Below, in pieces: positions 1 through 45,475 of a stretch of 45,475 nucleotides of DNA. Source of the DNA: Gammaproteobacteria bacterium Ga0074134 (lineage in GTDB: Bacteria; Pseudomonadota; Gammaproteobacteria; Ga0077554; Ga007554). The notes under the pieces were generated by a model. The model did not search any database, was not told where the DNA came from, and saw only the letters and a program-made list of their open reading frames with translations. Position numbers and translations under genes: made by a program. Position 1 is the first letter of the stretch, and the number at the start of each line of letters is the position of its first letter. The DNA lies in contig LNEJ01000057.1 of NCBI GenBank assembly GCA_001464965.1, positions 1-45,475 on the forward strand, given 5' to 3'.

Positions 1-224
1 AGGATCGCCTCGTGCTCGGCGCAAAGCATGCCTAATGGCATCAAAAGCGCTACCGTGTCGTGCCATACCTCTCTTTGCTCAACAGTAAGCCACTCCGGCA
101 TGATGGGCGCGACAGAAATAGGGTTAACTACCGCTTGCACCTCTCTTCCGGCCCTAAAAGTGCCCTGCAATTGCTTCAACTTTGCCGACTTTTTAGGCCG
201 TCCAGCACCAATTTTAGTAATCAT
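1..224 (-). CDS. Phage terminase small subunit, P27 family (N-terminal 74 codons, runs off the left edge)
   Basis: The product would recognise phage or satellite DNA and hand it to the large terminase for packaging. The reading frame is open from an ATG at 224 to the edge. The N-terminus has the basic GRPKKSAKLKQLQGTFR block, followed by a PEWLTVEQREVW segment and a small hydrophobic LMPLGML stretch, the pattern expected at the start of P27-type (Terminase_4) proteins. An AGGAG six bases before the ATG supports this start. The missing C-terminus is beyond the window, where a large terminase or HNH gene would be expected. The family call is by pattern recognition only. Confidence 0.75.
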   Translation of the reverse strand, partial: MITKIGAGRPKKSAKLKQLQGTFRAGREVQAVVNPISVAPIMPEWLTVEQREVWHDTVALLMPLGMLCAEHEAI

Positions 225-311
225 TACCTTCTCCTGATTTCCGAAATATGACAATGCAAAAATTTGACTGCACGCACGCTTTTGGCGCATAAGCCCCAGA
301 GTTTCATGCCC

Positions 312-339
312 CCCCATGGGGTGACCCCATTGTCACCCC
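312..339. other. Two overlapping, mutually exclusive inverted repeats between element genes
   Basis: CCCCATGGGG (312-321) is a perfect palindrome. It shares four bases with a second perfect repeat, GGGGTGAC (318-325) and GTCACCCC (332-339), which has a six-base loop. Both lie in the 128-bp noncoding gap between the coiled-coil ORF and the small terminase. No T-run follows on the minus strand, so a simple terminator is unlikely. A protein-binding site or a switchable RNA structure is possible. The rest of the gap (225-311) shows nothing else clear apart from the ribosome binding site. Confidence 0.4.
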
Positions 340-352
340 GCTCATCTGGCCG

Positions 353-904
353 TTACGCGGCCTTGCGATTCCCGAGATAGTAGTTCAACGCGCACCCTGG
401 CTCGTCTCCTGTTTCATAATCCAAGAAGGCCATCAAGGGCAGTGTCCCGGTTTCAACCCCTATCGCCGCAAGTTGGTGGCGAAACGACGTCTCTTGGCGG
501 TTGGCTTCCCTTAATTGCAAAGCGGCCTCAGCAATCGCGTCGGCTAGCTTTGCATGTTCGGCACGAAGATCCCGGCAGATTGCCCCTGAAATTTCACTGT
601 GCAATTGATTTACCGTCTGGCTTTGCATTTCAATTGCTCGTTCAAGAAGCGTTACTCGTTCTCTGTCACGCAACTCAACCTCGCGCAATGAATCCACGCT
701 GGCAATATCACGCCGCTCTATGACTGCACGGGCTTTGTCATCGTTGTAACCCGTAGTCGCCCAGCTCCCCTGCAAACTGGCTTCTGACGCGGTATGTTCC
801 CGCTGTGCCGCCTGTAACTCCTGGTGCAACTCGGCAAGCCGTTTGCTGGCCGCGTTAAACTCCGGGTTTGAGTTTAGTTTTTGTTTGATCTTATTGATGT
901 CCAT
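353..904 (-). CDS. Hypothetical element protein, largely coiled coil (183 aa)
   Basis: I do not recognise a named family. The protein is strongly charged and helical. Residues ~1-60 and ~75-150 are rich in Glu, Gln, Arg and Leu in a heptad-like pattern, consistent with a coiled coil, and the last ~30 residues (LMAFLDYETGDEPGC region) look globular. There is no signal peptide or membrane segment. The ATG at 904 follows a GGAG with a nine-base spacer. It lies between the frameshifted small ORF and the small terminase, so it may serve packaging or regulation in the element, but no function can be assigned. Confidence 0.7.
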   Translation of the reverse strand: MDINKIKQKLNSNPEFNAASKRLAELHQELQAAQREHTASEASLQGSWATTGYNDDKARAVIERRDIASVDSLREVELRDRERVTLLERAIEMQSQTVNQLHSEISGAICRDLRAEHAKLADAIAEAALQLREANRQETSFRHQLAAIGVETGTLPLMAFLDYETGDEPGCALNYYLGNRKAA

Positions 905-919
905 AATTTTTATCTCCGG

Positions 920-1062
920 TTAACAGGTGCGCCCATTATAGGTCAGGGTAAACTTCGGTGCCGGGCCTTTGCCGCCATCTTCGGGCAGATGCGGTTTAGT
1001 TTAGCCTTGGCCGCAGCATGGCGCTGGGTGGCCTGTAAGGCGGTATATGGCTGTGTTTTCAT
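920..1062 (-). pseudogene. Small element ORF with an apparent -1 frameshift
   Basis: From the ATG at 1062 (preceded by AAGGAACACCTT) the frame encodes MKTQPYTALQATQRHAAAKA and stops at 943 after 39 codons. Near a CCC run (around 983-985) the -1 frame instead continues as PEDGGKGPAPKFTLTYNGRTC and stops at 920. That reading looks more protein-like and ends just before the next gene's ribosome binding site. The simplest reading is a one-base deletion in a run of C. A programmed -1 frameshift or a sequencing error cannot be excluded. Function unknown. Confidence 0.5.
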
Positions 1063-1119
1063 AAGGTGTTCCTTTCTATAATTTCCAGCGCTTTGAGTGC
1101 GGTAGCGCCGGGAAACCGC

Positions 1120-1491
1120 TTAATGTGTTACCTGTCCATGCTGTCCGATGAGCTGCATCAGCTTGAACGGGTCATGCTTTGCCCTATCAATCAGCATCTC
1201 GCAGGTCGCTACATGGCGTATGGCAATCGCCAGAATGACGTGATCCGGGTCGCTCTCAGTGTCGGTGTAGTACGCCCGTTGTATAGCGGGGTTCTCTTCC
1301 AGCAGGGCAATGACTTTTTGCCGCCGGGTTTCCCGCTGTAGCTCCACGAGTATCTCAGCCTTGCCTTGCCTGAGTTGCTGCACCAGTTCGTGTGGCAGGT
1401 TGTCAGCGGGTGAAATATCCAGATAGCCGCCATCCGCCATAATCGAATAGCCCTTGCGCCGGAGATCAAGAATCAACTCGGGTACGCCCAT
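1120..1491 (-). CDS. Hypothetical protein with a TubC-N-like docking fold (123 aa)
   Basis: The first ~55 residues (ELILDLRRKGYSIMADGGYL, then ISPADNLPHELVQQLRQGKAEILVEL) match the small domain first described as the TubC N-terminal docking domain. That domain is common in short proteins next to primases in plasmids and prophages. The remainder is helical with no recognised domain. The ATG lies two bases after the primase stop, so the two are probably translated together. Role in the element is unknown; protein-protein contact with the replication protein is only a guess. Confidence 0.65.
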   Translation of the reverse strand: MGVPELILDLRRKGYSIMADGGYLDISPADNLPHELVQQLRQGKAEILVELQRETRRQKVIALLEENPAIQRAYYTDTESDPDHVILAIAIRHVATCEMLIDRAKHDPFKLMQLIGQHGQVTH

Positions 1492-1493
1492 GA

Positions 1494-3641
1494 TTAAATC
1501 CTCAAGTGAGACGGGTTAGGTGCAGCGGTTGCGGGGGAATCCTCCCGAAGGGGTTCAAATCTCCCGCCGAAGGGGCCGAAGGGGTTCACACTATTTTGTT
1601 GAACCTCTTCGTCCCCTTCGTGAACCTCTTCGTGTTTTCCATTGGGCAAGCTCCAAAACCAAACGCCTTTCATGCCGTCTTTTTTCGATACTACACCCAG
1701 CCGTTTTTTTGCCCTCTTGATAGTCGAAAGCGAAAAACCCGCGCCTTTGCATTCCTGCTCAATGCCTTTTTGCGCCACTGCTCCAGCGGCAAGCGCATCA
1801 CGCAAAAATGCTTCTACACTTGCCCCATCGCTTTCATCTTCTCCGGTGTTTTCTGCCAGCAATTCAGTCGCCGTTCCATCCACCGCTTGCCCCCAAAGTA
1901 CATAGCTGGAAAACACGCCCTTGTGACCGTCAATTTCTTTCTGGTGCAGGTCATATTCAAAGCCACCGCTATCAATCCCAATGTTGCTTTTTGCCCTGCA
2001 AAATATCCGTTTAACTTTACCGCCTTCATTGATCTTGCCCGTTGCCAATACCACCCGCGCCAATGCGGCAAAGGCGAGTGAGCCGGTTACTCTCTCCATC
2101 GGGTCTTTGCCGCCCGTCCCTTTGGAAAAGTGAGAAATACCTAACACGGCACAACCCAGCTTTTCACCAAAATCAACCAGTGGTTGTAATGCGCGCCGCA
2201 CCTCGCCGTTTTTGTGACTGTCCCCAGCAACCGCGTTGACAACAGGATCAACCAGTAGCAAAACAACATTGCCAACCCTTTCAGCAGCATCCATCATGGC
2301 GCTTATGTCCGTTGCTGGATCAAAGCTGCGCACCTCGCCCCCGTGTTGAACATCACCGATAAAATGCACCTTTGTCATATCCGCGCCAGCGGCAAGCAAT
2401 CTAGGCACTAGCGTATCTTTCGCGCTATCTTCTCCTGACCATATCAGCACGTTACCCACCGGTGCGCGTGTGCCGTCTGGAAAACGCCCACCTATGCTTA
2501 TCGTTGCAATAATAGTGATTGCGATAGTGGTCTTGCAGGTACCCGCCATGCCCGCAAAAATATGGAATTTTCCACGCGCCAACCACCCAACCCATATCCA
2601 GCGGATTGCTTCGGGCTTGATGTCGGCAGCACACGTTATCTGCACCTGTGGCAAAGGGTTAGGCTTGCCCTTCTTGTGCAGTCCTACAGGGCCACCAGTT
2701 GCGTTTGTTTGTCCATGTGGGGTCATTGCATTACCCGAATCCAGAGCACCCGCTATGGCGCGTTTAACGGCTTCCAGCCCTTGCGCTTGATGCAGGTCGT
2801 TAAAGTCGGTTGCCCCGTCCGGTCGGTCTGTGCCAAAGTCGGGTTTTGCCAGCAGTCCACCCACCGCCCGCGCCGCTTCGGTTGCTTTGGTCAATCCGGG
2901 GTTGCCCTCGGTTTGGCTGTCATCATCGGCGCACACAATCAGGGGCAGGGCGGGGAATTTCTCGAGCATGGCCTTTGTCACCGCCAGCAGGTTACCGGCA
3001 TTGAAAGCCACGGCCACCGGGTAGCCGGTCGCCTCATGAATGCTTGCACCAGTTGCGAAGCCTTCACATACGCACAGCGCCGCCGCGCCCTTCATGGTGC
3101 CGATACCGAAATAACAGCCCGCCACGCGCCCACCGGCTAAAAACTTTTTGTTTCCATCCTGCCCGATAAATTGTATGGAATGAAGTTTGCCTTCGGCCCG
3201 CATCGGGACAACCAGCTTTCCTTGATACAGTTTTGCGCCGTGCGATTTAATGCGCTTGCGGATCAGGTAAGCATGATCGTCTGTCTCAGATTGTGCCGTG
3301 TTGTCGATTGCTACCGCTTTAGTCTGGGCTTCGGCCTGCTGTTCTTTTCTGGCGGTATCAGCCTGCTTTCTCGCTTCCTCAATATGGCGCTTGAACGCTT
3401 CACGTTCAGACTGTGAAAAAGGCTTTTCACGCTTCGCCTGCCAGTCAGTAGAAAAGCCCGTCGAGTAATCGCCATAGATGCCGCCCATGCCGTCAGGAAA
3501 CAGCTTGCACCAGCCCGCCTTGTTTCTGCTTCCTTTGCCTTCGCCGGGGAATTTGTGGAACTTGTCCGGCTCGATTATTGCCGGGGGTGTCAGGCCAGCC
3601 GATTGGATTGCATCGCGAAATTGTGAGGGTGCGTCAAGCAT
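1494..3641 (-). CDS. Element replication protein: TOPRIM primase fused to a RecA-like helicase (RepA type), with altered P-loop
   Basis: The protein (715 aa) would prime and unwind element DNA. Residues ~10-65 resemble the DNA-binding start of phage primases, ~115-290 form a TOPRIM-like region (VCEGFATGASIHEATG, then IVCADDD), and ~350-580 form an AAA_25/RepA-type ATPase with VVLLLVDPVVNAV as Walker B and a GISHFSKG motif. A winged-helix-like region follows near 640-690. The P-loop reads GMAGTCKTT: Cys369 replaces the conserved glycine before Lys370 (codon at 2535-2537). The ATG at 3641 follows GGAGG and overlaps the upstream ORF by 8 bases; a longer upstream frame was rejected because it lacks a site and homologous sequence. 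The C-terminal tail contains short Glu/Val-rich repeats. Confidence 0.85.
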   Translation of the reverse strand: MLDAPSQFRDAIQSAGLTPPAIIEPDKFHKFPGEGKGSRNKAGWCKLFPDGMGGIYGDYSTGFSTDWQAKREKPFSQSEREAFKRHIEEARKQADTARKEQQAEAQTKAVAIDNTAQSETDDHAYLIRKRIKSHGAKLYQGKLVVPMRAEGKLHSIQFIGQDGNKKFLAGGRVAGCYFGIGTMKGAAALCVCEGFATGASIHEATGYPVAVAFNAGNLLAVTKAMLEKFPALPLIVCADDDSQTEGNPGLTKATEAARAVGGLLAKPDFGTDRPDGATDFNDLHQAQGLEAVKRAIAGALDSGNAMTPHGQTNATGGPVGLHKKGKPNPLPQVQITCAADIKPEAIRWIWVGWLARGKFHIFAGMAGTCKTTIAITIIATISIGGRFPDGTRAPVGNVLIWSGEDSAKDTLVPRLLAAGADMTKVHFIGDVQHGGEVRSFDPATDISAMMDAAERVGNVVLLLVDPVVNAVAGDSHKNGEVRRALQPLVDFGEKLGCAVLGISHFSKGTGGKDPMERVTGSLAFAALARVVLATGKINEGGKVKRIFCRAKSNIGIDSGGFEYDLHQKEIDGHKGVFSSYVLWGQAVDGTATELLAENTGEDESDGASVEAFLRDALAAGAVAQKGIEQECKGAGFSLSTIKRAKKRLGVVSKKDGMKGVWFWSLPNGKHEEVHEGDEEVQQNSVNPFGPFGGRFEPLREDSPATAAPNPSHLRI

Positions 3642-3825
3642 TGCGCAGTCCTCCCCGGCGAATGATCCAGGCCGCAACAGGAATGGGCAGCAGCCCACAC
3701 ACGGCAAGGCGCACGACTAAGGCTTTAAGTTTGCTGCTGAATGGGCTATAATTGCACTTGACAGTCGCAATACCATAACCCGCCACCGGCGTCATCCGGG
3801 GGGCGGGTTTTTTATGGGCGGTCAT
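3634..3825 (-). CDS. Small conserved element protein with a hydrophobic segment (63 aa)
   Basis: The ATG at 3825 overlaps the stop codon of the AlpA-like gene (TAATG) and the end overlaps the primase start by 8 bases, so the ORF is sandwiched in a coupled operon. A basic N-terminal part (TAHKKPAPRMTPVAGYGIATV) is followed by a hydrophobic stretch (VVRLAVCGLLPIPVAAWII) and a short basic tail. I recall similar small ORFs ahead of primase genes in other integrated elements, but no function is known to me. It could be a small membrane protein, or its main role could be translational coupling. Confidence 0.6.
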   Translation of the reverse strand: MTAHKKPAPRMTPVAGYGIATVKCNYSPFSSKLKALVVRLAVCGLLPIPVAAWIIRRGGLRNA

Positions 3826-4040
3826 TATACGCCTCCACTCAGCAGCGCACGAATTGCAGCAGTTGGCCACGCAAGGCGGCCATTTATGCGGATCGGTTTA
3901 AGTGGGCCATTCTCAAGGCTGGCCCAACATCTCAATGTTTGCGGCTGTCGGTTTAGGTAAAATGCACCGGCGCTCGTTGGGACAGTTGGGCTGGTTACTT
4001 GCTCCAGCGGTGTGAAAATAGGACTTGCTACAGTTTTCAT
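3825..4040 (-). CDS. AlpA-like helix-turn-helix regulator/excisionase (71 aa)
   Basis: The core from residue ~22, SAGAFYLNRQPQTLRCWA, is a MerR/AlpA-type winged helix, and NGRLAWPTAAIRALL closes the domain. Small proteins of this type activate the integrase or act as excision factors in P4-like satellites and islands. The gene heads the replication operon and sits between the unknown 210-aa gene and the primase block. The ATG at 4040 follows AAGGTGG. A likely target is the palindrome over the integrase -10 box at 6354-6371, an inference from position only. Confidence 0.7.
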   Translation of the reverse strand: MKTVASPIFTPLEQVTSPTVPTSAGAFYLNRQPQTLRCWASLENGPLKPIRINGRLAWPTAAIRALLSGGV

Positions 4041-4158
4041 AGTGAACCACCTTTAGCCTTGCGGCGTTGTTTAGGATGGTTCAGGTTAATGGATTTAGGA
4101 AGCTACTACACGGGGACAAAACCTGCCCCCCAGACTTATATGCAAAATAAGTGAGATG

Positions 4159-4791
4159 TCAGAACGGCCAGAAGCCCTTTTCTTTTTCTGCCTTAATTGC
4201 TTTGCGCAATATGCGGTAAAGATCGGCCAATGGTGATCGCTTTGTTGGAATGCAGTCTTTCTTTTTACGATTGCTAGTGCGTCCTACACGCTCAAACATC
4301 CCAGCCGCAAAATTCTGGAATGGTGACAATTTTACACCTCTGTTATTTATGGTAGGTTTGCTCTTTGTTGATTTTATCCAGTAGCCCACAAGGTTCTGTG
4401 CAAAATAATTATCAATCTCGGCAATCCCTGGTGCGCCGCCTGTTTGCTTTGGCATGGATCGTAAGGCCTCCGCCGCAGCCTCCCTTATCAAGTCGGGTGG
4501 ACATTTAAAATTGCTGTCTTTAAATTCCCCGGATGGATGTTTTGCTTTAAATATTTGATACTCGCCGCGCAGTAGCTCGCACTCGGTCGAGTTGTCAATA
4601 AGTTTTATCGCTTGTGAAACCTCTGTATCGTCGGCTTTTGCCAGGGCGCGTAATGTGGCCTTTATATCTCGCGTGGAAGGGTTCTCAAGAAGATCCTCGT
4701 ACATGCTACGAAAGGATTGAATTATATCCGCAAGATCGGGATGGAGTTCAGCATCCTTTTGGTTTTGCGTAATCACCGATCCAGCAACCAA
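4159..4791 (-). CDS. Unknown element protein between integrase and AlpA (210 aa)
   Basis: I do not recognise it. It is soluble and mostly helical, with a Lys/Arg-rich C-terminal third (RTSNRKKKDCIPTKRS and a KAIKAEKEKGFWPF end) that could bind nucleic acid. Lys, Asn, Ile and Phe are more frequent than in neighbouring chromosomal proteins, hinting at separate origin. The start is unclear: TTG at 4791 has no good ribosome binding site, and the frame stays open a further ~33 codons upstream without ATG or GTG. This slot in satellites often carries cargo such as anti-phage genes, but no such domain is visible here. Confidence 0.6.
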   Translation of the reverse strand: MVAGSVITQNQKDAELHPDLADIIQSFRSMYEDLLENPSTRDIKATLRALAKADDTEVSQAIKLIDNSTECELLRGEYQIFKAKHPSGEFKDSNFKCPPDLIREAAAEALRSMPKQTGGAPGIAEIDNYFAQNLVGYWIKSTKSKPTINNRGVKLSPFQNFAAGMFERVGRTSNRKKKDCIPTKRSPLADLYRILRKAIKAEKEKGFWPF

Positions 4792-4954
4792 CGCTTGTTG
4801 GGTGTGGTTCAGTCCGTAGCTTACGGCCTTGTTTATAAGTGATCTTGGGTCTCAATCTGTACCCCCTTCATGTGCAGCCTTCAAAAAAGGAGCCGCGCCA
4901 GGCCGGTGAAGGTTTCCGGCTTTTCGCCCCGTCGGGCTAGGTGCGGCAAACTCG

Positions 4955-6301
4955 TTATGCCACTACGCGCAAGCCCAGTTTCACGGGCACAAATTCAATT
5001 CCTGCCTGCTCCAAGATCCACGCTTCAATTTTGACGTGCCACATGCGCAACAGGTCGAGCGGGCGGCGGATATAGTTTTGCTCACGCACACCTTGCGGCG
5101 CGTGCCCCTGTATCTGTGCAGCGATTCCGGCGGGTGTTTCTGTCCACTCGCACAGACTGGCAAAGCTACGGCGCAACCCGTGCAAGGTCATATCCAGGCC
5201 AGCAACAGCGCAGGCTTTATGGTGGGCTGCACGGGGGTCTGTAAGGCGTCCAGATGCAGCGGTGGGGCTATTGAACACCCACTCACTACGTCGCGGCAGT
5301 GAGGCCAGCAGGTGCGCCACGTAAGGCGTTAATGGCACCACGCGCAATCCTTCCACCTTGTCTTTTATGGTCAGGCTGTTCCACTGAAAATCCACGTCCT
5401 CCCATCGCAGCTTTGCCAATTCTTCCCGGCGTGAACCGATGAGCAAAAGGGTTTGCAAATAGGCACTAATTACCGGGTTTCCGATTTGCTTTACGGCGGC
5501 AAACCATGCCGGTAGTTGTTCCCGCTGTAACACATCATTTTTTGGTTTTGCCTTGCCCAGACTTTCGCGGGCATCCCTGCTTTGCGCGGCGTTGGTCGTG
5601 ATGATTGCCTTATAGGTGGGGTGTCTGGCGCACCAGAATAAGAACGCCTTCAATAAGCGCAATGCCAAGCGGGCGCGTGTCGGTCTTTTCGTGCTTTCGA
5701 CTTTCGCCCATTCGGCCAGCCTGTCGGGTGTCAGGTCAACAAGGCGAACCGCTGCCAGCGATGCAAGCGTGCCGGGCATTGTCAGCTTGGGGCTTCGGGT
5801 TCTTTGTTTGCCACCGGCCTGCATGGCCTTTATGTGGTCATGATGATGTGCTTCGCTCCACAGCAGTTTCCGTGCGGCGATATATTCCAGCCAGGCCATG
5901 CCCAGCGTTACCGATTCGCGGGCTTCCTGCATCACCAGCGCGGCGGCTTGCGCTTCCTTGGCCAGCTTCGCCGCTTTCTTGTTGGCTTCATTGTCGGCCT
6001 TCACCTGGCGCGGATCGTTGCCTTGGTCAATTTGGATTTGCAGGCGGCGGGCTTCGGCTTGGGCGGCGGAAATACTCCACACGCTCACATCACCAATTGT
6101 GACGCGCATGGATTGCCCCTTAACCTTGGTTTGAAATATGTAGGACTTTGCACCCTTGACGGTCGCCCGAACGGCCAGCCCCGCCGGGTCATCGCACCAA
6201 AGGAAGGCTTGCGCTTTATCCTTGGGGCATTGAAAGTCTGTAATGCGCCCGGCAGTCAATTTCACCTTTACCGCTTTGACTATCGTTTTCACCTTTCCCA
6301 T
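4955..6301 (-). CDS. int: Tyrosine recombinase (P4-type integrase)
   Basis: Integrates and, with an excision factor, excises the element at tRNA-Phe. The 448-aa protein has an N-terminal DUF4102-type arm-binding region, a core-binding region (~130-250) and a catalytic domain. The catalytic residues are visible: Arg291 (GSRREEL), His374 and Arg377 (HGLRRSF), a later GH (IQGHAP) and the nucleophile Tyr410 (QNYIRRP). I chose the ATG at 6301 because a G-run lies directly upstream; an in-frame ATG at 6328 gives nine more residues but has no good site. It lies 171 bp inside the truncated tRNA-Phe copy. Confidence 0.93.
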   Translation of the reverse strand: MGKVKTIVKAVKVKLTAGRITDFQCPKDKAQAFLWCDDPAGLAVRATVKGAKSYIFQTKVKGQSMRVTIGDVSVWSISAAQAEARRLQIQIDQGNDPRQVKADNEANKKAAKLAKEAQAAALVMQEARESVTLGMAWLEYIAARKLLWSEAHHHDHIKAMQAGGKQRTRSPKLTMPGTLASLAAVRLVDLTPDRLAEWAKVESTKRPTRARLALRLLKAFLFWCARHPTYKAIITTNAAQSRDARESLGKAKPKNDVLQREQLPAWFAAVKQIGNPVISAYLQTLLLIGSRREELAKLRWEDVDFQWNSLTIKDKVEGLRVVPLTPYVAHLLASLPRRSEWVFNSPTAASGRLTDPRAAHHKACAVAGLDMTLHGLRRSFASLCEWTETPAGIAAQIQGHAPQGVREQNYIRRPLDLLRMWHVKIEAWILEQAGIEFVPVKLGLRVVA

Positions 6302-6353
6302 GTTGCCCCCCTGAATTTTAACCGCCATGTAACCAGTATGTAACCGCTTTTGC

Positions 6354-6382
6354 AGTATAGCGCGGTATACTTATCAACACAA
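6354..6382 (-). promoter_or_regulatory. Probable int promoter with palindromic operator over the -10 box
   Basis: On the minus strand TTGTGT (6377-6382) and TATACT (6354-6359) are separated by 17 bases. AGTATA and TATACT flank a six-base centre on the plus strand (6354-6371), making a perfect dyad over the -10 box. The start codon lies 50 bases downstream. The dyad could bind the AlpA-like protein or another regulator of excision. No other gene lies between here and the att site. Confidence 0.45.
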
Positions 6383-6471
6383 CAAACAGGGGTACTTTGT
6401 TAACCGATTGTTTTACTTGAAAACCGTCTTTTTCATGAATGGCAATCAACGGGCAAAAACATGATTTCATG

Positions 6472-6519
6472 CGGATTGAAAATCCCCGTGTCGGCGGTTC
6501 GATTCCGTCCCTGGCACCA
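6472..6519 (+). other. attR: duplicated 3' half of tRNA-Phe (anticodon GAA to CCA)
   Basis: From the anticodon arm on, the sequence reads as tRNA-Phe: the GAA anticodon in GGATTGAAAATCCCC, then a variable loop, the GGTTCGATTCC T-arm and an acceptor strand ending CCCTGGCACCA. The 5' half needed to pair with it (a GCCAGGG start and D-arm) is absent, so this is not a functional gene. Element integrases that cut in the anticodon loop leave exactly this partial copy. The intact tRNA-Phe should lie to the left of the element, outside the window. Confidence 0.85.
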
Positions 6520-6554
6520 TTCACATCCAAGCCTTTTCTTAAAGCCGGTGCAAA

Positions 6555-6577
6555 GCCTCGCATCGAGAGATGCGGCA
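6555..6577 (-). terminator. Possible weak terminator after the DUF58 gene
   Basis: CGCATC (6559-6564) and GATGCG (6569-6574) form a stem around a GAGA loop, with partial extension on both sides. On the minus strand it lies 15 bases beyond the DUF58 stop codon and is followed by GGCTTTGC, a very short T-run. It could end the minus-strand operon or belong to the old tRNA-Phe locus. Confidence 0.3.
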
Positions 6578-6589
6578 TCGTTGCGAAAA

Positions 6590-7894
6590 TCACAATCGGC
6601 CGCTGCGCTTGATTTCCAGATATCTGTTTACCATTGCCACAGGCAGCTTTGCCGGTTCCACATCCAGGCTGAAAACCCCGGCATATTTCACCTGCTCAAA
6701 CGCTTTTTCACGCGAACCCAGATAGTGGTGCGTGGCCGCGAGCGTTAGGGCATCGTTAAAGTTATCCACGGGCTTTCTCAAGGTATCGCCTAAGATCATT
6801 TCACGCAGGCTCGCCAGCAGAACCAAGTGGCGCTTCTTGAGCAAATTCAGCGCGACCATTAGCTCCTCACTGTCCTCATCACGCAGATTGGTCACAAGCA
6901 CCACTAAAGAACGTTTCCTGAGCTTCTTCATCAACTCAGTCACCGCATGCACGTAGTCAGGGGTTTTTAACATAGGCTGCATGTCGTACAGGCGGTTCAT
7001 AAGCTGATTTAAGGTGGCGCTTCCTTTTTTTGGGTGTAAGTAGCGTTCTTCGCCGGCAAAGCTCATCATGCCCACGGCATCGCCCTGGCGTAGCGCGACA
7101 TGCGCCAGCAACAGCATGGCGTTAAGGGCGTGATCAAAATGCGAAAGCGCACCATCTTGAGCCAGCATGCGGCGCCCGCCATCAAAAAGGAACACGATCT
7201 GCTGATCACGCTCATCTTGATATTCACGTGAAATCAGCTTATTCATGCGGGACGTGGCCTTCCAGTCCACCTGACGCAAAGTGTCGCCGTCCCGATATTC
7301 ACGCAGTTGATGAAATTCCAGCCCCATGCCGCGCCGCCTGCGCTTGCGTATGCCCATCTGGCTCAGATGGTGATCAGTCGCCAGCAAGGCATACTTTGCT
7401 ACCGCCGCAAAATCGGGATAGCCGCGCACCGCTTGCGGTTCCCCCAACATCACTTTGCGCTGCCATAACCGCAATGGTGAAAACAACAAGGCTTCTGTCG
7501 CACCAAAGCTTTGGTCGCCACGCCGCAGCAATCGTACCTGATAGCTTGCTTCGCCCCATCCATCGGGCTGTATCACCATCGCCTGGGGTAGATGGCGGCT
7601 TTCTGCCTGGGCAGGATGGTGGTCATAGAGGGTAAGTGAGACGGGGTTTTTATAGGCGTTGGCAACCCGTACTTTGATGGTGCGCCATACGTTCACGGGC
7701 AAGGAGCCGCGCAACTGGCGTCTGGCATAGAGTTGTTTTATATGCAGAACGGTGCGGCCATCGAATAAGGCGACGATCATAATTACGGCACCCATGACCA
7801 GCCACACTGCCGAAAGCACGGGAAATATGGACGCGACCAATGCCAAGGCAAACCATAGCCATAACAACAAGAAAAGGTTTTTGGCGGGCTTCAT
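6590..7894 (-). CDS. DUF58 domain protein (434 aa), last gene of the MoxR operon
   Basis: Membrane-linked protein normally paired with a MoxR ATPase and thought to act with it in complex assembly or envelope stress. Two hydrophobic segments near the N-terminus (LFLLLWLWFALALVASI and a second to ~residue 43) anchor it. The DUF58 signature follows near residues 185-215 (GLEFHQLREYRDGD, then VDWKATSRMNKLISREY), and the C-terminal half looks like a von Willebrand A fold starting at VFLFDGGRRML. The ATG overlaps the moxR stop by four bases. No gene follows before the att site. The domain call is strong, the biochemical role unknown. Confidence 0.85.
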   Translation of the reverse strand: MKPAKNLFLLLWLWFALALVASIFPVLSAVWLVMGAVIMIVALFDGRTVLHIKQLYARRQLRGSLPVNVWRTIKVRVANAYKNPVSLTLYDHHPAQAESRHLPQAMVIQPDGWGEASYQVRLLRRGDQSFGATEALLFSPLRLWQRKVMLGEPQAVRGYPDFAAVAKYALLATDHHLSQMGIRKRRRRGMGLEFHQLREYRDGDTLRQVDWKATSRMNKLISREYQDERDQQIVFLFDGGRRMLAQDGALSHFDHALNAMLLLAHVALRQGDAVGMMSFAGEERYLHPKKGSATLNQLMNRLYDMQPMLKTPDYVHAVTELMKKLRKRSLVVLVTNLRDEDSEELMVALNLLKKRHLVLLASLREMILGDTLRKPVDNFNDALTLAATHHYLGSREKAFEQVKYAGVFSLDVEPAKLPVAMVNRYLEIKRSGRL

Positions 7895-8886
7895 GTCCGC
7901 GGGGAGTCAACCTTATCGAGCAAGGCCTTTAATACATCATCCGTGTCATGGCCTTCTATTTCCAGGTCGGGCTCCAATATCAAACGGTGCCTCAAAGCCG
8001 CCGGGGCTATGGCTTTCACATCATCCGGCGTTACAAAATCTCGCCCCTTTAACAGCGCCGCAGCACGCGCGGCACGAATTAAAGCAATGCCGCCTCTTGG
8101 TCCGGCGCCTACCGCAATCCCAGGCCATTCGCGCGTAGCGCGCACTATGCTGACCGCGTAATCGCGCACCCGTTCATCTACGCGCAACATGGAAACAAGT
8201 CGCTGGATAGTCTGGATCGTCGCGGGATTCACCACCGCCGACACCTGGTTGACATTGAGCGTGTCACCCACCTGCCCCGACGTCACTTGATTCAACATGA
8301 GTCTTTCTTCCTGCTGCGAGGGATACCCCATTAAAACTTTCAACAAAAAGCGATCGAGCTGCGCTTCCGGCAGGGGATATGTGCCCTCTTGCTCGATGGG
8401 GTTTTGGGTAGCGAGCGTCATAAAAGGCGGGGCCAACATATAACTTTGCCCCTCAATGGTCACCTGATTCTCCTGCATCACTTCGAGTAAGGCCGCCTGG
8501 GTTTTGGCAGGTGCGCGATTTATTTCATCTGCAAGGAGTAAATTGGCAAATACCGGACCCTTGCGCACGTGGAATTGTCCGTTTTCAAGGTTATACATGG
8601 CATGCCCGGTAATATCCGATGGCATCAAGTCCGGCGTAAACTGGACACGCGAAAAATTACCTTCAAAGGTTTTGGCAATCGCCCGTACCAACAATGTTTT
8701 CCCCAGTCCCGGCACACCTTCGATCAATACATGGCCAGCCGCGAACAGCGCGATGAGCACTTGATCAACCATTTCAACCTGGCCGACTATTGCCTTGCCA
8801 ACTTCGGTGCGAATGCGCTGGATAATGGCATGGGCTTTATCTATTTTTTCCTGCGGAACGCCAGCACTCATGAGTGACTCAGTCAC
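7891..8886 (-). CDS. MoxR-family AAA+ ATPase (331 aa)
   Basis: Chaperone-like ATPase that acts with the downstream DUF58/VWA-type protein. Walker A is GVPGLGKT (residues 57-64) and Walker B LLLADEIN, followed by an ATQNPIEQEGTYPLPEAQLDRF-type stretch (sensor 1 and MoxR signature region) and an arginine-containing lid with GPRGGIALIRAARA. The start taken is GTG at 8886, overlapping the DUF4350 stop (GTGA); ATG at 8871 is the alternative. Length is normal for the family. The whole operon appears translationally coupled. Confidence 0.93.
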   Translation of the reverse strand: MTESLMSAGVPQEKIDKAHAIIQRIRTEVGKAIVGQVEMVDQVLIALFAAGHVLIEGVPGLGKTLLVRAIAKTFEGNFSRVQFTPDLMPSDITGHAMYNLENGQFHVRKGPVFANLLLADEINRAPAKTQAALLEVMQENQVTIEGQSYMLAPPFMTLATQNPIEQEGTYPLPEAQLDRFLLKVLMGYPSQQEERLMLNQVTSGQVGDTLNVNQVSAVVNPATIQTIQRLVSMLRVDERVRDYAVSIVRATREWPGIAVGAGPRGGIALIRAARAAALLKGRDFVTPDDVKAIAPAALRHRLILEPDLEIEGHDTDDVLKALLDKVDSPRT

Positions 8887-10028
8887 AGCTTTCTCCTTAT
8901 TATTTCCATGTTTTTTATTACGCTCGTAAACTCGTGCTGATTTCCGTATACCGGAAGATCAAGCGCTTTTTGAATCTGTTGCGTGCTCAACCCGCTTAGT
9001 AGTGACAACTCACGATAGAACTGTTCATCGGGCATGTTTACCCATCGCGGGTAACGCAGGAATATTGCCTGCTTCACAGATGCACGTACGCGCATCAGCA
9101 ATGCAGACTCTCCGCCGTGCCGCCATAGAAAGTGCCCCCCTGCTGTAATGTGCTCCAGCAAACTGCGCCGCTCCATGACCGGCTCTGGCAACAACACGCC
9201 GAAGCGGCGGCTCGCCGCCCATAGCCACACCATCAGCAATAGCGCACCACTGATTAATGCCTGCCAGGCATGCGTGGCCAGCCATTGCGGGAGAGACGGC
9301 ATGTCTTCACTGTAGACTAGCCATACTGCACCGTCCGGATGCACATCAAGAACGCGAGCCATGAACGCGGCGTGGTCGTATTTTCCGATAGCATCATTCT
9401 CCATAAAACCATAATCGCTCATTACGGTAACCCTGCCATTACCGTGCTTCACCCGCACAAGATAGGCGCCGGCGTTATCCTCGATCTTCCAGAGTGCCGC
9501 CTGTTTGCTTGTCAGCCTGTGTAAGGCATCAAAATCAACCTGAAATAACTCACCGTTGCCGGAAATATCAACGGTGGGAACCTTATATATTTCTGCGTTG
9601 ATATGTTTTACTTTGTAGTCACCTTTGGCCTTGGCGTTAATTTCGGAAATGCCCAAGGCATCGAGCAAAACATCCTTCTTGTCCTCGGTGTAATACTCAC
9701 CATGAGTAGCCACTACAAGATGGTTGCCTGCGGCGACCCAGCTCAGCAATGTCCCGATAGACTTTGGCCCCAGGCTATACCGCAATGTTGGCATTACCAG
9801 CGTGGTTCCCTGCGGTGGAATGTTGGGCATGCCGCGCACAGGCTGGGCGGTGCCTCCCAAGGCGACGATTAGCCGTTGCGCCGCCAGAAATGAATTTGTT
9901 TTTGCTTCACCTTGATAGCCAATATCAACCTTTTCATCTACCCACTTAAAATTATTGTAAAACCAGAATCCCGCCCACACCGACAGACCAATGACAACCG
10001 CGCCTACGATCAGCGTGCGCGCATTCAT
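8883..10028 (-). CDS. DUF4350 domain membrane protein (381 aa)
   Basis: Found with MoxR/DUF58/DUF4129 genes in many proteobacteria; function unknown. One transmembrane segment lies at the N-terminus (LIVGAVVIGLSVWAGFWFY). A DUF4350-type domain with a ThuA-like beta pattern follows (~residues 45-220, including a YGFMEND motif), then a second membrane helix (~260-280, LISGALLLMVWLWAASRRFG) and a cytoplasmic tail that resembles the C-terminal part of its DUF4129 neighbour. The ATG overlaps the stop of the DUF4129 gene and the end overlaps moxR, four bases each. Confidence 0.8.
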   Translation of the reverse strand: MNARTLIVGAVVIGLSVWAGFWFYNNFKWVDEKVDIGYQGEAKTNSFLAAQRLIVALGGTAQPVRGMPNIPPQGTTLVMPTLRYSLGPKSIGTLLSWVAAGNHLVVATHGEYYTEDKKDVLLDALGISEINAKAKGDYKVKHINAEIYKVPTVDISGNGELFQVDFDALHRLTSKQAALWKIEDNAGAYLVRVKHGNGRVTVMSDYGFMENDAIGKYDHAAFMARVLDVHPDGAVWLVYSEDMPSLPQWLATHAWQALISGALLLMVWLWAASRRFGVLLPEPVMERRSLLEHITAGGHFLWRHGGESALLMRVRASVKQAIFLRYPRWVNMPDEQFYRELSLLSGLSTQQIQKALDLPVYGNQHEFTSVIKNMEIIRRKL

Positions 10029-10765
10029 GATGTAGTTGTCTCAAAGTGATGATTGAATCCCTCGCAAAGCTCCCGCACTGCGCCGTCTTCGGGAAGGCGG
10101 TGCGCATACACCGTTATCTGCCAGGCGTGGGTCAACATGCCAAAATACTGTGCAAGCTCAGCTTGTGCGGCATGGCTAACGCGTTGCAGGCATTCACCCT
10201 CGGTGGCACTGCCAGAAATGGCAACGCCGTGACGGACGATCAGCATTGACAGTGCGCCCCGGTATAACAGGCTCATGGCTTCCGTGGTTTTGCCGCGTGA
10301 CCACAAAGACCTCGCCTCACCCGGAATATCAGCGGGCAAGGATTCCTGGCGAACATCCAGGCCAAACAAAACGTCGGGGACGGTGGATTTTGAAAAGGGT
10401 GATGCTGATGAAAACAGCCTCAACCAGCGATCTCTATAAACGATCACCAAAACTATGATAGCGAACGCACACAGCCATAATATAAATTCGAAAAATGAAG
10501 CGAGATACCCAATAAACTCCACGGCACCCTGCGCCCATGAGTCGCTGCTTTGATCCCGCTCGTTCTCCTTGCCCATGTAGTGCAATTTTTTCTGCATCTC
10601 CTGCGTTTTGAATTCGGGTTTTCCAAGTATTTCAGTGATGGTCTTTTTGATCTCTGCCGGCATCTGCTGCCGATTCTCTGCCCACACAGGCAGTGCCGTC
10701 AGGAAACAAAAGGCAGTCAGGGCGTGTAGCACCATGCGGAACCATTGCCTGCCCTGACCTCTCAT
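10025..10765 (-). CDS. DUF4129 domain membrane protein (246 aa)
   Basis: An N-terminal signal or anchor (VLHALTAFCFLTALPVWA) is followed by a polar periplasmic region, one membrane helix (~residues 95-115, FILWLCAFAIIVLVIVY), then the DUF4129 domain (EARSLWSRGKTTEAMSLLYR, later EGECLQRV). DUF4129 is otherwise seen at the C-terminus of membrane transglutaminase-like proteins, but no transglutaminase part is present here. ATGA overlaps join it to genes on both sides. Likely part of a membrane complex with the DUF4350 and MoxR proteins. Confidence 0.82.
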   Translation of the reverse strand: MRGQGRQWFRMVLHALTAFCFLTALPVWAENRQQMPAEIKKTITEILGKPEFKTQEMQKKLHYMGKENERDQSSDSWAQGAVEFIGYLASFFEFILWLCAFAIIVLVIVYRDRWLRLFSSASPFSKSTVPDVLFGLDVRQESLPADIPGEARSLWSRGKTTEAMSLLYRGALSMLIVRHGVAISGSATEGECLQRVSHAAQAELAQYFGMLTHAWQITVYAHRLPEDGAVRELCEGFNHHFETTTS

Positions 10766-11529
10766 GCGGCCCGGCTCTTATCTAAAGACTTGGCGCTCTC
10801 GGCGATGCCGTGGAATGCCAACTCGATATCCCATCCTTCGAGCTGCGTGCGCCGATTCAAATACAACGCAAAACCTGCCGCCACATAAAAAGGCTCAACG
10901 ATGCCGATGGCTATAAAATAGATCGCGTTGGTCAATAGCCCAAACCATAAAGGGGCGTTATTGCTAAAGAAAAACATTCCGATTTGCCCTTGGGCCGAAT
11001 GGGGCGTCATGAGATATAAAAAGGCCATCAGCGATAACATCAGCACGCTTTCCAGGTGCACACATGCTATGGCCAGCCAGACTGCCTTGGGGCGTGTATT
11101 TTTGTTCAATATATTTTGCCGCGCGCGCCTTGCCTGGCCCCGCAATCCCTCAAGCTGAAACACTGGAAGCGTGAATGACCGCGCAAGATCAAAACGCCGG
11201 TAGGTTAATGCTGAAATCAGTCCCGTGCTAAAAAAGCCCGGCACGGCGCGCCAGGCCTCCCGCACTGTGGGTGTTTCACCGAATACGACGCGGCTATATA
11301 CAAAGAGGGCCATGCGATCATACAGCGGCTTTAACCACCATATCACCAAGGCTACGACCCAGGCATTAACGATCTCAAATATTTGCAGCAGGGCAAAAAA
11401 GGGCAACAGCAGAGAAAACCAGATAATGTACAACGGTTTCCAACAGGCGCGCGCCATAACAAAGCCTAAATCAATAGCCTCATAAGCATTGCGGGGCCTT
11501 AGCGCCAGGGTAAGCTGGTTAATTTGCAC
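10762..11529 (-). CDS. Integral membrane protein of the MoxR operon (255 aa)
   Basis: No named family recognised. There are about four hydrophobic stretches: two near residues 30-75 (PLYIIWFSLLLPFFALLQIF, then VVALVIWWL), one near 155-180 and one near 190-235. Between them is a basic cytoplasmic-looking loop rich in Arg. I chose GTG at 11529, which has GGAAG upstream and overlaps the SpoIIM-like stop by 11 bases; a TTG at 11550 would add seven residues. The DUF4129 gene overlaps its end. Membrane proteins of this type commonly sit between SpoIIM-like and DUF4129 genes. Confidence 0.75.
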   Translation of the reverse strand: MQINQLTLALRPRNAYEAIDLGFVMARACWKPLYIIWFSLLLPFFALLQIFEIVNAWVVALVIWWLKPLYDRMALFVYSRVVFGETPTVREAWRAVPGFFSTGLISALTYRRFDLARSFTLPVFQLEGLRGQARRARQNILNKNTRPKAVWLAIACVHLESVLMLSLMAFLYLMTPHSAQGQIGMFFFSNNAPLWFGLLTNAIYFIAIGIVEPFYVAAGFALYLNRRTQLEGWDIELAFHGIAESAKSLDKSRAA

Positions 11530-12541
11530 GCCGTCTTCCCATCGCTGCAAAGTAAAAAATCACCAAAAACCAGAAAACACCTCCGACAATATATTTAATC
11601 TGGCTGGGAATAGTCGCACTTGATGACCAAAATGCTTCGAGAAATGCGGCGATAAGCAGCATGGCAACAACGCCATACATAATACGCACACTAATCCTGG
11701 CGGCTGCAAGGAGCGCCTGTTTGCGCGTCATTTGCCCTGGGGAAAGCAATGCCAGGCCCAGCTTGAGTCCTGCCATGCCACTTAACACTATGGCATTAAG
11801 CTCAAAGGCGCCGTGTCCTACCACAAAGGGATAAAAGGTGCCGGTATAGCCGACGTGGGTAAGATGCCCGGCTATGGTTCCAATGTACAGCCCATTGAAG
11901 AGGAGATAAAACAAACTGCCCAGACCAAAAACAATGCCACCGGCAAAGGTTTGAAAGCCAATGCCAATGTTATTGCGGATATAGTGGCCGAACATGAGAA
12001 AGTCACTGCCTGAGTCACGCGGCCTGCCAATGTGCTCCGCCGTAGGGCGATACATCGCCTCCATGGCTGTGGCATCCGCGGGGCTAATCAGCGTATAGGC
12101 CATTTCAGGCACGAAATAGACCGCTACGCCCATCACCAGCACGGGTAAATAAAAAAGCAGCGCGGCTAGCAAGAAAAGTCTGGCGTGCTGGCGTATCAAG
12201 ACGGGAAAATCGGCTGCGGCAAAGTGTACGATGTTCGTCCACAATCCGCTGCGTGCGGTATAAAACACCTGATGCCCATTTAGCACCAGTTGATTCAGGC
12301 GTTCAACAACCACGGCGGGATAGTGACGGTCGCGCGCCAGCGCAAGATGGTGACACGCCTGGCGATATAATTCGGGAAATTCAACGGCCTGGGGCGCAGG
12401 ATTTTCGTCGGTGGATTTCATCACGGGCAGCGCATTATCACCTTGTTTTTTATTGCGCGGCACCTTTGTCAAACGGCTCAGCAACTGCTCCAGACGTACC
12501 CATTGGGACTCATGGCGCGCAACAAACTCCTGCGGACTCAT
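11519..12541 (-). CDS. SpoIIM-like (stage II sporulation protein M family) membrane protein (340 aa)
   Basis: Despite the name, members occur widely in non-sporulating bacteria next to RDD and MoxR genes. The N-terminus is soluble (MSPQEFVARHESQWVRLEQL), followed by several membrane segments from residue ~125 on: LFLLAALLFYLPVLVMGVAV, a long FGLGSLFYLLFNGLYIGTIA region, and two near the end. A GHGAFELNA motif near the middle is characteristic of the family. The start is ATG at 12541, in an ATGA overlap with the RDD gene. A role in the MoxR membrane complex is inferred from context. Confidence 0.82.
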   Translation of the reverse strand: MSPQEFVARHESQWVRLEQLLSRLTKVPRNKKQGDNALPVMKSTDENPAPQAVEFPELYRQACHHLALARDRHYPAVVVERLNQLVLNGHQVFYTARSGLWTNIVHFAAADFPVLIRQHARLFLLAALLFYLPVLVMGVAVYFVPEMAYTLISPADATAMEAMYRPTAEHIGRPRDSGSDFLMFGHYIRNNIGIGFQTFAGGIVFGLGSLFYLLFNGLYIGTIAGHLTHVGYTGTFYPFVVGHGAFELNAIVLSGMAGLKLGLALLSPGQMTRKQALLAAARISVRIMYGVVAMLLIAAFLEAFWSSSATIPSQIKYIVGGVFWFLVIFYFAAMGRRRAN

Positions 12542-13221
12542 CGCCTGCCCACCAACCAATTCGCTATTGCAAATAGCCGCTTCACCCCCGCATCATCAGT
12601 GGCATGTGTCAGGCTCGAAGCCATGTTCGCCAGCTCTCTGGCACGCTCTGGCGTGAGGGTAACCGCCCGCTCGGCAAACGCGATGACGGCACGCTGCTGA
12701 TCCAGCGCCAGAGGATAGCGCGGGGGCAAAGGCAACTCCGGAGGTAGCTCGCCTATTTCATCGGGGATGGAACGGTATACCACGATTGTACCCGCCGCCA
12801 GATCGCCCAAACGCTTGAAATCACGGCTAATGAGCATGGAAGCCACACCAAATCCGTATAACACCGGCAAGAAGTCTGCAAAACGCAGCAAATTGCGCGT
12901 GATCGAGGCCGACCAGCCCACCGGCACACCATTGTCTTGCAGGACGGTGATGCCCATCACTCGCTTGCCCGGAGTCGCGCCTCTGCTGAACACCTCAAAC
13001 AATACCGGGTAAAACCATTCGAGCATAAAAATGGCCACCAGGAAGATGCCCTGGCCAAAGCGCCCCATCATATTGACCAGGGTCATCGACAGAATAATAT
13101 ACACAACACCGCGAATCAGAAAATCGATGCACCACGCGAAAAAACGCACCACCGGCCCGGCAATATGCAAGTCCAGGGTAACGCCTTCCGGTGTTTCGAT
13201 GGCGCGGCGAGTGTCGAGCAT
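12538..13221 (-). CDS. RDD family membrane protein (227 aa)
   Basis: RDD proteins have membrane helices with conserved Arg and Asp residues. Here VRFFAWCIDFLIRGVVYIIL is the first helix and the RKRVMGI-like GKRVMGITV follows the second. A soluble C-terminal tail of about 80 residues completes the protein. Function in the family is unclear; some act as ion exchangers, others are tied to MoxR systems. The ATG at 13221 shares a base with the stop of the upstream RDD gene (TGATG). Two adjacent RDD genes suggest a duplication or a heteromeric pair. Confidence 0.83.
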   Translation of the reverse strand: MLDTRRAIETPEGVTLDLHIAGPVVRFFAWCIDFLIRGVVYIILSMTLVNMMGRFGQGIFLVAIFMLEWFYPVLFEVFSRGATPGKRVMGITVLQDNGVPVGWSASITRNLLRFADFLPVLYGFGVASMLISRDFKRLGDLAAGTIVVYRSIPDEIGELPPELPLPPRYPLALDQQRAVIAFAERAVTLTPERARELANMASSLTHATDDAGVKRLFAIANWLVGRR

Positions 13222-13730
13222 CAGGCTTTTATGACGAGGGTATCGGCGATATTATCGTGCAGGCATTTACGTGACTCGCGGAAGATCATCAAGACATTCA
13301 CCAAACTAAACACCGCACCGGCAATAGGTATGTTTCCTATCAACCCAGGCAGCATGTAACGCCTAAAAAAAATGCGCCGCAATCCCGCGCGGCTTCCATC
13401 CGAACGGACAATTTTTATCTTGAGTATGCGCTTGCCAATGGTTTGTCCGTAACGATGCCAGAATAGCAAGTTGGTGATGAACAGACCAAGCATTGCTATT
13501 ACAGCAATGCCGATAACCCAAAACATCGCCTGGCTGGCAGGTGCGTCCTGCCCCCTTATTAGCGACGACAGCGACACTGCGGCAGCCATGCCAGGCACCA
13601 TCAACATGGCAACATCCAGAAGGGTCGCTCCCAAACGCGTCGATCGCTCAGCCAACACAAAATCCTGCCCCTGTTCCGCAACGTCATCTACCCGAGCCTG
13701 AGGTGCTTGATAAGGATTCACACTGGACAT
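13221..13730 (-). CDS. RDD family membrane protein, first gene of the operon (169 aa)
   Basis: The N-terminus carries a short NPYQAP leader seen in many RDD proteins. A first membrane helix follows (RLGATLLDVAMLMVPGMAAA), a second helix is near residue 75-95, and GQTIGKRILKIKIVRSDG is the family's conserved post-helix motif. I start at ATG 13730, which has an AGGAG about eight bases upstream; the longer frame to 13787 lacks homologous sequence. The 216 bp up to oxyR (divergent) must hold the promoter of the eight-gene operon. Confidence 0.83.
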   Translation of the reverse strand: MSSVNPYQAPQARVDDVAEQGQDFVLAERSTRLGATLLDVAMLMVPGMAAAVSLSSLIRGQDAPASQAMFWVIGIAVIAMLGLFITNLLFWHRYGQTIGKRILKIKIVRSDGSRAGLRRIFFRRYMLPGLIGNIPIAGAVFSLVNVLMIFRESRKCLHDNIADTLVIKA

Positions 13731-13946
13731 CGAACTCCTCCTAATTATAAAGTGCATGTTAAGATGAAAAAGTGAGCGGGATAGCAACTATCAAGCATGG
13801 CAGTATCGTCCCCCAGCGCGCCAATCATGTGGAAAATTATAGCCATGTGGACATTTATCGGTCAGCGATAATCAGATCTGAATAGTCTTTTCACTATCTT
13901 CAACGCAAAAAACCTCTCTCGACTCTATACTATAATTTTATCAATC

Positions 13947-14867
13947 ATGACCCTCACCGAACTTCGCTACATCGTCGCCGTTGCCCGTGAGCGCCATTTT
14001 GGGCGCGCGGCGGAGGCGTGCTTTGTCAGCCAGCCTACGTTAAGCGTGGCAGTGCGCAAGCTGGAGGATGAGCTGGGCGTGGTGCTGTTCGAGCGCGGCA
14101 CCAGCGAAATAACGGTAACACCGGCGGGAGAGCGCATCATCGCGCAGGCGATGCGCGTGCTGGACGAGGCGCGTACGCTCAAAGAGCTTGCCAAACAGGG
14201 GGAAGATCCGCTCTCCGTTCCAATTCGCCTGGGTGTGATCTACACCATCGCGCCTTATCTGCTGCCCCGCCTGATTCCGGTGCTGCATAAGCGCGCGCCG
14301 CGCATGCCACTGCTGATCGAGGAAAATTATACCGGCGCCCTGGCCGGACGCTTGCAGCAGGGCGAGCTGGATGTGATCGTTATCTCGCTGCCCTTTGAGG
14401 CGCCTGGCATTGCCACCCAGCCGCTGTACGATGAAGATTTTGTGGTGGTGTTGCCCGCCGGGCACCCGCTGGCAAAAAAAACCTCCGTCAAACCGGCGGA
14501 TATTGCCAATGAGACGGTATTGCTACTGGGGGCAGGCCACTGTTTCCGTGACCAGGTGTTGAGCGCTTGCCCGGCCTGCCATCGCGGCAGCGCCGTGCCC
14601 GGCAGCCTGCAAAAGACCCTGGAAGGCAGCTCGTTGGAGACCATCCGCCTGATGGTGGCCTCCGGTGCGGGTATCACCGTGCTGCCGGGTACTTCGGTAA
14701 GCACCCGGCACAATAATCTGCTTGCTGTGCGCCCCTTTGTTAAACCCGTCCCTACCCGCAGTGTAGCGCTGGCATGGCGTAACAGTTTCACTCGACCCGA
14801 AGCGATTCGCGCCATCCGGCAGGCTATACTTGCCTCTGATCTGCCGGGCACACGTCCCATTAAGTGA
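13947..14867 (+). CDS. oxyR: OxyR, LysR-type hydrogen peroxide sensor (306 aa)
   Basis: Transcription activator switched on by H2O2 through an intramolecular disulfide. The N-terminal helix-turn-helix (LRYIVAVARERHFGRAAEAC, then VSQPTLSVAVRKLE) and the LysR effector domain are complete. The redox cysteines are at Cys199 (GHCFRDQ) and Cys208, the same spacing and numbering as in E. coli. Length is typical (305 in E. coli). TATAAT at 13931-13936 is only 11 bases before the ATG, so the true promoter may lie further up. It is divergent from the RDD operon, and a matching OxyR site lies just behind it before rubrerythrin. Confidence 0.95.
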   Translation: MTLTELRYIVAVARERHFGRAAEACFVSQPTLSVAVRKLEDELGVVLFERGTSEITVTPAGERIIAQAMRVLDEARTLKELAKQGEDPLSVPIRLGVIYTIAPYLLPRLIPVLHKRAPRMPLLIEENYTGALAGRLQQGELDVIVISLPFEAPGIATQPLYDEDFVVVLPAGHPLAKKTSVKPADIANETVLLLGAGHCFRDQVLSACPACHRGSAVPGSLQKTLEGSSLETIRLMVASGAGITVLPGTSVSTRHNNLLAVRPFVKPVPTRSVALAWRNSFTRPEAIRAIRQAILASDLPGTRPIK

Positions 14868-14903
14868 TAGCTATTAACTATCATATTAATATTAACGATC
14901 AAT
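14867..14903 (+). promoter_or_regulatory. Predicted OxyR binding site ahead of rubrerythrin
   Basis: ATAGCTATTAACTAT (14867-14881) matches the E. coli OxyR half-site pattern ATAGntnnnanCTAT at every fixed position. After the standard seven-base spacer, 14889-14903 is a weaker second half-site (matches at positions 1-3, 10, 12 and 15). A possible -10 (TAATAT, 14927-14932) and weak -35 (TTAGAT, 14903-14908) follow, the layout of an OxyR-activated promoter. The first base overlaps the oxyR stop codon. Confidence 0.65.
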
Positions 14904-14997
14904 TAGATTAATCGCTCTTGCGCATCTAATATGTGTCTCACGTGGTTACGGCCACAGTCAAAATGAGATATCACACTTGGATAGCCAGGAGAAAATC

Positions 14998-15471
14998 ATG
15001 AAGCACGATAGTTCAATAACCATCCAGAATCTTGAAGCGGCCTTCGCCGGCGAGTCGATGGCATACATCAAATATATGTACTTCGCCAAAATCTGCCGTG
15101 CGCAGGGAGACGAGGAAACCGCCAAGGTCTTTGAAGATACGGCAGCGCAGGAGGTGCAGCACGCCTTCGGCCACTTAGATTTGCTCTACCCCAAGGATCG
15201 GATGGACGCCGCGCGCTGCCTGGATATGGCGATTGCCGGAGAGACCTACGAGTACACAGAGATGTACCCCAAGTTCAGGCACTTGGCGATGCAGGAAAGC
15301 AACGAGGCGGCGGTACGCGAATTTGACGAACAAATCGCCGAGTCCGTCGAGCATGCGCAACGCTTTCAGGCGACTCTGGAAAAGGCCGCCAAGCGTTTTG
15401 CCGCCTTGGCCAAGGTTGAGGAGCGCCACGCCAATCACTATCGCGCGACACTCGCCAAGGTACATGGTTAA
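14998..15471 (+). CDS. Rubrerythrin (diiron peroxidase, no rubredoxin domain; 157 aa)
   Basis: Reduces H2O2 to water in the cytoplasm using electrons from rubredoxin. The four-helix diiron motifs are visible: NLEAAFAGESMAYIKYMYFA in helix 1, EVQHAFGHLD, AGETYEYTEMYP and a final EERHANHY carrying the last Glu and His ligands. The C-terminal FeS4 domain of classical rubrerythrin is absent, but a separate rubredoxin gene follows 39 bases downstream. ATG at 14998 follows AGGAGAAAATC. The gene sits behind a good OxyR site, so peroxide induction is expected. Confidence 0.92.
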   Translation: MKHDSSITIQNLEAAFAGESMAYIKYMYFAKICRAQGDEETAKVFEDTAAQEVQHAFGHLDLLYPKDRMDAARCLDMAIAGETYEYTEMYPKFRHLAMQESNEAAVREFDEQIAESVEHAQRFQATLEKAAKRFAALAKVEERHANHYRATLAKVHG

Positions 15472-15510
15472 GTCACTCACTTAATGCTGAAATTCAAGAG
15501 GAAAGAGACA

Positions 15511-15681
15511 ATGACGAAGTGGCAATGTGTAGTATGCGGCCTTATCTATGACGAAAGCGCCGGAATGCCTTCCGAAGGCATCGTCCCAGGTACCCGCTGG
15601 GCGGACATCCCCGATAACTGGGCCTGTCCGGACTGCGGGGTGACAAAAAGCGATTTCGAGATGGTCGAAATCGCGGCATAA
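15511..15681 (+). CDS. Rubredoxin (56 aa)
   Basis: Small one-electron carrier with a single Fe(Cys)4 centre. Both knuckles are present: CVVCG near residue 6 and CPDCG near 39, with the usual aromatic residues and a [12 protein letters not shown] linker. Length is typical. ATG at 15511 has GAGGAAAGAGAC upstream; a longer in-frame start at 15484 is not needed. It is placed between rubrerythrin and rubredoxin reductase, so it should carry electrons from the reductase to rubrerythrin. Confidence 0.95.
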
Positions 15682-15711
15682 TCTTACAAAAAGGCTGTTA
15701 GCCACAGAGAA

Positions 15712-15755
15712 CACAGCGTTCACAGGGAGATGGGTTTTTCTCTGCGAACGCTGTG
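15712..15755. repeat. Long hairpin between rubredoxin and its reductase
   Basis: CACAGCGTTC (15712-15721) pairs with GAACGCTGTG (15746-15755) over a 24-base loop; AGAA and TTCT extend the stem after one bulged base. The sequence, with flanking CCACAGAGAACACAG, looks like a dispersed intergenic repeat. It could lower or stabilise the message between the two genes. There is no T-run for termination. Confidence 0.55.
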
Positions 15756-15809
15756 GTTCTTGTATCTGCGGTTTTTAGTTTATCTACGGCAATCACTCCT
15801 GGAGATCCC

Positions 15810-16952
15810 ATGAACCCCATCATCATCGTCGGCAGCGGTCTTTCGGGTTACACCCTGGCCCGCGAATTCCGCAAACTCGACAAAGACACGCCATTGCGGA
15901 TCATCACGGCGGATGACGGGCGCTTTTATTCCAAGCCTATGCTTTCCAATGCCTTGAGTAGCGGCCGGACGCCGGATCAGTTGGCCACGGCTGACGCCGC
16001 ACAAATGGCGGCCCAACTGAACACGGTAATCCAGACATATAGCCGGGTGAATGCTATCGACACTGCACGCCATATCATTTCCGTGGATGGCCAGGAGCTG
16101 GAATACGCCAAGCTCGTGCTTGCGCTGGGCGCCGATGTGATCAAACCCCCATTGAAAGGCGATGCCGCTGATGCCGTGATCTCAGTGAATGACCTGGGCG
16201 ACTACACGCATTTTCGCGCTGTCATTGCCGGTGCCAAACATGTCGCTATCATCGGCGCGGGGCTGATCGGCTGTGAGTTCGCCAACGACCTGCGCAGTGC
16301 GGGTATCGCCGTGGATGTCATCAGCACCGGCAGCGCACCGCTCAACCGCCTGTTACCCGAGGCGGCCGGGCACGCATTGCAGGAGGGCCTAGCGCATATC
16401 GGGGTCAACTGGCACATCGACAGGTCCGTTACCGCGGTAGACCGTGCCGCTCAAGGCTACCGTCTTACACTCTCTGATGGTTCAATCATCGAGGCAGATG
16501 CGGTGTTGTCCTGTGTGGGGTTGCGTCCGCGTACCATGCTGGCCGGTGCCGCGGGCATACACACGGCGCATGGTATCGCTGTGGATCGCTTCCTTGCCAC
16601 CAGCGCGCCGGATGTTTATGCCATGGGTGATTGCGCCGAAGTAGAAGGCCTGGTGCTATTCTACGTCATGCCTTTGATGAACGCCGCGCGCGCGCTGGCC
16701 AAAACCCTGGCGGGTGAACCTACCCCGGTTGTCTATCCGCCCATGCCGGTGGTTGTGAAAACACCGGCGCATCCCGTGGCCGTTTCACCGCCACCGCCCG
16801 GTGTTATGGGCGAATGGAAAATCGAGGTTTTGGGATCCGGCGTGCGCGCGCTATTTTTTGATGCCGGCAACAAACTGCGCGGCTTCGCCTTGACCGGCAC
16901 AGCGGTGAGCGAAAAAAATGCGCTAGCCAAGGAATTGCCAGCGCTGCTTTAA
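15810..16952 (+). CDS. Rubredoxin-NAD(P)+ reductase, FAD-dependent (380 aa)
   Basis: Passes electrons from NAD(P)H through FAD to rubredoxin. It has an N-terminal FAD-binding motif (IIVGSGLSGYTLAREF), a second GxGxxG for NAD(P)H near residue 145 (AIIGAGLIGCEFA), and a C-terminal FAD motif VYAMGDCAEV. Sequence features fit the AlkT/NorW group rather than thioredoxin reductase, as no CxxC redox pair is seen. ATG at 15810 follows CTGGAG; the longer frame to 15753 runs through the upstream hairpin and is unlikely. It completes a reductase-rubredoxin-rubrerythrin chain. Confidence 0.88.
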   Translation: MNPIIIVGSGLSGYTLAREFRKLDKDTPLRIITADDGRFYSKPMLSNALSSGRTPDQLATADAAQMAAQLNTVIQTYSRVNAIDTARHIISVDGQELEYAKLVLALGADVIKPPLKGDAADAVISVNDLGDYTHFRAVIAGAKHVAIIGAGLIGCEFANDLRSAGIAVDVISTGSAPLNRLLPEAAGHALQEGLAHIGVNWHIDRSVTAVDRAAQGYRLTLSDGSIIEADAVLSCVGLRPRTMLAGAAGIHTAHGIAVDRFLATSAPDVYAMGDCAEVEGLVLFYVMPLMNAARALAKTLAGEPTPVVYPPMPVVVKTPAHPVAVSPPPPGVMGEWKIEVLGSGVRALFFDAGNKLRGFALTGTAVSEKNALAKELPALL

Positions 16953-16956
16953 TTCT

Positions 16957-17112
16957 TAAAACCTCTTTTTGTCCATGAAAACACGTTGTCACAAAATATA
17001 GGGATGGCTTCGGCAATTGACCGGATAGGTGGCAGGCAAGATAGCGATAGATAATGGAATATTATCGTCTTTTTTCGTAACTTTCGTGGATAACTGAGTT
17101 TTTAGGTTAAAA
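16957..17112. repeat. MITE-like inverted-repeat element, copy A (~155 bp)
   Basis: The left end (16958-16992, CCTCTTTTTGTCCATGAAAA) and right end (17071-17112, TTTCGTGGATAACTGAG then TTTTTAGGTT) are imperfect inverted repeats. The right end is almost the reverse complement of the left end of copy B at 26017. No ORF lies inside. It fills most of the 290-bp gap between the reductase and the kinase; from 17113 to the kinase start at 17244 I see nothing clear. Confidence 0.6.
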
Positions 17113-17243
17113 CGGTGATTGGAGCCGCAGGGGCAGCCAGACATACGGCAATATATTGGCGCGCGTATTGCACTACATATCCCACGACCATCTAACGACG
17201 GAATAATGGCGCGTTCACAGCGGCCAAATCCTAGGAAGTATTC

Positions 17244-19799
17244 ATGCTGGAACCACTACTACCGGCCGACGAAGCCGAGCGGCTTGCCGCGCTGCGCGCA
17301 CTGAATATTCTTGAGACCGCGCCAGAAGACCGTTTTGACCGGATCACCCGGCTGGCCGCACGGTTGTTTGATGTGCCCATCGCCCTGGTTAGCCTGGTGG
17401 ATGCAAATCGCCAGTGGTTTAAATCCTGCTATGGACTGTCCGCAACGGAAACACCGCGCAGCGTCTCCTTTTGCGGACATGCGATTCTCAGCGATGACAC
17501 GTTCATCATTCCCGATGCCCTGCTTGATGCGCGTTTTGCTGATAACCCACTTGTCACTGGCGCGCCACATGTCCGCTTTTATGCCGGACAACCGCTGACT
17601 GGCATGGATGGTCTCAAGCTGGGTACGCTATGCATCATAGATCATAAACCAAGACATTTGAGCGAGCAGGATCGGGAGGCATTAAGAAATCTTGCCGCCC
17701 TGGCGCAGCAAGAGCTAAACCTTACCCAGCTCCATCAAGCCTGGGCACTCAAAAATATGGGCGGCACCCGCAAAGATGCCGAGGATGAGCCGCACAACAA
17801 CCATCACCTGTTAAATGCCGTTAGCCGGGCACAGGCACGATTTATTGCGGACACCGATACCTCACTGATATTTAATGAATTATTGGTGGATCTGCTCGCG
17901 CTAACCAATAGTGAATACGGTTTCATTGGTGAGGTACTGCATACAGCGGACAATCAGCCTTACCTCCATACCTACGCCATTACCAACATTGCCTGGGATG
18001 CAGCAACGCGGGAATTTTACGAAAAAAATAGCGCGAACGGACTGGAATTTTACAATCTAAAATCCTTGTTCGGTGAAGTTCTACGCACCCAACTGCCTGT
18101 CATCGCCAACAGTCCGGCAACAGACCTACGCCGAGGTGGACTTCCAGAAGGCCATCCCGCACTCAACGCCTTTTTAGGTGCACCCCTCTACAGCGGCGGT
18201 CATATGGCAGGCATGGTCGGCATTGCCAACCGGCCAGGCGGCTACAACGAAGACGTGCTTTTATATTTGCAACCTATGCTTAACACCTGCGCCAACATCA
18301 TCACTGCGCACAAAAATAACCGGCAACGCCAAGAAACAGAAGCGGCACTGAAAAATAGCCAACAGCAGTTACAGGCTGTTTTGGATAATTCCACGGCGGT
18401 AATTTATGTCAAGGACCTGCAAGGCCGGTATCTATTAATAAACAGCGCATACGAACGCTTCAGCCATCTTGACCGTACATCCGTAAAGGGCAAAACAGAC
18501 CACGATCTTTTCCCCAAAGACATCGCTGACTCATTGCGTGCTAATGACATGAAAGCTGTCGAGGGAAAATCCTCGCTAATGTGGGAGGAAAAGGTGCCCC
18601 ATGACGATGGGTTACATACCTATATCTCCGTTAAGTTTCCATTGCATGACGCCAGCGGGAATCTTTATGCCATTTGCGGCATGTCAACCGATATCACTCC
18701 ACGTATACAGGCCGAAGATGAATTACGCGCCAGCGAAACACGCATCCGCGCCGTTTTGGACAACGTGCTGGACGGCATAATCACTATCAATGAGCAAGGC
18801 ACCGTCGAGTCATTCAATCTCGCTGCGGAGCAAATCTTTGGCTATGTGCCTGGCGAGGTTGTCGGCAAAAATATCAAAATGCTCATGCCGGAGCCGTATC
18901 ATGCTGGTCATGATGGTTATCTTGCCAATTACATGGGGGGTGGCGCAGCCAAGGTGATTGGTATTGGGCGCGAGGTCACCGGGCGGCGCAAGGACGGCTC
19001 GATCTTCCCGATGGATCTTGCGGTGAGCGAGATGACGCTGGGGGAGCGGCGGCTGTTCACGGGCATTGTGCGGGACATCACCGAACGCAAGAAAGTGGAT
19101 CGGCTAAAGAATGAGTTTGTGTCCACGGTGAGCCACGAACTCAGAACGCCGCTCACTTCGATTCGCGGTGCGCTGGGATTGATCGCGGGCGGCGTGGCCG
19201 GAGAAATCCCTGCGCAGGCAAAAAGCCTGGTGGACATCGCCCACAACAACTGTGAACGTCTGGTGCGGCTGATCAACGATATTCTGGATATCGAAAAAAT
19301 CGAATCAGGAAAACTGGTGTTTGATTTTCATCCTGTGGAAATCATGCGGCTCATGAAGGAGGCGCTGGAAGCCAACCTGGCCTATGCTGAACAATTTGGC
19401 GTTCAATATACGCTGGATGGCGATCTTTCCGGCGTCAAAACACTGGCAGACAACGACAGACTGATGCAGGTGATGGCCAATTTGCTGTCCAATGCCGCAA
19501 AGTTTTCTCCCATCAACGGTGTGGTGGCCGTTTCAGTTGCGCGGCATGGGCGGGAGATTCGCATCTGTGTCACAGACCACGGCCCCGGCATACCGGAAGA
19601 GTTCCATCACCGCATTTTCCAGAAATTCGCGCAGGCCGATGCATCGGATACACGGCAAAAAGGCGGCACCGGCCTGGGGCTGAATATCAGCAAGGCGATT
19701 ATCGAAAAACATGGCGGAGAGATTGGCTTTGAAACACAATCGGGAGTCGGTACCACATTTTATTTCGATCTACCGGAATGGCGAGAACTGGCCGGCTAA
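17244..19799 (+). CDS. Sensor histidine kinase, GAF-GAF-PAS-PAS(heme-type)-HisKA-HATPase (851 aa)
   Basis: Autophosphorylates on His631 (VSHELRTPLTS) in response to a signal and starts a phosphorelay. Domains in order: GAF ~25-150, second GAF ~205-355, PAS ~370-490, PAS ~495-620, HisKA ~625-695, HATPase ~735-848 with NLLSNAAKFS (N box), DHGPGIPEE and GGTGLGLNIS. The second PAS resembles FixL: the proximal heme His is His556 (HDGYL) and the distal-pocket Arg is Arg576 (IGIGREVTG), at FixL spacing of 20. No membrane segments, so it is cytoplasmic. GTP-free ATP chemistry is standard for the family. It heads a three-gene operon. Oxygen or NO sensing is an inference. Confidence 0.9.
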   Translation: MLEPLLPADEAERLAALRALNILETAPEDRFDRITRLAARLFDVPIALVSLVDANRQWFKSCYGLSATETPRSVSFCGHAILSDDTFIIPDALLDARFADNPLVTGAPHVRFYAGQPLTGMDGLKLGTLCIIDHKPRHLSEQDREALRNLAALAQQELNLTQLHQAWALKNMGGTRKDAEDEPHNNHHLLNAVSRAQARFIADTDTSLIFNELLVDLLALTNSEYGFIGEVLHTADNQPYLHTYAITNIAWDAATREFYEKNSANGLEFYNLKSLFGEVLRTQLPVIANSPATDLRRGGLPEGHPALNAFLGAPLYSGGHMAGMVGIANRPGGYNEDVLLYLQPMLNTCANIITAHKNNRQRQETEAALKNSQQQLQAVLDNSTAVIYVKDLQGRYLLINSAYERFSHLDRTSVKGKTDHDLFPKDIADSLRANDMKAVEGKSSLMWEEKVPHDDGLHTYISVKFPLHDASGNLYAICGMSTDITPRIQAEDELRASETRIRAVLDNVLDGIITINEQGTVESFNLAAEQIFGYVPGEVVGKNIKMLMPEPYHAGHDGYLANYMGGGAAKVIGIGREVTGRRKDGSIFPMDLAVSEMTLGERRLFTGIVRDITERKKVDRLKNEFVSTVSHELRTPLTSIRGALGLIAGGVAGEIPAQAKSLVDIAHNNCERLVRLINDILDIEKIESGKLVFDFHPVEIMRLMKEALEANLAYAEQFGVQYTLDGDLSGVKTLADNDRLMQVMANLLSNAAKFSPINGVVAVSVARHGREIRICVTDHGPGIPEEFHHRIFQKFAQADASDTRQKGGTGLGLNISKAIIEKHGGEIGFETQSGVGTTFYFDLPEWRELAG

Positions 19800-19820
19800 T
19801 GTATTCAAGGTAAAATCACG

Positions 19821-20205
<385 letters not shown>

Positions 20206-20213
<8 letters not shown>

Positions 20214-21894
20214 TTCCTCTAGTGATGTAATGGCAAAACTGCAAGCGCTGCGCGATTCTTTCGCGGCGCAATTGCCTGACAAGATTCAGGAGATCGAAGC
20301 CGTGGGGGAGACGCTGTGCGGCGGCAAATGCAGTGAGACGGAAGAAGACGAAGCTCTTAAACTCATACACTATTTGTCGCACAAACTGACGGGTTCCGGC
20401 GCCACGTTCGGTTTTGGAGCCGTGAGCGATGCAGCACGCACTCTGGAAACATTCGTGAACGGTATGCTCGATCACGCCACCCGGCCCACCACGGCACAGC
20501 GTGCGCAAATCCGTGGCTATCTGGAGGGTCTGCAACAAGCTGCGGGCAAGCACGACCACAAGGATGGCGCCAACGCCGGGCAAGAATCCGCTATTCCAAT
20601 GCCGCGCGTGCCGGAGAATAATGGCGAACACCGGCTGATCTACCTGGTCGATGATGACCCTCTTCTGGCTCAGGACCTGGCCCTGCAACTCGGTAATTTC
20701 AATTACACAACGCGTATCTTTCACAGTCTCGCTGAATTCAGGAAAGCGGTACGCCAAGCCATGCCGGCAGCGCTCATCATGGATATGGGGCTGCCAGACG
20801 GTAATGGAGCCAATGCCATTATGGAAATACAGGAAGGCCGCGCAGCTCCCTTGCCCGTGGTGTTTCTGTCCGGGCGCGGTGATATGGAGGCACGGCTGGC
20901 AGGGGTACGCGCCGGAGGCGCGGGCTATTTCACCAAGCCGGTGGACATCGGCGCCATGGTCGACGCGCTCGATGCGCTCACCGCACAGAAGGCGCCTGCA
21001 CCCTATCGTATCCTGATCGTCGATGACACGCCTTCACTGGCGCGTTATTTCGCGCTAACACTGCGCGGGGCCGGAATGATCACAGAGGTAGTGACCGACC
21101 CCATGGACATCATGCGGGCGCTGGTCGAATTCGCGCCGGAACTGATCCTGCTGGATATGTACATGCCCGGCTGCAATGGCCTGGAGCTGGCGATGGTGAT
21201 CCGTCAGCAGGAGGCTTACGTCGGCATCCCGATTGTATTCCTCTCCGCCGAGACTGACCTCAACAAGCAGCTGGAGGCAATGCGTCAAGGTGGGGACGAC
21301 TTTCTGGTCAAACCGATCCAGCCGGACCACCTGATTTCGGCAGTGGCAAACCGGGCGCGGCGTTACCACATACTGCGCTCCTTCATGACGCGCGACAGTC
21401 TGACCGGTCTTTATAACCATACCACCACCAAGGAACTATTGAATAACGCCGCAGGACTCGCCCAGCGCCGCAATACCCCGCTTGCCTTTGCCATGATCGA
21501 CATTGATCACTTCAAGTCGGTGAATGACACTTACGGGCATGCGACCGGCGACCGGGTTATCAAAAGCCTGTCACGGCTGTTGCAGCAGCGCCTGCGCAAA
21601 ACCGATATAATTGGCCGCTATGGCGGCGAGGAATTCGCCGTGGCGCTCATCGATGCCGATGCCACTCGCGCGGCAAGCATCATGAACGAGATTCGCGTCA
21701 GCTTTGAACAAATACGCCATCGGGTGGATGGCAGGGAGTTTAATGTCACTTTCAGTTGTGGCATGGCGGTCTTTCCGCCCAATGGCAATGCCGCTGAATT
21801 CAACGAGGCCGCCGACAAGGCCCTTTATGAAGCCAAGCGCAGCGGGAGAAACAAGGTGGTGGTGGCGGACAGCACAATGCTATCCGGCAACTGA
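20206..21894 (+). CDS. Hpt-REC-REC-GGDEF diguanylate cyclase (562 aa)
   Basis: End point of the relay: makes cyclic-di-GMP from two GTP. Domains: Hpt ~1-110 with His59 ([12 protein letters not shown]), receiver 1 ~143-260 with Asp193 (IMDMGLPD), receiver 2 ~265-385 with Asp317 (LLDMYMPG), GGDEF ~395-555. The catalytic motif is GGEEF (473-477), and an allosteric I-site RKTD (464-467) sits at the correct five-residue spacing, so product inhibition is expected. Both receivers keep the acidic pair and Lys. The ATG overlaps the preceding gene by eight bases, arguing for coupled translation. Confidence 0.92.
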
Positions 21895-21941
21895 CCCTCA
21901 TATTGCCCCTCGCTGCCACCCTGCCAACAAAACCTAAAAAA

Positions 21942-21975
21942 GCTCTGAATAATTCCATCCTGGAATGCTCAGAGC
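21942..21975 (-). terminator. Strong hairpin with a T-run on the minus strand
   Basis: GCTCTGA (21942-21948) pairs with TCAGAGC (21969-21975), and ATTCCA/TGGAAT forms an inner stem. On the minus strand the stem is followed directly by TTTTTT, the form of an intrinsic terminator for leftward transcription. On the plus strand it would follow the cyclase gene but lacks a U tail. No leftward gene ends here, so it may serve an unseen antisense RNA or act on both strands. Confidence 0.45.
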
Positions 21976-22053
21976 GGCACATCCGTGTGCCACCGGAATC
22001 GCCGAATAATGCAGAGACTCCTTAACCAACCCTAATCTTACTGGAGACGAACG

Positions 22054-22446
22054 GTGTCTATTAAATCCAGCCTCCCCAAAATCCTGCTTTCCGGCATGTT
22101 ATTAGCCGTCGCGCCGCTTGCCCAGACGGCGAGCCTTAATGATGGATACAAAGCGGCCATAAAAGGCGACTACGATGAGGCGTTCCTCATTATCCGCTCC
22201 AAGGCGATAGAAGGGGATGCGAATGCCCAATTCACCATGGCCATGATGTTTCATAGCGGCCTGGGCGTAAAAATGGACGAGCAGGAAGCGGTGAAGTGGT
22301 ATCTCACCGCAGCCGAAAGCGGCTCGGTCAAGGCCATGGAATTTATCTCCGCAGGCTATGAAAATGGGTGGTTCGGGCTGGAGCGTGACCCAAAGAGGGC
22401 GCAATACTGGTATGACAGAATGGTAGAGGCGGGAGGCGATCAATAA
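22054..22446 (+). CDS. Exported Sel1-repeat protein (130 aa)
   Basis: A signal peptide (KSSLPKILLSGMLLAVAPLA, cut after AQTA) is followed by two or so Sel1-like repeats: DYDEAFLIIRSKAIEGDANA with MMFHSGLGVKMDEQEAVKWY, and a second with YENGWFGLERDPKRAQYWY. Such repeats bind partner proteins, often in envelope or signalling complexes. The start is GTG at 22054 with GGAGACGAAC just upstream. It follows the c-di-GMP operon by 159 bases, so co-regulation is possible but not shown. A strong shared terminator stem follows at 22488. Confidence 0.82.
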   Translation: MSIKSSLPKILLSGMLLAVAPLAQTASLNDGYKAAIKGDYDEAFLIIRSKAIEGDANAQFTMAMMFHSGLGVKMDEQEAVKWYLTAAESGSVKAMEFISAGYENGWFGLERDPKRAQYWYDRMVEAGGDQ

Positions 22447-22487
22447 GGTCCGCCTCGAAAGGACTGCTGAAGAGTTCACGGAAAAAG

Positions 22488-22533
22488 TCAGGTAGGGTGG
22501 ACAAACGGTTTTTTGTTTGTCCACCCTACCTGA
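22488..22533. terminator. Perfect 19-bp hairpin between convergent genes (bidirectional terminator or repeat)
   Basis: Positions 22488-22506 pair perfectly with 22515-22533 around an eight-base loop rich in T. The stem contains GTAGGGTGGACAAAC, a sequence type that recurs in many proteobacterial intergenic repeats. It lies exactly between the stop of the Sel1 gene and the stop of ybeD (22534), so it can end transcription from both sides. Confidence 0.65.
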
Positions 22534-22803
22534 TTACAGCGCCCATAAAACCTCGGGGCAGGCCGTTAAATCGCGGTAAATGGCGTCAAGCTGGGGGCGG
22601 CTGGTGGCTTGGACAGTGACGGTGACAGAGAGGTATTTGCCGCTTTGGCTGGCGCGGCTGTATACAGCGCCCTCGCCAAGATCCGGCACGTGGCGCCGGA
22701 CCATCTCAACCACCAAGGCTTCAAATGCAGCACTTGCAAGCCCCATTGCCTTGATGGGGAACTCGGTTGGGAATGTGAGCGGGGATTCTTGCTCGCTGAT
22801 CAT
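22534..22803 (-). CDS. ybeD: YbeD-like DUF493 protein (89 aa)
   Basis: Small cytoplasmic ACT-like-fold protein of unknown biochemical function. The family pattern is visible: LTFPTEFPIKAMG at the start, GEGAVYSRASQSGKYLSVTV in the middle and the C-terminal LTACPEVLWAL. In E. coli ybeD lies between dacA and lipB; here it lies downstream of dacA and the aminotransferase on the same strand, the same neighbourhood. No lipB is seen after it. ATG at 22803 is the only plausible start. Confidence 0.88.
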   Translation of the reverse strand: MISEQESPLTFPTEFPIKAMGLASAAFEALVVEMVRRHVPDLGEGAVYSRASQSGKYLSVTVTVQATSRPQLDAIYRDLTACPEVLWAL

Positions 22804-22840
22804 ACGGAAAACATCTCGTTATTCATTGGTATTGCGCACC

Positions 22841-22870
22841 ATCCACGAAAAACACAAAAGGCACGAAAAA
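22841..22870. repeat. Lone arm of the MITE-like repeat family, copy C
   Basis: ATCCACGAAAAACACAAAAG followed by GCACGAAAAA matches one arm of the elements at 16957 and 26017. No matching second arm is apparent, so this is a fragment. It lies in the 148-bp gap between ybeD and the aminotransferase. Confidence 0.45.
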
Positions 22871-22951
22871 GCTTTATCCCAAGTTGTTCATTAGCGCCAA
22901 AACCGCTCACTTAAAAAAATAGGTTGAATCAGGGGGTGCCCAACATTATGC

Positions 22952-23821
22952 TCACACCCCACCCGCACGTACGGCCTGTTTATAATCCTGGTAAAGCGCG
23001 TACATTTTATGAAACAGTGGCCCAGGCTTGCCGTTGCCCACGGGTTTGCCGTCGAGCGTGGTAATGGGTACGACCTCGCGGGTGGAGGAGGTTTGCCATA
23101 GCTCCTGGGCGGTGCGCACTTCGTGTTCGGTGATTTCGCGCACCTGGTGGGGAATGCTGTGCGCGGCGGCGAGTTCCAGGATCACGTCATAGGTGATGCC
23201 GGGCAGCATTAGGTGGGTCTTGGGTGGCGCGAGCAAGATGTTGTTGGCCACCACGAAGATGTTGCTGGCGGCGCCCTCGGTGAGAAATCCGTCACGCAGC
23301 AGAAGGGTTTCCGCGGCCCCGGCGTCGATGGCCAGTTGGCGCAGCAGCACGTTGGGCAGCAGCGCAATGGCCTTGATGTCGCAGCGCAGCCAGCGGTTAT
23401 CCAGTGCGCTGACTGCCGCAACGCCAGAGGCGCGCAGCGCTTGGGGCGGGGTGACCAGTGGGCTGCTCATCATGAAGATGGTGGGTGGCACATTCACGGG
23501 AAAGGCATGGTCGCGCTTGGCTACACCGCGTGTGACTTGCAGGTAAAGGTACTGGTCCTCGCCTTCGTTACGCGTGATCAGTTGTTCAAACAAATCCGCC
23601 CATGCTGCATCGGTGTGGGGGTTTATCAAGCGGATGCCGTCGAGACTGTGCTGCAAGCGCCGCAGGTGCTCCGGAAGCCGGAATGGGCGACGCGAGTAGA
23701 CGGGGATCACTTCGTAGACGCCATCACCGAAGATGAAGCCGCGATCCAGCACCGGCACGTAGGCCTGTTCGATGGGCATGAACTTGCCGTTGAGATAAAC
23801 GGTTTGGATTTGATCGGCCAT
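22952..23821 (-). CDS. dat: D-amino acid (D-alanine) aminotransferase, class IV PLP enzyme (289 aa)
   Basis: Interconverts D-alanine and D-glutamate with their 2-oxo acids, supplying peptidoglycan precursors. The N-terminus (VYLNGKFMPIEQAYVPVLDR, then GFIFGDGVYEVIPVY) is typical of D-alanine aminotransferases. The PLP lysine lies in CDIKAIALLPNVL, and EGAASNIFVV is the class IV signature. Branched-chain or aminodeoxychorismate enzymes share the fold, but the CDIK-type motif favours the D-amino acid enzyme. It starts 13 bases after dacA, the usual place in this gene order. Confidence 0.88.
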   Translation of the reverse strand: MADQIQTVYLNGKFMPIEQAYVPVLDRGFIFGDGVYEVIPVYSRRPFRLPEHLRRLQHSLDGIRLINPHTDAAWADLFEQLITRNEGEDQYLYLQVTRGVAKRDHAFPVNVPPTIFMMSSPLVTPPQALRASGVAAVSALDNRWLRCDIKAIALLPNVLLRQLAIDAGAAETLLLRDGFLTEGAASNIFVVANNILLAPPKTHLMLPGITYDVILELAAAHSIPHQVREITEHEVRTAQELWQTSSTREVVPITTLDGKPVGNGKPGPLFHKMYALYQDYKQAVRAGGV

Positions 23822-23834
23822 GGTGCGGTCCCGG

Positions 23835-25019
23835 TTATTTTACGAGTAACAATACCCAATCCACGAAACGCCGCCACACCCCGCCTTCCTCGATGCCCTG
23901 CAGGGCAACCAGTGGCTGTTTGCTGATCACCTTGCCATCAAGGGAGATAGCAACTGTGCCATAGGACTGGCCCTTTTTGACCGGGGCGGTGATCAGCGGT
24001 GTGACGCTCATCGAGGCAGCCAGCTTTTTGTACTGGCCGCGCGGGATGGTGAGATAGAGATCCTTGCTCAACCCCAATGGCAGGTTTTCGGCTGCGCCTT
24101 TCCAGGCGCGCACGGTGGTGAGCGGTTTATTGGCTGCGTAGACGCGGTGCGTTTCATAGAAGCGGAAACCGTAATTGAGCAGGGTTTGGCTCTCGTTGGC
24201 GCGGGCTTTTTCGCTCTCTGTGCCCAGTACCACCGAGATCAGGCGCATCTTGTCACGCAACGCAGAGGACACCAGGCAGAAACCGGCGCTTTCGGTATGC
24301 CCAGTTTTCATGCCGTCCACTGTGGGGTCGCGGTACAACAGCAGATTGCGGTTGTGCTGGGTGATGCCGTTGAAGGTGAATTCGCGTAGCGAGTACCACT
24401 TGTAATACTGGGGAAAGTCGCGGATCACGGCACGCGCCAGTGTCGCCAGGTCGCGCGCTGTGGTGTAGTGCTGCGGGTCGGGCAGGCCCGTGCTGTTTAT
24501 GAAGTGGGTGTTGGTCATGCCCAGTATTTGCGCGCGCTGGTTCATCATCGAGGCGAACACCGGCTCGGTGCCCGCCACCTGCTCGGCAAGCGCCACTGTG
24601 GCGTCGTTGCCGGACTGCACGATCATGCCCTTGATCAGGTTCTCCACGGAGATTTGCGTGCCCACCTGGGCAAAGGTGCGCGACCCTTCGGTGCGCCATG
24701 CCGCTTCGCTGATGGTGACCATGTCGCTGAGCTTGATCTTGCCGGAGCGCAGCTCATCGAACACCAGGTAGGCGGTCATCAGCTTGGTAAGGCTGGCCGG
24801 TTCCATGCGTTGATCGGCGTTCAACGCCGCCAGCACGCTGCCGCTCTGGAAGTCCTGCAGGATATAGCCGCGCGCAACGATCTGGGGAGCGGGAGGAACC
24901 TGCGCCTGCGCAGTGATCCCGAGGGTGCCAAGCGTCAACAGCAGGGCGGTTATCAACCAGCGGCTGCATGACCGCAAACGACAGGATGCAGAGAAACGGG
25001 AAAAATGAGAGTGAAACAT
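23835..25019 (-). CDS. dacA: D-alanyl-D-alanine carboxypeptidase (PBP5/6 type, 394 aa)
   Basis: Trims the terminal D-alanine from peptidoglycan stem peptides in the periplasm. A signal peptide lies at residues ~20-40 (WLITALLLTLGTLGITAQA). Catalytic Ser76 is in SLTKLM, followed by SGN (QSGNDATVALAEQ) and KTG (GMKTGHTESAG). The C-terminal domain and the end (VDWVLLLVK), a short amphipathic membrane anchor, are as expected. ATG at 25019 is preferred; GTG at 25028 is possible, and a much longer frame to 25685 overlaps the opposite-strand gene and is rejected. The promoter must lie in 25020-25202, shared with the divergent gene. Confidence 0.94.
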   Translation of the reverse strand: MFHSHFSRFSASCRLRSCSRWLITALLLTLGTLGITAQAQVPPAPQIVARGYILQDFQSGSVLAALNADQRMEPASLTKLMTAYLVFDELRSGKIKLSDMVTISEAAWRTEGSRTFAQVGTQISVENLIKGMIVQSGNDATVALAEQVAGTEPVFASMMNQRAQILGMTNTHFINSTGLPDPQHYTTARDLATLARAVIRDFPQYYKWYSLREFTFNGITQHNRNLLLYRDPTVDGMKTGHTESAGFCLVSSALRDKMRLISVVLGTESEKARANESQTLLNYGFRFYETHRVYAANKPLTTVRAWKGAAENLPLGLSKDLYLTIPRGQYKKLAASMSVTPLITAPVKKGQSYGTVAISLDGKVISKQPLVALQGIEEGGVWRRFVDWVLLLVK

Positions 25020-25202
25020 GTCATTCACAGCGGGTACTTCCTCTAGCGTTTGCGACGGCGAAAAAGATGGAACGGCGATACAGTACGGTTTATATGCAGG
25101 TGGTATATTGTAGCGCTTAACGGCCTCCTGAAAAACCCCATTCTCCTGGCGGTACATATTATGGAATAATCCCCGTTGCCATCTGAACAAGCATCGAAAC
25201 TC

Positions 25203-26003
25203 ATGAACCCAAAAATCACCCTGCCTGTGGCCCTGCATTTGATGGTCTGCGCAGCCGCCGCCAGCGCCGCCGAGCCCAGCGCCACCGAGATTGTGCAGCA
25301 TTGTTATTACAAATACGCGGGTGATGACCAGCGCTCGCGGCTGCGCATCACCCTCAACGACCCTGCCGGGAAAAAAATCAGTACCGAGTTCACGCGTCTG
25401 TGGAAAGACTACAAGGGGCAGGATGGCATCATTGACAAGACGATCCTCTATATGACCTATCCACCGGACAGCCGCGGCCTCAACTTCATGCGCTGGTCTT
25501 ACGCCTCGGAAGGCAAGGTGCCGGATCAATGGGTTTATCTGCCAGAGACCCGAATGGCGCGGCGCATCTCCCAGCGCGACCCCGGCAACATGGATTGGGG
25601 CTATACCGACGAAGACCTGCGCATTCGCGCCCTGGATGAAGACGTGCACCGCTACCTGGGCGCCACCAGCCAGGAAAGCCAGCAATATTACCTGGTGGAG
25701 AGCACCCCCAAAGGCAACTCCTCATACGGCAGACGCGTCAGCTGGTTCAGCAAGACGCCGGATTGGGAAGATTGCGTGGAAAGCCGCGTCGACTACTACG
25801 ATAAACAAGGTACCTTGATCAAAAAGCAGACGGTGCGTTGGCAGAAAATCAAAGGCGCCTGGGTATGGAAAACGGCTGTGGCGCAGAACATGCTCAACAA
25901 GGCCACAGTCGTTTACGACATGGAACAGGTGGAGGTCAACACCGGCTTGAAAGACGACGACTTTAATCAGCGCGCGCTCAGGCAAGAGGGCGTGCGGCCA
26001 TAA
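25203..26003 (+). CDS. Exported LolA-like outer membrane lipoprotein-sorting family protein (266 aa)
   Basis: A signal peptide (PVALHLMVCAAAASAA) leads to a beta-rich periplasmic domain of the type annotated as outer membrane lipoprotein-sorting protein. The key stretches are YLPETRMARRISQRDPGN, a GYTDEDLRI segment, and DYYDKQGTLIKKQTVRWQKI. Relatives usually sit beside RND-type exporters and are thought to carry lipids, but no exporter is here. ATG at 25203 is preferred over the upstream in-frame start at 25176. The gene lies on the plus strand and interrupts the minus-strand cell wall cluster between pseudoazurin and dacA, suggesting insertion. Confidence 0.8.
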   Translation: MNPKITLPVALHLMVCAAAASAAEPSATEIVQHCYYKYAGDDQRSRLRITLNDPAGKKISTEFTRLWKDYKGQDGIIDKTILYMTYPPDSRGLNFMRWSYASEGKVPDQWVYLPETRMARRISQRDPGNMDWGYTDEDLRIRALDEDVHRYLGATSQESQQYYLVESTPKGNSSYGRRVSWFSKTPDWEDCVESRVDYYDKQGTLIKKQTVRWQKIKGAWVWKTAVAQNMLNKATVVYDMEQVEVNTGLKDDDFNQRALRQEGVRP

Positions 26004-26016
26004 ATAACCGCACCAT

Positions 26017-26170
26017 CCTAAAAACTCAGTTGTCCACGAAACTCACGAAAATATTCACGTGTATATCGCAATTTTACTTGCCGCCCACCTGATGAATTAA
26101 TGAAGAAATCCATGTTTTTTTATTTCGTGACTTTCGTGTTTTTCGTGGACAGAAAGGGGTTTTAAGGTTT
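26017..26170. repeat. MITE-like inverted-repeat element, copy B (~154 bp)
   Basis: The left arm CCTAAAAACTCAGTTGTCCA with CGAAACTCACGAAAA (26017-26051) and the right arm TTTCGTGTTTTTCGTGGACA with AAGGTTT (26122-26170) are imperfect inverted repeats. The left arm is the near reverse complement of the right arm of copy A. The element fills the gap between two convergent genes and reaches the pseudoazurin stop codon. Confidence 0.6.
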
Positions 26171-26615
26171 ATTTTACTTTCGACAAATACCCATCGAAAA
26201 TTTCACCGCCCATCGCCATTTTTTTGGAAATTTCGGCGGCGGCCTTCTTGGCGGCTTCAAGGTTTACGGGCTTGCCAACCTGGATCACGCCCACCATACC
26301 GATCATTTTATGCAGATCGCACTCGTATAAATACACTCCTTCTTTATTCAAGGTTACGGAGAGATTCGTGCTGACTTTGCCTTTCCAGGTATTGGCGCCT
26401 TCCGGAACAAGCAAGGAAATGACATTATGGCCGGGATCTTTCGCTACAAATGTGACTGTGTCCCCAACATTTACTTTGATATAGCCCGGCTCGAACAGCA
26501 TCACGCCATCGTCACCGCCATTCGACATTTGAACCTTGTGTTCTTCAGCAAAAGCGGCTGACGATACGGACAAACCCATAAACAATACAAATTTTCCTAT
26601 ACTGCTACGCATCAT
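26169..26615 (-). CDS. Pseudoazurin-type copper protein (148 aa)
   Basis: Periplasmic blue copper electron carrier, in other bacteria a donor to nitrite or nitrous oxide reductase. A signal peptide (GKFVLFMGLSVSSAAFA) precedes a cupredoxin domain. The copper ligands are visible: His in DPGHNV and Cys, His and Met in CDLHKMIGM, at the spacing C+3 and C+8 typical of pseudoazurin. The C-terminal helix region (EAAKKAAAEISKKMAMGG) also fits. ATG at 26615 (or 26612) follows AGGAG. It starts 14 bases after rlpA in the same direction, an unusual cell-wall neighbour. No denitrification genes are in the window. Confidence 0.88.
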   Translation of the reverse strand: MMRSSIGKFVLFMGLSVSSAAFAEEHKVQMSNGGDDGVMLFEPGYIKVNVGDTVTFVAKDPGHNVISLLVPEGANTWKGKVSTNLSVTLNKEGVYLYECDLHKMIGMVGVIQVGKPVNLEAAKKAAAEISKKMAMGGEIFDGYLSKVK

Positions 26616-26629
26616 GTTTCTCCTGATGA

Positions 26630-27478
26630 TCAATCGCTAACAACCTGACTTTCACGAATCCCCAGCTCAGAGAGCCTGGCGGCCATCTGGTCGGTCTCTT
26701 CGACGCTGGCCAGCGGACCGATGCGCACTCGATAGATAGTGCTTTGCGCTTTTTTGCTAGGGGAGATTTGTATATTACCGGATGCTTGCTCCTGTAAGCG
26801 CGAACGCAATTGTTCGGCCTTGCCGCGCTCAACAAATGCACCGACCTGCAGGTAGAGCTTCGCATCCCGAGCGTCGGTGGGAGGAGGCTCACTGCTTTGC
26901 TGGGTGGCCATTTGCGCGGAGGGCGGTGAGCCGGGTGTAATGGCGCGGATTTCGACGGGCCCGGTGCTGGTAATGCCGAGCTTTTGCGCGGCGGCGTAGG
27001 ACAGGTCGATGATGCGGCCTCGATGAAACGGCCCACGGTCGTTCACCTTCACCACCAGCTTGCGGTCGTTTTTGAGGTTGGTGACCTCGACATAGGTGGG
27101 CAGAGGCAGTGTCTTGTGGGCGGCGGTCATGCTATACATGTCATACGGTTCGCCGCTGGATGTGCGGCGGCCATGAAACTTGGTGCCATACCACGAGGCA
27201 AGGCCGCGTTCCACATGGCCTTCGCTGCTGGCCATGGTGCGGTAGCTGATGCCCGCCACAGTGTATACCGCCGGATTGCCGAATTTGCTGCGCGGCTCAT
27301 TACGCGGCACGGCATCAGGGATGGAGGCGATATCGACCGCTCCGCGCGGCGGCGGGCCATCCTTGTCCGGCGTTGGGATCACGCCGCCCCCCGGTACTCT
27401 TGCCCGGTCAGGCAGGGTGCCGCAGGCGCTCAACAAAACCGATGCAGCAAGAAGCAACAACATGGGACGGATATTCAT
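26630..27478 (-). CDS. rlpA: RlpA-like lipoprotein, septal lytic transglycosylase (282 aa)
   Basis: Outer membrane lipoprotein that cleaves glycan strands lacking stem peptides during division. The lipobox is LLSAC (Cys near residue 18). The double-psi beta-barrel follows (GLASWYGTKFHGRRTSSGEP, with MTAAHKTLPLPTYVEVTN and NDRGPFHRGRIIDLSYAAA), then a Pro-rich linker and a C-terminal SPOR domain (YLQVGAFVERGKAEQLRSRL) that targets the septum. I start at ATG 27478; TTG at 27487 is less likely. It lies six bases after mltB. Confidence 0.92.
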   Translation of the reverse strand: MNIRPMLLLLAASVLLSACGTLPDRARVPGGGVIPTPDKDGPPPRGAVDIASIPDAVPRNEPRSKFGNPAVYTVAGISYRTMASSEGHVERGLASWYGTKFHGRRTSSGEPYDMYSMTAAHKTLPLPTYVEVTNLKNDRKLVVKVNDRGPFHRGRIIDLSYAAAQKLGITSTGPVEIRAITPGSPPSAQMATQQSSEPPPTDARDAKLYLQVGAFVERGKAEQLRSRLQEQASGNIQISPSKKAQSTIYRVRIGPLASVEETDQMAARLSELGIRESQVVSD

Positions 27479-27483
27479 GCGAA

Positions 27484-28545
27484 TCAATCCTTGGCGTTGG
27501 CTGTCAGTGGCGATGCGCTATTGTCACTCACCCGCCGTGCCTTGCGCAATGCACGGATTTCCTGGCTGAGTTGGTATACCGCCATCGCGTACAGGGGGCT
27601 GCGGTTGTAGCGGGTAATGGCATAAAAATTCTGCAGGCCAACCCAGTACTCCGGCCCGGTCTCTGTCTGGAACTCAAGCAGGGCGCCGGGTTGATCATCG
27701 GCGAGGGTATCCTCAATGGTGACTCCGTTTTCCTTGAGCTTGCCCAGGCTGATACTGGGTTTTATATTCCCGGTCAGCACCGCCTTGAAGTTCTCGCCAT
27801 CGACCTTCGCCCGGCTCGCCACAGGTTGATCAGGCTGCCAGCCGTTGGCGAAGAAATAATACCCAACACTGCCAATCACGTCCGCTACATTGTTCCACAG
27901 GTCACGCGAGCCATCGGCGTCAAAGTCCACCGCATATCTGCGAAAACTGCTGGGCATGAACTGCGGCATGCCCATCGCACCGGCGTATGAGCCCTGTGGA
28001 ACAAGTGGATCCAGCTTCTCTTCGCGCGCCATCAGCAGAAAGTTTTCCAGCTCGCCAAGAAAGAATTTGCTGCGTGGCGGATAGTCGAAACCCAGCGTAC
28101 TGAGTGCGTCCAGCACGCGGTAAGAGCCAGTACGCTTGCCATAGCCTGTCTCCACGCCGATGATAGCGGTGATGATTTCGGGTGGCACGCCGTAGGCGCT
28201 CTGCGCGCGCGCCAGAAGGTCGGTGTGCTTATCCCAGAATTCCACGCCGCCCCGGATGCGCGCCTCGTTGAGGAATATTTGCCGGTATTGAAACCAGGGC
28301 TTGGCCTCGGCGGGCTTGGTGATGGCGGCGATGATCTCCGGGCGTGTTTCAGCCTGGCTGAGCAACATGATCAGTTCGTCGCGATTGAAATTGTTGCGGG
28401 TGACCATGTCATCAACAAACTGGCGTACTTCGGGGCGCAACGCAATGCCGTCGGCCAGGGCTGGCTGAATGGGCACGAACAGCAGTGCTGCCAAGAACGC
28501 AAGAGGCCGTACCTTTGCGTGCGTGAGGTTGGTGTTATTGGTCAT
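27484..28545 (-). CDS. mltB: Membrane-bound lytic murein transglycosylase B (353 aa)
   Basis: Cleaves peptidoglycan between MurNAc and GlcNAc with formation of 1,6-anhydro ends. An N-terminal signal peptide (PLAFLAALLFVPIQPALA) lacks a clear lipobox Cys, so it may be soluble or membrane-bound by other means. The catalytic Glu is Glu132 in IIGVETGYG, and GAMGMPQFMPSSFRRYAVDF is the family signature. ATGA overlap with rodA. Length is normal for the family. Confidence 0.92.
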   Translation of the reverse strand: MTNNTNLTHAKVRPLAFLAALLFVPIQPALADGIALRPEVRQFVDDMVTRNNFNRDELIMLLSQAETRPEIIAAITKPAEAKPWFQYRQIFLNEARIRGGVEFWDKHTDLLARAQSAYGVPPEIITAIIGVETGYGKRTGSYRVLDALSTLGFDYPPRSKFFLGELENFLLMAREEKLDPLVPQGSYAGAMGMPQFMPSSFRRYAVDFDADGSRDLWNNVADVIGSVGYYFFANGWQPDQPVASRAKVDGENFKAVLTGNIKPSISLGKLKENGVTIEDTLADDQPGALLEFQTETGPEYWVGLQNFYAITRYNRSPLYAMAVYQLSQEIRALRKARRVSDNSASPLTANAKD

Positions 28546-29678
28546 GTCGGTACCAGCTTGCGATGAGTGTGGATGGACATCAGGATACCGAACCCGGCCA
28601 TCACCGTCACCATTGATGTTCCACCATAGCTGATCAGCGGCAGGGGAACACCCACCACTGGCAGCAGTGCGGTAACCATGCCGATGTTGACGAAGATATA
28701 CACGGAGAACGTCAGGATCAGGCTGCCCGCCAGCAGGCGCGTGAAGGTGTCATGTGCCTGAGAGGCAATATACAGTCCGCGCATGACGATGAACAGATAG
28801 ATCGCCAGCACCGCCAGAATGCCGATCAGGCCGAACTCCTCGCTCAGCACGGCGAAGATGAAGTCGGTGGAGCGCTCGGGAATAAAGTCGAGATAGGACT
28901 GTGTGCCGTTCAGCCAGCCCTTGCCGTACAAACCGCCGGAACCAATGGCGATTTTCGATTGAATGATGTGATAGCCGGTGCCCAGCGGGTCGCTCTCCGG
29001 GTCGAGGAAGGTGAGCACGCGCTGCCGCTGGTAGTCGTGCATCAGCGACCAGGCGATGGGTACGAATGCCGCCACCAGCGACCCGACCAATATGATATAG
29101 CGCCAGCGCACACCGCTCAGGAAAATCACGAATATCCCCGAACAGGCAATCAGCAACGACGTACCCAAATCAGGCTGCTTGGCAATTAGCAGCGTCGGCA
29201 CTATCGCCAGCACGCCGGCGATAATCAGCTTTAGCGGGTGAGGGGGTAACGGGCTGTTCGCCAGATACCAGGCGACCATCATGGGCACGGCGATACGCAT
29301 CATTTCGGAGGGTTGAAAGCGGAAAGCCCCAAGCTCCAGCCAACGCCGTGCGCCTTTACCGATGTCGCCCACCAATAATACCGCCACCAGCAACAGTATC
29401 CCGGCGCCGAACAACCATGGTGCCCAGCGCTGCAAGTGCTGCGGGTGAACCTGGGCAAGCACCAGCATCACGGCAAAGGCAAGCGCGAGCCGCATCACCT
29501 GGCGCATCAGCACATCCAGGCTCTGTCCCCCCGCGCTATACAGCACCACCAACCCCGCCGTCGACAACAGCAACAGGCCGCACAGCAGCGGTATGTCAAC
29601 GTGGATACGCTGCAATAACCGGAACAAAAAACCCTGCTCCTTGGGCCGTGCATAGACGGGGATGGCTTTTTGGTTCAT
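28542..29678 (-). CDS. rodA: RodA, SEDS peptidoglycan glycosyltransferase (378 aa)
   Basis: Polymerises glycan strands from lipid II in the elongasome, working with PBP2. Ten or so membrane helices run through the protein. The SEDS motif is in the long stretch with FIPERSTDFIFAVLSEEFG, and the C-terminal signature is GVPLPLISYGGTSMVT. It lies 72 bases after mrdA and four-base overlaps mltB, so the elongation genes form one operon. Confidence 0.95.
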   Translation of the reverse strand: MNQKAIPVYARPKEQGFLFRLLQRIHVDIPLLCGLLLLSTAGLVVLYSAGGQSLDVLMRQVMRLALAFAVMLVLAQVHPQHLQRWAPWLFGAGILLLVAVLLVGDIGKGARRWLELGAFRFQPSEMMRIAVPMMVAWYLANSPLPPHPLKLIIAGVLAIVPTLLIAKQPDLGTSLLIACSGIFVIFLSGVRWRYIILVGSLVAAFVPIAWSLMHDYQRQRVLTFLDPESDPLGTGYHIIQSKIAIGSGGLYGKGWLNGTQSYLDFIPERSTDFIFAVLSEEFGLIGILAVLAIYLFIVMRGLYIASQAHDTFTRLLAGSLILTFSVYIFVNIGMVTALLPVVGVPLPLISYGGTSMVTVMAGFGILMSIHTHRKLVPT

Positions 29679-29750
29679 CGCAATCGGGAGTCAGACGCAG
29701 GAGACGTGCTCCAGGCCCAAGCTGTAAGTTTTTGTGTATCCATTCCAATG

Positions 29751-31715
29751 TCACTCATCTTGGGTAACTCCCTGAGCGGCCTCTGGTGACGCGGGAGAAG
29801 GCGTTGGTTCAACCTTTTTTGTCCCCTCAACGGGCGATTTTGCCTCCGGAGCCTTGGCTGCCGATTCCATGCCGAGCAAATCCTTCAGGTAATAATCCAT
29901 CGCTATGCGTGCCACCGGCGCTGCCGTGCTGCTGCCGTGGCCGCCGTTTTCCACGATGACACCCATGGCGATCTGCGGCGCCTCAGCGGGGGCAAAGGCC
30001 ACGAACAGTGCGTGGTCGCGTAACCGCTCCGGGGTTTGGCTTTCGTTGTATTTTGCACCCTGCTTAATCCCCGCCACCTGTGCCGTGCCCGTTTTACCGG
30101 CGATTTTATAGGTAGCGGTGCGCCCTATACTGCTATACGCCGTGCCGCGTCCGCCATGCACAACGCTCACCATGGAATTGACGGCGGCGCGCCAATTTTC
30201 CTCGTTGACCACGGGTACACGCACATTTTGCTGCGGCTTTTGCCTTGTGATGACGGCGCTGCCGGGTTCTTGAATTGCGTGCAACATATGTGGCTTCATT
30301 TGCACGCCCTGATTGGCTATCGTGGCGGTGATCGTTGCCAGTTGCAAGGGGGTGGTCAGCACATAACCCTGTCCGATACCCGCAATCAGGGTCTCACCAC
30401 CATACCACGGCTGCTTGTAGGTCTTGCGTTTCCAGGCCGACGAGGGCATTACGCCCGACATCTCGCCGGGAAGGTCGATACCGGTTTTGTGGCCCAGGCC
30501 AAAACGGGTCATGAACTCGGCCATCTTGTCTATGCCCAGCTTGAGCGCCAGCGTATAGAAATACACGTCGCAGGACTGCTCGACGGCATGTTCGAGATTG
30601 ATAACGCCATGCCCCTCTTTTTTCCAGTCACGGTATTGGTGGGCGACACCTGGAAGCTGAAAATGGCCGTGACAGGCAACCGTGTCTTCAGGCGATACCT
30701 TGTTGTATTCCAGGCCCGCCAGGGCATAAAACGGCTTGACCGTGGAGCCGGGCGGATATTGGCCCTGCAGGGCGCGATTGATCATGGGCTTGTCCAGCGA
30801 GGTTTGCAGCGCCTTGTATTCCTCCGAGGAAATGCCGTTGACGAACAGGTTGGGGTCATAACCCGGCGTACTGGCAAAGGCCAGCACCTCGCCGGTTTTG
30901 GGCTCGATCGCCACCACCGCGCCGCGCCGGTCACCAAGCACACCCTCAATCGCCGCCTGGAGCCTGATATCTATGGTCAAATAAATATTCTTGCCCGCCG
31001 TGGGCGGGATGCGCCCCAAGACACGCAGCGCGCGTCCCCGCGCGGTGGTCTCGACCTGTTCAACGCCGACGGTGCCGTGCAGCATATCCTCGTAGGTTTT
31101 TTCAACGCCCAGCTTGCCTATGTGTGTGGTGCCGCTGTAATTGGTGTCGAGCTTTTTCAGCTCGGCCTCGTTGATGCGCCCTACATAGCCGATGGCATGC
31201 ACGGCAAGGCTACCCAGCGGGTATTCGCGCGTCATACGCGCCACCACCTCCACGCCCGGAAAGCGGTAACGGTTGACGGCCAGGCGCGCCATTTCTTCTT
31301 CGGTCAGATTAAAGCGCAACGGGGCGGCCTCGAAGCGGCGTTTCTGGGCGATCTCCCGGCGAAAGCGCTTGATGTCGCGCTCGCTGAGTGCAATCAGCCC
31401 GCCCAGCTCGCGCAGCGTGGTATCCATGTCGCCCGCCTCGTCCGGGGTGATTTCCAGGCTGAAGGAAGGTGAGTTTTGCGCCAGCACAATACCATTGCGA
31501 TCATAAATAATGCCGCGCGGAGGCGGGATAGGCACGAGGGTGACGCGGTTCTCCTGCGATAGCGTGGTGTAATGCGCGTGATTGATGATCTGGAGAAAAA
31601 CCAGCCGCGCGATGACCACCCCCATCAGTACAAGAATGGCAATAATAGCCACGATCACGCGAGCATTGAACATCTCGCTTTCGTGGAAATAATCTTTAAG
31701 ATGGGTCTTGGTCAT
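29751..31715 (-). CDS. mrdA: Penicillin-binding protein 2, elongation transpeptidase (654 aa)
   Basis: Cross-links peptidoglycan during cell elongation. One membrane helix is near residues 18-45 (VIVAIIAILVLMGVVIARLV). The PBP dimerisation domain follows (PPPRGIIYDRNGIVLAQNSP), then the transpeptidase with Ser324 in STVK, the SCD motif (QSCDVYF) and the KTGT motif. A polar, Pro/Ala-rich C-terminal tail of about 45 residues is longer than usual. ATG at 31715. It lies 34 bases after mreD. Confidence 0.95.
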   Translation of the reverse strand: MTKTHLKDYFHESEMFNARVIVAIIAILVLMGVVIARLVFLQIINHAHYTTLSQENRVTLVPIPPPRGIIYDRNGIVLAQNSPSFSLEITPDEAGDMDTTLRELGGLIALSERDIKRFRREIAQKRRFEAAPLRFNLTEEEMARLAVNRYRFPGVEVVARMTREYPLGSLAVHAIGYVGRINEAELKKLDTNYSGTTHIGKLGVEKTYEDMLHGTVGVEQVETTARGRALRVLGRIPPTAGKNIYLTIDIRLQAAIEGVLGDRRGAVVAIEPKTGEVLAFASTPGYDPNLFVNGISSEEYKALQTSLDKPMINRALQGQYPPGSTVKPFYALAGLEYNKVSPEDTVACHGHFQLPGVAHQYRDWKKEGHGVINLEHAVEQSCDVYFYTLALKLGIDKMAEFMTRFGLGHKTGIDLPGEMSGVMPSSAWKRKTYKQPWYGGETLIAGIGQGYVLTTPLQLATITATIANQGVQMKPHMLHAIQEPGSAVITRQKPQQNVRVPVVNEENWRAAVNSMVSVVHGGRGTAYSSIGRTATYKIAGKTGTAQVAGIKQGAKYNESQTPERLRDHALFVAFAPAEAPQIAMGVIVENGGHGSSTAAPVARIAMDYYLKDLLGMESAAKAPEAKSPVEGTKKVEPTPSPASPEAAQGVTQDE

Positions 31716-31749
31716 ATGAAAATCATGCAGGGAAGGCGCCCCTGCATTT

Positions 31750-32232
31750 CTACGATGTCTCGCTGCGGCTGCGCAGAATGGACGACAGCCAGGGCCACAG
31801 CAGCATGCTGCTCAACGCAGACGACCAATACAGCCAGGTGTCTGGCGACCGCCCGAGGATGCCCATAATCCATAGCGTCAGTAACTTGTATAGGACAATC
31901 AGTATCAGTACGATCAAGAGTTGCTGCCAAAGTGGATAGGCACGTATGCGCTGGTGAAATTTGACAACAAAATAGGCAATAAGTGTCATGCCCAGCGCAT
32001 GCTGGCCGAGCAGCACCCCCTGCACGGCATCGAGCATCATTCCCAGCAGCCACGCCACACCCACTCCGACGCGCTGGGGTTGCGCTAGGCACCAATAGGT
32101 GACCGCCAGCGCCACCCACTCGGGGCGAAACGCCTCGATCTCTACCGGTAACGGAATAATGGTCAGGACGAAGGCGGCAAACAGGGTCATTAAAATGAAC
32201 CAGCCGCTGATGGGGGACTGTGTTTGATCCAT
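31750..32232 (-). CDS. mreD: MreD, elongasome membrane protein (160 aa)
   Basis: Integral membrane partner of MreC and the rod complex. Five or so hydrophobic segments are visible, among them FILMTLFAAFVLTIIPLPVE at the start and QLLIVLILIVLYKLLTLWIM later. The family motif RPEWVALAVTYWCLAQPQRV and the GLMLD-like GMMLDAVQGVLLGQHALG are present. Length is typical. It starts nine bases after the mreC stop. Confidence 0.93.
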   Translation of the reverse strand: MDQTQSPISGWFILMTLFAAFVLTIIPLPVEIEAFRPEWVALAVTYWCLAQPQRVGVGVAWLLGMMLDAVQGVLLGQHALGMTLIAYFVVKFHQRIRAYPLWQQLLIVLILIVLYKLLTLWIMGILGRSPDTWLYWSSALSSMLLWPWLSSILRSRSETS

Positions 32233-32241
32233 GGCGCCGGT

Positions 32242-33306
32242 TTACTCAATGATGTCCGAGGACGGCTGTGGGGATGCGGGCACCGCTGGTTTTGGGGGCG
32301 GCGCTGCTGGTGCAGGTGTCGCCGCAGGAGGTGAAACAGCGGGAACAGGTTTTGTAATTGTCCCTCCCGGCGCCCCGGGGTTGGCTGGCGTGGTTTGCGC
32401 CGCAGAGGGTGTGGGTGTGACTTGAGGCTGTCCCTGCTCTCCGCCTACTGGCTTCTGAACAACCGCCCCCCCTGGCGCCTGCCCCCCGGCCTGTGGCCAC
32501 ACCAGCAATACCTCCCGGTTATGTTCGAGACGCGCGCTGGGCATGGCCTGCACCTGGATAAAATACTGTCCCTGCTGCTGTTTCACGAGCGTGACCGTCG
32601 CGACCGGATAATTGGGCGGGAAACGCCCATCCAGGCCAGAGGTAACAAGCAAATCACCCCGCCTGATATCGGTATTGCTGGGCAGGTTCTGCAAATCGAG
32701 CAACCCTGCCGCACCGGTACCGGTTGCTATGGTCCGCAAGCCGGTGCGCGTAACCATCACTGGCAGGGCGTGTGTGGTATCGGTGATCAGCATGGCGGTG
32801 CTGGACAGCGGACCAACCTTGATGACCTGGCCCATCACACCACGGGCATCAATCAGCGGCTGCCCCTCATAAACACCGTCACGGCTGCCCTTGTCGATCA
32901 CGACCTTGCGTGCATAAGGGTCGATATCCACCGCCAGCAACTCCGCCGCCAGCACATGTTCGCTCACCTTTGGGGAGGCGCCCAGCAGCTCGCGCAGGCG
33001 CACGTTTTCCATCTCCAGCGCCGCCATCTTCTGCACCTGGGCCTTGAGCAACAGGTCTTGCGCATGCAGGCGGGTATTTTCCGCCATCAACGATTTGCGA
33101 GTGGTGAAGTTGTCCTGCAGCCACCCCCCCGCGGACACCGGCAGGTTGACGACATAGTAGAGCGGATAAATGGCCGCCGACAAAGCCGTCCGCACACTTT
33201 CCAGGTAATTCTGGCGGTGATCCACCGTCATCATGATCAGCGAGGCAGACACAAATACAACCAGGCGGGTGGCTAGCGAGGGGCCTCGTAAAAATAAGGG
33301 TTTTAT
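32242..33306 (-). CDS. mreC: MreC, rod-shape protein; apparent ATA start codon (354 aa)
   Basis: Bitopic protein linking MreB to the periplasmic wall synthases. The usual N-terminal block KPLFLRGPSLATRLVVFVSA (cytoplasmic tail and membrane helix) is encoded in frame, but no ATG, GTG or TTG lies upstream of it as far as the mreB stop. AAGAGG (33313-33318) sits six bases before an ATA at 33304-33306, exactly where ATG is expected. The first canonical start (GTG, 33252) would cut the membrane helix in half. A coiled coil (~65-110), the beta domains and a long Pro/Ala-rich tail (~270-354) follow. The start is inferred. Confidence 0.85.
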   Translation of the reverse strand: MKPLFLRGPSLATRLVVFVSASLIMMTVDHRQNYLESVRTALSAAIYPLYYVVNLPVSAGGWLQDNFTTRKSLMAENTRLHAQDLLLKAQVQKMAALEMENVRLRELLGASPKVSEHVLAAELLAVDIDPYARKVVIDKGSRDGVYEGQPLIDARGVMGQVIKVGPLSSTAMLITDTTHALPVMVTRTGLRTIATGTGAAGLLDLQNLPSNTDIRRGDLLVTSGLDGRFPPNYPVATVTLVKQQQGQYFIQVQAMPSARLEHNREVLLVWPQAGGQAPGGAVVQKPVGGEQGQPQVTPTPSAAQTTPANPGAPGGTITKPVPAVSPPAATPAPAAPPPKPAVPASPQPSSDIIE

Positions 33307-33393
33307 GGCGTGCCTCTTGTCAGGTAATGGCTCGCAGGGAAGCCCCTGTGTAGCTGCCCTGTCCGGGCAACTCCGGGGGGCAGCCCCTACGCC

Positions 33394-34455
<1,062 letters not shown>

Positions 34456-34602
34456 TCATTCCATGATGGAGTTATAGAGAGGCTGGCGAGATACATGCAA
34501 CAATAACGCCATAATTTATCAACCGGGAGGGTTTTGAGCAAGCCGGTAAGTGTGGTAAGTTTCGCACTTACACTGTAGAACCGCAATGCGGAGAAAGTTT
34601 TT

Positions 34603-34890
34603 ATGGCCTTGAGCAAATCCGACGTAGAAAAAATCGCGCACCTGGCGCGCCTGGAAATCAACGATGCGGACATCCCGCTCTACGCCAATAATTTGACGAA
34701 CATCCTCAGTTTCGTCGAGCAAATGAGCGCCGTCGACACCACCGGCGTCGAACCCATGGCGCATCCACTGGCCGCCAGCCAGCGCCTGCGCCCCGACATT
34801 GTCACCGAAACCAACCAGCGCGAACTGTTCCAATCCATCGCGCCCCAGGTCGAAGCGGGGTTGTACCTGGTGCCGAAGGTGATTGAATAA
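34603..34890 (+). CDS. gatC: Asp-tRNA(Asn)/Glu-tRNA(Gln) amidotransferase subunit C (95 aa)
   Basis: Small subunit that stabilises the GatA-GatB complex. The protein starts [18 protein letters not shown] and has the family's [16 protein letters not shown] stretch; the end fits VPKVIE. ATG at 34603 follows GCGGAGAAAGT. First gene of gatCAB, 50 bases before gatA. Its presence implies that Gln-tRNA, Asn-tRNA or both are made by transamidation in this organism. Confidence 0.95.
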
Positions 34891-34940
34891 GAAATGGTTA
34901 TGGGTTATAGCCGCAAACCGCTACTCTGAATTGGAAAGTT

Positions 34941-36398
34941 ATGTTGCATAATAAAACCATCGCCGAATTATCCGCTGACCTGCATGCAGGTGAATATTCC
35001 AGTGAACACCTAACCCGCATCTTTCTTGCGCGCATCGAGCAGTTCAACCCGCAGCTTAACGCACTCGTCACCGTGACCGCAGAACAGGCTCTTGCCGATG
35101 CGCGCGTCGCCGACGCACGACTGAAGGCCGGTACTGCCGGGCCGCTCACCGGCATACCGCTCGTGCAGAAGGACATCTTCTGCACCAAGGGCGTCAAGAC
35201 CAGTTGTGGCTCCAGGATGCTGGACAACTTCATTGCCCCCTATGATGCCACCACAGTTGCCAAGTTGAGGGATGCGGGCATGGTGATGGTCGGCAAGGCC
35301 AATATGGATGAGTTCGCCATGGGGTCAAGCAACGAGACGAGCTTCTATGGCCCAGTGAAGAATCCGTGGGACACCGCCGCCGTGCCCGGTGGTTCCAGCG
35401 GAGGCTCCGCCGCAGCGGTTGCGGCGCGCTTGGCACCGGTAGCCACCGGCACCGACACTGGCGGCTCGATCCGTCAGCCCGCCGCGCTGTGCGGTATCAC
35501 CGGCATCAAGCCCACCTATGGGCGGGTGTCGCGTTACGGCATGATCGCATTTGCCTCCAGCCTCGACCAGGGCGGGCCGATGGCACGCACCGCCGAGGAT
35601 TGCGCGCTGGTGCTCAGGGCAATGTCCGGATTCGACGAGCGTGATTCCACCAGCGTGGATATGCCAGTGCCGGACTATCGCGCCACGCTCAATGACTCGA
35701 TTCAGGGGTTGAAGATCGGCCTGCCCAAGGAGTATTTCGGTGAAGGCCTTGATGCACAGGTCGCGCAAGTGATCGACGATGCCATCAAGCAATACCGCGC
35801 GCTGGGCGCCGAGGTGGTGGAGATCAGCCTGCCCAACACCCAGCTTGCCGTGCCTACCTATTATGTGGTCGCGCCCGCCGAGTGTTCGTCCAATCTGTCG
35901 CGTTTCGACGGTGTGCGCTTCGGCTATCGTTGCGAAAATCCGCACGACCTGCTCGATCTCTACAAGCGCTCGCGCGGCGAGGGCTTCGGCCCCGAGGTCA
36001 AGCGCCGTATCATGATCGGCACCTACGCGCTGTCCGCCGGGTACTACGACGCCTACTACATCAAGGCACAGCAGTTGCGGCGCTTGATCAGCGATGATTT
36101 CATCCAGGCCTTTAAACAGGTGGACGTGATCATGGGCCCCACCTCGCCGACGGTGGCGTTCAACATCGGCGAAAAGGTCGCTGACCCGGTCACCATGTAT
36201 CTGTCAGACATCTACACCATCGCCGTCAACCTCGCCGGCCTGCCCGGCATGTCCATCCCGGCGGGATTTGTCGGCAAGCGCCCGGTGGGCCTGCAACTCA
36301 TCGGCAATTATTTCGCCGAAGCACGGTTGCTCAACGTCGCGCATAAATATCAGCAGGCGACGGACTGGCACGGCCGTGTGCCACCGGGGCTTGAATAA
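34941..36398 (+). CDS. gatA: Amidotransferase subunit A, glutaminase/amidase (485 aa)
   Basis: Releases ammonia from glutamine for GatB. The amidase signature is complete: catalytic Lys in [10 protein letters not shown], the [12 protein letters not shown] loop and the nucleophile Ser in [14 protein letters not shown]. Length is typical. ATG at 34941 follows GGAAAG. The end is followed by two hairpins before gatB. Confidence 0.96.
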
Positions 36399-36408
36399 GA
36401 ATATGAAG

Positions 36409-36476
36409 GTTGGGCTAAGGCATGAAGCCCAACGTTGTTTCGTAAAATGCTGGACTTCGTAATCGCTCAGTCCAGC
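36409..36476. repeat. Two hairpins between gatA and gatB
   Basis: GTTGGGCT (36409-36416) pairs with AGCCCAAC (36426-36433) around nine bases, a form seen in common intergenic repeats. A second stem, GCTGGAC (36449-36455) with GTCCAGC (36470-36476), follows. Neither has a T-run. They fill most of the 107-bp gatA-gatB gap and could affect mRNA processing. Confidence 0.5.
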
Positions 36477-36505
36477 CTGCGCTGAGATTACATTGAGGAA
36501 TGAGA

Positions 36506-37942
<1,437 letters not shown>

Positions 37943-38097
37943 GCAAGCGCCCTTTTCAACGGGGTACTCGTAGAGCTTGCACAAGATCTTGATCAAGGCT
38001 GTATGAGTGTTGATAACATTGAGAGCAACAAGCCAGGCTGAGAAAATGAAGTGAAGGCTGTTGCAGCGTAAGATTTGTCCTGGAGCGAGCGCAGAAG

Positions 38098-38499
38098 GTG
38101 CTATCAAAATTTCTCAGCAACGGCTCCGAGCAGAAGCAGGTGATCATACGCAATGATGCTCTTGGCCGGGAAAACTCAGGAAGCTATTTTTACATCGTCC
38201 ACACATTGCCTGGCCGCATGATATTCGGGTTGAAGCAGGCCGCGCCACTCCTATTGATCAGCATGATATTGATGTTGATTCCAGGGGAAAACCTTTTTTA
38301 TGCGTTTTTTCTTTTGCTGTTCGTGCCGTATCAAATATTTTCTTTATTGCGCCTGCGGTTCGTAAGCGTATCAATCTGTGGACGATGCCCGGCTTGTTGC
38401 AATGACATTACCCTGGCGTTGGAGCCGCCTGAACGGTTAGTGCTATGGAAATACTGCCCCGCCTGCAATGCGCCACTTAAAATAATAGAAACAAAGTGA
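38098..38499 (+). CDS. Hypothetical membrane protein with a C-terminal zinc ribbon (133 aa)
   Basis: Family not recognised. Two adjacent hydrophobic segments (LLLISMILMLIPG and FYAFFLLLFVPYQIFSLL) span ~50-85. The C-terminal part carries CGRCPAC and a second CPAC pair 30 residues later, a zinc-ribbon-like pattern facing the cytoplasm or periplasm. The start (GTG at 38098) has a weak site and is uncertain; ATG at 38218 would remove the first 40 residues. It precedes the DUF2252 gene by 53 bases on the same strand and may be co-transcribed. Confidence 0.55.
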   Translation: MLSKFLSNGSEQKQVIIRNDALGRENSGSYFYIVHTLPGRMIFGLKQAAPLLLISMILMLIPGENLFYAFFLLLFVPYQIFSLLRLRFVSVSICGRCPACCNDITLALEPPERLVLWKYCPACNAPLKIIETK

Positions 38500-38551
38500 A
38501 AGCCGCATCAGGCACCCATTGCCATTCATACCCGCCTTTGAGGTAACCGTC

Positions 38552-39757
38552 GTGCACAGCCAAACTATCGCAGACCGCATTTGTCACTTTAACCACGGGC
38601 GCGATCCGGAACGGCTTAAGCTCAAATACCAGGCGATGGCCGCCAATGCCTTTGCTTTTCTGCGCGGCACATGCCATTTGTTCTACGAAGATCTGCCCTA
38701 TGCTTCCCTGCCGGGCGGCGCGCCTGCCGTCTGGACGTGCGGTGATTTACATCTGGAAAACTTTGGCAGTTATAAAGGCGATAACCGGCTCGTTTATTTC
38801 GACATCAATGATTTTGATGAAGCCGTTCTCGCACCCTGCACATGGGAGCTGCTGCGCTTTCTGGTGAGCGTATTGATCGCCGCCAAGACACTGAATGTCA
38901 AGAAGCCGCAAGCGCTGACGCTATGCCGATGTTTCCTCGATGCCTATGCGAGCGCATTGAGGGACGGCAAGGCTCGCTGGGTGGAAAGGGAAACCGCTGA
39001 AGGGATGGCGCGGGATTTGTTGAAAAGTCTGGGACAGCGCAAGCGCGCAGACTTTCTTGATCGCCGCACAAAGCTACAGCGCGGCAAGAGACGGTTGCGA
39101 ACGGATGGGAAAAAGGCGTTGCCGGTTTCGGACGCCCAGCGCGAGAAAATCGCCGCATTCATGACGGAATTCGCGAGCCAGCAACCCAACCCCAAGTTCT
39201 TTAAATTGCGGGATGTGGCACGCCGTGTCGCAGGCACTGGCAGCCTTGGCATCGAAAGATATGTGCTGCTGATCGAAGGCAAGGGATCACCAGACGGCAA
39301 TTATCTGTTGGATCTGAAGCAAGCCATGCCTTCCTGCTTGAAGCCCTACCTCACATTGCCTCAGCCTCGATGGAAAAACGAAGCCGAACGGATTGTTACG
39401 ATACAGCAGCGTGTACAAGCCATTTCACTGGCATTCCTGAAGCCTGTGTCCATTGACGATGCGGCCTATGTGATAAAAGGGCTGCAGCCCAGCGAAGACC
39501 GGATCAACCTGAGCCAATGGGATGGGAAGCTGAAACGCCTGGAGAGTGTTATGGCAACCCTGGGGGAGATTGTTGCGTGGGATCAACTGCGCAGCAGCGG
39601 TCAGCAAGGCTCCGCCATCGCTGACGATCTTATGGCGTTTGCAGCAATCAGGCAGTGGCAACCGCAACTGATCGTGCTTGCCATGGAATACAGCAAGAAA
39701 ATAGAGAATGATTGGCGGCACTATTGTGCGGCGGTGAAAACAGGGCTGCTTGGATAG
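38552..39757 (+). CDS. DUF2252 family protein, kinase-like fold (401 aa)
   Basis: Uncharacterised family with a fold related to aminoglycoside phosphotransferases. The N-terminus has FLRGTCHLFYEDL, then CGDLHLENFGSYKG (the equivalent of the catalytic loop) and YFDINDFDEA (the metal site). Helical bundles follow, with LRDVARRVAGTGSLGIERY in the middle. Substrate unknown. I choose GTG at 38552 with GAGG eight bases upstream; TTG at 38519 has no site. Convergent with the 97-aa gene that ends at 39804. Confidence 0.82.
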   Translation: MHSQTIADRICHFNHGRDPERLKLKYQAMAANAFAFLRGTCHLFYEDLPYASLPGGAPAVWTCGDLHLENFGSYKGDNRLVYFDINDFDEAVLAPCTWELLRFLVSVLIAAKTLNVKKPQALTLCRCFLDAYASALRDGKARWVERETAEGMARDLLKSLGQRKRADFLDRRTKLQRGKRRLRTDGKKALPVSDAQREKIAAFMTEFASQQPNPKFFKLRDVARRVAGTGSLGIERYVLLIEGKGSPDGNYLLDLKQAMPSCLKPYLTLPQPRWKNEAERIVTIQQRVQAISLAFLKPVSIDDAAYVIKGLQPSEDRINLSQWDGKLKRLESVMATLGEIVAWDQLRSSGQQGSAIADDLMAFAAIRQWQPQLIVLAMEYSKKIENDWRHYCAAVKTGLLG

Positions 39758-39803
39758 TTTTTTCGTTTGCCCCCCTGCGGCAAATGCTTCTTCAATTACC
39801 CAG

Positions 39804-40097
39804 TCAGTCTGGCAGACGGCCAGAGACAAGATCGCATAGCCTGTAAAGCTTTCCAAAGTATACCTGGGCGTCCCCGACGCACTTTGGATTTACGATTTGC
39901 ATATCCGACATGCACGCTCTCAACATTCCGGCGTGCTCGGCATCAAGCGCGCCATTGGCATCGAAAAAAGCGTTGATGCAGCGGGACGCGTTGGCCGCAA
40001 TTTCCGCCGGATCAAAGCCCTCAATCTTTTTTCCGGCAACCGTGGCCGGAAAAGGGAGTTTCTTCCATTCATGCCAAAGTTGTTTTATGTCATTCAT
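39804..40097 (-). CDS. Hypothetical protein downstream of spoT (97 aa)
   Basis: Not recognised. Soluble and helical, beginning MNDIKQLWHEWKKLPFPA, with GFDPAEIAANASRCINAFF and a C-terminal GKLYRLCDLVSG. It starts 33 bases after spoT on the same strand, so it is likely co-transcribed with gmk-rpoZ-spoT. In many gammaproteobacteria ridA or a rec/tRNA-modification gene occupies this slot. Function unknown. Confidence 0.65.
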   Translation of the reverse strand: MNDIKQLWHEWKKLPFPATVAGKKIEGFDPAEIAANASRCINAFFDANGALDAEHAGMLRACMSDMQIVNPKCVGDAQVYFGKLYRLCDLVSGRLPD

Positions 40098-40130
40098 TTG
40101 CTTGCCCTGTTTTGCTTGTCCTGGCGCTGT

Positions 40131-42275
40131 TCATCCCTTGGTCCTCACAATCCGTGCAACCATATCTATTGAGCGCACCCGCCGCATGATTTTAGCCAGG
40201 TGTATACGGTCGCGTACTTCGATGATCAGGGTGAGCGTGCTGTATTTGCCGTCGCGCTCTTCGATGCTGACATTGTCGATGTTGGCGCCCATTTCCGCAA
40301 TGGCGGCGGCTACGGTGGCCAGCGCACCACGTTTGTTGAGTGCATCGACGCGAATTTCAACCGGAAATTCGCTGGCGATACCGGTCGCCCACTGCACGTC
40401 GATCCACTTTTCCGGGCGGTTGCGGAATTCCGCGACATTTTTGCAGGACTCGGTGTGAATCACGATGCCTCTGCCCGCCGTGACAAATCCCAGGATCTGG
40501 TCGCCCGGGAGGGGATGGCAGCATTTGGCGAAGGTCACCACCATGCCCTCCGTACCCTTGATCATCAGTGGCCGATGCGCGGGGCGCTCGCCTCCTTTGA
40601 GCCATCCCGGCACGTAGCGCGTCAGAACATCCTTGATCCCCCGGTTGCGTTCGATCGCTTCCTTTTCCAAGGGTGCCAGGCGGCGTGCCACCAAGGCCGC
40701 CATACGGTTGCCCAGGCCGATATCCTCGTACAGGCTTTCAATGGACTTGAGCTTGAATTCTTCCAGCACCGCGGCGAAACGTTCGCGCGGCAGCTTGGCG
40801 AGGGCGGTGTTGAACTCCGCCAGCGACTTGTCCAGCAGGCGCCGGCCCAGGCTGATTGCCTCTTCGCTCTTGAGGTTCTTCAGGTAATTCCGGATGTTGG
40901 CGCGCGCCTTGCCTGTCACCACAAAATTGAGCCAGGCCGGGTTTGGTTGCGCGCCAGGGGCGGTCACGATTTCGACGGTCTGGCCGTTGTTTAGCGGGGT
41001 ACTGAGCGGCGCGAGATGCCGGTCTATCTTCGCCGCCACGCAGCTATTGCCGACATCGGTATGCACCGCGTAGGCGAAATCCACTGCGGTGGCGCCGCGC
41101 AGCAGGCGCATGATCTTGCCCTTGGGCGTGAAAACATATACCTGGTCCGGGAACAGGTCGATCTTGACGTTTTCAATGAATTCCAGCGAATTACCGGCGC
41201 TCTTCTGAATTTCCAGCAGTTCGCGCAGCCACTCGCGGGCGCGCGCCTGTGCGCCGCCACCGGCTTTGTCGCCCACCTTGTATGACCAGTGCGCGGCGAT
41301 GCCCGATTCGGCCACCTTGTCCATATCTTCGGTGCGTATCTGAATTTCAATGGGCACGCCATACGGTCCAAACAGTACGGTATGCAAACCCTGGTAGCCA
41401 TTCGATTTGGGGATGGCGATGTAATCCTTGAACTTGCCAGGCACAGGCTTGTAAAGGTTGTGCGCCACACCCAGCGCCCGGTAACAGGCGTCCACCCTGT
41501 CGACAATGACGCGGAAGGCATAAACATCAAACACCTCGGAGAAGGAGAGGTGCTTGTTGCGCATCTTCTGGTAAATACTGTAGAGGTGTTTCTCGCGCCC
41601 CAGGACACGCCCCGTCAGACCTTCCTGGCTGAGCCGTTCTTCAATGGCTGTTGCTATTTTTTGCAGGATTTCCTTGCGATTGCCGCGCGCCTTGCGCACC
41701 GCCTCGGCAAGGATACGGTAGCGCAGCGGGTAGAGGGCGGCAAACCCGAGCTCCTCCAGCTCCAGACGCATCGTGTTGAGACCCAGGCGATTGGCGATGG
41801 GGACGTAAATCTCCAGGGTCTCATTCGCAATGCGGCGGCGCTTCTCGGGTGCCATGGCACCCAGCGTGCGCATGTTGTGCAGACGATCAGCGAGCTTGAC
41901 CAGAATGACGCGGATATCGCGCACCATGGCCAGCACCATCTTGCGGAAATTTTCGGCCTGGGCTTCGGCCTTGGAGCGGAATTTGATCTGGGTAAGCTTG
42001 CTGACGCCATCCACCAGCTCAGCGACCTCCTCGCCAAACTGACTGGTCAGATACTCCTTGCCCGTACCTGTGTCCTCGATGACATCGTGCAGGATGGCGG
42101 CAATGATGCTCTGGTGGTCCAGGTGCATCTCGGCAAGGATGCGCGCCACGGCCAGTGGATGGGAGATATAGGGCTCGCCGGAAAGGCGCTGCTGCCCCTC
42201 ATGCGCCGCCTCACCAAACTGATAGGCGCGGCGGATCTGGGCTATCTGGTCATGCTCGAGATAGGTGTCGAGCAT
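40131..42275 (-). CDS. spoT: Bifunctional (p)ppGpp synthetase/hydrolase (SpoT/Rel type, 714 aa)
   Basis: Makes and destroys the stringent response alarmone. Domains: HD hydrolase with HPLAVARILAEMHLD and ILHDVIEDT intact (hydrolysis active), synthetase ~225-370 with VYAFRVIVDRVDACYRALG and KDYIAIPKSNGYQGLHT, TGS (~385-445, VYVFTPKGKIMRLLRGATAV), helical and zinc-finger-like region, and C-terminal ACT. Synthetase motifs also look complete, so it is bifunctional. ATG at 42275 is preferred over a TTG nine bases up. Follows rpoZ by 143 bases. Confidence 0.96.
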   Translation of the reverse strand: MLDTYLEHDQIAQIRRAYQFGEAAHEGQQRLSGEPYISHPLAVARILAEMHLDHQSIIAAILHDVIEDTGTGKEYLTSQFGEEVAELVDGVSKLTQIKFRSKAEAQAENFRKMVLAMVRDIRVILVKLADRLHNMRTLGAMAPEKRRRIANETLEIYVPIANRLGLNTMRLELEELGFAALYPLRYRILAEAVRKARGNRKEILQKIATAIEERLSQEGLTGRVLGREKHLYSIYQKMRNKHLSFSEVFDVYAFRVIVDRVDACYRALGVAHNLYKPVPGKFKDYIAIPKSNGYQGLHTVLFGPYGVPIEIQIRTEDMDKVAESGIAAHWSYKVGDKAGGGAQARAREWLRELLEIQKSAGNSLEFIENVKIDLFPDQVYVFTPKGKIMRLLRGATAVDFAYAVHTDVGNSCVAAKIDRHLAPLSTPLNNGQTVEIVTAPGAQPNPAWLNFVVTGKARANIRNYLKNLKSEEAISLGRRLLDKSLAEFNTALAKLPRERFAAVLEEFKLKSIESLYEDIGLGNRMAALVARRLAPLEKEAIERNRGIKDVLTRYVPGWLKGGERPAHRPLMIKGTEGMVVTFAKCCHPLPGDQILGFVTAGRGIVIHTESCKNVAEFRNRPEKWIDVQWATGIASEFPVEIRVDALNKRGALATVAAAIAEMGANIDNVSIEERDGKYSTLTLIIEVRDRIHLAKIMRRVRSIDMVARIVRTKG

Positions 42276-42418
42276 GACGCACAAATCATCTATCGAAAAC
42301 GCCGGGCCAGCTTTGGCGCCATCATAAGCAACGCCAGCGTTGGTCTCGACGTTGGCGGAAAGTGGAAGATCGTATGCTGAGGGGGGGGTGTTTATTGTTG
42401 CGCTGTATAGGTATTAGC

Positions 42419-42679
42419 CTATACCTCTCCCTGTAGCTCCTCTTCCTGGACCTGGGATACGCCAGCGTGCTCCGCGGCGACAACCTCATCCAGAATGGTG
42501 CGGTCTATACGGCCTGCGGCAATCTCGCGCAATGCCACCACTGTCGCCTTGTCGTTTTCCCACGCAACGCTAGCCTGAGCGCCCGAGGCGAGCTGCCGTG
42601 CACGTCTGGCTGCCACCAGCACAAGCTGAAAACGGTTATCAACGTTGGCAAGACAATCTTCTACGGTTACACGTGCCAT
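42419..42679 (-). CDS. rpoZ: RNA polymerase omega subunit (86 aa)
   Basis: Small subunit that aids assembly of beta' and contributes to ppGpp binding by RNA polymerase. The start [20 protein letters not shown] and the [12 protein letters not shown] stretch are diagnostic. Located between gmk and spoT, the conserved order in gammaproteobacteria. ATG at 42679 follows AGGAGT. Confidence 0.96.
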
Positions 42680-42759
42680 AAGCAGGACTCCTAAAGCGGT
42701 TATCGGGCTGATATATTTAAAATTATACTATAGATACAACGCATGGCGTCCAGGTATTT

Positions 42760-43425
<666 letters not shown>

Positions 43426-43457
43426 TTAACAAAAGAAGAAGACACACGTTCAAACGG

Positions 43458-43547
43458 ATTCATGCAAAGGTGGCGAATGCTGGCCATAATCGCCGGGGCA
43501 TTTCCTTTGCGAATACGGCTTGCATCATCGCCAAGAACGACATCCAG
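43458..43547 (-). pseudogene. Remnant of an ISAs1-type transposase C-terminus
   Basis: The minus strand encodes LDVVLGDDASRIRKGNAPAI followed by MASIRHLCMN, closely resembling the conserved end of ISAs1-family transposases (LDV..ED.SRIR.G.AP...). The frame runs on into unrelated sequence toward gmk, and upstream the similarity stops abruptly, so only ~30 codons survive. It marks an old insertion or rearrangement next to gmk. Confidence 0.6.
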
Positions 43548-43608
43548 CCGGAAGTAGCAGGGGATGCTCGACGCCCCGCATCGTCTTGAGCGCGATGCTA
43601 GGCTACGA

Positions 43609-43986
43609 TTATCGCTTCAAGATCTTGATATTCTTTGCCGACTCAATACAAACAAACTGCATAAGTCCCCTCTTAGCCTTTGAGAACGGACACACCTGCA
43701 TATCCGCAGTGGCCTCTTGGTCCAGATTGACACGGTCCTTCAGGTCGGCAGGCATGAGCTCGTTTTCGGAAGGAAGTACACCGATTATCCGCTTACTTCC
43801 CTTTGGAACAATCCGAATAACGGGAGAACCGTTATAGACTGAAATGCGGCCAGTGACAGAAAAGCAACTGCCTACTACGGCTGGATTGCTCTTACAGCCT
43901 TTCGTTGTGTCAATTGGCCGCTCATTTGCCGACGCCATCGGTGCCAATATGACTGGCAGCAACCACAATGCAGATTTAACGGCCAT
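43609..43986 (-). CDS. Exported hypothetical protein (125 aa), second gene of a two-gene cassette
   Basis: A signal peptide (AVKSALWLLPVILAPMASA) precedes a small periplasmic beta-rich domain: CFSVTGRISVYNGSPVIRIV, then ENELMPADLKDRVNLDQEA and a Cys-containing end (QVCPFSKAKRGLMQFVCIES). Not in a family I can name, though similar short exported proteins occur in proteobacteria. ATG at 43986 lies 11 bases inside the preceding gene, indicating coupled expression. As partner to a possible cytoplasmic hydrolase it could be an immunity protein, but this is speculative. Confidence 0.65.
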   Translation of the reverse strand: MAVKSALWLLPVILAPMASANERPIDTTKGCKSNPAVVGSCFSVTGRISVYNGSPVIRIVPKGSKRIIGVLPSENELMPADLKDRVNLDQEATADMQVCPFSKAKRGLMQFVCIESAKNIKILKR

Positions 43987-44380
43987 ACGTGTTCCCGTAT
44001 ATTCCGGCGGAAGGCAAATCAAGGGTTGGGTAGCTGTTGTTCAGTGGACCCACTTGGGTTTGAATCGGAAGATTGTAGAAGTTCGCACGCGAAGCATTCG
44101 CCCGAAAATTGAAGTTGCGCCCCCCGTTAGTTGGGTCGGTGCCGCGACTTCGTTCTAGGCGAGCGAGCTGCACAGCCTGAAGGCAATCGGCGTATAGGGC
44201 TCTTTCGCTCGGTGGCACGGATGCAACAGCAGGTGCGGTGCGGGGTCTATTCCCTCCCGCACTATCCGCATTCATGATCGTGTGGGCGATGTTCATGCGT
44301 GCCCTTTGAATATTTGTACCGGAAAGCGATCGTGTTTCGTTGAAGATGATATTGGCAATCTGTGTATCAGATAAAGGCAT
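43976..44380 (-). CDS. Hypothetical protein, possibly hydrolase-like (134 aa), first gene of the cassette
   Basis: No signal peptide. The start PLSDTQIANIIFNETRSLSG and IAHTIMNADSAGG recall the beginning of SleB-type cell wall hydrolase folds (an early Glu and a later His), while NFRANASRANFYNLPIQTQV and LNNSYPTLDLPSAGIYGNTY form a distinctive Asn/Tyr-rich C-terminal half. I cannot name the family with certainty. ATG at 44380 is preferred to the longer frame from 44395. It lies upstream of, and overlaps, the exported partner gene. Confidence 0.6.
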   Translation of the reverse strand: MPLSDTQIANIIFNETRSLSGTNIQRARMNIAHTIMNADSAGGNRPRTAPAVASVPPSERALYADCLQAVQLARLERSRGTDPTNGGRNFNFRANASRANFYNLPIQTQVGPLNNSYPTLDLPSAGIYGNTYGR

Positions 44381-44516
44381 GAATTTTCCTCTCAATTAGG
44401 CCTAACAGCAAGTGTACCCAGATTCTCGGTAATCCAAAAGCGGCGCATCTCAAATCGGCCATGGTCTTTATCCAGCTCTCCTATCTTGCCGGTTTGATCT
44501 AAATTTAAATGATTTA

Positions 44517-44720
44517 AATGTGCTCGCCCTGTCCTGTCAGCGCATCAGTGAGCTTGTAAACCAAAAACGCGGTATAACGCCAAGTACCGCGCTACGCTTA
44601 GGCAAATTCTTCGGCGTATCTTGGCAATGGTAAAAATGTTTGCATGGAAATGAAGCGGATCGTCGTCATGTCATTGCGGAAATCGCATATGAATGCGCCA
44701 CCCTGTATGACTTGACGAGC
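44517..44720 (+). pseudogene. Decayed HigA/VapI-type antitoxin (Xre family)
   Basis: From 44517 the plus strand encodes NVLALSCQRISELVNQKRGI and then TPSTALRLGKFFGVSWQW, the recognition helix and following region typical of HigA-family antitoxins, and reaches a stop at 44631. The same frame beyond the stop ends in LYDLTSE, like the antitoxin C-terminus, after about 25 extra residues. No start codon or ribosome site is evident and no toxin gene lies upstream. A broken toxin-antitoxin remnant is the best reading. Confidence 0.55.
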
Positions 44721-45064
44721 GAGACGCTATCTACCCATAGATACGATGCCACTCTGTTGATTTAGAAATGGAATTAGATATTTTCGAAAAACCAGAAAAT
44801 TATCGTTGACTTTTTTGGCGGATGGTGCATCATAAATCACATTGCGCCATAATCCCACAAGAAGGAAATAGGCATGTGCAGGGGGTCTGAATATTTTACC
44901 TTCCCTTCCGGAAGCTCCCGGCTTCGCGTCGGTGCCCGCTTCCGCGCCTCTGCGCGTCCTCACTTATATCACTGCAACCATCCTTACACCGCAGGCAGAC
45001 TTCGCAGCCCCGAGACCGTTTCCATGTAATTCCAACCCATTAACCAATCAGGGAAGATAGACTA
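44721..45064. other. Noncoding stretch before the surface-protein gene
   Basis: About 340 bases without a convincing gene. A minus-strand frame at 44727-44963 has no ribosome site and no family resemblance, so I do not call it. GGAAGCTCCCGGCTTCGCGT around 44910 has short inverted repeats. The promoter and ribosome site of the downstream gene (AGGGAAGATAGACTA before 45065) must lie at the right end. I see nothing else. Confidence 0.4.
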
Positions 45065-45475
45065 ATGAAGAAGAATAACCGCAGCGCCCAGACCTCCGTC
45101 TGTTCACCGCGTCACATCAACCCCATCCTCAAACCCCTCGCCGCCGTGCTGATCGCCATCGGTTGCATCAGCCCGGCCCTGGCCGTCAACCAAACCTGGT
45201 TCGGCGGCACTGGCGACTGGGGTGACAGCACCAAGTGGTTTCCAGGAGGGGTGCCCGGCGCGGGCGATCTGGCCATCATTAATGCGGGAACATCGACCTT
45301 ATCTTTCGCTGCGGTCGTCAATGGGCTTACGCTTGGTGGTGGGACGCTAGCTGGAGCGGGTAGTCTGACCTTGTCCAGTGGCTCCACCTGGACGGCTGGC
45401 GCGCAGAGCGGCACTGGCACCACCCAGTTCAACGGCAATCTCAACATCAGTGGTGACAACAACAAGTTCATCGGC
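45065..45475 (+). CDS. Start of a large exported beta-rich surface protein (137 codons, runs off the right edge)
   Basis: A long basic N-region and signal peptide (HINPILKPLAAVLIAIGCIS, cut after PALA) leads into Gly-, Thr-, Ser- and Asn-rich sequence: NQTWFGGTGDWGDSTKWFPG, then repeated strands such as LTLGGGTLAGAGSLTLSSGS. This is the look of a filamentous haemagglutinin, autotransporter or similar parallel beta-helix protein. The extended N-terminus (~25 residues before the hydrophobic core) fits such large secreted proteins. ATG at 45065 follows AGGGAAG. The secretion class cannot be told without the C-terminus. Confidence 0.75.
   Translation, partial: MKKNNRSAQTSVCSPRHINPILKPLAAVLIAIGCISPALAVNQTWFGGTGDWGDSTKWFPGGVPGAGDLAIINAGTSTLSFAAVVNGLTLGGGTLAGAGSLTLSSGSTWTAGAQSGTGTTQFNGNLNISGDNNKFIG

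Follow-up and report, generated by a model that had tools for sequence, protein, structure and literature searches.

The first 6.5 kb of contig LNEJ01000057.1 from Gammaproteobacteria bacterium Ga0074134 raise the question of what kind of mobile element joins an integrase at a tRNA gene and a replication gene to a phage terminase small subunit (TerS), and in whose particles such an element would travel. The window, which is the whole stretch analysed (45,475 nt), corresponds to contig C57 of a 2.9-Mb genome in 80 contigs, and its base 1 is base 1 of C57; therefore, nothing further to the left exists in this contig. Known proteobacterial PICIs redirect packaging via helper-type cos sites and Rpp, and capsid-forming PICIs (cf-PICIs) bring a whole head. 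A preliminary description of the locus had proposed the latter type. We consider it most probable, at about 0.68, that the element is a PICI-like phage satellite at tRNA-Phe which has its own TerS and a cos-like site and obtains all else from a helper.

Gene content of the element

The features of the element are as follows, the last one being on contig C75.

1-224, minus strand: P27-type terminase small subunit (TerS1), first 74 aa, cut by the contig start (phrog_83, E = 6e-8; own P27 HMM, E = 6e-6)
238-321, minus strand: cos-like block just upstream of TerS1, with a G7 run at 309-315, then AGTCAAATTTTT and CGGAAA
353-904, minus strand: ORF of 183 aa, coiled-coil-like, no significant family match
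1120-1491, minus strand: TubC_N-domain protein of 123 aa, directly after the primase (PF18563 above cut-off)
1494-3707, minus strand: Toprim-AAA_25 primase-helicase (Toprim and AAA_25 domains; phrog_2249, E = 3e-76)
3825-4040, minus strand: HTH-like protein of 71 aa in the alpA position, with homologues ahead of the primase in loci L302 and L274
4159-4791, minus strand: ORF of 210 aa between int and the HTH-like protein, no family match
4878-4947, minus strand: int-alpA RNA (Rfam RF02996), directly after int (76.3 bits, E = 4.7e-15)
4955-6328, minus strand: tyrosine integrase (PF13356, PF00589, phrog_1)
6327-6345, plus strand: integrase arm-type repeat of 19 bp, ATGTAACCAGTATGTAACC, identical to C75:13386-13404
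6473-6519, plus strand: attR, a 47-nt copy of the tRNA-Phe 3' end from anticodon arm to CCA, matching C75:13282-13329 with one gap
C75:13457-13693, minus strand: second TerS-like fragment (TerS2), 3' end, 78 aa (phrog_83, E = 0.005; own P27 HMM, E = 0.002)

The seven genes called in the left part of the element are all on the minus strand and run in one direction from int, as in PICIs. The order integrase, HTH-like protein, primase-helicase and P27-type TerS, which had been proposed from the sequence alone, is borne out in the window, and the integrase, primase-helicase and small terminase are each confirmed by family matches. The claimed AlpA-like regulator holds only in part, as the 71-aa protein is in the right place but matches nothing in Pfam even at E = 10, nor any PHROG family, so that it is AlpA-like by position only; its structure model is too poor for a comparison with AlpA (pLDDT 47). 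The int-alpA RNA provides independent support for a satellite-type int/alpA layout.

The primase-helicase supplies the replication gene that is characteristic of Gram-negative PICIs, though its Walker A motif reads GMAGTCKT where relatives have GTGKT (Gly-to-Cys). By E-value, the primase of AH14b is its best match among the listed phage records. The TubC_N slot after the primase is also seen in islands of a sister-genus MAG, Thiodiazotropha and Gallionella. The window ORFs yielded nothing relevant when searched for defense functions, no conjugation or relaxase genes were found among the seven genes of this part of the window, and no phage structural or lytic genes are annotated in these 6.5 kb or in the 440 bp of the left end on C75.

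Ends of the element and the tRNA-Phe site

The right boundary lies at a copy of the tRNA-Phe 3' end, as had been claimed, and ARAGORN calls no tRNA there. As a DNA query against the genome, this boundary finds a single further place, C75:13282-13337, and the intact tRNA-Phe that was anticipated at the other end is located on this separate contig (C75:13254-13329). The arm repeat is perfect over its 19 bp and lies inside both ends, 56 bp from the left att copy and about 130 bp from the right one (score 40 vs. a shuffle maximum of 27). The att copies and the ATGTAACCAGTATGTAACC repeats fit the core and arm sites of one integrase, and the element thus has an integrase and att repeats at a chromosomal site, which is another trait of Gram-negative PICIs.

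A join of C75 to the window by assembly was considered and dropped. The window start is a unique contig end, one of 19 among 150 ends, and a search for an IS flank that carries a matching target duplication gave none; therefore, the size of the C57-C75 gap is not fixed. An empty-site comparison was also abandoned, as tRNA-Phe in two sister genomes holds other integrases and the window-side flank was not found beside tRNA-Phe. The position of tRNA-Phe behind dgt is conserved in sister genomes. The two tRNA-Phe loci (L363:16426-16501 and L364:2871-2946) hold different integrases and represent an integration hotspot of the genus.

TerS genes at both ends

TerS1 starts at 224 with an ATG that follows an AGGAG-type RBS, and both frame and RBS are intact over the sequenced part. 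It has 32% protein identity to the TerS of a second island in the same genome (on contig C30), and no close relatives of it were found among phages or plasmids. TerS2 is located some 130 bp inward of the left att site in the same direction as the window genes, and none of 500 shuffles reached the score with which it aligns to the C30 TerS. It is cut by a multicopy IS, an end of which is present at 25 contig ends. The possibility that TerS1 and the C75 fragment are halves of one gene was rejected, since their P27 cores overlap, and they are therefore two genes. Given the IS in the second TerS and the Gly-to-Cys change in Walker A, this copy of the element is probably decaying.

The cos-like block

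The second island (L102:10993-19400) contains an int-alpA RNA, an integrase, a related primase and a P27 TerS (PF05119, E = 6e-17) that is not followed by TerL. Ahead of this TerS, C30:62811-62894 matches the block upstream of TerS1 at 75% ungapped identity over 84 bp (score 63 vs. a shuffle maximum of 28). A G-run, the stretch TAAATCTCTACAGC, of which the window has a degenerate form, AGTCARATTTTTGCA and, ahead of the RBS, the dyad TTTCNGAAA make up the block, and the parts of the C30-type block include the G-run and AGTCARATTTTT. Between these two islands of one genome, the block is better conserved than the TerS protein, a pattern as would be expected of a DNA site.

The pattern GGGNGGGTNAAATCTCTACAGC was taken from the C30 block, having been chosen without phage data, and was scanned against IMG/VR. 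It matched 26 contigs, in most of which a TerS start follows 73-103 bp downstream, and nine of the ten downstream ORFs submitted were terminase small subunits by PHROG. Judged from these matches, the C30 block is the predicted cos region of P27-type phages. In Klebsiella ST101-KPC2phi6.3, a G-run, TCAAATC, GTCAATTTTTT and CGCGAAA precede TerS; HK97 has part of the same anatomy ahead of its TerS, and the ends of its linear record fall between G-run and TerS. A similar layout is seen in other P27-type phages.

An HMM built from phage cos regions only detects the C30 block at E = 2e-5, a value which is partly circular because the pattern that selected the phage regions came from C30; the window copy is not detected by this HMM. 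The C30 TerS is preceded by a cos region as matched by the pattern scan, and the window copy is tied to it by the 75% identity over 84 bp. Since the phage regions reach C30 but not the window, we infer through C30 that the window block is a probable diverged cos region. A composite motif (G-run, then GTCARATTTTT) has only two sites in 1.98 Mb, those of the window and C30. Likewise, the motif GYAGTCARATTTTTGCATTGTCA occurs only at the two sites of this genome among viral contigs and 369 genomes of the class, with none in the 368 others. Direct BLAST of the window block against phages gave no match, and no helper prophage with this block was found in the genome. Together with the lack of the motif in the 368 other genomes, the latter speaks against the satellite reading.

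In both islands, the block (window 3-317 and 238-321) can be read in frame as ACSQIFALS. Within it, the islands show two differences, both synonymous, and a short leader peptide is therefore possible. The C30 island has a HipA-type gene nearby, and its cos and TerS are on the strand opposite to the primase. An inverted repeat of 46 nt (83%) is present at its TerS end and upstream of int; no att sites of this island were found.

Related islands and the origin of TerS

An alternative, which we regard as improbable, is that the element is an ordinary integrative island with a dead piece of cos-TerS acquired from a prophage, so that TerS no longer serves packaging. The distribution of TerS lends it some weight, as most of the 80 related-primase loci examined are without a recognised TerS, and phrog_83 TerS was found in only 3 of 50 genomes with a related primase. 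The sister-genus island, in which the primase is 70% identical, is also without TerS and without head genes; it spans about 8 kb between tRNA-Ala/tRNA-Glu and host genes and contains an integrase, a toxin-antitoxin-like pair, AlpA (PF05930), the primase, TubC_N and two ORFs. The signs of decay in Walker A and the IS insertion would also suit a captured fragment. Against this, TerS lies downstream of a related primase in at least six other islands and belongs there to two unrelated families; a Terminase_2 TerS occupies the slot after the primase in three Thiodiazotropha-type and two Nitrosospira islands. The presence of both P27 and Terminase_2 in this slot indicates that TerS was recruited there from at least two unrelated families. 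The intact frame and RBS of TerS1 and the cos-like block common to two islands of one genome also argue against a dead fragment.

Tentatively, these islands might belong to a proteobacterial satellite lineage with a self-contained TerS and cos pair, without TerL or heads, in which a fixed post-primase slot would have been filled independently by P27 and Terminase_2, letting each element choose the terminase class of its helper; we hold this broader idea to be somewhat less probable than its opposite.

The islands of Thiodiazotropha and similar symbionts (L229:6199-16913, L278 and L300) have the order int, orf, AlpA/HTH, primase, TubC_N or similar and Terminase_2 TerS, after which a protein of about 1300 aa follows (phrog_9880 in L229). 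In Burkholderiaceae, an island beside a dusA-like gene (L268:7725-16916, JAGXFR010000025.1) contains a related primase, a prohead protease, an HK97 capsid and a P27 TerS, with no TerL or portal seen. A 145-aa ORF after this TerS is TerS-like by eye and has no Pfam match. The partial head set of this island is perhaps a Ccm-like tool for capsid size.

Head genes

The preliminary description expected portal, protease, capsid and large terminase genes to the left of TerS1, and this part of it is not supported. The searchable 2.9-Mb assembly gave no match to portal (PF04860), TerL (PF03354), HK97 capsid (PF05065) or prohead protease (PF04586), and each of the four families was detected in three to four control genomes. 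The searchable assembly excludes five contigs present as N, each of ≤2.5 kb and 7.3 kb in total, some of which may be rRNA since no 16S rRNA was found in the searchable assembly. As the C57-C75 gap is unsequenced and these 7.3 kb are present as N, the exclusion of the capsid-forming reading is strong but not absolute.

A capsid-forming PICI with its head and TerL genes in the unassembled gap, the size of which may leave room for them, is very unlikely. The gene order int, HTH, primase and TerS would agree with it, and in L341, a viral contig of 15.6 kb that contains the C30-type cos motif, TerS is followed by ORFs that resemble large terminase, portal, protease and capsid by size alone. However, a head module of about 5.5 kb exceeds any of the N contigs, the largest of which is 2.5 kb, and TerS2 sits where the far end of a capsid module would be expected. 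Just as unlikely is a full prophage that has been lost except for replication genes, cos and terS. Cos and TerS are phage parts, but satellites and islands typically have this order of int, alpA-position gene and primase together with the int-alpA RNA. Furthermore, none of the four HK97-type head families was found in the searchable assembly, and both att ends are present around a short content.

What stands of the earlier proposal is thus its well supported reading as a phage satellite, with integrase, int-alpA RNA, primase, TubC_N, TerS and cos-like site between att repeats, and not its capsid-forming part.

Comparison with known satellites

By definition, cf-PICIs encode capsid, protease, portal, connectors, TerL, TerS and HNH (PMC10690885). 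The element shares with them int, a gene in the regulator position, primase and a P27-type TerS with a probable HK97-type cos region, but is without portal, TerL, capsid and protease in the searchable assembly, outside of which the C57-C75 gap lies. The Gram-negative PICIs EcCICFT073 and PmCI172 have int, an alpA/merR-type regulator, primase, one transcription direction and a host att, and some Gram-negative PICIs carry terS (PMC6092414). Gene order, direction and att in the host are the same in the element, whereas its host lineage is outside Enterobacteriaceae and Pasteurellaceae and its regulator is not recognisable as AlpA. Gram-negative PICIs are further characterised by att sites that prophages never use, by a lack of structural or lytic phage genes, and by induction and packaging through a helper phage. 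EcCICFT073 has helper cosN sites and no TerS (PMC6092414), unlike the element, which pairs TerS with a cos-like site and in which no TerL was found.

PICMI is a minimal satellite that has int, alpA and primase among its roughly six genes and none for capsid remodelling (PMC10803314). It has the minimal int/alpA-position/primase plan in common with the element but is without terS or a recognised cos/pac site, has another primase type and sits by fis. The Pseudomonas satellite AH14b, which is packaged in the capsids of its helper (PMC4936722), has an integrase, AlpA and a Toprim primase homologous to that of the window; unlike the element, it is 16.8 kb long and without a terminase gene. We call the element PICI-like because a defining cf-PICI trait was not found, the order and direction of Gram-negative PICIs fit while its host is outside those reported for them and its regulator is only a putative one, and PICMI and AH14b are without TerS. 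No earlier description of satellites with TerS plus cos was found in the open-access literature.

Proposed packaging and its implications

The integrase recombined at the tRNA-Phe 3' end and left att and arm repeats at both ends. In the satellite reading, the HTH-like protein may aid excision, and once an HK97/P27-type cos phage infects the cell, the excised element would be amplified by the primase-helicase. Its own TerS, encoded behind the cos-like block, would bind this adjacent site and recruit the large terminase of the helper, whereupon the element DNA would be cut at the cos-like site and packed into helper heads. If so, TerS plus its own site would represent only the specificity half of the motor, a cos-phage counterpart of the pac-type SaPI strategy, and satellites would be extended to a proteobacterial lineage of groundwater type that has received little study. 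Such elements may be searched for cheaply with the C30 cos pattern, as a P27 cos and TerS without TerL after it, near an int-alpA RNA.

Two more copies of the int-alpA RNA region are present in this genome, at C72:41269-41336 and C53:530-587 (84-86% identity), suggesting that it may harbor up to four int-alpA islands or relics.
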